From positions 1-54,311 of the forward strand of contig CANQYE010000005.1 of NCBI GenBank assembly GCA_947627995.1: a stretch of 54,311 nt of DNA, written 5' to 3'. The DNA is from an uncultured Bacilli bacterium (GTDB taxonomy: Bacteria; Bacillota_I; Bacilli_A; RF39; UBA660). The notes under the pieces are model-generated. The model ran no database searches, was not told where the DNA came from, and was given only the letters and a program-made list of their open reading frames with translations. Below are positions 1 to 54,311 of the stretch, piece after piece (within the stretch, counting starts at the first letter, position 1; each line of letters begins with the position of its first letter). The position numbers were made by a program, and so were the translations under genes.

Positions 1-46
1 TAATGTATATTACTACTCGAAGAATTTTCCGAGTTTCCTATCAATC

Positions 47-121
47 TGGAGCAAGTGAGGAGAATCGAACTCCCATCCTAGCCTTGGCAAGGCCATATTC
101 TAACCATTGAACCACACCTGC
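47..121 (-). tRNA. tRNA-Gly (anticodon GCC)
   Basis: Read on the minus strand this folds as a complete 75-nt tRNA. The acceptor arm GCAGGTG pairs with CACTTGC, the anticodon loop CTTGCCAAG carries GCC, the T-loop GTTCGATTC is canonical, and the 3' end TCCA includes an encoded CCA. GCC reads glycine GGC/GGT codons. It is divergent from lysS. The 46 bases beyond it hold only a weak dyad (ACTCG...CGAGT) that may help end the transcript. Confidence 0.95.
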
Positions 122-170
122 AAATGCCATTTTTAATATTATCAAAAAAAAATAATTTTTTCAAGTATAA

Positions 171-199
171 TTGACTTAAAGTTTTGGAAAATGTATAAT
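171..199 (+). promoter_or_regulatory. sigma-A promoter of lysS
   Basis: TTGACT, a 17-base spacer and a perfect TATAAT lie 24 bases before the lysS start, with a GGAG ribosome site between. This is the standard vegetative promoter arrangement. Confidence 0.85.
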
Positions 200-222
200 A
201 TAGCTAGTTTGGAGTTGGGAAA

Positions 223-1701
223 ATGAGAGAATTTAGCGAACAAGAAATTGTTAGAAGAGAAAAATTGAAATTTTTGACTGAAAATGGTATAGAGCCTTTT
301 GGAAAAAAATATGATGTAAATTCATTTTCAGAAAATATAAAAAAAGAATATGGGCAATATACAAAAGAAGAACTAGAATCAAAAAGAATAATTGTAAATA
401 TAGCTGGCCGAATTATGTCTAATCGTCGTAAAGGGAAAGTTGGATTTATGCATATTTTAGATAAATTAGGTAAAATTCAAATTTATATTGGTATCAATGA
501 TATAGGTGAAGAAAATTACGAAATATATAAAAAAAGTGATATTGGTGATATCGTAGGTATTGAAGGTATCATAATGAAAACTAATACCGGTGAATTAACT
601 ATTAAGGCATTAAAATATAATCATTTAGTAAAAGCTTTAAGACCACTTCCAGAAAAGTTTCATGGATTAAATGATATAGAAGAAAGATTTAGAAGAAGAT
701 ATGTTGATTTAATAATGAATGACGAAGCAAGAAAAGTAGCATTTGCTAGACCTAAAATAATTAGATCAATTCAAAAATATTTGGATAATTTAGGCTATGT
801 TGAAGTAGAAACACCAGTATTAGGAACTATATTAGGTGGAGCAGCGGCAAGACCATTTATTACTCATCATAATACACTAGATATAAATATGTATTTACGT
901 ATTGCAACAGAATTAAATCTAAAAAGATTACTTGTTGGTGGTATGGATGCTGTATATGAAATAGGAAGACTTTTTAGAAATGAAGGAATGGATAAAAATC
1001 ATAATCCTGAATTTACAACTATTGAAGTATATAAAGCTTTTAGTGATTTAGAAGGAATGATGGATTTAACAGAAAATTTGATTGCAAATGCTGCGATGGA
1101 ATTAAATGGTACATATGAAGTAACATTTAGAGACCAAAAAGTTTCATTAAAACCAGGATTTAAAAGAGTGCATATGGTTGATTTAATCAAAAAAGAAACA
1201 GGTATAAATTTTTTCGATAATATAAGTTTTGATGATGCAAAAAAGCTTGCAACTGAACATGGTATAGAAGTGGAAAATCATTTCGGTTATGGGCATATTG
1301 TTAATGCATTTTTTGAAAAATATTGCGAAGAAAAAATAATTGAACCGACATTTGTTTATGGTCATCCAGTAGAAATATCACCGTTAGCTAAAAAAAGTGA
1401 AGATGAAAGATTTACTGAACGATTCGAACTTTTTATATTAGGCAGTGAATATGCTAACGCGTTTACAGAATTAAATGATCCGATAGATCAATATGAAAGA
1501 TTTGAAAATCAATTAAAAGAGAAAGATTTAGGAAATGAAGAAGCAAACGAAATGGATTTAGATTTTGTTGAAGCTTTAGAATATGGAATGCCTCCAGCTG
1601 GAGGAATGGGAATGGGAATTGATCGCTTAGTCATGCTACTTACGGGCAGCGATACTATAAGAGAAGTAATATTGTTCCCTACAATGAAACCTAAAAATTA
1701 A
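223..1701 (+). CDS. lysS: lysine--tRNA ligase (class II)
   Basis: Charges tRNA-Lys with lysine in the cytoplasm. The 492 residues match the usual bacterial class II LysRS length. An OB-fold anticodon-binding domain occupies about residues 55-145 (IAGRIMSNRRKGKVGFMHI). The catalytic core contains motif 2 (FRNEGMDKNHNPEF) and motif 3 (GMGMGIDRLVMLLTG). The ATG start follows a GGAG site and its own sigma-A promoter, and a hairpin terminator follows. So it is a single-gene unit with no T-box leader, unlike leuS and tyrS in the same window. Nothing odd is seen. Confidence 0.97.
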   Translation: MREFSEQEIVRREKLKFLTENGIEPFGKKYDVNSFSENIKKEYGQYTKEELESKRIIVNIAGRIMSNRRKGKVGFMHILDKLGKIQIYIGINDIGEENYEIYKKSDIGDIVGIEGIIMKTNTGELTIKALKYNHLVKALRPLPEKFHGLNDIEERFRRRYVDLIMNDEARKVAFARPKIIRSIQKYLDNLGYVEVETPVLGTILGGAAARPFITHHNTLDINMYLRIATELNLKRLLVGGMDAVYEIGRLFRNEGMDKNHNPEFTTIEVYKAFSDLEGMMDLTENLIANAAMELNGTYEVTFRDQKVSLKPGFKRVHMVDLIKKETGINFFDNISFDDAKKLATEHGIEVENHFGYGHIVNAFFEKYCEEKIIEPTFVYGHPVEISPLAKKSEDERFTERFELFILGSEYANAFTELNDPIDQYERFENQLKEKDLGNEEANEMDLDFVEALEYGMPPAGGMGMGIDRLVMLLTGSDTIREVILFPTMKPKN

Positions 1702-1717
1702 TAAAAAAGTTATATTA

Positions 1718-1760
1718 TAAGAAGAAATAGCTAATTTATTACTACTTCTTCTTATTTTTT
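1718..1760 (+). terminator. intrinsic terminator of lysS
   Basis: Nine-bp stem TAAGAAGAA / TTCTTCTTA with a 19-base loop, followed by six T residues. It sits 17 bases after the lysS stop. Confidence 0.8.
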
Positions 1761-1789
1761 ATGATATAATATTTATAAGGAGGTAGAAG

Positions 1790-3226
1790 ATGAAGAAATT
1801 TTTTGAAAAATATGATCTTTTCAAAATCATTGGATTAGTAATTCTATTCGTTGTTGCTTTATCTTGGATTATCCCTACTGGATCCATTTCAGGTAGCGAT
1901 TTAGTAGTAGGTGAAATAACAAGAATAGGAATTAGCGACATAGGTCAATACTTACTTTTAGGTATTTACTATTTTGCAGTTATTGTAACTTTCTTACTAA
2001 TATTAGGAGGATTTTATAGTATACTATCAAAAACAAGTGGATACCAACGTATTATTGAATCAGTTGCAAAAAAAATAAAAGGAAAGGAATATATTTTTGT
2101 TTTAATAGTTTCATTTGTTTTTGCAGGACTTACTTCAATTAGTAATGAAATTTATCAATTATTAATTTTTGTGCCATTTATTATAACAATAATGTCAAAA
2201 TTAAAATTTGATAAAATTACTGCTTTTTGTACTACTTTTGGCTCAATTCTAATTGGTGTAATTGGTGCAACTTATAGTCCGGTAATTTTTGAATATATTA
2301 ATTATTATTTCTCATTAACATATTCATCAGAAATTTTAACTAAAGTTGCTTTATTTGCTATAGCATACGTTATATTTAATTTCTTTACAATCCGTCATTT
2401 AAAGAAAGTATTAAATAGTAATAGTAAAGATGTAATTGAAGATAAGTTTGCTATACCAGAAACAAAAACTAAGAGCAAAAAAACAAATAAAGAAAAAGCT
2501 AAAATATTACCTGTAATTATAGTTCTTGCATTATTATTTGTCTTACAAGTTATGGGCTATATTGGCTGGGATACATCATTTGGTGTAAAAGTATTTGATA
2601 ATTTCCATAATTGGGTAATGGGATTAAGTATTGGTGATTTTAAAATTGTTTCAGCAATTTTAGGAACTATTAATGCTTTTGGTTCATGGGATTTATATAC
2701 GATTCAAATTATGATGATAATTGCTTCAATTATTCTTGCTATCGCATATAAAATAAATTTTAATGATTACTATGAATCATTCATAAATGGTGCTAAAAAA
2801 ATGTGTAGGACAACAATTTTAGTATTATTAGCATTTACAGTTTGTGTATTTGTAACAGTATATCCATTCTTACCTGTAATTGTTGATTGGATTATGGGAC
2901 TTACTAAATCTTTCAACATTTATTTAGCATCAATAAGCACTGCTATAGCTTCATTCTTTACAGTTGAAATGCGTTATACTGTATCAAGTATTGGTACATT
3001 GTTTGCAGGCCAATTTGCAAGTGAAGCAAATAATCCAGTTATTATGCTAATCCTACAATCATTCTATGGTTTGGTACAATTCGTTGCTCCAACAAGTATG
3101 ATGGTTGTAATTGGATTGAGTTACTTAAATATTTCTTATAAAAAATATTTAAGCTACATCTGGCGTTTCTTAGTTGGCATGCTAGTTTGCGTATTAGTGA
3201 TAATTTCATTAGTAGCATTTTTATAA
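1790..3226 (+). CDS. YfcC/DcuC-like integral membrane transporter
   Basis: A 478-residue polytopic membrane protein with about 11-12 hydrophobic segments and a charged cytoplasmic loop near residues 215-240 (KTKSKKTNKEKAK). The GGFYSILSKTSGY region, followed by a long run of helices, resembles the YfcC/ArcD/DcuC group of the ion-transporter superfamily. That group moves amino acids or carboxylates against ions. The substrate cannot be told from sequence. Start is ATG behind a strong AAGGAGG site. It lies between two terminators, so it is monocistronic. The family assignment is by general resemblance; an NhaC- or AbgT-type transporter is an alternative. Confidence 0.6.
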   Translation: MKKFFEKYDLFKIIGLVILFVVALSWIIPTGSISGSDLVVGEITRIGISDIGQYLLLGIYYFAVIVTFLLILGGFYSILSKTSGYQRIIESVAKKIKGKEYIFVLIVSFVFAGLTSISNEIYQLLIFVPFIITIMSKLKFDKITAFCTTFGSILIGVIGATYSPVIFEYINYYFSLTYSSEILTKVALFAIAYVIFNFFTIRHLKKVLNSNSKDVIEDKFAIPETKTKSKKTNKEKAKILPVIIVLALLFVLQVMGYIGWDTSFGVKVFDNFHNWVMGLSIGDFKIVSAILGTINAFGSWDLYTIQIMMIIASIILAIAYKINFNDYYESFINGAKKMCRTTILVLLAFTVCVFVTVYPFLPVIVDWIMGLTKSFNIYLASISTAIASFFTVEMRYTVSSIGTLFAGQFASEANNPVIMLILQSFYGLVQFVAPTSMMVVIGLSYLNISYKKYLSYIWRFLVGMLVCVLVIISLVAFL

Positions 3227-3248
3227 AAGACTTAATGTCTTTTTTTTT
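3225..3248 (+). terminator. intrinsic terminator of the YfcC-like gene
   Basis: AAAAGAC / GTCTTTT stem with a TTAAT loop, running into a T tract, overlapping the stop codon region. Confidence 0.75.
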
Positions 3249-3304
3249 GAATAAAATTATTAAATAAAAAACATTATAATCATAGAATTGTAATGGAGGG
3301 AACA

Positions 3305-5446
3305 ATGTATAATAATTTTGATTTGAGAATAAGTAAAATATTAAAAAATGCTGAAAAAGAAATGCAAGAATTAAATCATCCTTATGTTGGGAGCGAACAT
3401 TTATTGCTAGCTATTTTAAATAGTAATGATGAAATAGTGAAAATATTAAATAAATATGGTCTAAACTATAAAAATTTTAAACAAAGTTTAATAAATGTAG
3501 TAGGTAAAGGCAGAAAAAAAAGTGAAGTAATTTTATACACACCTTTGTTAAAGCGAGCAATTGAAAATGCAATTAATGATTCTGAAGAAACAACAGATAA
3601 AAAAGTAACTTCTTCCCTTTTGTTTTTGGGGCTTTTAGAAGAAGGAGAAGGCATTGCAATCAGATTGATGCTAAGTCTAAATGTTGAAATAGATAAATTA
3701 TATAAAGAATTAAAAAATAAAAAAAATAAAAAAGAAAATTTATTAGTTTTTGAAATTGGAACCTTATTAAATGATAACGTGGATTTAGATGAAATAGTAG
3801 TTGATAGAAATGAAGAAATCAATACAATTATTGAAACACTTTTGAGAAAAAATAAGAATAATCCATTATTGATTGGTAAAAGCGGGGTGGGGAAAACTGC
3901 AATAGTAGAAGAATTAACAAGAAAAATTATTCGAAATGATGTGCCTAAAGAATTATTGAATAAGAAAATAGTATCTTTAGAAATGAGCTCTTTAATTGCT
4001 GGTACAAAATATCGTGGAGAATTTGAAGAGAGACTATCTAAAATTATTAAAGAGATAAAATCTGAAAAAGATATCATATTGTTCATTGATGAAATTCATA
4101 CTTTAATTGGTGCAGGGGGCGCTGAGGGAGCAATCGATGCGTCTAATATTTTAAAACCTTATCTTGCTCGTGGCGAAATAAAATGTATTGGTGCTACTAC
4201 AACTGAAGAATACAATAAATTTATTGCAAAAGAAAAGGCTTTAGATCGAAGGTTTCAAATTATAGATATTAAGGAACCAAATAATGATCAAACAAAAAAT
4301 ATTTTGATAAAAATAAAAAAAACATATGAAAAACATCATGGCATCAATATTACTATTAGAAATATTAATGACATTGTTGAATTAAGTCAAAAGTATATAT
4401 TTAATCGTAATAATCCAGATAAATGTATTGATGTATTAGATTCGGTGTGTGCTAAGGTTAAAGTTGCTAATATTTCTCCTAGTGAATATGTACTTAAAAA
4501 TGAAAAATTAAAAAATATAATCAGTCAAAAAGAAAAAGAAGTACTAAATAATAATTATAAAAATGCTATAAATTTAAAAAATGAAGAAGAAAAAATAAAA
4601 AAAGATATTGCTAAAATTAGTAATAATAAAAAAAATATTTTAAAAAAAGATATATTGAAAGTAATTTCTGAGAAGACAAATATACCATTACTAAATAGTA
4701 AAAATAATCTTTTATTAAATTTAAAAACAGCTTTGTTTAATAAAATATATGGACAAAAATCAGCAATTCAAAATATAATGGATGTGTTAAAATTAAATTT
4801 ATATAAAAAAAATAAACCTATTTCTTTTTTATTTACTGGAACTTCTGGTATTGGAAAGACTGAAACAGCTAAAATTATTGCTAAAACATTAACAAATAAT
4901 AATTTAGTTAGAATAGATATGAGTGAATATAATTTAGATATAAGCGTTAACAAATTAATAGGAGTTTCATCTGGATATGTTGGTTATGATGATGAACCGA
5001 TTTTAAGTAAAGTACGAAGAAATCCTTTTTCAGTAATTTTATTAGATGAAATAGAGAAAGCTTCTTCTCAAGTTTTAAATTTATTTTTGCAAATATTAGA
5101 TGAAGGATTTATCACTGATAATAAGGGAGAACAAATAAACTTTAATAATTGTATAATTATTATGACATCAAATATTGTTAATAATAGATGCGTAGGTTTT
5201 AATGAAAGCTTTAATAATAAAATAAAAGAATGTTTATCTCCCGAACTAATAAACAGATTGGATAAAATTATTCAATTTCAAACATTTGATGAAGAAACAA
5301 TTAGAAAGTATATAAAGGGAACCGCCTTAAATATTTGTGATAAAGATATTGATTTTATCATTAAAAATAGTAATTATGAAGAATATGGTTTAAGAAATAT
5401 TAATAGATATATTGAGAAATATAATAATAATTTATTAACAATTTAA
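3305..5446 (+). CDS. clpC: ClpC-type AAA+ unfoldase (short form)
   Basis: Unfolds substrates and feeds them to the ClpP protease. The ORF track starts at 3293, but a GGAGGG ribosome site lies inside that extension and the ATG at 3305 is correctly spaced, giving 713 residues. Domains in order: double Clp N-domain (about 5-140), AAA1 with Walker A GKSGVGKT and Walker B LFIDEIHTLIGAGG, a short ClpC-like middle region, AAA2 with Walker A GTSGIGKTE and Walker B VILLDEIEKA. A VGF tripeptide sits where ClpC proteins carry their ClpP-binding loop. It is about 100 residues shorter than typical ClpC, mainly at the C-terminal small domain. No ctsR or mcsAB neighbours are seen. Confidence 0.88.
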   Translation: MYNNFDLRISKILKNAEKEMQELNHPYVGSEHLLLAILNSNDEIVKILNKYGLNYKNFKQSLINVVGKGRKKSEVILYTPLLKRAIENAINDSEETTDKKVTSSLLFLGLLEEGEGIAIRLMLSLNVEIDKLYKELKNKKNKKENLLVFEIGTLLNDNVDLDEIVVDRNEEINTIIETLLRKNKNNPLLIGKSGVGKTAIVEELTRKIIRNDVPKELLNKKIVSLEMSSLIAGTKYRGEFEERLSKIIKEIKSEKDIILFIDEIHTLIGAGGAEGAIDASNILKPYLARGEIKCIGATTTEEYNKFIAKEKALDRRFQIIDIKEPNNDQTKNILIKIKKTYEKHHGINITIRNINDIVELSQKYIFNRNNPDKCIDVLDSVCAKVKVANISPSEYVLKNEKLKNIISQKEKEVLNNNYKNAINLKNEEEKIKKDIAKISNNKKNILKKDILKVISEKTNIPLLNSKNNLLLNLKTALFNKIYGQKSAIQNIMDVLKLNLYKKNKPISFLFTGTSGIGKTETAKIIAKTLTNNNLVRIDMSEYNLDISVNKLIGVSSGYVGYDDEPILSKVRRNPFSVILLDEIEKASSQVLNLFLQILDEGFITDNKGEQINFNNCIIIMTSNIVNNRCVGFNESFNNKIKECLSPELINRLDKIIQFQTFDEETIRKYIKGTALNICDKDIDFIIKNSNYEEYGLRNINRYIEKYNNNLLTI

Positions 5447-5467
5447 AAAAAGACTAATCGTCTTTTT
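5447..5467. terminator. bidirectional terminator between clpC and galE
   Basis: AAAAAGAC / GTCTTTTT stem with a five-base loop, T-rich on both strands. The right arm also encodes the last residues (KKDD, stop) of galE. Confidence 0.8.
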
Positions 5468-6455
5468 TATTTGCAAAATTATAAGAGCTCCGGCACATTT
5501 CTTCTAGATTTTTTTCGGCTTTCCAGCCTAATTTTTCTAATGCATAGCTTGGATCAGCATAACATTCAGCTATATCGCCTTTTCTTCTATCAACTATCTC
5601 ATAATCTATTTTACAGTTATTAACTGTAGCAAAAGTATTAATAATTTCTAAAACACTATAACCTTTACCAGTTCCTAGATTATAAGCATCTATTCCTTTT
5701 TCCTGCATTATTTTTTCAACAGCTTTAATATGACCTTCAGCTAAGTCAACAACATGTATATAATCTCTAACACCAGTGCCATCTTTTGTTTCAAAATCAT
5801 TACCAAATACTCTAACTTTCGGCAATTCTTTTTTTGCTACTTTAACAATATAAGGCATTAAATTATTAGGTATACCATTAGGTTCTTCACCAATTAAACC
5901 ACTTTTATGAGCTCCAATTGGATTAAAATACCTTAATATAGCAATGCTCCAAGAATCATCAGATATATACAAATCATTTAAAATTCTTTCAATAAATAAT
6001 TTTGTTGTACCATAAGGATTAGTAGTTGAAAGTGGAAAATCCTCTTTAATTGGTAAGAATTTTGGTTTTCCATATACTGTAGCACTTGATGAAAAAACAA
6101 ATTTTTTACAATTATTACTATTCATTACCTCTAGTAAAGATAATGTAGAATCGATGTTATTTCGATAATATTTTAAAGGATGCTCAACTGATTCACCTAC
6201 AGCTTTATATCCTGCAAAATGAATAACAGCATCAATTTCATTTTCGGTAAAAATTTTTTTTAGTAAATTTTTATTACAGACGTCTCCTTCGTAAAATTTA
6301 ACTTTTTTATCAGTTATTTTTTCAATTTTTTCAATAACTTCTTTTTTAGAATTAGAAAGATTATCTATGATTATAACTTCATAATTATGATTAAGTAATT
6401 CTACGCAGGTATGACTTCCAATGTAACCGCAACCACCTGTTACTAATATTTTCAT
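5454..6455 (-). CDS. galE: UDP-glucose 4-epimerase
   Basis: Interconverts UDP-glucose and UDP-galactose. The 333 residues are typical for the short-chain dehydrogenase/epimerase fold. The N-terminal NAD-binding motif is VTGGCGYIGSH, the catalytic pair is in SSATVYG and NPYGTTK (Tyr-x3-Lys), and the C-terminal half carries GTGVRDYIHVVDLA, a GalE signature. Start is ATG behind GGAGG. It is convergent with clpC and shares its terminator. It could supply galactose for surface glycans. No other sugar-nucleotide genes adjoin it. Confidence 0.95.
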   Translation of the reverse strand: MKILVTGGCGYIGSHTCVELLNHNYEVIIIDNLSNSKKEVIEKIEKITDKKVKFYEGDVCNKNLLKKIFTENEIDAVIHFAGYKAVGESVEHPLKYYRNNIDSTLSLLEVMNSNNCKKFVFSSSATVYGKPKFLPIKEDFPLSTTNPYGTTKLFIERILNDLYISDDSWSIAILRYFNPIGAHKSGLIGEEPNGIPNNLMPYIVKVAKKELPKVRVFGNDFETKDGTGVRDYIHVVDLAEGHIKAVEKIMQEKGIDAYNLGTGKGYSVLEIINTFATVNNCKIDYEIVDRRKGDIAECYADPSYALEKLGWKAEKNLEEMCRSSYNFANKKDD

Positions 6456-6576
6456 AAGCTCCTCCTTACAATAATTTTATCATACAAAAATTTTATTTTC
6501 ACTAATTTATTTAATAAAATTTAATAAAAAACTTAAGTTTTTTAAAATTGTTAGATATAATATAATTGGTGATAAT

Positions 6577-9500
6577 ATGAAACAAATTTTAGATGGGAAT
6601 ATTGCGGCATCGAATATCGCATATTTATTTAGTGAAATGTGCATGATTTATCCAATAACTCCTTCAAGTCCAATGGCTTCAAATATTGATAAATTACGTG
6701 TAATCAATAAAAAAAACTTATTTAATACGAATGTAGATGTAATTGAAATGCAAAGCGAAGCCGGAGTAGCTGGAGCATTACATGGAGCATTAATTACAGG
6801 GTCTTTGGCAACAACATTTACATCGAGTCAAGGATTGTTATTAATGATACCGAATATGTATAAAATAGCTGGTGAAATGCTACCGTGCGTTATTCATGTA
6901 GCATCACGAAGCCTATCTACTCATGCTTTGTCTATATTTGGTGATCATCAAGATATTTATGCTGTTTCTAATACAGGATTTAATATTCTTGCTTCAACAA
7001 ATGTTTTTGAGTGTTTATATAATGCCGCTTTAGCACATTTGTGTGCAATAAAATCTTCTTTACCTTTTTTACATTTTTTCGATGGTTTTAGGACTAGTCA
7101 TGAAATAAATACTATTGAGAATTACGACGAACAACATTTTAAAAAATTTTTATCTTCTATTATCGACAAAGAAGCTTTAAATAATTTTAAATTAAATGCG
7201 CTAAAACCTGGTAGAACAATTCAGAAAGGTTTAGCTAATAATGAAGATGTCTATTTTCAAATAACGGAAGGAAAAAACCAAGATTATCAAAAAGTAGTAC
7301 AAAATGTAAAATATTACATGAATTTATTAAATGATTATTTTAAAGTAAATATTAAACCATTTAATTATTATGGAGATGAACATGCAAGCAATATTATTGT
7401 CGCTATGGGTAGTATAAATGATACAATTAAATTAGTAGTAAACGATTTAAATAAGCAAAATAAAAAAGTTGGTTTAATAGAAGTACATTTATATCGCCCT
7501 TTTGATAAAAAAAGTTTTATAGAAATTTTGCCAAAATCCGTTAAAAATATCGCTGTATTAGATCGAACGAAATGCCATGGTAGTGTTGGGGAACCTCTCT
7601 ATTTAGATGTTTGTGCTACTTTAAAAAATAAAAATATTAATATAGTCGGCGGACGCTATGGCTTGTCATCAAAAAATACATCACCCAAAGAAATTAAAAG
7701 TGTTTATGATATGTTAGAAAAAGAACTAAAAGAAAGTTTTACGATTGGTATCAACGATGATATTACCAATTTAAGTTTAGAAATAAAAAATGATTATAAT
7801 TTAAATTTAAATGCTAAAGAACTTAAAATTTATGGCTATGGGTCAGATGGGATGGTTAGTGCAAGTAAAGATATTTTAAAAATAGTAGGACATTCATTAA
7901 ATAAATATGTTCAAGGTTATTTTAAATATGATTCTCATAAAAGTGGAGGACTTACCGTAAGTCATTTAAGAATATCTGATGACATTATTAATGCGCCTTT
8001 TTATGTAGAGAATCCTAGTATCGTAGTAGTTACCAAATTAAAATATTTAAATCGCTTTAATACATTAGAAAAAATAACTCAAAACGGTATTTTAATAATT
8101 AATACAAATAAAGATTTTGATTATTTAAACAAATATATTAATAATAATACAAAACGAATAATAAATGAAAAAAATATTAAAGTAATAACTATTAATGCTG
8201 ATGAAATTGCTAATCAAAATAATATTTCTGGTAAGATTAGCAAGATTATAGAAGCATTGATTTTAAAAGAACTAAATATTAATGATTACCAAAAATATAT
8301 GATAAAAAGCATTGAAGATAAGTTTAAAACTAAAGGACAAGATATTGTTATAGCGAATATTAATTCCATTAAAGATATTTCTTCGCAAACAAAAATAATT
8401 ACAGAAAAATTTACAGTTGAAAAAGTGGAAAATAAAAATAAAGATATTTTTGAAACGATTAATTCAGATGAAGGGGATAAATTACCTGTTTCATCTTTGC
8501 TACCATTAAAAAATGGATCTTTTGTCGGAGCTATGTCAAAGTTAGAAAAAAGATCTATTAGTAAACAAGTCCCAAAATGGGATAAAAATAAATGTATAGA
8601 ATGTAACCAATGCTCATTTATTTGCCCACATGCAGTTATTAGACCATTTAAGTTAAATGATAATCATAAATATGCTTCAATTGCTAAAGATAGTATTACA
8701 AAAGATGGAAAATTTATAATAAGTATTAGTGAAAAAGATTGTACAGGTTGTGGTTTGTGTATTAAACATTGTCCAACAAAATGTTTAAGCTTTGGAAATC
8801 TAGAGGAAACTAATCAAGCTATAGCTGATGATTTATTTAACAATTATGAAAATCCTAAGAATGATAATATTTATAATGTTAGAAACAGTCAATTTATAAA
8901 GCCTGGTTTTGAATTTTCCGGAGCATGTGCAGGCTGTGGAGAAACTTCATATATTAAATTATTAACGCAATTATTTAAAGATAAACTCATTATTGCTAAT
9001 GCTACAGGATGTTCAAGCATTTATGGCGGCTCTTTACCTAATACGCCTTATAGTGTTCCTTGGGCAAGCAGTTTATTTGAAGATAATGCTGAATTTGGGT
9101 ATGGTATGGACTTGTCATTAAAAAGACAATATGATGAAAAAAAACACACTACTTGGGTAATTGGAGGTGATGGTTGGGCATATGATATTGGATTTGGCGG
9201 AATTGATCATATCCTTTCTAGTAATGACAATATTAATATCTTAGTTTTAGATACAGAAGTCTATTCCAACACTGGTGGCCAAATGAGTAAGTCTACTCGA
9301 ATGTCTGCTGTAGCCGAATTTGCTGAAATGGGTAAAAGAACTCATAAAAAGGATTTATTTAAAATAGCAATGACTTATCCAAATGTTTATGTTGCAAGTA
9401 TTTCCTTAGGGGCTAATTACAATCAAACTTTACAATCATTTAAAGAAGCTGAAGAACATGATGGACCATCTATAATAATTGCTTATTCTCCATGCGTTGA

Positions 9501-9786
9501 ACAGGGAATTAAAGGTGGCATGTCTAATGCAATTGATGAACAAAAATTAGCTGTAGAATGCGGCTATATCTTACTTATGAGGTATAATCCTAAATTAAAA
9601 CAACTTAAAATGGATTCAAAAGAACCGGATTTTTCAAAGTTTGAACAATTTCTAAACAATGAAGTACGTTATAATGCTTTAAAAATAAAAGATGCAAAAT
9701 TAGCAGAAAACTTATTCGATAAAATAAAAGAAAATGAAATAGAAAAATATAAATATTATAAAAAATTGAGTGAAGAAAATATTTAA
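6577..9786 (+). CDS. nifJ: pyruvate:ferredoxin (flavodoxin) oxidoreductase, single-chain
   Basis: Oxidatively decarboxylates pyruvate to acetyl-CoA and reduces ferredoxin, the central anaerobic route from glycolysis. All domains are fused in one 1069-residue chain: pyrimidine-binding domain with YPITPSSPM at the N terminus, transketolase C-like domain near 260-380, gamma domain near 410-560, two 4Fe-4S clusters (CIECNQCSFICP and CTGCGLCIKHCP), then the TPP-binding domain with CAGCGETSY, GGDGWAYDIG and the SNTGGQMSKST segment. It is about 100 residues shorter than many homologues but no key motif is missing. It is flanked by galE (divergent) and a small RNA. Confidence 0.95.
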   Translation: MKQILDGNIAASNIAYLFSEMCMIYPITPSSPMASNIDKLRVINKKNLFNTNVDVIEMQSEAGVAGALHGALITGSLATTFTSSQGLLLMIPNMYKIAGEMLPCVIHVASRSLSTHALSIFGDHQDIYAVSNTGFNILASTNVFECLYNAALAHLCAIKSSLPFLHFFDGFRTSHEINTIENYDEQHFKKFLSSIIDKEALNNFKLNALKPGRTIQKGLANNEDVYFQITEGKNQDYQKVVQNVKYYMNLLNDYFKVNIKPFNYYGDEHASNIIVAMGSINDTIKLVVNDLNKQNKKVGLIEVHLYRPFDKKSFIEILPKSVKNIAVLDRTKCHGSVGEPLYLDVCATLKNKNINIVGGRYGLSSKNTSPKEIKSVYDMLEKELKESFTIGINDDITNLSLEIKNDYNLNLNAKELKIYGYGSDGMVSASKDILKIVGHSLNKYVQGYFKYDSHKSGGLTVSHLRISDDIINAPFYVENPSIVVVTKLKYLNRFNTLEKITQNGILIINTNKDFDYLNKYINNNTKRIINEKNIKVITINADEIANQNNISGKISKIIEALILKELNINDYQKYMIKSIEDKFKTKGQDIVIANINSIKDISSQTKIITEKFTVEKVENKNKDIFETINSDEGDKLPVSSLLPLKNGSFVGAMSKLEKRSISKQVPKWDKNKCIECNQCSFICPHAVIRPFKLNDNHKYASIAKDSITKDGKFIISISEKDCTGCGLCIKHCPTKCLSFGNLEETNQAIADDLFNNYENPKNDNIYNVRNSQFIKPGFEFSGACAGCGETSYIKLLTQLFKDKLIIANATGCSSIYGGSLPNTPYSVPWASSLFEDNAEFGYGMDLSLKRQYDEKKHTTWVIGGDGWAYDIGFGGIDHILSSNDNINILVLDTEVYSNTGGQMSKSTRMSAVAEFAEMGKRTHKKDLFKIAMTYPNVYVASISLGANYNQTLQSFKEAEEHDGPSIIIAYSPCVEQGIKGGMSNAIDEQKLAVECGYILLMRYNPKLKQLKMDSKEPDFSKFEQFLNNEVRYNALKIKDAKLAENLFDKIKENEIEKYKYYKKLSEENI

Positions 9787-9832
9787 AAATATAAAATTTT
9801 TATTTTCATCCTCAATTTTTATTTTTAATAAT

Positions 9833-9865
9833 AAAAAAGGAACTGTCCCCCTGAGAAACAGTTCC
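9833..9865 (-). terminator. terminator of the candidate small RNA
   Basis: Perfect eight-bp stem GGAACTGT / ACAGTTCC with an 11-base loop and six T on the minus strand (A-rich on the other side as well). Confidence 0.75.
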
Positions 9866-9933
9866 AAAAAAAGAATAAAAAGGGGTTGGCTAGTGTGATA
9901 CTAGCACCAATTCGCCTAAAAGTGAATTGGTAG
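9833..9933 (-). ncRNA. candidate small structured RNA (about 100 nt)
   Basis: On the minus strand a promoter (TTGACA, 17 bases, TAGTAT) is followed by two hairpins, CCAATTC/GAATTGG and GCTAGT/ACTAGC. Then comes a single-stranded AACCCC stretch and a GGAACTGT/ACAGTTCC terminator ending in six T. No reading frame fits. The exposed CCCC run resembles the C-rich motif by which Gram-positive regulatory RNAs bind ribosome sites. It could also fold onto the GGGGG of the terminator loop. I do not recognise a known family; a REP-like repeat remnant is an alternative for the terminator part. Confidence 0.55.
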
Positions 9934-9938
9934 GATAT

Positions 9939-9967
9939 ATACTAATAGAAGAATGTTTATTTGTCAA
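9939..9967 (-). promoter_or_regulatory. promoter of the candidate small RNA
   Basis: Perfect TTGACA, 17-base spacer and TAGTAT on the minus strand, with predicted transcription start near 9932, immediately before the first hairpin. Confidence 0.6.
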
Positions 9968-10020
9968 CACTTTTTTACAATTTTTTTAAATTTTTTTGTA
10001 TAATTAATGTGGAGGCAGTT

Positions 10021-12015
10021 ATGAATTTAGAAGATATTAAAGGAATTGGAACAAAAACTATAGAAACATTAAATAAAATGCATATTTTTAATATTCTAGA
10101 TTTAGTAACTTATTATCCTTATAAATATCAAATATTAAAATTAAGTAATATTAATGAAAATACAAATTCGTCAATAGTTGTGGAAGGTATTATAGAATCA
10201 ATACCCAAAGTAAATTATGTAAAAAGAAATCTTAATCGATTAACATTTTCTGCAATAATTAATAATTTAAGAGTAAACGTTGTTATTTTTAATCGTGCTT
10301 TTATGAAAAACAATTTAAAGGTAGCAGACCAAATAACACTTATAGGTAAATATAACAAAATAAAAAATCAATTTATCGCAAGTGATATAAGACTTTCTAA
10401 AATTAAAGGGGTGAAAATAGAAGGAATTTATCATCTTATTAATGGCATAAAAAGAAATAGTTTAAATAAGATTATAAATAGCGCTTTAACCACTAATTAT
10501 TATTTAATAGATTATATACCTAATTTTTTAGTGACAAATTATAATTTTTTAGCTAAAGATGAAGCTATTAAAATATTACATAACCCAATTACAATTAGTG
10601 ATTTAAAAAAAGCTAAGTTAAGAACTATTTATGAAGAATTATTTTTATTTATGTTTAAAATGAATTATTTAAGTTATAAAAGAAAATTAGAAAGTAAAGC
10701 TATAAAAAGGAATGTTAACAATAAAGATGTAGAAAAATTTATTAATAATCTTCCTTTTAAACTGACAATAGATCAAGAAAAAGCAGTAATGGATATATTT
10801 AATGATTTAAATAATGAAAAAAGAATGAATCGCTTGCTTCTTGGGGATGTTGGAAGTGGAAAAACAATAATATCTGTAATTGCAATTTATATTAATTTTT
10901 TAAGTGGTTATCAAAGCGCTTTAATGGCTCCTACTGAAATTTTAGCAACCCAACATTATAATTCCATTATGGAAATATTTGATAATTATGGAATAAAAGT
11001 AAGACTTTTAGTTGGAAGTATTAATAAAAAAGAAAAAGATAATATTATTTTGCAGTTAAAAAATGGAGAAATAGATTTAATAGTTGGAACTCATGCAATT
11101 ATTAGTGAAAATATAAAATTTAAAAATTTAGGATTGGTGATAACTGATGAACAACATCGTTTTGGTGTTAATCAGCGAAAAAATTTGCAAAATAAAGGGG
11201 TAAAAACTGATGTTTTATATTTAAGTGCAACTCCAATACCTAGAACATATGCTTTAACATTATATGGAGATATGGATATTTCGATAATTAAAACTAAACC
11301 AAAAGGAAGAAAGGAAATCATAACAAAAGTAAAAAAAGAAAAAGAAATTAAAGACATTTTATTACATGTGTTAGAAAGTGTAAAAAATCATCATCAAGTT
11401 TATGTAGTTGCCCCAATGATTGAAGAAGATGAAGAAAGCACTTTAAATAATGTTAATAATTTGGCTGAAAAATTTAAATTAGCTTTTCATAATAAAGTAA
11501 ACATTGGTGTTATTCATGGCAAAATAAAGCCACAAGAAAAAGATAACATTATGAATAAATTTCAAAATAATGAAATAAATATTTTAATTTCAACTACGGT
11601 TATTGAAGTAGGTATTGATGTAAAAAATGCTAATATGATGATTATATTTAATGCCGAAAGATTTGGACTTGCAACACTTCATCAACTAAGAGGACGTGTT
11701 GGCAGAGGAGAAGATCAATCATATTGTTATTTAATAAGCAACTATGATACTAAAAGATTAAAAGTAATGGAAGAATCAAATGATGGGTTTTATATTAGTG
11801 AAAAAGATTATGAAATAAGAGGAGAAGGAGATATTTTTGGTACAATCCAAAGTGGAGATATGTCTTTTAAAATGGCAAATTTAAAAAAAGATTTTAAAAT
11901 TCTTTTACAAGCTAAGAAAGATAGTGCAAAATTTATTGAAGAAAATATAAAAGATAATTTTGATAAATATCCCCAATTTAAAAATATAATATCTGAAATA
12001 ACTTTCATAAATTAA
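10021..12015 (+). CDS. recG: ATP-dependent DNA helicase RecG
   Basis: Branch-migrating helicase that reverses stalled forks and processes Holliday junctions. The ORF track begins at 9961 with a TTG, but the ATG at 10021 has a GGAGG site just upstream and gives the expected N terminus (MNLEDIKGIGTKT), so I use it (664 aa). Domains: wedge/OB-fold (about 1-150), helicase core with Walker A LLGDVGSGKT, DEQHRFG box, ATPIPRT motif and the QLRGRVGRG motif, then the RecG C-terminal segment. It lies directly upstream of the OLE-like RNA, separated by about 120 bases without a clear terminator. Confidence 0.95.
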   Translation: MNLEDIKGIGTKTIETLNKMHIFNILDLVTYYPYKYQILKLSNINENTNSSIVVEGIIESIPKVNYVKRNLNRLTFSAIINNLRVNVVIFNRAFMKNNLKVADQITLIGKYNKIKNQFIASDIRLSKIKGVKIEGIYHLINGIKRNSLNKIINSALTTNYYLIDYIPNFLVTNYNFLAKDEAIKILHNPITISDLKKAKLRTIYEELFLFMFKMNYLSYKRKLESKAIKRNVNNKDVEKFINNLPFKLTIDQEKAVMDIFNDLNNEKRMNRLLLGDVGSGKTIISVIAIYINFLSGYQSALMAPTEILATQHYNSIMEIFDNYGIKVRLLVGSINKKEKDNIILQLKNGEIDLIVGTHAIISENIKFKNLGLVITDEQHRFGVNQRKNLQNKGVKTDVLYLSATPIPRTYALTLYGDMDISIIKTKPKGRKEIITKVKKEKEIKDILLHVLESVKNHHQVYVVAPMIEEDEESTLNNVNNLAEKFKLAFHNKVNIGVIHGKIKPQEKDNIMNKFQNNEINILISTTVIEVGIDVKNANMMIIFNAERFGLATLHQLRGRVGRGEDQSYCYLISNYDTKRLKVMEESNDGFYISEKDYEIRGEGDIFGTIQSGDMSFKMANLKKDFKILLQAKKDSAKFIEENIKDNFDKYPQFKNIISEITFIN

Positions 12016-12137
12016 AAATATGAGAAAGTGAGAAAATAGACTAAGGTAAATCCCAATAGTTTTATAAAAATTAAAAAAAAATTAATTATATTTTCCATTT
12101 GAAAACATATTATGTAGTACATAAAAAGGATGTATTT

Positions 12138-12166
12138 TTGACAAAATTAAAGAAATATGATAAAAT
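12138..12166 (+). promoter_or_regulatory. strong promoter of the OLE-like RNA / oapA-like unit
   Basis: TTGACA, a 17-base spacer and TAAAAT. The predicted start near 12173 falls exactly at the first arm of the structured region. Confidence 0.75.
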
Positions 12167-12172
12167 TTATTT

Positions 12173-12535
12173 ATTAATTGATTGTGGTGCATTATTCTAG
12201 TTGCGGAAAAATTATCGGAAGGTAGGGCTAAAAATCTACTGCTTGTTAATCAATTAACATGTCGTGCGAAATATAAAGATATTGTACTGATCAGACAATG
12301 ATATACTTTATATTTTTATAGCGAATAAGGGTAATTTAAAGCATTAGGGAAAACCTCTAGAGTGTTAAGTTATAAAGATTAAAATACGGACTAAGTGGCA
12401 ATCGAGTCATTAATTTGGCGACAGTTAATTATTTTCTATAAAGAGAAATCGCCCGAGGGTAACCAAAGGAGAGAAAATAGAGAAATTCAACTCGACCTAA
12501 AGCCGTAAAATTAATTTATAATTAACCACACAAAT
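12173..12535 (+). ncRNA. long structured non-coding RNA, probable OLE RNA
   Basis: About 360 bases with no ORF but many long-range pairings. TTAATTGATT pairs with AATCAATTAA (12174/12248). There is a hairpin built on AAATATAAAG...CTTTATATTT (about 12268-12317). GGCGA/TCGCC (12417/12449) sits inside CGAGT/ACTCG (12403/12490). A terminal GTGGT/ACCAC pair joins the two ends (12184/12525). It is less AT-rich than its surroundings. The gene immediately downstream looks like OapA, whose gene is known to follow OLE RNA in Firmicutes, so OLE is my best call. It is shorter than the roughly 600 nt of classical OLE. I see no RNase P or tmRNA signature. Confidence 0.55.
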
Positions 12536-12549
12536 TAAAGGAGAATTAT

Positions 12550-13068
12550 ATGAATAAAAAGAGATCAATAATAAAAATATTTATAATCTCTTTTTTTCTA
12601 GCAATAATTTTTGGCCTTGGGACAAATGCTTTTGCTAGCAAATTTAATGAGATTATTCTTATAATACTTACTTTTCTAATTATAATAGTAGGTATAATAT
12701 TTGATATGATTGGCACAAGTGCTTTAACAAGTAAAGAATCCACTTTTCATGCTATGTCTGCAAAAAAAATAAAAGGAGCATCTAAAACAGTCGATTTAAT
12801 TAAAAATTCAGCAAATGTATCAAGTATTTGTAATGACGTTGTTGGAGATGTGTGTGGTGTAATAAGTGGTTCGCTTGGAGTTTCTTTAAGTATTTTAATT
12901 TCCAATAGATATAATATATCTTTATCTTTAATTACTGTTTTAATTGCAGCAATAATTTCAGCATTAACTGTTGGCGGTAAAGCAATATTTAAACAAGTTG
13001 CTATTAAAAACAACGATAAAATTATATATAAAGTTGGGTTTATATTATCAGGATTTAAGAAAAAATAA
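12550..13068 (+). CDS. OapA-like small membrane protein (OLE-associated)
   Basis: A 172-residue protein with about four membrane segments (about 8-26, 32-53, 105-122, 126-148). The central segment FDMIGTSALTSKESTFHAMS, then KKIKGASKT and the NDVVGDVCGVISG motif, resemble the small family often annotated as CorB-like and identified as the OLE RNA membrane partner OapA. In that system the ribonucleoprotein sits at the membrane and is linked to magnesium and stress responses. ATG follows AAAGGAG 6 bases away and the RNA ends just before, so RNA and protein are probably one transcript. The family call rests on memory of motif spacing, not on an alignment. Confidence 0.6.
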   Translation: MNKKRSIIKIFIISFFLAIIFGLGTNAFASKFNEIILIILTFLIIIVGIIFDMIGTSALTSKESTFHAMSAKKIKGASKTVDLIKNSANVSSICNDVVGDVCGVISGSLGVSLSILISNRYNISLSLITVLIAAIISALTVGGKAIFKQVAIKNNDKIIYKVGFILSGFKKK

Positions 13069-13117
13069 AATATTAATATATTTTTTTTATAATCATACTA
13101 TTTAATGGTGAAAAATA

Positions 13118-13846
13118 TTGTATCAAATAAAAAATTATTTTATTGATTCAAAAGGCATTAAATATAATATTAAAAATATTAATTTTTCTGAGAAAAGTAA
13201 TTTAATTGGAAGCTTCGGAAATTTAATTGCAGAAACGGATTATAAAAATAACCCTTTTTTTTCTTCGTCAAATGGGATGGGTGTATATATTTATAAATCA
13301 AGATATGATAAAAACAGAGCTTTTAGAATTTATAAAGATTTTGCAGATTATGAATATACATTTCATGATGATGCCAAATTGATTCTAGAATTACAAAGTA
13401 GACAAGAAAAAATAAATTTAACAACATTTCCCATGGGAGTAGTAACAATTAAAAATAAAATTATTGGTCAAGAAATCCCACTTTTTGAAAAATATAAAAC
13501 TCTCTTTGAATATTTTTCTAATAAAAAAAATGCTACGGATTTATTTTTAATTTATTTAAAAATAATAGAAATTTTAAGTGAACTTTATAAAGCAGAAATT
13601 TTTTATATTGATATACATTCAAAAAATTTTTTAATAAATCCTATTACAAAACATGTTAAATTAATTGATTTTGAAAGTTCTTCATTAGCTTTTGATAATA
13701 AAAAAGCTTATAAAAAAATGCTTGAAAATTTGAAAATAATGATAAAAGAACTTAATTCTTTTTATAATTATAATAATGAAATATTTGAAAAAGCTAGTGA
13801 TTTAGAACAAATGAAAGTAGTAATAAAAAAAGAATTGAAAATTTGA
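13118..13846 (+). CDS. small protein-kinase-like fold protein
   Basis: A 242-residue protein starting at TTG behind GGTGA. It keeps the core of the protein kinase/aminoglycoside phosphotransferase fold. YIDIHSKNFLI matches the catalytic loop (D-x4-N) and KLIDFESS matches the Mg-binding D-F-x segment. An N-terminal MGVYIYKSRYDKNRAFRIYK stretch could be the nucleotide-binding strand pair. It has no membrane segment. The spacing of the loops fits a phosphotransferase rather than a typical Hanks Ser/Thr kinase. Substrate is unknown. It lies between the OapA-like gene and a small membrane protein, with no strong operon link. Confidence 0.5.
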   Translation: MYQIKNYFIDSKGIKYNIKNINFSEKSNLIGSFGNLIAETDYKNNPFFSSSNGMGVYIYKSRYDKNRAFRIYKDFADYEYTFHDDAKLILELQSRQEKINLTTFPMGVVTIKNKIIGQEIPLFEKYKTLFEYFSNKKNATDLFLIYLKIIEILSELYKAEIFYIDIHSKNFLINPITKHVKLIDFESSSLAFDNKKAYKKMLENLKIMIKELNSFYNYNNEIFEKASDLEQMKVVIKKELKI

Positions 13847-13896
13847 CAATTTAATATTAATTCTTATATAATATTTCCTAATTTAGGGGGGATATT

Positions 13897-14391
13897 ATGA
13901 TAAAAAAAGAGATTACTAATATTATTATTCATTTAGTATTAGTTATAATTTTAACAATAATAAGTTATTGTGTATGGAATAGCAATGGATTACAAAATAT
14001 TTTAAAAAATTCAAAGTCTTTTGTAAATAATCAAGACGTAATTTTTACTAATGAAAAAATAAATAATATAATTACAAATGATATTAATAATACAATTACT
14101 CATAATATTAAAATAAATAATACAAAAGATCAAAATAGAAAATATAAAATAATATTAATTGTTAATAAAGTATCTACGATGAATTTAGATGATCTGTATA
14201 TTATATATGATAAAAAAGAATTTAAATTAAATAACTTACAAAAAGAAGATGATTATAATTACTATTACCAAATACAAACAATTAAATTAAAACCTTATGA
14301 AAAAAAACAATTGCAATTACAAATATTTTTAAATAAACATTATACGCAAAATGTCAATAAGTCTTTAAATTATAACATCGACATTATATAG
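13897..14391 (+). CDS. hypothetical membrane-anchored protein
   Basis: A 164-residue protein with one N-terminal membrane segment (about residues 8-26) and an Asn/Ile/Lys-rich external domain that looks all-beta (alternating hydrophobic pattern near NIKINNT and YKIILIVNK). ATG follows a GGGGGGA-type ribosome site. I do not recognise a family. The layout (signal anchor plus a small beta domain) resembles TasA-like or pilin-like extracytoplasmic proteins, but no SipW-type cleavage motif is visible. Confidence 0.55.
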   Translation: MIKKEITNIIIHLVLVIILTIISYCVWNSNGLQNILKNSKSFVNNQDVIFTNEKINNIITNDINNTITHNIKINNTKDQNRKYKIILIVNKVSTMNLDDLYIIYDKKEFKLNNLQKEDDYNYYYQIQTIKLKPYEKKQLQLQIFLNKHYTQNVNKSLNYNIDII

Positions 14392-14475
14392 AAAAAAATA
14401 AAAGATATAAGTGAACTAGCTTGTATTTTTTTTTATTTTTTGTTAAGATATATCTATAATAAAAGGGGCGATGTT

Positions 14476-16878
14476 ATGTTACCTGAATATTTTAAGGTAG
14501 ACTATAACAAATCTGTAAGTAATCCAAATGCAACGTTTACTGGACATAAGTATCGTATTACAGTTTTAAGTGAAATGTTATTAAGACTTGAATATGATGC
14601 CAATGGTGCATTTGAAAATAGACCAACCGAACTTGCTATATGCAGGGATTTTAAAGTGCCAGATTTTCAAGTAAAACAAGATAATAATATAATAATTATA
14701 GAAACTAAGTATTTTAAATTAGAGTATCATAAAGAAAAACCATTTGTTGGTTCAAAAATTGCTCCAGATGCTAATCTTCGTGTTACATTATTAAATTCCG
14801 ATCGTGTTTGGTATTATAATCATCCTGAGGTTAGAAATTTTAAAGGAACAGCTATTAGTTTAGATGATAATAAAATGGAATTAAAAAAAGGATTATATTC
14901 AACTGATGGATTTGTTTCAATTGATGATTCAACTTCTTTAATTTTTGAAAAAGATGGTACCTTTGTTAAAGGGAATCAAAAAAGAATTGATTTATATTTA
15001 TTTACTTATCGAAAAGATTTTGGATTATGTTTAAAAGATTATTTTACATTAACAGGATTTCCTCCTTTAATTCCAAGATATGCATTAGGTATATGGTGGT
15101 ATAAAAACGAGAGATATAACGAAGATGATATTAAAGAATTAGTTAATAAATTTAATCATTATAAAATACCTATATCAGTTATTTTATTAGGACATTATTG
15201 GCATGAGCAAAAATTAGTTAATAAAAAATTAGTTAAAAGTGGTTATTCGTTTAATCCAAAGCTTTTTCCAAATCCAAAAGAATTTATAAATTATTTGCAC
15301 GAGCGAGCAATACATTTAGGAGTTAATATTAATCCTATTAATGGTGTCCTTCCAACAGAGCCAAATTATATGTCTTTTGCCAAAGATATTAATGTTGATA
15401 AAAACATTATAGTGCCATTAAATGTATATGATAAAAATTTTATTAATTCTTATTTTAATAATCTTATTCGACCTTTAACGGAAAGTAAAATAGATTTTTT
15501 TTGGATAGACTATTTTAAAGGAGGAAATTTACAAACGTTAAGAGCTTTAAATCATTATCATTTTAATTATTATAAACAATATGAAACACAAAGAGGTATG
15601 ATACTTTCTCGAAATGGACTTATAGCGCCTCATCGTTATCCTATACATTATTCGGGAGAAACGTATGTTAGTTGGGAAACATTAAAATCACTTCCAGCTT
15701 TTAATGCATCTGCTAGTAATATTGGAGTCTCTTGGTGGAGTCATGATATTGGTGGATACAAAAATGGAACAGAAGATGAAGAATTGTATAGACGATTTGT
15801 ACAATTAGGAGTTTATAGCCCAATTTTTAGATTTGCAGCAGAGGAAGGAAGATATTATAAAAGAGAACCATGGAAATGGGAAATTAAAACTTTAAATATT
15901 GTGCAAGATTATTGTATTTTAAGGCAAAGATTAATTCCTTATATATATAATGAGGGTTACAAATATCATAAAACCGGGTTACCTTTAGTTCAACCACTTT
16001 ATTATACTTATCCAAAAATATTTGATGAACCAATATATAAAAATGAATATTTTTTTGGTAGTGAACTATTTATTTCGCCAATTACTACGCCTAAAGACAC
16101 TGTCATGAATAGAGCTATGGAAAGAATTTTTTTACCGAATGGCACATGGTATGATTTTAAGACTGGGAAAAAATTCCCAGGCGGCAAACGTTATGTTGCT
16201 TTTTATAAGGATGAAGATTATCCAGTGTTTGCCAAAAGTGGTTCAATAATCCCATTAGCTATTTTAGAAAAAAATCGAAATGTAACAAATCCTCCAAAAG
16301 AAATGGAAATTCATATCTTCCCAGGTAAGAGCAATACTTATAATTTATATGAGGATGATGGATTTAGTTCACTTTATGAAAGTGGCTATTATATTACAAC
16401 TCAAATTGATTACAATTATCAAGCTAATAATTATACAGTTATAATTCGCCCTATTGATGGAAAAACTGGAATTATTCCTGATGAAAGAAATTATAAAATA
16501 AGATTTAGAAATACAAAACAAGCTGATGATGTAATAGTGTATTTGGGTTCAGAACAAATTGAAGTTAACTCATATGTTGATGACACTGATTTTATTGTTG
16601 AAATTTTAAATGTCCCAACTACAAAACAATTAAGTATTAATTGCAAAGGGAAAGATATTGAAATTGATGCAGTAAGATTGATTAATGAAGATATTGAATC
16701 TATTATAAATGATGCCAAAATTAAAACTGAACTTAAAGGAAAAATTGCAAATATTATATTTAGTGAGCTTGATATAAGAAAAAAGAGAATTCAGATTAGG
16801 AAATTAAAAAAACTAGGTCTTGAAAATATGTTTGTTAAAATGTTTATTAGACTTTTAGAATATGTAGCAGAATTTTAA
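14476..16878 (+). CDS. alpha-glucosidase / alpha-xylosidase, glycoside hydrolase family 31
   Basis: Releases terminal alpha-linked sugars. The ORF track begins 12 codons upstream, but AGGGGCG precedes the ATG at 14476 (MLPEYFKVDY), giving 800 residues. An N-terminal beta-sandwich (about 1-200) leads into a TIM barrel with WIDYFKGGN (nucleophile Asp) and SWWSHDIGGY (acid/base region), followed by the distal beta domains. No signal peptide, so it acts inside the cell on imported oligosaccharides. The last 100 residues (charged, helical) are an extension of unknown role. No transporter adjoins it. Exact substrate specificity cannot be read. Confidence 0.9.
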   Translation: MLPEYFKVDYNKSVSNPNATFTGHKYRITVLSEMLLRLEYDANGAFENRPTELAICRDFKVPDFQVKQDNNIIIIETKYFKLEYHKEKPFVGSKIAPDANLRVTLLNSDRVWYYNHPEVRNFKGTAISLDDNKMELKKGLYSTDGFVSIDDSTSLIFEKDGTFVKGNQKRIDLYLFTYRKDFGLCLKDYFTLTGFPPLIPRYALGIWWYKNERYNEDDIKELVNKFNHYKIPISVILLGHYWHEQKLVNKKLVKSGYSFNPKLFPNPKEFINYLHERAIHLGVNINPINGVLPTEPNYMSFAKDINVDKNIIVPLNVYDKNFINSYFNNLIRPLTESKIDFFWIDYFKGGNLQTLRALNHYHFNYYKQYETQRGMILSRNGLIAPHRYPIHYSGETYVSWETLKSLPAFNASASNIGVSWWSHDIGGYKNGTEDEELYRRFVQLGVYSPIFRFAAEEGRYYKREPWKWEIKTLNIVQDYCILRQRLIPYIYNEGYKYHKTGLPLVQPLYYTYPKIFDEPIYKNEYFFGSELFISPITTPKDTVMNRAMERIFLPNGTWYDFKTGKKFPGGKRYVAFYKDEDYPVFAKSGSIIPLAILEKNRNVTNPPKEMEIHIFPGKSNTYNLYEDDGFSSLYESGYYITTQIDYNYQANNYTVIIRPIDGKTGIIPDERNYKIRFRNTKQADDVIVYLGSEQIEVNSYVDDTDFIVEILNVPTTKQLSINCKGKDIEIDAVRLINEDIESIINDAKIKTELKGKIANIIFSELDIRKKRIQIRKLKKLGLENMFVKMFIRLLEYVAEF

Positions 16879-16954
16879 GGGGATAATCCTCCTTTTTTTA
16901 TTTGACAAAAACTGAATTTAATGTATAATATTTTCGAAATGAAGGGGGAAAATT

Positions 16955-17977
16955 ATGAGCAACCTTCTTGAGGCAAGAGAAAAAGCATTTGAATTAGTTA
17001 CAATACCACATAAAAATGAAAATATTTCTTTTAATCAATATAGTTCAATTTATTTGGCTTCAACTTCAAATGTTATTGATACAATGTCTTTGTATAACGA
17101 TTATAAAAAAGTATTAGCAGTTGGTTCTACTGGTGCACACGGTTATGAAGCTTTATTAAATGGTGCTACTAAAGTAGATTTATTTGATATTAATGAACTG
17201 CAAAGATTATACTTTGAATACATGAAGACTGCAATAATTCATTTAAAATATAAAGATTTTATAAAACATTTTACATTAAAATATCAAAAAAATATATTTC
17301 AAAAAAGCGAAATTTCAAATTTTCTTTCTAATGAGCTTTATTCAAAATTATCGCCTTTTGTTCCAAAAGATGTAGAGTTTGTTTTTGGTCCATTATTTGA
17401 AATGTTTTATAGCCCAGATTTAATATTAAGCGGATTGTTTAAATTTAATCATAACTTAACTTTAAACTATTTAAAAAAATATATTTCATTTTACAATGAG
17501 GACGAGTATTATAAATTACAAAACATTTTAAGAAAAGGGAAAAGTACTATACAATATTATCAAGCCAACTTATGTGACATCCCAATAAAATTTGCTGATA
17601 AATATGATTTAATTATTTTAGATAATATTTTACAATATTATAAAAATATTTCTGAAATTTCAACACCTTATAATGTAAATATGTTTATACATAAAAAGCT
17701 TAGTACTTTGTTATCAGAAAATGGTTGTATCCAAGCTTGTTATGGTTTTGAAATAGCAGCAGATGGATTAAAGAAAGGTTTTAATATACCATATAAAAAT
17801 AAAATAAATAGCACTATTTTTGCACAATTATTATTAGAAAAAGAACTTAAAGAAGGTATTTGTTATCAACTTGCAAAAAAATGGAATCATTATTCATATA
17901 ATTTTATAGAGGGTGTTGAAAAAAATCATAATGAGAATGCTCAAAACGTAGTATTAACTTATAAACCAAGAATTTAA
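16955..17977 (+). CDS. DUF3419/BtaA-like SAM-binding protein, copy 1
   Basis: A 340-residue soluble protein with a Rossmann SAM-binding motif VLAVGSTGAHGYEALLNGA and an acidic DLFDINELQ strand end, then DLIILDNILQYY. This pattern matches the DUF3419 family, which includes BtaA, the enzyme that moves a 3-amino-3-carboxypropyl group from SAM to diacylglycerol. The gene has its own promoter region and a GGGGG ribosome site and is followed 57 bases later by a paralogue. Function in this organism is inferred from family only; a role in an unusual lipid headgroup is possible. Confidence 0.6.
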   Translation: MSNLLEAREKAFELVTIPHKNENISFNQYSSIYLASTSNVIDTMSLYNDYKKVLAVGSTGAHGYEALLNGATKVDLFDINELQRLYFEYMKTAIIHLKYKDFIKHFTLKYQKNIFQKSEISNFLSNELYSKLSPFVPKDVEFVFGPLFEMFYSPDLILSGLFKFNHNLTLNYLKKYISFYNEDEYYKLQNILRKGKSTIQYYQANLCDIPIKFADKYDLIILDNILQYYKNISEISTPYNVNMFIHKKLSTLLSENGCIQACYGFEIAADGLKKGFNIPYKNKINSTIFAQLLLEKELKEGICYQLAKKWNHYSYNFIEGVEKNHNENAQNVVLTYKPRI

Positions 17978-18034
17978 AAATAAATATGAACCAAATATTA
18001 TACTAATTTAAAGGAAAAAAATAAGGAGAATTTT

Positions 18035-18859
18035 ATGGAAGCACTTAAAGATATACTAGAATTAAAAGAATCGTTATATAACATATATGGTGATTTTTAT
18101 AATATTGACCAAAATTTTTATAAAGCGTATAAATTTTCTAATGAGGATATTTATGGCTATTACAAATTATTTGATTTAGAAAACAAAGATGTCTTAACGG
18201 TTTGTGGATCTGGAGATCAAGCATTGAATGCAATATTAATGGGCGCAAAAACAGTAGATACTTTTGATATAAATAAACTAGCATATTATTTAATGCAATT
18301 TAAAATGTATGCTATTAAATATTTAAATTATAATGAATTTAATAAACTTTATGATAATTTCCAATATTATGCATACTTTTTTTACAGACAAATAAAAAAA
18401 AGTATAAAAGATTATAATTTTATATTATTTTGGGATGAATTTATTAAAAATGTTAATGTTTTCTTTATTGGAGACGATTGCGATATTAACCCTGATAAAA
18501 TACCTTATTTAGATAAAGAATTATTTATAAGATTAAAAAACAAATTATTAAATTATGATTTAACTTTTAAAAGAGCGGATATTTATGAAATTCCTAATGT
18601 TTTTGAAAAAAAATATGATTTTATAAATTTGTCTAATATTTTAGATTATCGTGGAGGAAGCTTTCATTCTTTTAAAAATTTTATGATAAAAGTAATACAA
18701 AATAATTTAAACGACGAGGGCTCTATTCTTTTAAAATATGGTTTTAAAAATGATGATGATTTATTGCAAAAGTATATTAGGAAATTGCATTTATCCACTG
18801 CGAAAAAACTTATTTTAGAAGATTCTCAAGATAAAATATATGTTTATACAAAAAAATAA
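18035..18859 (+). CDS. DUF3419/BtaA-like SAM-binding protein, copy 2
   Basis: A 274-residue paralogue of the preceding gene, with the SAM motif VLTVCGSGDQALNAILMGAK, the following TFDINKLA, and YDFINLSNILDY. It is shorter, mainly in the middle, and the two copies differ throughout, so the duplication is old. AAGGAG precedes the ATG. The two probably form one operon ended near the leuS T-box promoter. Confidence 0.6.
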   Translation: MEALKDILELKESLYNIYGDFYNIDQNFYKAYKFSNEDIYGYYKLFDLENKDVLTVCGSGDQALNAILMGAKTVDTFDINKLAYYLMQFKMYAIKYLNYNEFNKLYDNFQYYAYFFYRQIKKSIKDYNFILFWDEFIKNVNVFFIGDDCDINPDKIPYLDKELFIRLKNKLLNYDLTFKRADIYEIPNVFEKKYDFINLSNILDYRGGSFHSFKNFMIKVIQNNLNDEGSILLKYGFKNDDDLLQKYIRKLHLSTAKKLILEDSQDKIYVYTKK

Positions 18860-18878
18860 TAGTTTATAGAAATAATTA

Positions 18879-18907
18879 TTGACTTCGACTTATAAATAAT
18901 TTATTAT
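18879..18907 (+). promoter_or_regulatory. promoter of the leuS T-box unit
   Basis: TTGACT, 17 bases, TATTAT. The predicted start lies a few bases before Stem I of the T-box. Confidence 0.6.
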
Positions 18908-18913
18908 ATTAAT

Positions 18914-19100
18914 AAGCAAAGAAAAAGAGTAGTAATTAATGAATAATACATAGAGAATTAGTGGCTGGTGGAAACTAATATTTGAAATTAATGAACTTGC
19001 TTTTTTAAGTGTTAGGTTTATTACCTTTATCGAATATTAGAGAAATAAATTAAGGTGGTACCACGGCATTTTCGTCCTTAGATGAGAGTGCTTTTTTTTA
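18914..19100 (+). promoter_or_regulatory. T-box leader (leucine type) for leuS
   Basis: A full-length T-box. Stem I has the distal AGAGAATTAGTGGCTGGTGG pattern, a specifier region ATGAACTTGC containing a Leu codon (CTT or TTG), and the signature AAGGTGGTACCACGG at 19052-19066. The alternative terminator is an 11-bp stem GCATTTTCGTC / GATGAGAGTGC followed by eight T. Uncharged tRNA-Leu would stabilise the antiterminator and turn on the downstream small membrane protein and leuS. Confidence 0.9.
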
Positions 19101-19116
19101 ATAAAAAGGAGGCAAC

Positions 19117-19491
19117 ATGAATTTTTTAATATTTTTTGTATTAATATTTATTATTATTTATTTATTTTATATTTTGGTTTTGAATAAGTATAGATTAAAA
19201 AAGAAAAAATATGAAAATATGGGAGAACTAAATTATTTAGTATATAAATTTAATTTGGATATTCAAAAAATTAATCGAAAAAAGCTTCTTAATATTATTG
19301 GCTTTGTAAATGCATTTATTATATCATTTACGGGAGCAGTAGTTTCATTAATTCCTTTGAATTATATTTTCCAAATGATTATAGGTTTTATTATATTATT
19401 AATTCTTATTTACATATGCTATGAATTGCTAGGACGTAAGCTGGTTAAGAAAGGATTGAAAAAAGAAAATGTACGACGCAAAAAAAATTGA
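19117..19491 (+). CDS. small membrane protein between T-box and leuS
   Basis: A 124-residue protein with an N-terminal membrane segment (3-23), a basic loop ([10 protein letters not shown]), two further segments (about 60-80 and 85-105) and a very basic C-terminal tail ([18 protein letters not shown]). It starts at ATG behind AAGGAGG and overlaps leuS by 23 bases, so the two are co-transcribed and probably translationally coupled. I do not recognise the family. The basic tail at the membrane suggests nucleic-acid or ribosome contact, but that is speculation. Confidence 0.7.
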
Positions 19492-21871
19492 AACAAAATG
19501 GCAAAATTATTGGGAAGAAAATAAATGTTTTGAAACAAAAAATAAAAGTGAAAAAGACAAATATTACATATTAGTGGAATTTCCTTATCCATCTGGGGCC
19601 GGTCTTCATGTAGGTCATGTTAGAAGTTATACTGCTTTAGATGCTATGGCAAGACTTAAGAGAATGCAAGGATTTAATGTATTATTCCCAATGGGTTGGG
19701 ATGCTTTTGGCGCACCTGCTGAACAATATGCAATTAAAAATCATATTTATCCCGCAGATGCTGTCAAAGAAAACATTAAAACATTTAAAGGACAAATTAA
19801 ATCTTTAGGTTTAAGTTTTGATTGGAGTAGAGAGTTTTCTACAACTGATCCAGAATATTATAAATGGACACAATGGCAATTTTTACAATTTGTAAAACAT
19901 GGTATGGCATACAAAGCAGAAGCACAAATTAATTGGTGCCCTAATTGTAAAACAGGGCTTTCTAATGAAGATGCTGCTGGCGGAGTTTGTGAACGTTGTG
20001 GAAATAAAACAACAAAAAAGTTAAAAAGCCAATGGATGTTAAAAATGAGTTCTTATGCTGAAAGATTGTTAGATGGCTTACAAGATACAGATTTTATGGA
20101 TAAAATTAAGACTGCACAAATAAATTGGATAGGTAAAAGTGTAGGAGCAGAAGTTGATTTTAATATAAAAGAAGTAGATGCCAAATTAAAAGTGTTTACA
20201 ACTAGATGTGATACTTTATATGGAGTAACATTTATGGTTATTTCACCTGAACATCCTTATTTATCTAAATATGCTAATAATATAAAAAACATTAAGGAAA
20301 TAAATAAATATCAGGAAGAAGCTAAAAATAAAAGTGAAATTGAAAGAACAGATAATACAAAAGAAAAAACTGGAGTTAAAATAGAGGGACTTACTGCAAT
20401 AAATCCAGTTAATAATGAAGAAATACCGATATATGTTTCTGATTATGTATTAATGGGATATGGAACAGGAGCAATTATGGCGGTTCCTGCTCATGATGAA
20501 AGAGATTACGCTTTTGCGAAAAAATATAAGATTCCAATTATTGAAGTTATTAAAGGTGGAGATATTTCTAAAGCAGCTTATACTGAGGATGGAGAAATGA
20601 TAAATTCTGGCATTTTAACTGGAATGACTAATAAAAAAGAATCAATAGACAAGATGCTTAAATTTTTAGAAGAAAAAAGAATTGGCAAAAAAACAACAAA
20701 TTATCGTTTACAAGATTGGATTTTCTCTCGTCAAAGATTCTGGGGAGAACCAATACCGATGATTTATTGCGATACTTGTGGATGGGTACCAGTTCCGGAA
20801 AAGGATTTACCAGTATTGCTTCCTAAAGTCGCTAATTATGAGCCGACTGATAATGGAGAAAGTCCACTCGCAAATATTAAAGAATGGGTAAATACAACTT
20901 GTCCTAAATGTGGTAGAAATGCTAAAAGAGAAACTGATACTATGCCAAACTGGGCCGGATCTAGTTGGTATTATTTAAGATATATGGATCCAAAAAATGA
21001 TCAAGAATTCGTTTCAAAAGATGCAATGAATTATTGGGGTATGGTAGATTATTATAATGGTGGAATGGAGCATGCAACAAGACATTTATTATATGCAAGA
21101 TTTTGGCATCAATTTCTTTATGATCAAGGCTTGGTTGTAACAAAAGAGCCATTTAAAAAGCGTGTTGCTCATGGCATGATATTAGGTGAAAATGGTGAAA
21201 AAATGAGTAAAAGCCGTGGAAATGTTATAAATCCAGATGATTGTGTTGAAGAATTTGGAGCGGACGCTTTACGAACTTATGAAATGTTTATTGGTGATTA
21301 CGAAAAAGATGCTTCATGGAGTGAAAATGGTTTAAAAGGGTGTAGAAGATTTTTAGATAGAATTTATCGTCTTAAGAATAAACTAAATGATTCAATTGTT
21401 TATTCTAAAGAATTAGAAAATATTATTCATAAAACAATTAAAAAAGTCACAGAAGATATTTTAACTATGAATTACAATACCGCAGTTTCATCTTTAATGA
21501 TTATGTTAAATGAATATGATAAACTTCCATCTATTTCTAAAGCCGACTATCGTATTTTACTTCAATTATTAAACCCAATAGCACCGCATATTACAGAAGA
21601 ACTAAATGAAATATGTAATTTGGGAGATGCTTTTGTAAATAGTCGTTGGCCAAAATATGATGAAGAAAAGACAAAAGATGAAACAAAACAAATTGGGGTT
21701 CAAGTAAATGGAAAATTAAGAGGCGCTATTAATATAACTATTAATGAGGATGAAATGTCAGTTAAAGATAAGGCTTTAAGTGTTGAAAATGTCCAAAAAT
21801 TTATTGAAGAAAAACAAATAGTTAAGTTTATTTACATCCCAAACAAAATAGTTAATATTGTCGTAAAATAA
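19469..21871 (+). CDS. leuS: leucine--tRNA ligase
   Basis: Charges tRNA-Leu. The 800 residues are a usual bacterial LeuRS length. The HIGH motif appears as [12 protein letters not shown], the zinc-binding cysteines lie in [11 protein letters not shown]...CERCGNK, the CP1 editing domain is at about 220-410 ([22 protein letters not shown]), and KMSKS is [11 protein letters not shown]-terminal anticodon-binding domain ends the chain. It starts inside the preceding small gene and is controlled by the T-box. A 15-bp terminator follows. Confidence 0.97.
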
Positions 21872-21905
21872 ATAATGTGAAACTAATTTCAGTTTCACAT
21901 TATTT
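21870..21905. terminator. bidirectional terminator after leuS
   Basis: Perfect 15-bp stem AAATAATGTGAAACT / AGTTTCACATTATTT with a six-base loop between convergent leuS and the HipA-like gene, overlapping both gene ends. Confidence 0.85.
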
Positions 21906-22724
21906 ATTTATTAATTTTTTAGTAATAATTTCATTTTGCTTTTTAGCTATACAATTAGTATAATTAAATCTTTCTTCACTAGAAAATTTAATAGGATATA
22001 TATTTTCAATTTGATTTAAACGATCATTTATATTTAAGCTCATAGCTTTAATAAAAAGAAATTGTAAATATTTGTCATGTCGAATAAATTGCAAAACTTT
22101 TGGACTATTTAAATCAAGGTTAAACATATTATAAAATATAACATCTTTTGTTGAATCTAATGATTTTTCATAATCAAAAACAGGACATAATTTCACATAG
22201 CCTAGTTTGTCTTTTTCAAACATAAAATTACCAATATGTCTATCTAATTGATTAGTTAAAAAATCACAAACTATCATTTTGCGAAGATCATTACCTAATT
22301 CTTGCAAATTTTTTGGTGAGAGTTTATAGTGATTTATATATTCTAAATGATTTAAATTATCTAAGCCAATATCATCGTTAATTTTAATTTGATTAAAATC
22401 GCCAAAAGAAAAATATTGATGGCTTTCATTAGTGAAAACTTCTGTTAATAAAATACAAATGGATTTGTGAGAAAAACGTTTAAATTTAATTTTAGAAATT
22501 TCACTATGTACAGTTTGTAAATCGAAAAAATCTGAAATATTTTCTCCAACTAACTCTTCAGCTATTCTAGGAGTAATTTTAAAATGATAAATTTTATTAT
22601 TAAATTTAAAAAATTGATTTCTATATTTTGCATCGCATAAATATAAAAGACTTGCCTCTGATTCAAAAGATAATTTTTCTGTATTACGTAAATAAATCAT
22701 AGGTAGATTTTTAATTATTTTCAT
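21900..22724 (-). CDS. HipA-like kinase, without a HipB partner
   Basis: A 274-residue protein whose second half carries the HipA/PI-kinase-like catalytic pattern: NQLDRHIGNFMF (catalytic Asp and Asn), then CPVFDYEKSLDS (metal-binding Asp). It is shorter than classical HipA (about 440) and lacks the N-terminal subdomain. No HTH antitoxin gene adjoins it. Such short HipA-like proteins occur in Firmicutes with unknown targets. A toxin role is therefore not established. ATG start; a weak AGGAGCTA site precedes it. Confidence 0.6.
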   Translation of the reverse strand: MKIIKNLPMIYLRNTEKLSFESEASLLYLCDAKYRNQFFKFNNKIYHFKITPRIAEELVGENISDFFDLQTVHSEISKIKFKRFSHKSICILLTEVFTNESHQYFSFGDFNQIKINDDIGLDNLNHLEYINHYKLSPKNLQELGNDLRKMIVCDFLTNQLDRHIGNFMFEKDKLGYVKLCPVFDYEKSLDSTKDVIFYNMFNLDLNSPKVLQFIRHDKYLQFLFIKAMSLNINDRLNQIENIYPIKFSSEERFNYTNCIAKKQNEIITKKLINK

Positions 22725-22881
22725 ATGATTTTAGCTCCTAGTGTTAACTTTTTATTTGTATTTGTTATAAATTTTTAATTTTAAAGTAGTTATTATGCTA
22801 TCATAGTATTATAAAATCGTCAATTTTTATCGACAAAAATTTTTATTTATTTATAATATTATTTAAAATAGAGGTGCACAT

Positions 22882-23064
22882 ATGCAAGTAAAAATATTTG
22901 ACGAAAATCATGAAAAAGATCTAGAAAAAAGCATTAATAGTTTTATTAATAGTGGTAATTATGATATAATTGATATTAAGTATCAAGTGGCAATAGGTAT
23001 ATTTAGTGAAGAACAGGTTTATTGTTTTTCTGCTATGATTTTATATAAAGTTAAAGAGGTGTAA
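22882..23064 (+). CDS. Cse60-like sporulation protein
   Basis: A 60-residue protein of the small Cse60/DUF2758 type: an N-terminal VKIFDENHEKDLEKSIN block and the DIIDIKYQVA...VYCFSAMILYK core. In Bacillus subtilis Cse60 belongs to the mother-cell sigma-E programme, of unknown biochemical role. ATG behind AGAGGTG. It is followed four bases later by the SpoVB-like gene, so they form an operon with a sporulation theme. Confidence 0.7.
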   Translation: MQVKIFDENHEKDLEKSINSFINSGNYDIIDIKYQVAIGIFSEEQVYCFSAMILYKVKEV

Positions 23065-23068
23065 ACAT

Positions 23069-24703
23069 TTGAAAAAAAATTCATTCATTGAAGGTACTAT
23101 AATTGCGACGCTAGCTATAGTAATGGTAAAAATATTAGGAATGCTTTATGTTATACCATTTTATGCTACAGTTGGCGAAAAAGGTAGTGCTTTATATGGC
23201 TATGGCTACAATATATATTTAATTTTTTTAGGAATATCTTCTGCAGGAATACCTGTAGCAATGAGTAAAATAACTAATGAATATGCTACATTGGGTATGC
23301 AAGAAGCAAAAGTAAGAGCTTTTAAACTAGGTAAAAAAATAATTTCTTATATTTCTATTTTTGTATTTTTAATATTATTTATTTTTGCCAAACCAATTGC
23401 TTCATTAATTATAGGGGATTTATCTGGTGGAAATACAATTAATGATGTAGCTTTTATTGTCCGATGCGTTTCTTTTGCGTTACTTGTTATTCCATATTTA
23501 AGTGTTTCAAAAGGTTTTTTGCAAGGACATAAATTTATTGCTCCATCTTCTAAAAGTCAATTGATTGAACAAATAGTAAGAGTTTTAATAATTATTGTCG
23601 GAAGTTATATTGCAATCAATATTTTTAAAACTTCTACTACTTTTGCAGTAGGTATAGCTATATTAGGTGCTTTTGTTAGTGGCTGTGTTGCTTATGCTTA
23701 TATTTTAAGAAAGATAAAAAATAATAAATCAGATTTAAGTTTGGACAGACCTTTAAAAAAAGATAAGGTATCTGATAAAGAAATTTTAAAAAAAATAGCA
23801 TCATATGCTATTCCATTTATTATCATTAATATAGCAGCTAATATTTATAATTTTGTTGATATGATTTTAATTTTACGAACTTTAACTTCTTTAAATTATA
23901 ATGCATCTGATGTTGAGTTTATTACTAGCGCAATTACGACATGGGGTGGGAAACTTAATATGATTGTTGTGGCGATTGCTTCTGGGATGGTTATTAGCTT
24001 AATTCCAAATATAGTTCAATCTTTTACATTAAAAAAATGGAATGAAGTTAGTGATAAGCTAAATAAAGCAATTGAAATTATATTTTTTGTTTCCTTACCA
24101 ATGGTTATTGGCTTATCTTTTTTAGCTAAACCTGTGTGGACTATTTTTTATGGGAATAGTTTTTATGGTCCAATAATATTTGAAGTTAGTATCTTTAATG
24201 CAATTTTTACAAATATGTACATGGTAATTTCAAGTACACTACAAGGTGTTAATAACTTTAAAGCAGTTTATAAATGCTCATTAACTGGATTTTTAGTTAA
24301 TGCAATTTTAGATGTACCATTAATGCTATTATTTAACAGAATAGGAATTTATCCTTTTTATGGGGCTTTAATTTCAACCATGATAGGTTATACACTTTCA
24401 GTAATTATTGGACTTAAAATAATAAAAAAAGATTTTAATATTAAATACAAAAAGGCTTTTCAGACTTGTTTAAAAATATTAATTCCGACTATAATAATGC
24501 TTATGTCTTTAATCGTATTAAAAATGTTTATTCCTTTCAATACAACATCGAAATTAAATAGTATTTTAATAGTAATCTTATATACATTTGTCGGACTTAT
24601 AGCTTACGTATTACCATCTTTAAAATTGAATTTATTTAAGGAAGTATTAGGCGCTTCATACATAAATAAAATAAAGAAAAAACTTACTAAAAAAGTAAGC
24701 TAA
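23069..24703 (+). CDS. SpoVB-like polysaccharide/lipid II flippase (MOP superfamily)
   Basis: A 544-residue membrane protein with about 14 segments. The N terminus FIEGTIIATLAIVMVKILGM and the charged residues in the first helices match the SpoVB/MurJ/YtgP group, which flips lipid-linked sugar precursors across the membrane. SpoVB itself acts in spore cortex synthesis. Start is TTG behind GAGGTG, four bases after the Cse60-like gene. SpoVB and the vegetative flippase YtgP cannot be separated by eye; the sporulation neighbour favours SpoVB. Confidence 0.75.
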   Translation: MKKNSFIEGTIIATLAIVMVKILGMLYVIPFYATVGEKGSALYGYGYNIYLIFLGISSAGIPVAMSKITNEYATLGMQEAKVRAFKLGKKIISYISIFVFLILFIFAKPIASLIIGDLSGGNTINDVAFIVRCVSFALLVIPYLSVSKGFLQGHKFIAPSSKSQLIEQIVRVLIIIVGSYIAINIFKTSTTFAVGIAILGAFVSGCVAYAYILRKIKNNKSDLSLDRPLKKDKVSDKEILKKIASYAIPFIIINIAANIYNFVDMILILRTLTSLNYNASDVEFITSAITTWGGKLNMIVVAIASGMVISLIPNIVQSFTLKKWNEVSDKLNKAIEIIFFVSLPMVIGLSFLAKPVWTIFYGNSFYGPIIFEVSIFNAIFTNMYMVISSTLQGVNNFKAVYKCSLTGFLVNAILDVPLMLLFNRIGIYPFYGALISTMIGYTLSVIIGLKIIKKDFNIKYKKAFQTCLKILIPTIIMLMSLIVLKMFIPFNTTSKLNSILIVILYTFVGLIAYVLPSLKLNLFKEVLGASYINKIKKKLTKKVS

Positions 24704-24704
24704 A

Positions 24705-25040
24705 TTAAATCATATACATAGAAGAATTTAAATTTATATCGTTGCTTTCTATATTGTTTAATGATGTAGGGTTAGTTTCTAATTTAGAAACCCTAGCTTC
24801 TAAACGATTGATTTGTCTTTCCATTTTGGCTAAACGGGAATCAATTTCGCTGCTCATAGTATTAGTTTGCATACTCATATTTGCCGGCCCAGAATAAAAG
24901 CTTGAACTTTGAGTAGCGCTTGAATACGGCATCATATTATTGTTTGGGTACATCATATTCATATTCGGTGTATTATTTGGAAAAAATCCGCTTTGTTGCA
25001 TACTTGATTCACCAAAAAAAGCATTCCTATCCTTTCTCAT
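24705..25040 (-). CDS. Met/Asn-rich low-complexity protein with a coiled coil
   Basis: A 111-residue protein. The first half is Met/Asn/Ser/Pro-rich (PNMNMMYPNNNMMPYSS). The second half is a coiled coil with heptads (LAKMERQINRLEARVSKLE). ATG behind AGGAGG. It is convergent with the SpoVB-like gene, only one base away. The composition is like small spore-coat or scaffold proteins of spore formers, but that is a guess; I recognise no family. Confidence 0.6.
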   Translation of the reverse strand: MRKDRNAFFGESSMQQSGFFPNNTPNMNMMYPNNNMMPYSSATQSSSFYSGPANMSMQTNTMSSEIDSRLAKMERQINRLEARVSKLETNPTSLNNIESNDINLNSSMYMI

Positions 25041-25108
25041 AAAAACCTCCTTAGTCTAAAATATTATATTCTAAATAGATAAAAAGTTTCAAAGAAAAGA
25101 GTGATGTT

Positions 25109-25744
25109 ATGCGTCTTAGAAATTTAAAAAACACTAAAGAAATATTAGAAAATTGTGAATTTATAATAAATAATCCTGAAAAATTCAAAGGTCATTTTAT
25201 TGATAATTTTAATAATAATAATGCCATACATTTAGAAATTGGCATGGGAAAAGGAAGATTTATTTATGAGATGGCTTTAAAATATCCAGATATAAATTTT
25301 ATTGGTTTAGAAAAATTTGATAGTGTTATCGCTAGAGCAATTTTAAAAATTGAAGCTACTAAAGAAATCCCTAAAAATTTAAAAGTTATTAGGGAGGATG
25401 CTAATAATTTAGCAAATATTTTTGATCATGAAATTGATACATTATATTTGAATTTTTCTGATCCCTGGCCTAAAAAAAGATATCATAAAAGAAGATTAAC
25501 ACATGAAAATTTTTTAAAAATATATGATCATATTTTTAGGGGTACTAAAAAAATTATTTTAAAAACTGATAATAATGATTTGTTTAATTTCAGCTTAGAA
25601 AGTTTAAAAGCTTATGGCTATAAGATAGATTATTTAACAACCGATTTGCACAATGAAAATATAGATAATGTAGAAACAGAGTATGAGATTAAATTTAAAA
25701 ATTTAGGAATTAAAATAAACTCATTAATAGCTACAAAAAAATAA
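25109..25744 (+). CDS. trmB: tRNA (guanine-N7-)-methyltransferase
   Basis: Methylates G46 of tRNAs using SAM. 211 residues, the usual length. The SAM-binding motif is LEIGMGKGRFI and the family signature is YLNFSDPWPKKRYHKRRL. ATG start behind GAGTGATG. A small lipoprotein gene follows 50 bases later. Confidence 0.95.
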   Translation: MRLRNLKNTKEILENCEFIINNPEKFKGHFIDNFNNNNAIHLEIGMGKGRFIYEMALKYPDINFIGLEKFDSVIARAILKIEATKEIPKNLKVIREDANNLANIFDHEIDTLYLNFSDPWPKKRYHKRRLTHENFLKIYDHIFRGTKKIILKTDNNDLFNFSLESLKAYGYKIDYLTTDLHNENIDNVETEYEIKFKNLGIKINSLIATKK

Positions 25745-25794
25745 TATTTAAATTCTTTTTAATTTTTGTTATAATTAATAAGGTAGGTTTTAAT

Positions 25795-26427
25795 ATGAAA
25801 AAAATATGTTTAATACTATTAATGTCTTTGATAATTTGTGGTTGCACAAATATTGCATCTAGTAACTATAATGAAATTATCAAAAATGTTCTTAGCCAAA
25901 AAATAAACATTAGCAATACTTATCGCAATGGTTATAAATATTATATACCAAGAGAAATGCGATCTATTAGATATAGTGATTTTAATGAGACGATTACTGA
26001 CAATAAAACTAATTATTATTTATATATTGATTTAGTAAGTTATTATAATAAAGCTACTTTCGATTACAAGGATATAAACGATAATAATGTAATCCCAATA
26101 AATCATAAAGATAAAAGCGGCTATTTAACGATAAATAAGAAAAATGATAAATATCTAGTTGAAATGATGTATAATTATGCTAAAATAGAAGTAATAGTAG
26201 ATAGTAAAAATATAAATCAAGCAATTCTTAATTCAATTACTATATTATCTTCTATTAAATATAATCGCAAAATCATAAATAATATAATCGGTGATGATAT
26301 CTTAAACACTAATGAAAGTGATTATAGTATTTTTGAAAAAAATAAAGATAATAGTGAATTTATTCATTATGAAGAAATTTATGATAATTATGAAGAAGAA
26401 ATTCCAGATATGGATTTGATTAATTAA
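25795..26427 (+). CDS. lipoprotein of unknown function
   Basis: A 210-residue protein with a lipoprotein signal (MKKICLILLMSLIICGC, lipobox ending at Cys17). The mature part is Asn/Tyr/Ile-rich with a conserved-looking YYIPREMRSI segment, ending in an acidic tail. It starts a four-gene run with the acidic protein, the DUF948-like and the YtxH-like genes (gaps of 15, 0 and -4 bases), so it is probably a cell-envelope operon. Confidence 0.7.
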   Translation: MKKICLILLMSLIICGCTNIASSNYNEIIKNVLSQKINISNTYRNGYKYYIPREMRSIRYSDFNETITDNKTNYYLYIDLVSYYNKATFDYKDINDNNVIPINHKDKSGYLTINKKNDKYLVEMMYNYAKIEVIVDSKNINQAILNSITILSSIKYNRKIINNIIGDDILNTNESDYSIFEKNKDNSEFIHYEEIYDNYEEEIPDMDLIN

Positions 26428-26442
26428 GGAAGGTGCTAAACA

Positions 26443-27282
26443 ATGGGATTATTTAGTAAGATAAAAGATATACTTTTTGAAGAAGAAGTAGAAACAGAAG
26501 AAATAAAAGAAACACCAAAGAAAGAAAAATTTCAATTACCTAAGAAAGAGGATTTGAAAATCCAACAACAAGAAGAAAAAAAAGAATCATATTATGAGAT
26601 AAAAAAACCACAACCTAAAAAAACTGAGGAAGTAAGTGAAAAAGATTTATACAAGTCAGAGCCTACTTTTCCATTTCCTCTTGCTTTTGATGAAGATGTA
26701 AAAGTAAAAACTAGAAGTGAAAAAACTTCAGGACATAGAGAATTTAGAGAACCAAAAAGAAAAGTTGATGTAGATAAAAAATACTTTGACTCGTTAAAAG
26801 AGGAACCAAAAAAATCTAGTTCTACTCCGTTTAAGCCATCTCCAGTTATTTCACCAGTATATGGAATATTAGATAAAAATTATAAAAAGGAAGATATTCA
26901 ATCTAAACAACATAAGAATGAAAAACCGCTAGATATTGATAAAATTCGTAAGAAAGCTTTTGGACCTTTGGAAACTGATATAGAAAATACTTTTTCAACA
27001 ACAGCTACAGAAATAAAATTGGAAAACGTTGAAAATGATAAATCTATTGATGATTTATTAATCGATACAATTAGTATTAATTTAGATCAAGATAAATCTA
27101 AAAATCCTGAAAAAGAAGAGAAAAATAATCCTTTGGACATATTGGATGAAATTGAAAATGGATTAGACGAAATAAATAATAAGGCAGAGAAAGAAAAAGA
27201 AAATTTAGAAAATGATACGTTAGAAACGGATTTGTTTAATTTAATAGATTCAATGTATGATAAGAAAGAAGGAGAAGAATAA
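26443..27282 (+). CDS. acidic low-complexity protein of the YtxG/YtxH cluster
   Basis: A 279-residue Glu/Lys-rich, mostly disordered protein. The N-terminal amphipathic MGLFSKIKDILFEEE resembles a membrane-surface helix such as those of SepF-like proteins. The centre contains PVISPVYGILDKNYKK, and the C-terminus NPLDILDEIENGLDEINNKAE is a possible coiled coil. ATG behind AAGGAAGG, and its stop overlaps the next ATG. The PVISPVYGI segment is reminiscent of mollicute/Erysipelotrichia cell-division-related proteins, but I make no functional claim. Confidence 0.55.
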   Translation: MGLFSKIKDILFEEEVETEEIKETPKKEKFQLPKKEDLKIQQQEEKKESYYEIKKPQPKKTEEVSEKDLYKSEPTFPFPLAFDEDVKVKTRSEKTSGHREFREPKRKVDVDKKYFDSLKEEPKKSSSTPFKPSPVISPVYGILDKNYKKEDIQSKQHKNEKPLDIDKIRKKAFGPLETDIENTFSTTATEIKLENVENDKSIDDLLIDTISINLDQDKSKNPEKEEKNNPLDILDEIENGLDEINNKAEKEKENLENDTLETDLFNLIDSMYDKKEGEE

Positions 27283-27584
27283 TGAACTTTTTAACTCAGT
27301 TGTTGCCAATATTAGTATATATTTTATTAATAATTATGTTAGTGGTTGGCATAATATTAGGTATAAAGATTATTAGAACTTTAACGAAAGTTGAAAAAGT
27401 TGTAGATGATGTAAATAATAAAGTTCAATCTTTAAATGGGGTATTTCATATTTTAGATTATGCAACTGATAAAATAGTTTCATTATCAGATAAAATTGTA
27501 GATGGGATAACCTTTATTATAAAGAAATTGTTTTCTAAAAAAAAGAAAAAAACAGAAGAAAAAATAGAGGAGGAAAATAAATGA
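27282..27584 (+). CDS. DUF948/YtxG-like membrane protein
   Basis: A 100-residue protein with one N-terminal membrane helix (about 8-30) and an amphipathic helical region (VEKVVDDVNNKVQSLNGVF), ending in a Lys/Glu tail. This is the YtxG (DUF948) layout. It overlaps the preceding stop by one base and the next start by four, so the three genes are translationally coupled. The pairing with a YtxH protein is the classical one. Confidence 0.7.
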   Translation: MNFLTQLLPILVYILLIIMLVVGIILGIKIIRTLTKVEKVVDDVNNKVQSLNGVFHILDYATDKIVSLSDKIVDGITFIIKKLFSKKKKKTEEKIEEENK

Positions 27585-28003
27585 GCAAGAAAAAAGGATT
27601 TGGAAAATTTATTGCTGGTGCAGCAATAGGAACAGGAATTGGGATGTTATTTGCACCAAAAAAAGGTAGTGAAACTAGAAAGGATTTAATGAAAAAGTTA
27701 AACGAGTTAGCAAACACTATTAAAAATATAGATTTTAAAGATGTTAAAGATAACATAAATGAAAAAATCGATGAAATAAAAGAAGAACTTCAAGAACTTG
27801 ATAAGGAAAAAGTTTTAAAGATAGCAAAGAAAAAAGGACAAGATATTTTAAAAAAAGCTGATGATCTATGTAAACTTGCTATAAAAAAAGGTACGCCTAT
27901 ACTTGAAAAAGCTACTAAAGAAATTAAAGATAAAACTGTAAAAGTTTTAGAAGAAACTATAAAAAAATTAGAAAAAGAAGAAAATAAGAAAAAAAAGAAT
28001 TAA
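27581..28003 (+). CDS. YtxH-domain protein
   Basis: A 140-residue protein with the YtxH start GKFIAGAAIGTGIGMLFAPKKGSETRKDL: a Gly/Ala-rich membrane segment followed by APKKG, the family hallmark. The rest is a Lys/Glu-rich amphipathic helix of about 100 residues. Last gene of the cluster, followed by a 10-bp terminator. The B. subtilis homologue is a general stress protein of unknown role. Confidence 0.85.
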   Translation: MSKKKGFGKFIAGAAIGTGIGMLFAPKKGSETRKDLMKKLNELANTIKNIDFKDVKDNINEKIDEIKEELQELDKEKVLKIAKKKGQDILKKADDLCKLAIKKGTPILEKATKEIKDKTVKVLEETIKKLEKEENKKKKN

Positions 28004-28031
28004 TTTTGATAATTTTATCAAAATTTTTTTG
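28002..28031 (+). terminator. terminator of the YtxG/YtxH cluster
   Basis: Perfect stem AATTTTGATA / TATCAAAATT with a four-base loop and seven T. Confidence 0.8.
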
Positions 28032-28040
28032 TGATAATGT

Positions 28041-28068
28041 TTGCAATTTAATGAAAATTTGTTATAAT
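28041..28068 (+). promoter_or_regulatory. promoter of the tyrS T-box unit
   Basis: TTGCAA, 16-base spacer and a perfect TATAAT. The predicted start near 28075 leaves only about 80 bases before the T-box core. Confidence 0.7.
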
Positions 28069-28075
28069 TTTATTG

Positions 28076-28207
28076 TTAGCGAAGAAAGAATTTACAACTC
28101 TGGAGCTAAATCGTTATTCGCGTTAAGAATAAAGTGTATGATTAAATCATAAATTTGGGTGGTACCGCGGGAATTAAACTCGTCCCATTATTTATGATTT
28201 TTTTATT
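28076..28207 (+). promoter_or_regulatory. T-box leader (tyrosine type) with an ultrashort Stem I
   Basis: GGGTGGTACCGCGGG (28157-28171) is the T-box signature. The terminator helix is AAATCATAAAT / ATTTATGATTT followed by seven T. Upstream, Stem I is only about 45 bases (GCGAA...TTCGC) and holds AATTTACAACTC with the Tyr codon TAC at 28093-28095. It lacks the distal AGAG/GGTGG-type modules that the leuS leader in this window has. The promoter position excludes a longer transcript. Confidence 0.8.
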
Positions 28208-28224
28208 ATAGAAAGGACTAGATT

Positions 28225-29424
28225 ATGACATTATTTGAGGAACTTAAATGGCGTGGATTAATAAAAGATATAAGCGATCCAAAGATTGAAAAAATATTAA
28301 ATGACGATAAAATAACATTTTATATTGGTACAGATCCAACTGGAGATTCTTTGCATATTGGACATTTATCATCATTTTTAATTTGTAAAAGATTAAAAGA
28401 TTATGGACATAATCCCATTATTTTAGTTGGCGGTGCTACTGGGTTAATAGGAGATCCTAAACCTGATACAGAAAGGCCTATGATTACAAAAGAAGAAGTT
28501 ACTCATAATTTTAATGAATTAAAAAAACAAGTGAATAATTTATTTGATTGTGAGGTAGTAAATAATTTTGATTGGTGCAAAGACATTAATTTTATTGATT
28601 ATTTAAGAGATTATGGAAAGTATTTTAATGTTAATTATATGTTATCAAAAGATATTGTTTCAAGAAGATTAGATGATGGAATAACTTATACAGAATTTTC
28701 TTATATGATAATGCAAGCATTAGATTTTTTACACTTATACCAAAGTAAAAATTGTATTATGCAAGTTGCTGGACAAGATCAATGGGGTAATATTACGGCA
28801 GGGATTGAATTAATTCGAAAAAAACTTGGAAAAGAAGCGTATGCTTTTACTATGCCGTTGGTAACGAAAAAAGACGGAACTAAATTTGGTAAAACAAATG
28901 GAAAAGCAATATGGTTATCCAAAGAAAAAACAACACCATATGAAATGTATCAATTTTTTGTTAATGTTGAAGATGATATGGTTATTAATTATTTAAAAAT
29001 ATTTACTTTTTTAAGCAAAGAAAAAATAGAAACAATAGAAAATGAAAATAATCAAAATCCGCATTTACGTATAGCAGCAAAAACTCTAGCATATGAAGTA
29101 GTAAAATTTGTCCATGGACAAATTGAAGCTGATAATGCTAAAAAAATGAGCGAAGAAATTTTTGGACAAAATAATACTTCTAACGCTCCAAAAATATATA
29201 TAAATAGTTTAGAAGAAAACTATAAATTATCTAGTCTTTTATTCGACACTAAAATTGTTCCTTCTAAAAGTGAAGGTAGAAGGTTAATAATGCAAGGCGG
29301 AATAAAATTAAATGACAAAAAAATAACTGATCCTGATTATATTGTAACTAAAAATAATTTTGAAAATAATGAAATAATTATTAATAAGGGAAAGAAAAAC
29401 ATATTTAAAATTATAACAAAATAA
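28225..29424 (+). CDS. tyrS: tyrosine--tRNA ligase
   Basis: Charges tRNA-Tyr. 399 residues, typical. HIGH motif is DSLHIGHLSSF and KMSKS-equivalent is KFGKTNGKAIW. A C-terminal S4 RNA-binding domain is present (EGRRLIMQGGIKLND). ATG behind AAAGGAC. Controlled by the ultrashort T-box and followed by a terminator. Confidence 0.97.
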   Translation: MTLFEELKWRGLIKDISDPKIEKILNDDKITFYIGTDPTGDSLHIGHLSSFLICKRLKDYGHNPIILVGGATGLIGDPKPDTERPMITKEEVTHNFNELKKQVNNLFDCEVVNNFDWCKDINFIDYLRDYGKYFNVNYMLSKDIVSRRLDDGITYTEFSYMIMQALDFLHLYQSKNCIMQVAGQDQWGNITAGIELIRKKLGKEAYAFTMPLVTKKDGTKFGKTNGKAIWLSKEKTTPYEMYQFFVNVEDDMVINYLKIFTFLSKEKIETIENENNQNPHLRIAAKTLAYEVVKFVHGQIEADNAKKMSEEIFGQNNTSNAPKIYINSLEENYKLSSLLFDTKIVPSKSEGRRLIMQGGIKLNDKKITDPDYIVTKNNFENNEIIINKGKKNIFKIITK

Positions 29425-29450
29425 AAAATTTCAATTATGAAATTTTTTTT
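29425..29450. terminator. terminator between tyrS and the EIIB-like gene
   Basis: AAAATTTC / GAAATTTT stem with a six-base loop and T tract on the plus strand, A-rich on the other side. Confidence 0.7.
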
Positions 29451-29760
29451 AAATTATGTCTTTAATATATTTTTTTAATTGTTTTGCATCTCTTCCAAAA
29501 ATTATTTTTAATTGATTATCGATTTCGACAATGCCTTTTGCTCCTAGTTTTTGTATTCCATCTTTATCTACAATACTAACATCTTTTAAAATTACTTTAA
29601 ATCTCGATAAATTACATTCAGCATTAATGATATTATCTTTCCCACCTAAATAAGTTATTAATTTATTAGCTTGAATATTAAAATCTTTTTTTGAAAGTTT
29701 AACAGCTATTAATGATATAAGTAAAAGTATTGCAAATATAATTAAATATTGTAGCCACAT
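29449..29760 (-). CDS. membrane-tethered PTS EIIB-like domain protein
   Basis: The ORF track starts at 29787, but GGTGA precedes an in-frame ATG at 29760 (MWLQYLII), giving 103 residues. An N-terminal membrane helix (about 3-22) is followed by a single domain with the glucose-family EIIB pattern: YLGGKDNIINAECNLSRFKVIL...GAKGIVEIDN...FGRDAKQL. The Cys phosphorylated in EIIB proteins is retained (AECNLSRF). No EIIC, EIIA or HPr genes adjoin it. It may be a sensor or regulator rather than a transporter subunit. Confidence 0.6.
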   Translation of the reverse strand: MWLQYLIIFAILLLISLIAVKLSKKDFNIQANKLITYLGGKDNIINAECNLSRFKVILKDVSIVDKDGIQKLGAKGIVEIDNQLKIIFGRDAKQLKKYIKDII

Positions 29761-29819
29761 ATTTTCTTCACCAATATAATTATACACTAAATTAAAAAAA
29801 AATAAAACATTAACTATTC

Positions 29820-29846
29820 ACTAAATTCAATAATAATCATAAATTA
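29820..29846 (+). promoter_or_regulatory. putative sigma-K promoter of the CotZ-like gene
   Basis: AC, exactly 16 bases, then CATAAATTA, matching the AC-N16/17-CATAnnnTA sigma-K consensus. It lies 31 bases before the ATG. No sigma-A promoter competes at this position. Sigma K drives late mother-cell coat genes. Confidence 0.55.
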
Positions 29847-29876
29847 TTAATGAGAATACATGAAAGGGTGAAAAAT

Positions 29877-30329
29877 ATGTGTAATAAGAACAATAATAAC
29901 AACGATAACAATAATTGTTGTCAAAATTGTGTTGCTGAAATACTTGCTGTTATTCTTATTTTACAACAAAATGCATGTCCAGAAAATTGTTTAGATACTT
30001 GTGATAGACCAGCTTTAGGTGGAGGGCCAAATTGTTTAGTATGCAATACAAGACCAGTTATGTTATACACATGCTGTGGAAATGGAGTGCCATGGAGCAT
30101 GCCTACAACTAAAGAAAATGTTACTTGTGGCGATACTGGAGTAGAATGTTCTACTGTTTTCCGAGTAGAAAAATTAGATGGAAATTGTGCTACATTTAGG
30201 GTTCTTGCCGATAATCCTGACACTACTTCTACACTTCCATATATAGCAACAAATTCTTTCTTTACGATGGACTTAGATTGTTGTTGTGTAATAAGATGTT
30301 TAAATGATACTTACGTTGATTGCGTTTAA
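29877..30329 (+). CDS. CotZ/CotY/ExsY-like spore coat (exosporium) protein
   Basis: The start is the ATG at 29877, behind AAAGGGTG; the ORF track begins nine codons too early. The resulting 150 residues are Cys-rich (CCQNC, CCCVIRC). The N terminus VAEILAVILILQQN and the C-terminal FRVEKLDGNCATFRVL, NSFFTMDLDCCCVIRCL blocks match the CotY/CotZ/ExsY family that forms the cysteine-crosslinked outer coat or exosporium basal layer and binds collagen-like BclA filaments. Its promoter is sigma-K-like. This gene indicates that the organism makes a structured spore surface. Confidence 0.75.
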   Translation: MCNKNNNNNDNNNCCQNCVAEILAVILILQQNACPENCLDTCDRPALGGGPNCLVCNTRPVMLYTCCGNGVPWSMPTTKENVTCGDTGVECSTVFRVEKLDGNCATFRVLADNPDTTSTLPYIATNSFFTMDLDCCCVIRCLNDTYVDCV

Positions 30330-30349
30330 AGGACATTAAGTCCTTTTTT
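30328..30349 (+). terminator. terminator of the CotZ-like gene
   Basis: AAAGGAC / GTCCTTT stem with a five-base loop and T tract, immediately after the stop codon. Confidence 0.75.
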
Positions 30350-30433
30350 AAATTATCAAAATTATAAACTTTAGACTAATTTAAAAATAATTATTTATTA
30401 TTCGATAATAAATTAAAAACTATTTTATTGCAT

Positions 30434-30454
30434 AAAAAAAGCAAGTAAACTTGC
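30434..30454 (-). terminator. terminator of the 30.4-30.7 kb minus-strand gene
   Basis: GCAAG / CTTGC stem with a four-base loop and seven T on the minus strand, abutting the stop codon. Confidence 0.7.
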
Positions 30455-30765
30455 TAATCAATCTTGATATCTACTATATCATCAATATTTATTTTTTCAT
30501 TTTCTTTTGTAATTAATGAATTATTTGTTCTTCCTATTATTATATAATTTTTTTTACCATTTTTTTGTGTTTCTATTGTAACATTTTTTTTGTAAATATA
30601 ATCTTTCGAATTAAATATACGATTAATTTTATTTTCTATTGTTAAATAGTCTAAATCATTATTGTCTTTTCTTTCTTGATTTAAATTATCGTAAAATAAT
30701 TCTTGAGTGTTATGAAGTTTTTTATTAAATGGTACAGGAAAAACTTCTGGTAATTTATCTTTCAT
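30454..30765 (-). CDS. hypothetical small protein
   Basis: A 103-residue protein, ATG behind GAGGTG. No membrane segment. The C-terminal half (NYIIIGRTNNSLITKENEKINIDDIVDI) looks like a small beta-rich domain, while the N-terminal half is charged and helical. I do not recognise it. It is alone between the CotZ-like gene and the ftsW/rodA-like gene, with its own terminator. Confidence 0.65.
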   Translation of the reverse strand: MKDKLPEVFPVPFNKKLHNTQELFYDNLNQERKDNNDLDYLTIENKINRIFNSKDYIYKKNVTIETQKNGKKNYIIIGRTNNSLITKENEKINIDDIVDIKID

Positions 30766-30841
30766 CGTTTCACCTCTACATTATTTTATGTCATTAACCT
30801 AAATTTGTTGTATAAATTTTATTTTTGGTTAAAATAAAATT

Positions 30842-31957
30842 ATGATGAAAAAAAAGATCTTTAAAATAATATTTTTGATACTACCACTTATTATATTTAT
30901 TATTTTTAGTTTTTTAAATTTGAAAAATGCTGAACTTATATCTGATAAATATAATAATTTTTTAAAAAAACAATTTCTATGGGATATGATAGGATTTATT
31001 TTTATTGTCATTATTTTATTTATAAAACCAAAAATATTATTTAAATATAGCTTTTTTTATTACTTAATTGGTAATTTATTATTAATTTTTGTTTTAATAT
31101 TTGGAGATGCAATAAATGGTGCTAAAGCATGGTTGGATTTTGGTTTTTTTAGTATTCAACCAAGTGAAATCATGAAAGTTTTTTTGTTATTATATTTATG
31201 TGAATTTATTAGTAAAAGAAAGAAAAATAAGCAAAATTGTAAAGAAGAATTTTTATTAATTATAAAGTCTTTTATTATTGTATTAATTCCTTCAATAATA
31301 ACATTTTTAGAACCAGATACAGGGGCCATAATGGTTTATTTTGCTATTTATTTTGCTATATTATTTTTTTCCAATTTTAAAAAAAGATGGTTTATTGTTT
31401 TTTTAATTTTAGTTATTTTAGGCACAATTTCATTTTTATATTTATATTTTAAACAAGAAAATATATTTATTAAAGTATTTGGGACTAAGTTTTTTTATCG
31501 AATGGATCGGATAATTGATTTTAAAAATAATCAAGGTTTACAACTTGAAAATGCTTTAATTGCATTAGGATCATCTGGACTATTTGGACATGGTATTAAT
31601 AAAGTAGCTCTTTATTTTCCCGAAGCTCCTACTGATTTTGCTTTTGCTTTATTATTAAGTAATTGTGGATTTATTGGTGGATGCATAGTAATAATTAATA
31701 TAATAATAATAGATATTAACATTTTAAATATAATGAGTGAAACTAAAAAGAAAAAATACAAATATTTTTGTGCTGGTTTTTTAGGTGCTTTATTTTTTGG
31801 CCAACTACAAAATATACTGATGAATCTTGGATTATTGCCAATTATGGGTATTACTTTGCCATTTATTAGTTATGGCGGAAGCTCAACAATAGTATATTTA
31901 ATTTGTATAGGAATTATTTTAAAAATATTAACTGTAAAGAAAAAAGAAGAAATATAA
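30842..31957 (+). CDS. FtsW/RodA/SpoVE-family cell-wall glycosyltransferase
   Basis: A 371-residue membrane protein with about 10 segments. It carries the SEDS-family blocks KAWLDFGFFSIQPSEIMK and, near the C terminus, GLLPIMGITLPFISYGGSS. SEDS proteins polymerise lipid II glycan strands, each with a cognate penicillin-binding protein. By eye I cannot separate RodA, FtsW and SpoVE. No PBP adjoins it. Start ATGATG with a weak ribosome site. Confidence 0.85.
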   Translation: MMKKKIFKIIFLILPLIIFIIFSFLNLKNAELISDKYNNFLKKQFLWDMIGFIFIVIILFIKPKILFKYSFFYYLIGNLLLIFVLIFGDAINGAKAWLDFGFFSIQPSEIMKVFLLLYLCEFISKRKKNKQNCKEEFLLIIKSFIIVLIPSIITFLEPDTGAIMVYFAIYFAILFFSNFKKRWFIVFLILVILGTISFLYLYFKQENIFIKVFGTKFFYRMDRIIDFKNNQGLQLENALIALGSSGLFGHGINKVALYFPEAPTDFAFALLLSNCGFIGGCIVIINIIIIDINILNIMSETKKKKYKYFCAGFLGALFFGQLQNILMNLGLLPIMGITLPFISYGGSSTIVYLICIGIILKILTVKKKEEI

Positions 31958-31961
31958 AACT

Positions 31962-31999
31962 AAAGTAATTGTCAAGTTAGAAAAAAATTACTTTTTTTT
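31962..31999 (+). terminator. terminator of the SEDS gene
   Basis: AAAGTAATT / AATTACTTT stem with a long loop and eight T. Confidence 0.65.
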
Positions 32000-32044
32000 A
32001 TTTATATTTTAACATATAATTAGATTAGGAAAGGAAGTAAAATT

Positions 32045-32572
32045 ATGTATTATGATTATAACTATGGCTATACCACTGCTGCAACAATAACAGGGTGGGC
32101 AATAATTCTTTATCTTTTTATTATTGCTATAGGAATATTTACTATTATTTGCCAATGGAAAGTATTTAAAAAAGCTGGAAAAAATGGTTGGGAAGCAATT
32201 ATACCTATCTATAATACTATTGTTGCATTAGAGATTGCAGAGCTACCAATTTGGTATGTTGTACTTACATTTGTACCAATAGCAAATATTTTTGTAGTAT
32301 TCAAGCTTAATATTGAATTAGCTCATAAATTTAATAAATCAACAGGCTTTGGTATACTTTTAGCATTTTTCTCATTCATTGGTTATGCAATTTTAGCATT
32401 TGATAAAAATATTACTTATGTTGGAAATAATTCAATTAATAATATTCAAAATGATGCTTCATTCAACAATATCGCTGAACCTAATGAAGGCGAAGTAAAA
32501 TATTGTGCTAATTGTGGAACAAAAAATGAAAAAAACACTGAATTCTGTAGCAAATGTGGAACAAAATTTTAA
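32045..32572 (+). CDS. DUF5684-type membrane protein with a C-terminal zinc ribbon
   Basis: A 175-residue protein with about four membrane segments and the DUF5684-like WKVFKKAGKNGWEAIIPIYN block. The C-terminal 25 residues form a CxxC-x12-CxxC zinc ribbon (CANCGTKNEKNTEFCSKCG). This layout is common in gut Firmicutes; role unknown. ATG behind AGGAAG. A hairpin terminator follows. Confidence 0.75.
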   Translation: MYYDYNYGYTTAATITGWAIILYLFIIAIGIFTIICQWKVFKKAGKNGWEAIIPIYNTIVALEIAELPIWYVVLTFVPIANIFVVFKLNIELAHKFNKSTGFGILLAFFSFIGYAILAFDKNITYVGNNSINNIQNDASFNNIAEPNEGEVKYCANCGTKNEKNTEFCSKCGTKF

Positions 32573-32592
32573 GGCTTAAAAAGCCTTTTTTT
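32571..32592 (+). terminator. terminator of the DUF5684-type gene
   Basis: AAGGCTT / AAGCCTT stem, three-base loop, T tract. Confidence 0.75.
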
Positions 32593-32651
32593 ATTTAAAA
32601 ACTTAGCTTGATTTTAATAAAATATTATGTTATATTAAAATCGGTGATAAT

Positions 32652-33227
32652 ATGAATGAAGTAAAGAAAATAACAAATATTTTGATAACGTCCACTTTGT
32701 TTTTAATTGCAGTTTCAATATTTATAATTTATAAGCAAAATATGAATATTAAAAACTTAAGTTGTCTGTTGGGCTTTAGTATTATTATTGAAGGATTTTT
32801 ATGCTTGGCAATTAGAAAATTCAATGCTGATAAATATAAAATATTTAATTATTATCTTCATTATGGGTTGGCTACAATTTTAATTGGGTTAATAGTGATT
32901 TTAAATATAGGAATATTTAAAATGCCACTTAATAGTATTATAGGAGTTTATTTTATTTTTGGAGGATTAATTAAGTTTTCAATGGTTATTTTAAGCAACA
33001 AAATAAGTAAACAATTGAAAACTATTACTATCATTAATTCTATTTTATCTATAATATTTTCACTTTTAATGTTTATAAATCCTTTCGCAAGTACTATTTA
33101 TGTAGCAAAAACAATCGGAATTTTTATGTTGATACATAGTATTTTACTTATTATGAATTATAGTTCGATTAGAAAAAATAGTGACAAATTTGTAATTAAA
33201 AGTAAAAAAACTGCGAAAGGAAAATAA
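32652..33227 (+). CDS. DUF308-like polytopic membrane protein
   Basis: A 191-residue protein with six regularly spaced membrane segments and a basic tail (KSKKTAKGK). The short-loop six-helix pattern with GVYFIFGGLIKFSMV fits the DUF308/HdeD group. It ends two bases before eno, which places it in the enolase operon. No function is assigned. Confidence 0.6.
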   Translation: MNEVKKITNILITSTLFLIAVSIFIIYKQNMNIKNLSCLLGFSIIIEGFLCLAIRKFNADKYKIFNYYLHYGLATILIGLIVILNIGIFKMPLNSIIGVYFIFGGLIKFSMVILSNKISKQLKTITIINSILSIIFSLLMFINPFASTIYVAKTIGIFMLIHSILLIMNYSSIRKNSDKFVIKSKKTAKGK

Positions 33228-33229
33228 AT

Positions 33230-34462
33230 ATGACAAAAATTCAAGATATAAAAGCTAGAGAAATTCTTGATTCTAGAGGAAACCCGACTGTTGAGGTCGA
33301 GCTTTTTTTAGATAATATGAGAAAAGTAACAGCAAGTGTTCCATCTGGGGCATCAGTAGGAAACAAGGAAGCATTAGAATTAAGAGATAACGTTTTTAAT
33401 AGATATCATGGAATGGGCGTTCAAAAAGCAGTAAAAAATATTATGGATATAATTCGCCCTAACATAATAGGTATGGAACTTAATCAGTTACACATGGATA
33501 AATTTTTACTTAGTCTCGATAAAACCGCAAACAAAAGTAATTTAGGAGCAAATGCAATTTTAGCAGTGTCATTGGCTAATTTAAAAGCATGTGCAATTTC
33601 TGAAAATAAAAAATTATTTCAATATGTATCTGATGGGAAATATACATTACCAATTCCAATGATGAATATCTTAAATGGGGGAGCTCATGCTAACAATGGA
33701 GTAACATTTCAAGAGTTTATGATTGTACCGGTTATGAATACTTTTAAAGAAAGATTAAGAGCAGGTAGTGAAATATTTCATACTTTAAAAAATATATTAA
33801 AAGCAAATGGTATTTCAACGGCGGTTGGCGATGAAGGAGGTTTTGCACCTAAGTTAGCAAATACTTCAATTGCTCTTGATTTAATAGTTAAAGCCATAAA
33901 TGAAAGTGGTTATCAAGCTGGGGAAAATGTTTATATAGCAATAGATGCAGCTGCAAATAGTTTCTATTTGAAAGATGAAAATAAATATCTATTAGACAAT
34001 CATAAAATCGATGCCTCAGATCTTATAAATTATTATTTAACTTTAATTAATGAGTACCCAATTATTTCAATTGAAGATCCTTTTTATGAGGAAGATTTTA
34101 AAACGTTAAATGAATTTACAAGTTTAGTGGGAAACAAGATAATGATTGTTGGAGATGATTATTTTGTTACAAATAAAAACTATTTACAAAAAGGAATACG
34201 TTATAATTGTGCTAATGCAATACTTTTAAAAGCTAATCAAATAGGAACAATAACGGAAATGATAGAAACAATTTCTGTCGCTAGAAAAAATAATTATAAA
34301 ATGATTATATCTCATAGAAGCGGTGAAACTGAAGATACATTTATTTCTGATTTGGCCGTAGGGTTAAATATACCATATATTAAAACAGGGTCTTTATGCC
34401 GTGGAGAAAGAATTGCAAAATACAACCAATTACTTCGTATTGAAGAAGAACTTACAAAATAA
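33230..34462 (+). CDS. eno: enolase
   Basis: Converts 2-phosphoglycerate to phosphoenolpyruvate. 410 residues, about 20 shorter than many. Core motifs are present: SGASVGNKEALELRD, GDEGGFAPKL, IEDPFYEEDF, VGDDYFVTN, LLKANQIGT and SHRSGETEDTFISDLAVGL with the catalytic Lys in LLKAN. Starts at ATG behind AAAGGAAA, immediately after the DUF308-like gene. No gap, pgm, tpi or pgk adjoins it. secG follows 50 bases later, as in many Firmicutes. Confidence 0.97.
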   Translation: MTKIQDIKAREILDSRGNPTVEVELFLDNMRKVTASVPSGASVGNKEALELRDNVFNRYHGMGVQKAVKNIMDIIRPNIIGMELNQLHMDKFLLSLDKTANKSNLGANAILAVSLANLKACAISENKKLFQYVSDGKYTLPIPMMNILNGGAHANNGVTFQEFMIVPVMNTFKERLRAGSEIFHTLKNILKANGISTAVGDEGGFAPKLANTSIALDLIVKAINESGYQAGENVYIAIDAAANSFYLKDENKYLLDNHKIDASDLINYYLTLINEYPIISIEDPFYEEDFKTLNEFTSLVGNKIMIVGDDYFVTNKNYLQKGIRYNCANAILLKANQIGTITEMIETISVARKNNYKMIISHRSGETEDTFISDLAVGLNIPYIKTGSLCRGERIAKYNQLLRIEEELTK

Positions 34463-34511
34463 GTTGATTTTAATATAAAAGTGTGTTAAATTAAGGCATG
34501 GAAAGAGGAAA

Positions 34512-34730
34512 ATGATGGAAACAATATTATTAATTATTTCAGTTTTAATAATTGCGATAGTATTATTACAAGGAAATAAAGCAAGCGATGCAGGACAAAT
34601 TATTACAGGAGGAAATGAATCCTTATTTAAAAAACAAAAAGAAAGAGGTATTGAACTTTTTATTACTAGATTAACATTATTTTTAGGATTAATTTTCTTA
34701 ATTATTTCATTTATATTATTTATAAAATAA
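34512..34730 (+). CDS. secG: protein translocase subunit SecG
   Basis: A 72-residue SecG with two membrane helices, the conserved LLQGNKASDAGQ loop between them and the characteristic G-rich turn ITGGNESLFKKQK. It assists SecYE in protein export. The start is one of two adjacent ATGs (34512 or 34515) behind AAAGAGG. Follows eno. A hairpin terminator follows. Confidence 0.85.
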   Translation: MMETILLIISVLIIAIVLLQGNKASDAGQIITGGNESLFKKQKERGIELFITRLTLFLGLIFLIISFILFIK

Positions 34731-34733
34731 AGC

Positions 34734-34763
34734 TTCGAATCTACAAAATTCGAAACTTTTTTT
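34734..34763 (+). terminator. terminator of secG
   Basis: TTCGAAT / ATTCGAA stem with a seven-base loop and seven T. Confidence 0.8.
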
Positions 34764-34826
34764 GCAAAAAAGATATTGAATTAATATTTAAAATATAGTA
34801 TATTTATATCATAAAGGAGGATCGAA

Positions 34827-35477
34827 ATGGAAGAAGAAAAAAATAATAATAATAAAAGACATACTATTTTATTAACTGTTATTGGTATTGCAACACTTTT
34901 AGTTGCTGTTGTAGGTGCAACATTTGCGTATTTTACTGCTACTGTATCTGGAAATGCAAGTAACGATAATGTACAAGTTCAAACTGCAACATATGGTTTG
35001 GAAGTAGCATATCAAGATAGTAATAACTCAATTAATTTAACTAATCAAGATTTAAAACAAACTGAAGCTGAGACAAATTATGAAGAAACATTAGGACTAT
35101 CTATACATAATACAGGAACAGTAAGTCAAACTTTTAATATTGATTTAAGTTCAGTAGCAAATACTTTCTGTCAAAAAGTTAATGCTCAAGAAGATACTAC
35201 ATGTAGTGAAAGTGGAAGCATGGATGTTTCTAAAGAATTATATTATAAAGTAAATAAATGTACAGATGCAGAATATACATCTTGTACTACCGAAATTACT
35301 TCTGAAACTGCTGCTCCAACTAAAGATGGTTCTATTGCATCCAATATAACTATTGCTTCTCAAGCAACTGAGTATTATCAAGTTGTAGTTGGTATAAAAA
35401 ATGAAAACAAACTTCAAAATTACAACCAAGGGAAAAGTTTTAGTGGAAAAGTTGTAATTTCAGCTGTAGTTAATTAA
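34827..35477 (+). CDS. TasA/CalY-like SipW-dependent secreted protein
   Basis: A 216-residue protein with a SipW-type signal peptide: a basic N terminus, then LLVAVVGATFAYFTATVSGN, which has the TFAYFTA-type site cleaved by SipW. The mature part is a beta-sandwich with a Thr/Ser/Asn bias and one Cys pair (FCQKVNAQEDTTC). TasA-like proteins form extracellular fibres of biofilms or spores. AAGGAGG precedes the ATG. Its processing enzyme SipW is two genes downstream. Confidence 0.75.
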   Translation: MEEEKNNNNKRHTILLTVIGIATLLVAVVGATFAYFTATVSGNASNDNVQVQTATYGLEVAYQDSNNSINLTNQDLKQTEAETNYEETLGLSIHNTGTVSQTFNIDLSSVANTFCQKVNAQEDTTCSESGSMDVSKELYYKVNKCTDAEYTSCTTEITSETAAPTKDGSIASNITIASQATEYYQVVVGIKNENKLQNYNQGKSFSGKVVISAVVN

Positions 35478-35506
35478 AAAAATACATTTTAATGTATTTT
35501 TTTTAA
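35477..35506 (+). terminator. terminator of the TasA-like gene
   Basis: AAAAATACATT / AATGTATTTTT stem with a short loop and T tract. Confidence 0.7.
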
Positions 35507-35595
35507 TGCTTATCTAAAGTATTGTGTAAAATTTTATAATATTGCTTAATATATTTTTTTATGATAAAATTTAAAAAGAATAAGGAGTGTTTAAA

Positions 35596-36927
35596 ATGAC
35601 AAATAGTCCACTTATTAACACGATTACTAAAAAAAATATATTATTAATAGATAAATTTAACCAATTAGATGAGGATAGTAAAATTGGAGTTTTAAAACAA
35701 ATATTTTTTTCCATTTATGAAGGGGAACGTTTATCATTAAAAAATATTAATGATGTTTTAAGTTTAATTAATAATGGTCAAAAAAATGAAAGTCTTAATT
35801 TACCAGAAAAAGTTTTAGTTAAAAAAATAAAAGATAATGAAATAAAATTTTTTTATCATAAAAATAAATTAAATAGTTTACTAATATTTTTATTATTATT
35901 TACTTTTTTATTTGCCTGTGTCGGAGCAACTTATTCTATTATTGACTATTTTAATGTAGCAAGCATGAACAAAGATTTAGACAATGATGGTATTGCTGAT
36001 ATAAATATAGATTTAAATAATGATAGGATATGTGATATCAATTGTGATTCTAATCATGATAATATTCCAGATTATAATATTGACTATAAAGGCAATCGCC
36101 AAAGTATATTTAATGTTGATAAAAATCATGATAAAAAACAAGATTTTAATTTATTAAATCAAGATCTCAATAACGATGGTGTATGTGATATTAATTGTGA
36201 TATAAATAATGATGGCTGGCCAGATATTAATATTGATATTAATGGAGATGGGAAAGCGGATTTAGATATCGATACTGATAATGATCGAAAGGCTGATTTA
36301 AATTTAGATTTAGATGGCGATAAAAATTGTGATTTAAATTGTGATATAAATAATGATTTAAAATGTGACAACATGTGCACGTTAGATTGTAGTTTACAAA
36401 ATAATAAAAACAAATGTGAAATTATAAGTGAAAATAATAGCATTAGCGAAGTAGTTGTAGTAACAGAGCCTAAAGAAAATGGAACGTCTAAAAATAATAA
36501 CCCTAATATATCTGTTTCTGTAACTCCATATTTAAGATTAATATTTGAAGATACTAATACACTTAATATAGAAAATGTCTTGCCTACTGATCAACCAAAT
36601 TCTACTCCAATACCTACTAAAACTTTTACAATAGAAAATGATTCTGATATAGAGTTAAAATATAATTTAAAATGGATAATAGGCAGTTCTACATTTACTT
36701 CAAACAATTTTAAATATAAAGTAGAATCGAATAATGGTGGTGGAATAATTGCTGAATACATACCAGTTCCAAAAACGAATAATACATTTTTAACAAATAT
36801 TTCAATTGCACCACATGCAAAGCAACAATATGTTGTAAGTTTTCAACTAGAAGGAATTAATCAAGCACAAGATGAAGATCAAGGTAAAGAATTCAATGCT
36901 CGTATAAATGCTGAAATAGCTGATTGA
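35596..36927 (+). CDS. calcium-repeat (TSP3-like) matrix protein with an internal SipW-type signal
   Basis: The ORF track starts at 35587, but AAGGAG covers that site and the ATG at 35596 is properly spaced, giving 443 residues. About 95 residues of cytoplasmic-looking sequence precede a SipW-like membrane segment (LLLFTFLFACVGATYSIIDYF). Then come about 14 Asp/Asn repeats of the D-x-N-x-D-G type (DLNNDGVCDINCD, DINGDGKADLDIDTDND) resembling thrombospondin type 3/EF-hand calcium loops, with paired cysteines. A TasA-like C-terminal beta domain ends the protein (about 290-443). Very likely an extracellular, calcium-dependent partner of the TasA-like protein. Confidence 0.75.
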   Translation: MTNSPLINTITKKNILLIDKFNQLDEDSKIGVLKQIFFSIYEGERLSLKNINDVLSLINNGQKNESLNLPEKVLVKKIKDNEIKFFYHKNKLNSLLIFLLLFTFLFACVGATYSIIDYFNVASMNKDLDNDGIADINIDLNNDRICDINCDSNHDNIPDYNIDYKGNRQSIFNVDKNHDKKQDFNLLNQDLNNDGVCDINCDINNDGWPDINIDINGDGKADLDIDTDNDRKADLNLDLDGDKNCDLNCDINNDLKCDNMCTLDCSLQNNKNKCEIISENNSISEVVVVTEPKENGTSKNNNPNISVSVTPYLRLIFEDTNTLNIENVLPTDQPNSTPIPTKTFTIENDSDIELKYNLKWIIGSSTFTSNNFKYKVESNNGGGIIAEYIPVPKTNNTFLTNISIAPHAKQQYVVSFQLEGINQAQDEDQGKEFNARINAEIAD

Positions 36928-36931
36928 CATT

Positions 36932-36972
36932 AAAAAAAATACATTTTTACTTTTTATTGTATTTTTTTTTTT
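36932..36972 (+). terminator. terminator of the calcium-repeat gene
   Basis: AAAAATACA / TGTATTTTT stem with a 14-base loop and T tract. Confidence 0.6.
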
Positions 36973-37008
36973 AATCTTTTATAATATATTTAGACTAGGA
37001 GCATACAT

Positions 37009-37770
37009 ATGGATGGAAAAAAAATAAAATTTAATAATTTTAAAAATGTAATAAAAAACATATTTAACGTTATTATATGGACAATTTTTATTCTTGTTAT
37101 TTTAATAGGATTATTAGTTGTGTACTATGTTGTAACTTCTAAAGTATATGCATCCAAAGGAATAGAATATAAACCACCTTTTTCATTATATATGATAATT
37201 AGCCCTAGTATGGAACCAAATATAAAAGTTTATGATGTTGTGTTAAATAAAAAAGTTAATGATGTTAAAGATTTAAAAGTAGGTGATGTCATAACTTTTA
37301 AATCAACAAGTAATATTAGTAAAGGATTAACTGTAACACATAGAATAAATCAAATAATATCTACAGATCATGGTTTAAATTTTATTACTAAAGGAGATAA
37401 TAATTCACAGGCTGATTCTGGGATAATAACAGAAAAAGAACTATACGGAAAAGTAATTTTAAAAATACCCCAACTTGGTAGAGTAACATCATTATTGGCA
37501 TCAAAAGGCGGATGGTTTATTGTAGTTTTATTACCAGCTTTCGGTATAATTATATATGATGTTTTAAAATTATTAAAATTATTTAATTTAAAAGATGAAG
37601 TTATTACTCTATCTTCGAGAAAAAAAGACAATGAATTAAAAAAGAAAATGGAAGAACAACGAAAACATGATCTTTTGATCAAATTACAAAAAGATGATAA
37701 AAATTGTAAGAATATTAATATTGCACCTATGTATTTACCTAAAAAAAATAAAAAGTTTATTAAAAAATAG
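37009..37770 (+). CDS. sipW: SipW-type signal peptidase I
   Basis: A 253-residue membrane peptidase that cleaves TasA-type signals. A membrane helix near 20-40 precedes the catalytic Ser in MIISPSMEPNI. The second catalytic residue is a His (LTVTHRINQI), as in SipW and eukaryotic (ER-type) signal peptidases, not Lys. KGDNNSQADSG follows. A second helix (about 165-185) and a basic tail come after. AGGAG precedes the ATG. With the two upstream genes it forms a fibre-export cassette. It overlaps the convergent ABC permease gene by 11 bases. Confidence 0.85.
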   Translation: MDGKKIKFNNFKNVIKNIFNVIIWTIFILVILIGLLVVYYVVTSKVYASKGIEYKPPFSLYMIISPSMEPNIKVYDVVLNKKVNDVKDLKVGDVITFKSTSNISKGLTVTHRINQIISTDHGLNFITKGDNNSQADSGIITEKELYGKVILKIPQLGRVTSLLASKGGWFIVVLLPAFGIIIYDVLKLLKLFNLKDEVITLSSRKKDNELKKKMEEQRKHDLLIKLQKDDKNCKNINIAPMYLPKKNKKFIKK

Positions 37771-38566
37771 GCTTTTTATTTTTTCTTAATTTTTTTTCTA
37801 AAATAGTAATAATTTTATATAAAAGATAAGATATTATAATTAAAATTATGATTGAAGTCATTACTAAATCTAAATTAAACATTTGCTTACCATACATTAT
37901 TAAATAACCAAGCCCACTTTTTGATACTAAAAACTCACCCATTATAACTCCAATTAAAGACATAGAAATATTTAATTTTAAAGAAGAAATAATAGTATTT
38001 AAAGAACTTGGAATAATTAACTTGAATAATATTTGTGTTTTTGTTGCTTTAAAAGATAATAATAATTTTATTTTATTTTTGTCTATATCCATAAATCCAT
38101 TATATATGGTTATAATATTTATAATTAAATTTATTAAAAGAGCCATAAAAATTATAGAGTTTTTATTTGCACCAATCCAAATAATAATTAGTGGACCTAA
38201 TGCAACTTTTGGAAGAGAATTTAACAATGTTAAAAAAGGATCAAATACTTTAGCTAAAAATTGGAAAGAATATAATATTATAGCTATTATTATTCCTAGT
38301 GTAATACCTAACATAAAAGCTATAAGTGTTTCTGTTAAAGTAGTAAAAATATGCATAAATAAATCGCCAGTTTTTAATAGGGATATAAAAGTTTTTGCAA
38401 TAGAACTAGGACTAGAAAAAATAAATGAATTTATTATATTAAATTTTGCTAAAAATTCCCAAATAGAAAAAAATATAATTACGATAGACAATTGAGTTAC
38501 AGAAACTAATATTCTTTTTTTTCTTTGCTTTTTTAAAAATAATCTTTGCTCATTTGACATTAACAT
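37760..38566 (-). CDS. ABC transporter permease, SsuC/TauC/ThiX type
   Basis: A 268-residue permease with about six membrane segments. SFKATKTQILFKLIIPSSL matches the EAA loop that contacts the ATPase, and MGEFLVSKSGLGYLI is typical of the nitrate/taurine/HMP group. It starts inside the end of the ATPase gene (17-base overlap), so it was the last gene of a three-gene operon. It looks intact, but both upstream genes are broken by insertions, so transcription and use are uncertain. Substrate unknown: a thiamine precursor, sulfonate or similar. Confidence 0.85.
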   Translation of the reverse strand: MLMSNEQRLFLKKQRKKRILVSVTQLSIVIIFFSIWEFLAKFNIINSFIFSSPSSIAKTFISLLKTGDLFMHIFTTLTETLIAFMLGITLGIIIAIILYSFQFLAKVFDPFLTLLNSLPKVALGPLIIIWIGANKNSIIFMALLINLIINIITIYNGFMDIDKNKIKLLLSFKATKTQILFKLIIPSSLNTIISSLKLNISMSLIGVIMGEFLVSKSGLGYLIMYGKQMFNLDLVMTSIIILIIISYLLYKIITILEKKLRKNKKPIF

Positions 38567-38727
38567 CTAAATCCTTCCAAATTTTTTCATAATATATTGA
38601 AAATTCTGGAGCTTTCCTATTCTCTATAGGATTTTTTTTATTAGTCAATTTTATATCATAAATTTTTTTTATTTTAGCCGGACGCTTTGATAATACTATT
38701 ATTTTATCCGCTAGACTTATTGCTTCA
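38550..38727 (-). pseudogene. 3' fragment of the ABC ATPase gene
   Basis: Encodes SEAISLADKIIVLSKRPAK and the C-terminal helix, the expected continuation after the H-loop of an ABC ATPase. Upstream of codon GAA the frame runs into element B (ORF track adds 26 unrelated residues). Joining it at TGAAG to the 5' fragment at 43287-43866 gives an uninterrupted 753-base frame (250 residues), the normal size for this family. It is thus the far half of a gene split by element B. Confidence 0.9.
38723..38727. other. attachment-site core, left end of element B
   Basis: CTTCA (TGAAG on the gene strand), shared with 43287-43291. The inferred intact target reads CTAGCTGAAGCAATAAG on the gene strand. Confidence 0.8.
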
Positions 38728-38741
38728 CTTATGTATAAATT

Positions 38742-38751
38742 AAACATAAAA
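38742..38751 (+). repeat. terminal inverted repeat, left arm of element B attP
   Basis: AAACATAAAA, 14 bases from the core; its inverse TTTTATGTTT is at 43264-43273, 13 bases from the other core. Symmetric arms of this sort are expected for a recombinase dimer site. Confidence 0.6.
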
Positions 38752-38765
38752 AAATATAATTTATT

Positions 38766-39920
38766 ATGAATACTGGAATATATATAAGAGTTTCTACGGA
38801 AGAACAAGCACAAAAAGGGTTTAGTCTAGAAGCTCAAAAAGAAAAGCTTACATGGTTAGCTCACATTAAAGATTGGAACATAATTAATGTCTATGAGGAT
38901 AAAGGAATAAGTGGTAAAGATTTAAATCGTCCAGAAATTATTCGAATGATAAATGATATTAAAAATAAAGTAATAGAAAATGTTTTAGTTTTTAAAATAG
39001 ATAGATTAACTCGAAGTACTAAAGATTTAATATATTTAGTGGAAATTTTTAATAAATATAATTGTGCTTTTAATTCTTTGACTGAATCAATTGATACCAC
39101 TAGTGCAACAGGTAGAATGTTTATAAAAATAATTGGAATTTTTGCAGAATTTGAACGAGAAAATTTAATAGAACGAGTGAAACTTGGTATTGATCGTAAA
39201 GTGAGCGAAGGATATTCTATATGTTCAAGTACTCCTTCTTATGGTTATTATAAAAATAAAGGTGATAATATTTTGAGACCTTTAAAAAAAGAAGCTATAA
39301 TAGTTAATTTAATTTTTGATCTTTATTTAAAAAATTATAGTTTTTTACAAATTGCTAAAATTTTAGATAGAAAAAAAATACCTACGAAAAAAAATAAAAC
39401 TTGGACGGCAAAAACTATTCAATTAATATTAACTAATCCTAACTATATCGGAAAAGTAAGGCATAATATTAATTCAAAAAAATATGAAGAAATTAATGGT
39501 AAACATAAAGGTATAGTGAGTAATGAAAAATTTGCTAAAGTAAAAGAAAAAATTTATAAAAACAAATTATTGCATATTACAAAAAAAACAAATAATGATG
39601 CGTTTTATGTTAATTATTTAAAATGTGGTTTTTGTAATAATAATTTTTATCCTAAAAGGACCATAATTAATAAAAAAACATTTATAAGTTATTATTGCAA
39701 AAATAAAAAAATTAAAAAATGTTCGCAGAAATCTATAAGCCATAATAGGTTAGATAAAGAAATAAAATTATTTTTACAAAAAAAGGGATTTTATATTAAC
39801 TGGGATGATTTGTCATATGAATTAAAAAATCAATTTTTAAAATTAACAAATATAAAAATAGTTATAAAAACATTTGAAAAAAAAGCGTTACCAATTATTA
39901 AAATAGATTCTTTATTGTAA
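38766..39920 (+). CDS. serine site-specific recombinase of element B
   Basis: A 384-residue recombinase. The resolvase domain starts at IYIRVSTEEQAQKGFSLE (catalytic Ser in RVST), with VFKIDRLTRSTKDL and a GIFAEFERENLIERV helix. A recombinase domain follows (about 165-260), then a zinc ribbon (YLKCGFCNNNF...YYCKNKKIKKC). It is shorter than most large serine integrases (450-550), lacking most of the coiled coil, and similar in size to compact recombinases such as those excising developmental elements. Its ATG is 39 bases from the element end with no clear ribosome site. It ends in a dyad shared with the opposing glycosyltransferase gene. Confidence 0.92.
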   Translation: MNTGIYIRVSTEEQAQKGFSLEAQKEKLTWLAHIKDWNIINVYEDKGISGKDLNRPEIIRMINDIKNKVIENVLVFKIDRLTRSTKDLIYLVEIFNKYNCAFNSLTESIDTTSATGRMFIKIIGIFAEFERENLIERVKLGIDRKVSEGYSICSSTPSYGYYKNKGDNILRPLKKEAIIVNLIFDLYLKNYSFLQIAKILDRKKIPTKKNKTWTAKTIQLILTNPNYIGKVRHNINSKKYEEINGKHKGIVSNEKFAKVKEKIYKNKLLHITKKTNNDAFYVNYLKCGFCNNNFYPKRTIINKKTFISYYCKNKKIKKCSQKSISHNRLDKEIKLFLQKKGFYINWDDLSYELKNQFLKLTNIKIVIKTFEKKALPIIKIDSLL

Positions 39921-39930
39921 AGAATCTATT
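39900..39930. terminator. dyad between convergent recombinase and glycosyltransferase genes
   Basis: AAATAGATTCTTTA, TTG, TAAAGAATCTATTT: a 14-bp perfect inverted repeat that encodes the last residues of both proteins. Probable bidirectional terminator, though the T tracts are weak. Confidence 0.5.
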
Positions 39931-40997
39931 TGGTTTATTATAATTTTTTTGTTTTCAAGCAATCTTTTGTTATTCTTATCCATTTTTATGGCTTTATCAA
40001 TATAGAATAATGCAAGATCATATTCATTTTCATTAAAATAAGCTATTGACAATAAATCATAAGGTGTAATATCCCAACTAAAAGGTTCATTTATGTATGT
40101 TTTGTTATGATTTTTAATTTTTAAGGCCATATTAACGTATTTTATTACATCGGACCAATTATGACATTCATATTCTAGAAGAGCCCTTTCTATATAAGGA
40201 TCTCTTAAATAAGGAGCTTCGTTAATAGCCTTATCTAACCACATTCTCGCTTCATCAAATCTTTTTAAATTTTTATAACTCCTAGCAATAAATCTCATAG
40301 ATGCACATCTTTCATCTTTCCATACAGCGGTTTTTAAATTTAAGTGTTTAATTAATGTATCAATACATTTATTCCATTTTTGATAATACATATATTCACG
40401 ACCTAAATAGTGCATATTTCGATCATCATTAGGATTTTCTTTGACTGAAAGTTCTAATAAAGGCAAATAAGAGCTTCTAGATTTATTATCATCAGGATAA
40501 TGATTAACAGTTATTTCATTTGTTTCTTCAAATATTTCATTATCTTTTTCATATGATAGTATTTCGTGAACAGGATGTGTCCATTTATAATTATGTCTGG
40601 TGTGAATTTTGTCGATATAAAAATTTATGATTGGATTATTATTTTCATCTAATTTCCAATTATAATTATATCTAAGTCTAGTAGTTTTATCTTTCCAAAT
40701 TTCTTCTAATTTTTTTCGCCAACCGGGCAGTATTACTTCATCTAAATCTAGACAAACACAAATATCATAATCATCAGGTATTAGTTTAAGAGATTCATTT
40801 CTTGCTACATCAAAACGCCAAGGATGAATTTTTTTAACTTTAACAATAGCTCCTAGTTCTTTTAGTTTAGAAACTGTTTTATCTGTAGATCCCGTATCTA
40901 ATACATAAATAGCATCAGCTTCTTTTGCAGAATTCATAAATCTTTCTACAAATTTTTCTTCATTTTTAGCTATTGCATATACGCAAATTTTTTTAAT
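39912..40997 (-). CDS. family 2 glycosyltransferase fused to TPR-like repeats
   Basis: A GT-A catalytic domain begins at KKICVYAIAKNEEKF, with LDTGSTDKTV and the LDLDEV metal-binding DxD. After about residue 200 come helical TPR-like repeats. The ORF track uses an ATG at 41078 that gives an odd 27-residue leader inside the upstream gene. A ribosome site AAGAAGG sits 7 bases before an in-frame ATT at 40997, with no ATG, GTG or TTG nearby, so a rare ATT start is likely. It follows the collagen-like gene, so glycosylation of the Thr-rich GPT repeats is the natural inference. Substrate sugar unknown. Confidence 0.85.
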   Translation of the reverse strand: MKKICVYAIAKNEEKFVERFMNSAKEADAIYVLDTGSTDKTVSKLKELGAIVKVKKIHPWRFDVARNESLKLIPDDYDICVCLDLDEVILPGWRKKLEEIWKDKTTRLRYNYNWKLDENNNPIINFYIDKIHTRHNYKWTHPVHEILSYEKDNEIFEETNEITVNHYPDDNKSRSSYLPLLELSVKENPNDDRNMHYLGREYMYYQKWNKCIDTLIKHLNLKTAVWKDERCASMRFIARSYKNLKRFDEARMWLDKAINEAPYLRDPYIERALLEYECHNWSDVIKYVNMALKIKNHNKTYINEPFSWDITPYDLLSIAYFNENEYDLALFYIDKAIKMDKNNKRLLENKKIIINQIDSLQ

Positions 40998-41067
40998 GAT
41001 TATACCTTCTTTCTTTATAATATATGAGAAAATTAGAATAAATTGAAAAAAACGAATATTATTCGTT

Positions 41068-41919
41068 TTATTCAGCATTTGCAGATGGACTAAGTAATTT
41101 TATATTAAGAGATGCATTATTAACATTTCCTGTAGCAGCAGTAGTAGATTCTAATGCTAAGTCTATTTCATCGCCTTCAGATAAGTCTACTATAATACTA
41201 CCATTATAATTATATTGTCCACCAGCTTCAAAAGTGTTAGAAATAGTTGTTCCATTAATATCTTCTGTATTATTTCTAACGGAAAAAGCAATTGTATCTG
41301 CATTAGTTGAAGTAACATTTGCCATATAACTAATTTCATAAGTTCCAGCTTCACTAACATTTAATGAATTAGTTCCAGTTGTAACATTAGAAAGTGGAGT
41401 TGGAGTAGCTAATGCAATTTGATCTGGTGTATTTGGTGTTAATGTAAAAGCATCAGTAGTATTATTATATAATCCTCCATATGCTCCAAGGCCATTTCCT
41501 GTAGGTCCAGTCGGTCCTTGAGGAACTGTAAAAGTTAAGGTATAGTTACCATTTTCACCAGAAATATCTACGGCTGCATTCTCACCTGGAGCGGCAGTAG
41601 TAGTATCACCTATAGCAATTGTTGGAGCTGGCCCAGTTTCTCCCGTAGGTCCAGTTGGTCCCGTAGGTCCCGTAGGCCCAGTAGGTCCTGTAGCACCTGT
41701 TACACCAACCGGTCCAATAAATCCTTGTGGTCCCGTAGGTCCAGTCGGCCCAGTAGGTCCTGTAGGTCCTGTAGGCCCAGTCGGTCCAGTCGGTCCTCCA
41801 CTAGGTCCAGTCGGTCCAGTCGGTCCAATAGTTCCGGATGCTAAAAAACCACAACAACATGATGGGCATTTCCCTTGATTGTTTTGTATATAATTTAAGG
41901 CTTTTTGATATGAATTCAT
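41068..41919 (-). CDS. collagen-like (BclA-type) surface protein, 283 aa
   Basis: N-terminal block [22 protein letters not shown] (shared with the next gene) is followed by about 24 G-P-T-type triplets (residues 30-100), with one interruption ([13 protein letters not shown]), then a roughly 180-residue C-terminal domain. The end of that domain ([13 protein letters not shown]..., LALES...) resembles the C1q/TNF-like BclA C-terminal trimer. It has no signal peptide, as in spore-surface BclA. ATG behind AAAGGAG and a consensus sigma-K promoter. Probably forms a trimeric filament on the spore surface. Confidence 0.88.
41640..41832 (-). repeat. tandem GPT-coding repeats of the 283-aa gene
   Basis: Period-9 array GGTCCNGTNGGNCC-like, GC-richer than the rest of the window. 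A substrate for slippage that would change collagen length in multiples of three residues. Confidence 0.8.
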
Positions 41920-41937
41920 AATTTCTCCTTTCTAATA

Positions 41938-41964
41938 TAAAATATGACGATATTGATTTTTTGT
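41938..41964 (-). promoter_or_regulatory. putative sigma-K promoter of the 283-aa collagen-like gene
   Basis: On the minus strand AC, exactly 16 bases, CATATTTTA, ending 18 bases before the ATG, with AAAGGAG between. Same pattern as at the CotZ-like gene. Confidence 0.5.
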
Positions 41965-42047
41965 AGCTTATTTAAACCCAAGTATATGATTATTAAAACA
42001 ATTATATTATTTTGATTTAATTAATATAATTTTATTAAAAGATTTAA

Positions 42048-43199
42048 CTAGCCTAAATACTGAATTAAAATAGTTATAATAGGATTAACAAAATAAGAAT
42101 TTGAAATAGTATTATCTAAAAAAGGAGTGTTCAAATTTAAAGTTTCTTTAGACATGTTTATTAATTCCATTTTTTCTGTTTCGGGATTTTTTATTACAAA
42201 CATGCCTTGGCCTATGATTGTTGTAGTTTTTGTGGTTTGCCATGAAGATGCACCAGCATAGACAATATCTTCGTTAATTTTTTTAAAACCAACAGCGACT
42301 ACATTTTCTTTATTAAGTTGTGCACTTTCAGAAAATGTTTGGACTACAAAACTAACTTTATAAACTCCACCTTTTTCAAACCCAATAGTATTATCATCTA
42401 AAGTAAATGCACCAGTATTATCTACTTCTTTTCGTAAAATAGGTAATCGTTGATTGCTTTCTATACTATAGCCAGCAGTATCGTTATTATTAAAAGTAAC
42501 AAAAAGTGCTGTGGTAATTTCTTCTGGTCCCGGAGCCCCAGTTGGTCCTGTTTCACCTTGGGGGCCAGGAATTCCAGGGACACCTTGTTCACCTCGAATT
42601 CCTCTAGGACCTGTTGGGCCTTGTATGCCTGGTAGACCTTGTGGTCCTCTAATTACTCCTACATCATTCCAATTTCCATTTTCTGCAGACCAAACATATA
42701 AATTATCGCCAACTAAATAACTTTGACCTGGGCTTCCGATAGGGTGTGAGTCTTCTAAATCTTTTAAATTATCAAAAGATCCTAGTATTGTGACACTTGT
42801 GCCTGCAGGTCCAGTTGGCCCCATTGGCCCTTGTTCACCATTAGCACCTTTAGGAAGTACAAAATTTAAAATGTGATCATAACCATTACCAGAATCAATA
42901 ACATCAGCGCTACTTTCTGAATTTCCAATAGTAATTGTTCCAATAGAAAAGTTTATTGGAACAGCTTCTCCTTGTGGCCCAGTAGGTCCAGTCGGCCCAG
43001 TAGGTCCAGTCGGCCCAGTTGCCCCAGTTGGTCCGTTGCTAGGGCCAATCGGTCCAGTCGGTCCAGTCGGTCCAGTCGGTCCAGTTTCTCCCGTAGGTCC
43101 CGTAGGTCCAGTAGCCCCAGAAATAGGAATATAATTACATGATGGGCATTTTTTTTGATTGTTTTCTACATAATTTAAAGCTTTTTGAAAATAATCCAT
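42048..43199 (-). CDS. collagen-like (BclA-type) surface protein, 383 aa
   Basis: N-terminal block [20 protein letters not shown] is nearly the same as in the neighbour. A first GPT-rich collagen stretch (about 28-75) is followed by a short beta segment, a globular insert ([18 protein letters not shown]...[10 protein letters not shown], about 138-188, a module seen in other bacterial collagens), a second collagen stretch with more varied triplets ([13 protein letters not shown]), then a C1q-like C-terminal domain. No signal peptide. ATG behind AAAGGAG, and CATATTTTA lies 19 bases upstream. First gene of the element's minus-strand operon. Confidence 0.88.
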
Positions 43200-43218
43200 A
43201 AATATCTCCTTTCTATAA

Positions 43219-43227
43219 TAAAATATG
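43219..43227 (-). promoter_or_regulatory. partial sigma-K-like -10 box of the 383-aa collagen-like gene
   Basis: CATATTTTA in the same context as the neighbour's promoter (followed by a similar AGAAAGGAGA ribosome site), but no AC at the -35 distance. Weaker candidate. Confidence 0.3.
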
Positions 43228-43263
43228 AATTTATATAGATAAAGCCACTAGAAAACATAAGTA

Positions 43264-43273
43264 TTTTATGTTT
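43264..43273 (-). repeat. terminal inverted repeat, right arm of element B attP
   Basis: TTTTATGTTT on the plus strand, inverse of the left arm. Confidence 0.6.
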
Positions 43274-43286
43274 ATGTTGAATATAA

Positions 43287-43291
43287 CTTCA
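43287..43291. other. attachment-site core, right end of element B
   Basis: Second copy of CTTCA at the junction between the ATPase 5' fragment and element B. Confidence 0.8.
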
Positions 43292-43866
43292 GCTAGGTCA
43301 TGAGTAACCATTATTGCTGTCTTATTTTCTTGTTTAATAATTTTATATACATCATCTGATACAGCTAATCTTGTTTGATAATCCAATGCTGAAAAAGCTT
43401 CGTCTAAAAGCAAAATATCTGGTTTAATTGCTAAAGTCCTTATTAAAGCAACTCTTTGGCGCATTCCTCCAGAAAGTTCATCAGGGTATTTATTAAGGAA
43501 ATCTTTTAAGCCATAAGTTTCTAATAAATTTTTTGCGTATTCTACATTTTCTTTAGTTCTCATTTTCATTATATTTAGTCCAATTAATGTATTATCAAGA
43601 ATATTTAGCCATGGGAATAATGCATCATCTTGTAACATATAGCCAATCTTAGGATTTTTTTTATTGAATTTAAATTCTCCACTAGTTAAAGTGTCTAATG
43701 ATGCTAAAATAGTTAAAAGGGTGCTTTTTCCACACCCTGAACTTCCTACAATAGCTATAAATTCACCCTCATTAACATCTAAACTAATATCTTCTATAGC
43801 TTTTATTTCTCCATTTACTGTATGATAAGTCTTGCTTAAATTTTTAATTGATAAAATATTTTTCAT
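43287..43866 (-). pseudogene. 5' fragment of the ABC ATPase gene (SsuB/TauB/ThiZ type)
   Basis: The first 193 residues of an ABC ATPase: Walker A GSSGCGKSTLL, Q-loop GYMLQDDALFPWL, signature LSGGMRQRVALIRTL, Walker B ILLLDEAFSALD, H-loop MVTHDLAE. Beyond the GAA codon the ORF runs 18 residues into element B. All catalytic motifs lie in this fragment, but the C-terminal part that binds the permease and stabilises the dimer is missing. Its start overlaps the end of the binding-protein gene (TAATG). Confidence 0.92.
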
Positions 43867-44411
43867 TACTTGTTATTAACCAAATCTTTGTATGGAACAT
43901 ATTCTTTTAAGTTTCCTGATTTAATCATAATATCTTCTAAATTTATAAAAGTTTGTTCTTTAATATTTGTATTATCTAACCAAGAATCAGCCTCTTTGTA
44001 TCTTTTTATCATTGTAGTTAAATCAGTTAATGATGAGTCTGGGAATTGATTTAAAATAGATTTAGCGATTTTTTCTGGAATATTATCTTTAACATATTTA
44101 ATTCCTTTATTTAAAGCTTTAGAAAAATTCTTGATTATTTTTTCATTATCTTTTATATAACTTTTCCTTGCATAAAATGTAGTATAAGGAACTTCTCCAG
44201 AAAATTTTCCTACAGATCCAACTACGTAGCCATATCCTTGTTTTTCAAGTAAAGTAGCATTTGGTTCAAATAAGTTTACAAAATCTCCTGATCCAGAAAT
44301 AAAAGCACTGGATAAATCAGCAAATTCTATTGTTGTATTCATATTTATTCTTTTTTTATTTGCATTACTTTTATCAACTGCATTTTCAAAATTTAAATAA
44401 GGCATTCCGCC
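43866..44411 (-). pseudogene. 3' fragment of the substrate-binding protein gene (NMT1/SsuA-like)
   Basis: Encodes GGMPYLNFENAV onward, the second lobe of an NMT1/THI5-type binding protein, ending LVNNK. Upstream of codon GGC the frame enters element A with no ATG start (only a TTG from element DNA). Joined at GG to the 5' fragment it gives a 984-base frame (327 codons plus stop). Confidence 0.92.
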
Positions 44412-44515
44412 CCATCTCAACAAGAGTGATGACAAATTAAACGAAGTTAATAGTTATAAGGGTTAAAATATATTTTTCTAATTACAAAAATATGTATATG
44501 AAAGAGGTATTTATA

Positions 44516-44740
44516 GTGAAAATGGAAGATTTAAGATTTAATTTAACTGAAGAAATGAGTAATATGATGATAGAAATGTTAATTACTCAACAAATGTTAA
44601 AAGAGATAAAGAACTTATCTAAAAGGCATAGAGAACTTTTAGAAAATCATAAGTTAGAAATTATGGAAGAGTTTAAGAAAGAATTTCAAAAGCATAATGT
44701 AGAACAAATCAAGAAATATAATGAACTTATGAATAAATAA
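44516..44740 (+). CDS. small helical protein, element A
   Basis: A 74-residue protein starting at GTG behind AAAGAGG (the ORF track's upstream ATG lacks a ribosome site). Helical and charged (MLKEIKNLSKRHRELLENH), a likely coiled coil. First gene of element A. Function unknown. Confidence 0.5.
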   Translation: MKMEDLRFNLTEEMSNMMIEMLITQQMLKEIKNLSKRHRELLENHKLEIMEEFKKEFQKHNVEQIKKYNELMNK

Positions 44741-44801
44741 TTGGAATAAGAAAAAACTTGTTCCTTTTCTTATGGTATAATATTTTGTGGGTGGTATTAC
44801 T

Positions 44802-45575
44802 ATGGTCATAATAGAAAATGGATTTTTAGATGAAAAATTTAACAATTTAATTATTTCTAATAAAACTTCAAATAAGGAATTTTTTGATTTGTTATATGAT
44901 TATAATAAACTTTTACATAAAGTACTTTATAATTTTGATGGAATAAAACAAAACAATGAAATAAATTATATTGTTCCTGCCTTTGCTAAATTAGTTAAAT
45001 TATTTCAGTCTTGTGTTATAATGCTAGAATATGGAATGCCTGATATTAGCGAAAGTATGTTAAGAAGTATTTATGATTTAAAATTTCAAATGCTATATGT
45101 ATTAAAAAATGATATCAATTATCAAAGGTTGATTAAAAGAATGTTTAGTAAAGAATTAGGAAAACTGAATTATATTGATAAACACTCTTTATATGATTAT
45201 GTTTCAAAAGATGATGTAGAAAATTTTAGAAAAGTATGGAATTTTACAATAGAACAATTAAAAGATATAAGTTGTGCCCCAGATACTAGGCAAATGTGTG
45301 AAGAATTAGGTTTAGAAGAAGAATATGTATTTTATTCTATGTTATGCAATAATTCTCATCAAAGTTGTGATGTTATATATTCTTTAAATAAAGATTTTGG
45401 AATTGATATATTACCTGATTTTGTAAATATATATCTAGTAGGATTTAGATTATGTAATGCTATTGATTTAGTACTTAATAAAATAATTACAAAATATGCA
45501 CCTCATTTAAATGAAGAATATAATAAACTAATTGAACAATGTAATAAACTTTTTGAAAAAACAAAAGAGGAATAA
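44802..45575 (+). CDS. DUF5677-like (HEPN-type helical) protein, element A
   Basis: The ATG at 44802 follows GGGTGG; the track's GTG start lies inside that site. 257 residues, all-helical. The segment SESMLRSIYDLKFQMLYVLKN and the later SMLCNNSHQSCDV match the pattern of DUF5677-type helical proteins, which are often in defence or accessory islands. The roles of that family are poorly known. It could be an abortive-infection or restriction-linked gene of the element, but that is inference. Confidence 0.5.
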   Translation: MVIIENGFLDEKFNNLIISNKTSNKEFFDLLYDYNKLLHKVLYNFDGIKQNNEINYIVPAFAKLVKLFQSCVIMLEYGMPDISESMLRSIYDLKFQMLYVLKNDINYQRLIKRMFSKELGKLNYIDKHSLYDYVSKDDVENFRKVWNFTIEQLKDISCAPDTRQMCEELGLEEEYVFYSMLCNNSHQSCDVIYSLNKDFGIDILPDFVNIYLVGFRLCNAIDLVLNKIITKYAPHLNEEYNKLIEQCNKLFEKTKEE

Positions 45576-45584
45576 GCGACAAAC

Positions 45585-45893
45585 TTATTCCTTTCTTTTT
45601 GGCTTTCCATATTGCTTTGATAAATCCATACCTTTGATACAAGTATAGCAATTTACTGGTATTCTTTTATGTGGGTCAAATTCTATAATTTTAACTATAT
45701 CATTATAGTTTCGTTTAAATAATTCTATAAACTCCCTATCTTTTCTTTTTTCGTTCTCTTGTAGTTTAAGGTATTCATCTATACCATTGTTTATGATAAA
45801 GTTTAGGTCATATTCTAAACTATCTTTACTTGGTTCTTTAAGTCTTAGTAAATCTTCTATATCTAATTCTATATTTATTTTTTGGTTTTTCAC
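45585..45893 (-). CDS. small charged protein next to the helicase gene, element A
   Basis: Start taken at GTG 45893 behind GAGGAG (the track ATG at 45965 is upstream of that site). 103 residues, Lys/Glu/Asp-rich, with NCYTC near the C terminus. Read in the same direction as the helicase and Rep genes and probably co-transcribed with them. Unknown function. Confidence 0.5.
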   Translation of the reverse strand: MKNQKINIELDIEDLLRLKEPSKDSLEYDLNFIINNGIDEYLKLQENEKRKDREFIELFKRNYNDIVKIIEFDPHKRIPVNCYTCIKGMDLSKQYGKPKRKE

Positions 45894-45988
45894 TCTTCTT
45901 TCTCCTCGTAGTAGGTGGGGATGGGTTTTATCGGTTTTTCCTATGATTTTCCTATATAACCCCATTGCCCCTACATAAAACTACTTAA

Positions 45989-46858
45989 TTATTTTTCAAT
46001 AAATGTATGGTATGTAGTGTAAAAGTCAAAATTAACTTTACCTAAAGCACCATACCTATTTTTGATAACACTTAAAGTTATCTTTCTTGGGTTTCTTTTA
46101 GCCTCGTATTCTCGTTCATTGGCACCGTTATTAACATACTCTAAACCTATAAGAATATCGCTAGTGTATTCTATACTACCACTTTCTTTAAAACTTTCCA
46201 TACTGATACTACCACTATAATTAGTTCTATTAAGGCTACTGATTTCTATGATACAAATATTAAGTTCTTTAGCTAACTCTTTTAACCTTTTAGTTATGAT
46301 ATCAATAACTTGTTTATCGTTGCCATTATTTCCACACAAGATATATTGTAAGTAGTCTATAATTACAACAATGTTATCATTCTCGTGTAAGTCCTTAAAT
46401 TGTCTTATAAAAGCCTCAATATCTCGTATATCATAGATATAGTCTATTGTATATAAGTTATTTGCTATTGGCTCGTATTGGCTTAATAATGCCTCATAAT
46501 CTACCATCTTATTATTAGATAACAAATCATCAAAGGTATAGTTGTTTAAATTATCATTTACATAACTTAATCGGCTTAAACTCTTTGAGATAATATCAAA
46601 TCTAGACATTTCCAAAGAGAACAATAAAACTTTTGTGTTTTCCATACTTGCCATATTATCAGCAACTTGTAAAGCAAAAGTAGTTTTACCTAAACTTGGT
46701 ATAGCACCTAAAGTTATTAACCCATTAGGTAAACCACCATTAAGCAAGTTATCTAATTTACTAAAACCTGTTCTTATTTTTTTAACTTGTGTGTCATCTT
46801 GGATGTATGACAAATAATCTTGTAATGTATCAGTAGTATTCTTTAACTCTGTATTCAT
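45989..46858 (-). CDS. DnaB-type replicative helicase domain protein, element A
   Basis: A 289-residue single-domain protein equal to the RecA-like C-terminal half of DnaB. It has an unusual Walker A (ITLGAIPSLGKTTFALQ), VLLFSLEMSRFDI, Walker B VVIIDYLQYI and a DnaB motif IEISSLNRT...ESGSIEYTSDILIGL. The DnaB N-terminal domain is missing, as in plasmid and phage helicases. It presumably acts with the Rep-like protein in replication of the excised element. ATG behind GGAGG-like AGGAGGAACA. Confidence 0.85.
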   Translation of the reverse strand: MNTELKNTTDTLQDYLSYIQDDTQVKKIRTGFSKLDNLLNGGLPNGLITLGAIPSLGKTTFALQVADNMASMENTKVLLFSLEMSRFDIISKSLSRLSYVNDNLNNYTFDDLLSNNKMVDYEALLSQYEPIANNLYTIDYIYDIRDIEAFIRQFKDLHENDNIVVIIDYLQYILCGNNGNDKQVIDIITKRLKELAKELNICIIEISSLNRTNYSGSISMESFKESGSIEYTSDILIGLEYVNNGANEREYEAKRNPRKITLSVIKNRYGALGKVNFDFYTTYHTFIEK

Positions 46859-46966
46859 TTCTTTTGTTCCTCCTAGAGTATATAGTTAATATAATATACT
46901 CTTGTATAGCTTTGTTAAATCTTTACTCCTAAAACTCCTCATTTTCATTAGATAGACCACCACTCC

Positions 46967-46994
46967 TCAAAGAGTTGGTGGGCTCTATTAGTAT
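46967..46994. repeat. hairpin upstream of the helicase gene, element A
   Basis: CCACCACTC...GAGTTGGTGG with one bulge and a six-base loop. No T tract on either side, so more likely an operator, leader or origin structure than a terminator. Confidence 0.5.
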
Positions 46995-47059
46995 TATTAG
47001 TATAATTAGAGAATAGACTACCTCTCAAACCCTTATAGATAAAGGTTTTGTAAGAGTAG

Positions 47060-47107
47060 CACCTACTATCTAAAATAGAATATCTACTATCTAACTAACT
47101 AAACCTA
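47060..47107 (-). repeat. iteron-like repeats between rep and helicase genes
   Basis: On the minus strand TTTAGATAGTAG occurs twice at 22-base spacing (two helical turns), with related TAGTTAGT copies. Such repeats beside a rep gene are typical of plasmid replication origins. Confidence 0.4.
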
Positions 47108-47899
47108 CTAACTAACATAGATTTTGGCTTTTACAAACTCAATATAGTTGGTTGGCTCATCATCAATATAGTGCCATACTTTACCGAGTAGGCTACAAGC
47201 AAAGTTTAGGTTGCTTTCAAAAGGCTTAATAATACATTTAGACACTTGCCTTTGTCTTGTGTCTAGTTCTTCGTATTTTGGTATAAATGGGCTATTATCA
47301 AGTAGTTTAGCAACAGATATAGTATGTCTATATTTTTCCTTATCTTGCCTCATATTTCGCCTTTGGTGTAGCAAGATATAGTTAGCCATAAAAATACTAT
47401 TTCTATAATACCTAATATCACTATTTAAAAGGCTTTTAGGCACTTGATAGAATTGTTTAGACCTATCAAGTAAAGTAATGAATTCATCACTAAATACAAT
47501 CTTAAAATAGCCTTTAAATTGGGTATAAGATACAAAGATATTATCTACATATTGCCACTTGTTAATTTTTTCTAACTTGTAATTAAAAGTTAGTGATGAT
47601 ATGTAATCTAGTGAGCCTTTAAATGAGTTAATGTTGCTTATGCTTAACTTTCTTTGTATGTCATCAGTTGATATGATACAAGTGTTATCATTAAGCCCAT
47701 TATCAGTTAAAAGGCTAACAAGATATAACATAACCTTAAATGTAATAGAACTATTATCATATTGTCTATTAGCATTGTTTAAGTATAAGTAAAAATCTTC
47801 GGTATCAATAGTATTGTCGGCAATATACTTTACCTTTACCATATTGAGTAGTAAGTTGTTGAAATACTTGTTTTGATAAACTTTGTAGATGTTAAACAC
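47108..47899 (-). CDS. replication-initiator-like (Rep) protein, element A
   Basis: A 263-residue basic protein with alternating helical and winged-helix-like segments (FKVMLYLVSLLTDNG, SYTQFKGYFKIVFSDEF, YRNSIFMANYILLHQRR), a layout seen in Rep_3-like and related plasmid initiators. The strong SD AAGGAGG directly abuts the track's GTG, so translation probably starts a few codons later. It is followed by iteron-like repeats and the DnaB-like helicase on the same strand. Family name is inferred, not matched to a profile. Confidence 0.5.
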   Translation of the reverse strand: MFNIYKVYQNKYFNNLLLNMVKVKYIADNTIDTEDFYLYLNNANRQYDNSSITFKVMLYLVSLLTDNGLNDNTCIISTDDIQRKLSISNINSFKGSLDYISSLTFNYKLEKINKWQYVDNIFVSYTQFKGYFKIVFSDEFITLLDRSKQFYQVPKSLLNSDIRYYRNSIFMANYILLHQRRNMRQDKEKYRHTISVAKLLDNSPFIPKYEELDTRQRQVSKCIIKPFESNLNFACSLLGKVWHYIDDEPTNYIEFVKAKIYVS

Positions 47900-48080
47900 C
47901 TCCTTATAAAATCTCTATTAGATTTTACAATTCAATTATATTTCAAATTATAACCTCGTGTGAAGATTCAAACCTTTACAGAGGTAGCATATTTTTTAAC
48001 AAAAACATTTTCTCATAATTTTGTATGATATTATGTTAAAAAAATAAAAAATGTGGTAGAATTGATAATAGAGAGGTAGA

Positions 48081-49403
48081 GTGATAAAAATGAATCAAGA
48101 GCAAAACAACTTGAATCCAAATAATTTTAATACACAAGGTAATAATGGAATACCTAATAATCAACCATTAAATAATCAAAGTTTTAATCAAGGTATTGGT
48201 GTTAATCAACAACCAATTAACCCCCAACCACAACCAACAACTAGTTTTCAACAATCGGTAAATCAAATAAATATACAACCACAAACACCTAGTTACGAGC
48301 AACCTGTACCACAACCTATGAATACATTTGAAAGTGGTAATACTAGCAATCAAAATTTTAATAGTAAGCCACCAAAGAAAATGAACTTAGGTTTAATTAT
48401 AGGAATAGTTGCTGTAGTTGCAGTTATAGGTATTGGAGCACTATTATTATTTAATAAGCCATCAAGTCAAACTAATAATAATGGGACAACAAACAACAAT
48501 GCTAATGTTGTCTATAATGATAATTCAAGAAATATTAAATCAACGTATACTTTTGATGAGGCAACAAGCCAATTTGCTTTTAAAGAATATGAAACTTCTT
48601 TAATATTTAAACAAACAGATAATGTTAAATTTTCATCAATAAGTTTTAAACCTTTATCAAATGTTGTATCTTTTTACTATGAGAAAGATGATGCTACTTA
48701 TTTTACTTTTAAATTTGAAGAAAGTGGTTCAACAAATATAAATGAGTTTGTTAATAATTTCAATAATGGAATTTTAGGTGGGGGAAAAAGTCAACTTTCA
48801 TTTGAAAATATAAAGATACTTGAATCTAATGATGAATATGTTTTTGTTTCTTGCCAACAAAAAGGAAATTCTTCATATAATTATTATTTTGCTAAGCAAA
48901 TAGGAAATAAAGTATTCTATGGTCATAACAATCGTCGTTTGGAATTAGACGATAATACAAAATCTAAAATGTTAATAGGATTTAAAGAGTTATTTAATGC
49001 TCTATCTATTGATGATAATAAAGAACCATATATTAGTGATAAAATTTTAAATGTTCCTGTTGTTTTAGATAAGCAAATAGCTAGTTATGAATTGATTAGT
49101 GAGATAAAATTAGTTCATCCTAAATCATCAACTGCACATTATAAAAATTATATGAAAGGTTCTGTTGATTTATCTAACGAAGAATCTAAATACATTGTGG
49201 TTGATTATGATGCAGAACAACTTTATAATAAAGTTGTATGGAGTGAGACTTTAAATTCAAAATTAAAATATAGTGTAGAAGATAATTATTTCGGAATAAA
49301 AGATAATAATATCACTCAAATGTTTAGTATAAGTAAATCAGAAAATATAAATGGCGAAAAAAGTTTTAATGAATATTTAAATAATTTTTTCATTAACAAA
49401 TAA
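48081..49403 (+). CDS. Asn/Gln/Pro-rich membrane protein with large external domain, element A
   Basis: 440 residues. About 105 residues of Asn/Gln/Pro-rich sequence (QQPINPQPQPTTSFQQ) precede one membrane helix (LGLIIGIVAVVAVIGIGALLLF), then a 300-residue external domain with no recognised family. Start is GTG 48081 or ATG 48090 behind AGAGG. This domain layout is frequent in gut Firmicutes. The next gene is 12 bases away, so they form an operon. Confidence 0.65.
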   Translation: MIKMNQEQNNLNPNNFNTQGNNGIPNNQPLNNQSFNQGIGVNQQPINPQPQPTTSFQQSVNQINIQPQTPSYEQPVPQPMNTFESGNTSNQNFNSKPPKKMNLGLIIGIVAVVAVIGIGALLLFNKPSSQTNNNGTTNNNANVVYNDNSRNIKSTYTFDEATSQFAFKEYETSLIFKQTDNVKFSSISFKPLSNVVSFYYEKDDATYFTFKFEESGSTNINEFVNNFNNGILGGGKSQLSFENIKILESNDEYVFVSCQQKGNSSYNYYFAKQIGNKVFYGHNNRRLELDDNTKSKMLIGFKELFNALSIDDNKEPYISDKILNVPVVLDKQIASYELISEIKLVHPKSSTAHYKNYMKGSVDLSNEESKYIVVDYDAEQLYNKVVWSETLNSKLKYSVEDNYFGIKDNNITQMFSISKSENINGEKSFNEYLNNFFINK

Positions 49404-49415
49404 GGAATATTAATT

Positions 49416-49874
49416 ATGAATACAGAAACTATAGCAAATTTAATTTTAGCGTTTTGTTTTGGTATTGCAATAGCCATTTTTATAACTCCAATATTTGTAT
49501 ATTTAAAAAAAGTGATGTATCATCCTACACAAAAGAAAAAACTGTTAGATGAAGCTATAAAAAAAGGTCATGTAGTAAAAGCAAAACTTATCAAAATCCA
49601 AGATATTAACAAATATACTAAATTTGGAGTACAAAGTACACCTAAAAAAATGGCAACATATGAGTATAATTATAATGAAAAAACATATAGAAGAAAATTT
49701 ATAAGTATTAATAAATTTGGTGATGAAGTAGACTTATATTTTATAAGTAATCCAAGAAAAGCAGAATTTGGTGGTAATTTATGGACAACAGCAAAAAATC
49801 ATTGGATTAGGTCATTTTTGCTTATGACATTATTATGTTCAATAATTTCTTGGTATATATTAGTTTTTAAATAA
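49416..49874 (+). CDS. DUF3592-like membrane protein, element A
   Basis: A 152-residue protein with membrane segments at both ends (about 7-29 and 130-150) around a small beta domain (GHVVKAKLIKIQDINKY...YRRKFISINKFGDEVDLYF), the DUF3592 layout. Unknown role. ATG behind AAGGAA. It shares a strong terminator with the convergent gene. Confidence 0.6.
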   Translation: MNTETIANLILAFCFGIAIAIFITPIFVYLKKVMYHPTQKKKLLDEAIKKGHVVKAKLIKIQDINKYTKFGVQSTPKKMATYEYNYNEKTYRRKFISINKFGDEVDLYFISNPRKAEFGGNLWTTAKNHWIRSFLLMTLLCSIISWYILVFK

Positions 49875-49907
49875 AAAATGCTAACACTTAATTGTGTTGG
49901 CATTTTT
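49874..49907. terminator. bidirectional terminator
   Basis: AAAAATGC-T-AACAC / GTGTT-G-GCATTTTT stem with one T-G pair and a six-base loop, T-rich on both sides. Confidence 0.8.
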
Positions 49908-49908
49908 C

Positions 49909-50334
49909 TTAATCTTCGTAAGTCATATGTCTATATAATAAATTTTCTATATCACTATTAACAAATTCGTGTACAATTAAATCTATTTTTGTTTCTTCCC
50001 TTAAATTAGATTTAATCATATATTCGTTATCTCTAGTATACATTAAACATCTCAAATATAAAGTGAAATTTAAATCTTCTTCTTCTTCAGTTAAATTACT
50101 TCTATCAGTACAACCATGTTCATCAAATGTTTTAAGTGCTCTAACTAATAGAGGTGTTTTTGTTTCATCTGTTACATATTTTTTTAATAAAGGTATAATA
50201 TATTCAGTACATAGTTCTTCCATTTCTTCTTCGTATGCTTTTTTACCTAAATTAACTCTGTTTTCTTTTTGCTCTTTTAAAAAATTTAATCCGTGTATTT
50301 GTTTCATAAATCCTAACTTGCTCTTACGAACCAT
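49909..50334 (-). CDS. unknown helical protein, second gene of a coupled pair, element A
   Basis: A 141-residue acidic helical protein. Its start overlaps the end of the preceding gene by 22 bases, so translation is coupled. Segments include KYVTDETKTPLLVRAL and LTEEEEDLNFTLYL. No recognised domain. With its partner it could be a toxin-antitoxin-like or anti-phage module, but no catalytic motif supports that. Confidence 0.5.
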   Translation of the reverse strand: MVRKSKLGFMKQIHGLNFLKEQKENRVNLGKKAYEEEMEELCTEYIIPLLKKYVTDETKTPLLVRALKTFDEHGCTDRSNLTEEEEDLNFTLYLRCLMYTRDNEYMIKSNLREETKIDLIVHEFVNSDIENLLYRHMTYED

Positions 50335-51152
50335 CTTTCGTTTGCTTTTATAAATTTTATAGTTTCTTCATATGCTTCTTCATATTTTTTATCAATTATT
50401 AAAAATGAAATTTTTTCAAATCTATCTAATTCATCTACAAATTTATTATTAAGATACATTGGTCTTTCTTGTTTTAAGAAGGCTATAATTTCTTTTAATG
50501 CATTATCATATTCTTCTGCTTTTAATTGATAAGATAATTCTGCATAGAGCATATATATGCCTCTTATATATGAGATTTCATCACTATCTATAGATTCTTG
50601 AATAGTATTATATTCATTTTCAGTGTTAAATGCTTTTATAAAATCATAAACATCATCAACATATTCTAGAATAGTTGCATAGTGTCTTTTTGTTTTGTTA
50701 CTAGCATTTCTTTTATAGTAGAAATAGCCATTGTCAACAAAATCAAAATTAACTTCTTCTAGTTCTTCTAAAATCTCAGTTATCTTAGATTTAATACTAT
50801 TACATTTCTTGTCTAGATTTCTAGTTTCAATATCATACATTTCATCTAGCCAATTTTCAAAAAGTCTATATAATTCTATACAGAACAAATCAACACTTTT
50901 ATTTATATCTCTTTCATGTTTTTTGATATAAGATTCTAATTCTTTTTTATTCTTTGCAAAACTTTCATCAGTTTTGTTTGAATAATTAGACCACTCATTA
51001 TTAACCTTTAGAAGTGTCCTAAAGGTATCTTCTATGATTTGTTTTTCTAGAGTAGTAAGATTTCTTTCTAATTGCTTTTCAAATTCTTTTACATATTTTA
51101 TTGTACTAAAATAATCAGTATTGATTAAGTCATGGTGTTTTGTTAATGCCAT
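50313..51152 (-). CDS. unknown helical protein, first gene of a coupled pair, element A
   Basis: A 279-residue, almost wholly helical protein with long coiled-coil-like runs (KKELESYIKKHERDINKSVDLF and YIKKHERDI) and Tyr/Asp-rich stretches. ATG behind AGGGGGG. No recognised family or catalytic motif. The region reads as accessory cargo between the membrane genes and the recombinase. Confidence 0.5.
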   Translation of the reverse strand: MALTKHHDLINTDYFSTIKYVKEFEKQLERNLTTLEKQIIEDTFRTLLKVNNEWSNYSNKTDESFAKNKKELESYIKKHERDINKSVDLFCIELYRLFENWLDEMYDIETRNLDKKCNSIKSKITEILEELEEVNFDFVDNGYFYYKRNASNKTKRHYATILEYVDDVYDFIKAFNTENEYNTIQESIDSDEISYIRGIYMLYAELSYQLKAEEYDNALKEIIAFLKQERPMYLNNKFVDELDRFEKISFLIIDKKYEEAYEETIKFIKANERWFVRAS

Positions 51153-51266
51153 AATAATCCCCCCTAAAATTGTTTTCTATTATAACACATAGCAAGCAAT
51201 TTTTACTAATAAAGTTATGATTTGGTTATGATATTGCTTGCTTATGGTTATAAAGTAGTTATATAT

Positions 51267-51530
51267 CTAGTTATTTTTAGTATAGATATCATTAACTTTT
51301 TTGAATTTATCGTAATAACATTCTTTGATTACACTTTGTAATCCTCTAATTCTTCCCTCGATACTATTCTTAGATTTGTTTTTATTAAGTATAGCATTTA
51401 TGAAGAAGATAAAGTTTTCAGTTTCTTCGTGAGATATTTTGTTATCTGTTTCATTTTCAATAAGTATTTTTATTATGTCGTGTTTAATCGCTAACATATT
51501 ACGAATATCTTTTTCTATGTTATCTGTCAT
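51267..51530 (-). CDS. small hypothetical protein, element A
   Basis: An 87-residue helical protein, ATG behind AAGGAAG, with a basic C-terminus. It is upstream of and divergent from the recombinase leader. Could be a regulator of excision by position only; no HTH is recognisable. Confidence 0.45.
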   Translation of the reverse strand: MTDNIEKDIRNMLAIKHDIIKILIENETDNKISHEETENFIFFINAILNKNKSKNSIEGRIRGLQSVIKECYYDKFKKVNDIYTKNN

Positions 51531-51760
51531 TTTTCATCTTCCTTTCTTTTGGTGTAAAAGTTTGAGCTCTTGCCTTTACAAACTCATCATACATAAAAAA
51601 ATAGAGTTTGAAAATAGGTTTGAGGCTCATTTTTTCAACTTGCATTTTTACATATTCTTCGGAATATTTTAAGAAAAAACTTTAACAATCCCTTATTTTA
51701 AAAGAAGTCATTTTGAAAAAAGTGGTTTTTTTGCTTATTTTACTAAAAATTCACTTATTG

Positions 51761-51822
51761 CTATTCTAGAAGCACTCGAGGAAAAATAGAAAGGACTTAT
51801 AAAAGAATTGCTTCTAGCATAG
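51761..51822. repeat. inverted repeat in the recombinase leader, element A
   Basis: CTATTCTAGAAGCA and TGCTTCTAGCATAG, 13 of 14 matched, 34-base spacer. The approximately 310 bases between the 87-aa gene and the small ORF otherwise hold no gene, only weak A/T tracts. Confidence 0.5.
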
Positions 51823-51841
51823 GGTTTAATAGGTGGAATTT

Positions 51842-51949
51842 ATGATTATAAAAAGTGAGTTTAATGAAGAAGGCAAAAGTTTGCAAGAAATTATAGAACA
51901 ATTTTTAGTAGATTTTTACTATGAATTTTATGAATTGGATTTAGTCTAA
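51842..51949 (+). CDS. 35-residue ORF upstream of the recombinase gene
   Basis: MIIKSEFNEEGKSLQEIIEQ and on to FELDLV, ATG behind AGGTGG, stop TAA. An ORF of this kind (acidic, QEII/DYYY-like) commonly precedes recombinases of Firmicute integrative elements. It is flanked by the inverted pair GGGTTTA / TAAACCC. Function unknown; too short for the ORF track. Confidence 0.5.
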   Translation: MIIKSEFNEEGKSLQEIIEQFLVDFYYEFYELDLV

Positions 51950-52026
51950 ACCCTTTAAAAATAAGGCGAAAAGTGGTATAATATATATGTAATTAGATTA
52001 TATATTTTACCCTTGGAGGAGGTAAT

Positions 52027-53655
52027 ATGAAAGGTAGTAAAATATATAATGTTGGTATCTATATTCGTTTATCTCGTGAAGATGAAGATAAAAAGAAAAT
52101 GGAAAGTGAAAGTATTTCTAATCAAAGAAATATTATTCTAGATTATATCAACAAACAAGATGAAAATTTTAAAATTTATGATGAGTATGTAGATGATGGT
52201 GTTAGTGGAACTACATTTGATAGACCTGATTTTAATAGACTTATAAAAGATATAGAAAGTGGCTATGTTAATTGTGTTATTACTAAAGACTATTCAAGAC
52301 TTGGTAGAGATTATATTAAGGCTGGGGAATATATGGAAAAATATTTTCCCGAACACAATGTAAGATATATTGCTATACTAGATGATATAGACACTTATCT
52401 AGATAATGTTAGTAATGATATAGCACCTTTTAAAGCAGTATTCAACGACCAATATGCAAAAGATACATCAAAGAAAGTTAAAAGAACTTTAAGAAATAGA
52501 AAAGAACAAGGTTTATTTTTAGGGTGGAAAGCCGTATATGGCTATAAACTTGATGAAAATGATAGATATAAGTTAGTTGTAGATGAAGAGGCTGCTAAAG
52601 TTGTTAAAAGAATATTTAAAATGGCTTATGATGGTATGGGGTGTAAGGTTATTGCAGATACATTATCAAAAGAGGGTGTGCCTATTCCTAGTGTATATGC
52701 CGATTTAAATCGTGGTAGAAAATCTAGTGCTTATGGTTTATGGAATTCTAGAACTATTGATGAAATGTTAAATAATGAAACTTATATAGGTAATATGACA
52801 CAAGGTAGAAGAAAAAGAATTAACTATAAGATTAAGAAAGAAATTAGGACACCTAAAGAAAGTTGGATTATAGTAGAAAATACACATGAGCCAATTATAG
52901 ATAAAGAAATGTTTGATGTAGTTCAAAAAAGTTATAAAAAGAATAAAAATCAACAAAGCAACACCAAAAATCATTTGCTTAAAGGTTTTATGTTTTGTGA
53001 AGAGTGCGGTCATGCAATATCTATATCAACTAAGAAAGATGGTAGGGCTTATATAAATTGTTCTTACTATCAAAAGTATAGTAAATTTAAAGTATGTACT
53101 CCACACACTATGAATTATTTTCTATTAGAAGAAATGGTGCTTAAAGAGGTTAGAGATATGTGTAAGAAATATGTTAAGAGCACTAACTTTGAAACGATAC
53201 TTAAGAACTCATCTAAAAGAAATAAGTTAAGAGAAAATTTGTTAGGGCAAATAAATGCTTGTAAGTTAGAAAAAGAAAAATTGAGTAATAGAAAAAAACA
53301 AATCTATTTTGATAAAGCAGATGAAGTAATTACTCTTGAAGAATATAGAGATTTTAGTAATCAAATAGTAAATGAGATAATTAAGCAAGATGAAATACTA
53401 AATGAACTAGAGAAGCAATTAGGTATTCTAGAAAACAAGATTACACCAAATGATGAATACCAAGAAATTATCAAAGAGTATTTAAAAATGAGAAAACCAA
53501 ACAAAAGACTTTTATCTTATATAATTGATAAAATTATCATCAATCAAAATAAAGAAATAACAATAAAGTATAACATTAAAAATCCACAGGATTTACTAAA
53601 TGAAATTAGTGCAAAAAAAACAGCCAAAAATGGCAATGTCATAGACGGCAACTAG
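52027..53655 (+). CDS. large serine recombinase of element A
   Basis: A 542-residue recombinase. Resolvase domain with IYIRLSREDEDKKKMESES (catalytic Ser in RLSR) and ITKDYSRLGRDYIKAGEYME, a recombinase domain (about 195-300), a zinc ribbon (GFMFCEECGHAIS...YINCSYYQKYSKFKVC), a coiled coil (about 410-490) and a C-terminal DUF4368-like tail. This is the TndX/TnpX layout, which catalyses integration and excision. ATG behind GGAGG. It lies 73 bases inside the right end. Confidence 0.95.
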   Translation: MKGSKIYNVGIYIRLSREDEDKKKMESESISNQRNIILDYINKQDENFKIYDEYVDDGVSGTTFDRPDFNRLIKDIESGYVNCVITKDYSRLGRDYIKAGEYMEKYFPEHNVRYIAILDDIDTYLDNVSNDIAPFKAVFNDQYAKDTSKKVKRTLRNRKEQGLFLGWKAVYGYKLDENDRYKLVVDEEAAKVVKRIFKMAYDGMGCKVIADTLSKEGVPIPSVYADLNRGRKSSAYGLWNSRTIDEMLNNETYIGNMTQGRRKRINYKIKKEIRTPKESWIIVENTHEPIIDKEMFDVVQKSYKKNKNQQSNTKNHLLKGFMFCEECGHAISISTKKDGRAYINCSYYQKYSKFKVCTPHTMNYFLLEEMVLKEVRDMCKKYVKSTNFETILKNSSKRNKLRENLLGQINACKLEKEKLSNRKKQIYFDKADEVITLEEYRDFSNQIVNEIIKQDEILNELEKQLGILENKITPNDEYQEIIKEYLKMRKPNKRLLSYIIDKIIINQNKEITIKYNIKNPQDLLNEISAKKTAKNGNVIDGN

Positions 53656-53728
53656 GGGCTCATCAAAAGTGAGGACGGGTTAAACCCTTATTTTTCAAGG
53701 GTGTGTTCTCACTTTAATTGAGCGACCC
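53656..53728. repeat. right-end dyad of element A
   Basis: Long imperfect inverted repeat (AAAGTGAG...CTCACTTT around AACCCTT...AAGGGT) that may serve as recombinase terminator and as half of the attachment site. Confidence 0.5.
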
Positions 53729-54166
53729 TGTTCTTCCGACTAATACTTCTTTGTTTTCTAAGTCAGTCATTTCAAAATCTTTAATTTTTTTTCTGCTAAC
53801 AATAAATTGTCCATCTCTTTTTGTAAGACCTGCAAATGCTTGAATATAATCTTTTTCTCCACCATTATATACATATATTGCACTTTCTGGTCCAGCAAAT
53901 CCAATATTAACATCATTAGATAAAACAGCTGCAGCTACATTATCTGCTCCGCTAGTAAGGATAAGTTCTACATCTAATCCAACCTCTTTGAAATAGCCTT
54001 TTTCTATAGCTACATACCAAGGAGCGTAAAAAGTACTATGAGTTACTTCTGCAACTTTAATTGTTTTTAAATTTTCATCATTTGATTTATTGATCTTATT
54101 ATAAGTTAAAAAAACAATAAAAGCTGCTAGTAAAATAATTAAAAATATTATCACAATTTTTTTCGT
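53727..54166 (-). pseudogene. 5' fragment of the substrate-binding protein gene (NMT1/SsuA-like), ACG at the start position
   Basis: An N-terminal membrane or signal segment (IVIIFLIILLAAFIVFLTY) and the first lobe (THSTFYAPWYVAIEKGYF, SGADNVAAAVLSNDVNIGFAG, LTKRDGQFIVSR, LENKEVLVGRT) of an NMT1/THI5-like binding protein. The track's GTG at 54154 is 20 bases from AAAGGAGG. The correctly spaced codon is ACG at 54166, giving (M)KKIVIIFL, the expected signal start. So the start is a rare ACG, or a decayed ATG. The frame then runs into element A at GG. Confidence 0.9.
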
Positions 54167-54260
54167 TTTAAAAACCTCCTTTAATTTTCATTTGTATTAT
54201 ATTCAAAATTAAATAGATAGGTGAATATAAGTATTTTAATTTTATTTTTCCAAAAAAATA

Positions 54261-54309
54261 TTTACTTTTTAATTCAATATGATATAATTAAAACATAATA
54301 GACTAGGAG
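54261..54309 (+). promoter_or_regulatory. promoter and ribosome site of a gene beyond the window
   Basis: TTTACT, 16 bases, perfect TATAAT, then AGGAG at 54305-54309. A plus-strand gene begins just beyond the window end. Confidence 0.5.
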
Positions 54310-54311
54310 TG

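Follow-up and report, generated by a model that had tools for sequence, protein, structure and literature searches.

OLE is a large non-coding RNA of bacteria whose biochemical function has been sought for two decades and whose size poses a practical barrier to its study. The function of this RNA in H. halodurans depends on both its k-turn for OapC and its bS21 site, and its domain 2 is so far without a resolved structure. Besides the full-length form of about 600 nucleotides (RF01071; H. halodurans, C. acetobutylicum), reduced versions have been described. The RF39 clade contains variant 2, in which P7 and P8 are absent and P5 and P6 are kept (Fernando and Breaker 2024, PMC11332333), and the TANB77 clade contains variant 1, likewise a reduced OLE in a gut lineage with reduced genomes, where P7, P8 and P9 are short, the OapB site is often absent and a loss of P5/P6 is not reported (PMC11332333). 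OLE, OapA and a size-reduced OLE in RF39 are thus known already, and what is new in this study is a form devoid of P5 to P8, with a loss of P5/P6 finding no mention in the available passages of PMC11332333 and of other OLE literature. The class already includes an OLE that has lost P7 and P8, namely variant 2 (PMC11332333), so that the present form, which we term mini OLE, counts as one of its variants rather than as a full-length member.

The locus is contained in a stretch of 54,311 nucleotides (the window) from an uncultured member of the Bacilli, whose genome of 0.97 Mb in 27 contigs is 94% complete and harbors a single copy of OLE (Table 1). Named relatives of the locus are found in gut metagenome bins labelled uncultured Bacilli, Erysipelotrichaceae or Tenericutes, which in combination with PMC11332333 makes the host a gut bacterium that probably belongs to RF39. 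The Rfam model of OLE (RF01071) matches the RNA end to end with 138.9 bits (E 1.2e-36) compared to a gathering score of 50, and the conserved blocks of the class (GUGGUGCA/UAUUCUAGU, CUAAAAAU, GGAAAACCUCUAGA, GGACUAAGUGG and GACCUAAG) are all present in the Rfam alignment. Folding energy by itself is weak evidence for a structured RNA, since its z-score amounts to only -1.9, with 4 of 100 shuffled sequences folding equally well. The RNA sits directly upstream of oapA and, as judged from sequence, the identity of the pair as OLE RNA and OapA appears virtually certain. A preliminary description of the DNA had already proposed an OLE RNA, with the Rfam model as the means to check it and RNase P or another RNA class as the outcome that would speak against it. 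The match over the full model bears out this proposal, and no other Rfam family, including RNase P, scores in the segment bar a snoRNA match far below threshold. The same description was correct in its coordinates, in naming recG as neighbor and in its claim of a strong promoter, which is of near-consensus type, and it placed the RNA at the short end of the family, which agrees with a length of 378 nucleotides, whereby the shortness reflects a discrete loss of P5 to P8 that was invisible to it.

The promoter ranks best among seven promoter-like sites in the region, and since such sites are common in shuffled sequence (on average 12.1), what counts in its favor is where it is located and how closely it matches the consensus. 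TTGACA with similar spacing is also found upstream of both other mini loci. A single promoter precedes the RNA and oapA, and the mini OLE transcript probably starts near 12173 and comprises about 360 nucleotides. The upstream neighbor recG is located at 9961-12015 (NCBIfam RecG, 779 bits). On the 3' side of oapA, a gene at 13118-13846 codes for a protein of 242 residues that is weakly protein kinase-like (Pkinase with E 2e-5; LanKC and Bud32-like in NCBIfam) and that carries the kinase-like stretch DIHSKNFLINPITKHVKLIDFE.

Table 1. Features of the mini ole-oapA locus with their positions in the window. Helix names are our own assignment.
Feature	Position	Strand	Basis
Sigma-70-type promoter TTGACA-17-TAAAAT, extended -10 TG	12138..12166	+	11/12 consensus matches
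OLE RNA, mini form, 378 nt	12168..12545	+	RF01071 covariance model, model 1-616
Conserved 5' block GUGGUGCAUUAUUCUAGUU, P2 region	12184..12202	+	Rfam alignment
P3/P3.1 5' strand, UGC and AAAUUAUC	12202..12216	+	Duplex prediction, partner-swap control
P4/P4a hairpin, A-rich loop CUAAAAAU at 12228-12235	12221..12240	+	Rfam alignment, locus comparison
Hairpin UGUUAA-UCAA-UUAACA in place of P5-P8	12244..12259	+	Alignment; covariation of the homologous variant 2 stem
Shortened P9 arm (12269-12278 with 12306-12315)	12262..12325	+	Rfam alignment, predicted fold
P9.3 stem within P9 arm	12281-12285 with 12295-12299	+	Rfam alignment, predicted fold
Palindromic L9.3 loop CUGAUCAG, GAUC kissing-loop type	12287..12294	+	Sequence comparison
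P3/P3.1 3' strand, GGUAAUUU and GCA	12330..12343	+	Duplex prediction, partner-swap control
OLE domain 2 (P10-P15), including GACUAAGUGG at 12389-12398	12344..12525	+	Rfam alignment
oapA ribosome-binding site AAAGGAG	12538..12544	+	Sequence
oapA, 172 aa, DVVGD (DxxxD) motif	12550..13068	+	ORF, homologues, tree, predicted fold

When sorted by the distance between CUAAAAAU and GACUAAGUGG, about 75 scorable loci fall into three discrete forms, with 161-165 nucleotides in mini, 257-311 in variant 2 and at least 326 in full-length OLE. The mini form comprises the locus of the window and two others (G192/L055 and G035/L025, the latter identical to L061), and it is the smallest intact OLE RNA among the loci compared here. 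Three further candidates for short forms were rejected, since a second OLE copy in G025 (L026), which had been considered as a mini paralogue, turned out upon inclusion of its flanks to be of the longer type and cut by a contig end, as are L054 and L056.

In the Rfam alignments, about positions 74-277 of the RNA model are replaced by 12 nucleotides, and about 40% of the RNA as usually found is missing from mini OLE. We named the helices after the text descriptions of published work and the order of hairpins, rather than from the published figures, guided by the A-rich L4 loop, the positions of the k-turn and P6 and the palindrome of L9.3, as given in the available passages of PMC9723947, PMC12054373, PMC12286853 and PMC12265935. 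By these landmarks, the missing block is assigned as P5, P6, P7 and P8. Their loss also removes the k-turn mapped for OapC, the site of bS21 and B2, one of the three bridges of the RNA dimer. The internal loop that is conserved in P9 has disappeared as well, as has the five-way junction, so that domain 1 cannot adopt the fold observed by cryo-EM. The manner of the loss is illustrated by variant 2, where a stem of about five pairs closes the P5-P6 block. The covariation score of this stem of 0.643 compares to 0.249 (sd 0.038) in shuffles and its 37 double-changed cells to 13.0, with none of 500 shuffles reaching the observed value in either case, and the score falls to 0.02-0.39 if the partner strand is slid by 1-3 columns. 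The UGUUAA/UUAACA hairpin of mini OLE corresponds to the same closing stem, now capped by four bases, so that the whole block inside the stem was excised.

The remaining parts of the RNA resemble full-length OLE in their conserved 5' blocks, P4a, the position of the P9 arm, domain 2 and the adjacency to oapA. The P2 region is near one of two OapA sites mapped in the OLE family, as described in the available part of PMC12265935. P3/P3.1 consists of 8+3 pairs in the window and 5+8 pairs in both other mini loci, and its predicted stability of -7.86 kcal/mol is destroyed if partners are swapped between sequences (-4.87 kcal/mol, sd 0.27). The hairpin P4/P4a, which in full-length OLE constitutes an OapA site and the dimer bridge B1, is with its loop 100% identical across all three mini loci. 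P9 is shortened, with its core loop reduced, but its tip still carries CUGAUCAG, whose GAUC is among the three palindromes that PMC12286853 describes for kissing of L9.3. This loop forms bridge B3 in full-length OLE and, whereas the palindromic tip of P9.3 was lost in many variant 2 RNAs, it is kept in mini. Domain 2 is complete except for a reduced P13.

The product of the downstream gene is identified as OapA from its motif, its homologues beside OLE, its phylogeny and its predicted fold. There is no match above cut-off in Pfam and NCBIfam, neither of which contains a ready-made OapA profile, and CNNM appears as weak Pfam match below cut-off. The DxxxD motif, which separates OapA from CNNM proteins (PMC11332333), is found as DVVGD at residues 96-100, and F51, D52, G55, C94, D96, G99, D100, S106, G107, G142, K144 and K148 are invariant over 69 homologues, including that of Thermosediminibacter. 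The homologue in Thermosediminibacter litoriperuensis L125, a cultured member of the Clostridia, was detected by tblastn in a scan of GTDB genomes (E 2e-35) and is preceded by OLE anchors at full-length spacing. In an AlphaFold2 model (pLDDT 90), long helices are predicted at 3-29, 34-60, 87-121 and 125-153 besides short ones, and a Foldseek search with this model places the transmembrane domain of the CNNM protein MtCorB on top (TM up to 0.59, probability 1.00), which is also published as one of the top matches of OapA from H. halodurans (PMC11332333). The protein would thus combine four long helices in a CNNM-like fold with the DxxxD motif, and it carries no CBS or CorC domain. A profile search of the PDB with 13 OapAs gave no match, and a single-sequence search found CorB weakly (E 0.15). 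The four-helix protein with OapA character envisaged in the preliminary description is consistent with this model and with the other evidence for its identity. Differences between the forms concern the N-terminus, where a fixed motif lies at a median residue of 71 in full-length hosts and 47 in variant 2 and mini, and the net charge preceding it is +6, +1 and +3, respectively. Mini OapA thus has a short basic tail, while the central KK-KG region is kept.

Across the host family, 249 of 386 genomes contain OLE and 253 contain OapA, with both in 244, OLE only in 5 and OapA only in 9 by our tally, and the mini form is found in three genomes of two genera. A tree of OapA with 87 rows separates full-length hosts on one side from variant 2 and mini on the other (99/95), and mini forms one clade (100/100) nested within variant 2, with which it shares the closing stem, the absence of P7/P8 and OapC and the lack of a long basic OapA tail. 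The simplest order would thus lead from full-length via variant 2 to mini OLE, with the basic tail lost in the first step, in what may be one event, so that its relationship to the RNA amounts to a correlation of one. Four genomes (G130, G134, G235 and G383) contain two OapA matches each, and G383 also two full-length OLE matches, which possibly reflect paralogous OLE systems or mixed bins. At another locus of the family (L053; G355:C65, 1501-2025), domain 1 of OLE passes directly into the second half of oapA, and neither domain 2 nor the first half of the gene is left, which in this 73% complete bin is either a deletion or an assembly fault.

The loss of P5/P6 could have been tied to a loss of partner genes, but neither candidate tracks it. 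A search for L7Ae/OapC came out negative in 18 of 18 genomes, irrespective of whether they contain mini, variant 2 or full-length OLE, with a positive control in B. subtilis, and bS21 was present in all 18. No genome encodes more than two KOW proteins, and these have the frame sizes to be expected of L24 and NusG, which leaves none for OapB. In contrast to the complete OLE ribonucleoprotein of the H. halodurans type, OapB and OapC were thus not found in mini genomes. There was also no match to CNNM/MpfA in the three mini genomes, which makes OapA the only CNNM-like protein recognized in them, as far as can be told from genomes that are 88-94% complete. CNNM matches in relatives, which had been considered as MpfA, are by their position mostly oapA itself.

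The mini loci share a DNA identity of 87-88% that spans the promoter, the RNA and oapA from 12122/12136 to 13076 and nothing beyond, and their flanks differ, with recG at the locus of the window and murA and an SGNH hydrolase at the two others. These sharp edges, together with an identity of 91% for OapA compared to 60-64% for RecG, would point to a cassette that moved recently between genera and whose conservation originates from sharing rather than from function. Such a transfer would, however, have left near-identity at synonymous positions, whereas fourfold sites of oapA are identical to only 42-46% between genera, close to the 34-42% in recG (in counts that are small, about 59 in oapA). 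Recent transfer is thus mostly refuted by the saturation of these sites, and we regard the cassette explanation as improbable overall, although a transfer long ago with strong selection thereafter is conceivable. The saturation instead implies that the ole-oapA unit is old and that selection acts to keep both the protein and the RNA. The same data bear on the question whether mini OLE might be a decaying relic, which lost P5-P8 since OLE became idle in this lineage, as could be suspected from the reduced genome, the losses that successively affected the RNA and the basic OapA tail, and the broken fusion of ole and oapA in a member of the family. Yet the three mini loci share 99% identity in domain 2, despite saturated synonymous sites and compared to 72-86% between variant 2 genomes with similar RecG divergence, and the reading frame of OapA is uninterrupted, with its motif preserved. 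The RNA is thus maintained and not decaying, and the relic reading is largely refuted and very improbable. Finally, an artefact of metagenome assembly that removed P5-P8 from a longer OLE could be imagined in a genome of 27 contigs and in light of the contig ends that cut other loci of the family, but its probability is negligible as the same form with the same junction is found in three assemblies from two genera.

By analogy to the described systems, we consider it likely that the mini ole-oapA locus encodes a minimal membrane ribonucleoprotein. In such a complex, the mini RNA would associate with OapA as a CNNM-like four-helix membrane protein, which would anchor it at the membrane via the P2 and P4a sites flanking P3/P3.1. 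The RNA may further pair with itself through the A-rich L4 and the palindromic L9.3, a dimerization that is suggested by these two loop sequences and that we consider evenly balanced between presence and absence. Domain 2 would be the carrier of the indispensable function, and the module taking input from OapC and bS21 would be absent. The complex might tune the balance of divalent metal ions such as Mg2+ or the tolerance to stress in a cell where no MpfA was found, a role that we infer from H. halodurans. The more far-reaching proposal of a natural minimal OLE core, consisting of an RNA of about 360 nucleotides and one protein, with no OapC or bS21 site, still dimeric by way of two RNA loops, active in the conserved role of OLE and with domain 2, the P3 stem and OapA being sufficient, is tentative and falls slightly short of an even chance.

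An alternative role for the RNA would be confined to cis, where it could act as a structured 5' leader of metal-sensing, riboswitch-like character that controls translation or transcription of oapA, after its trans function in a ribonucleoprotein was lost with P5-P8. The shared promoter, the ribosome-binding site of oapA at the 3' end of the RNA and a length that is now within the range of long leaders would fit such a role. However, an expression platform is not visible, given that the + strand carries no intrinsic terminator and that the predicted fold leaves the ribosome-binding site unpaired, and it is domain 2 that is the most conserved part, with the elements on the OapA side kept as well. 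We thus regard a mere leader as unlikely and favor the membrane ribonucleoprotein. Since about 40% of the RNA was lost yet the rest is strongly conserved, mini OLE would mark the part that these bacteria cannot do without. The natural removal of both the OapC and the bS21 site with their helices, in an RNA that is otherwise nearly fixed, would separate regulatory inputs from the core. It also offers a construct of about 360 nucleotides for structural work, with domain 2 making up half of the molecule, and the preservation of the P3/P3.1 stem with its 11-13 pairs, while most of domain 1 is gone, bears on the membrane-spanning proposal.

Elsewhere in the window, two genes of an ABC transporter are interrupted by insertions. 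The gene of its NMT1/THI5-like solute-binding protein on the - strand is split into a C-terminal half at 43869-44435 and an N-terminal half at 53717-54154 (regions 43866-44435 and 53714-54154) by an insertion of about 9.3 kb, in which a large serine recombinase is encoded at 52027-53655 and a DnaB-type helicase at 45989-46858. The gene of the ATPase of the same transporter is also split, with its C-terminal end (ISEAISLADKIIVLSKRP...) located at about 38560-38740 and the remainder occupying 43231-43866. Its 4.5 kb insert (38740-43260) contains a further serine recombinase at 38766-39920, together with a glycosyltransferase and two collagen-like proteins with G-P-T repeats, and an 8-base direct repeat (AAACATAA) is found around it at 38742 and 43253. 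A gene at 35587-36927, which is preceded by one for a TasA/camelysin-like protein and followed by a signal-peptidase-like gene, encodes a membrane protein of 446 residues without Pfam match that contains many tandem D-x-D/N-x-D repeats with the appearance of EF-hand or thrombospondin type 3-like motifs.
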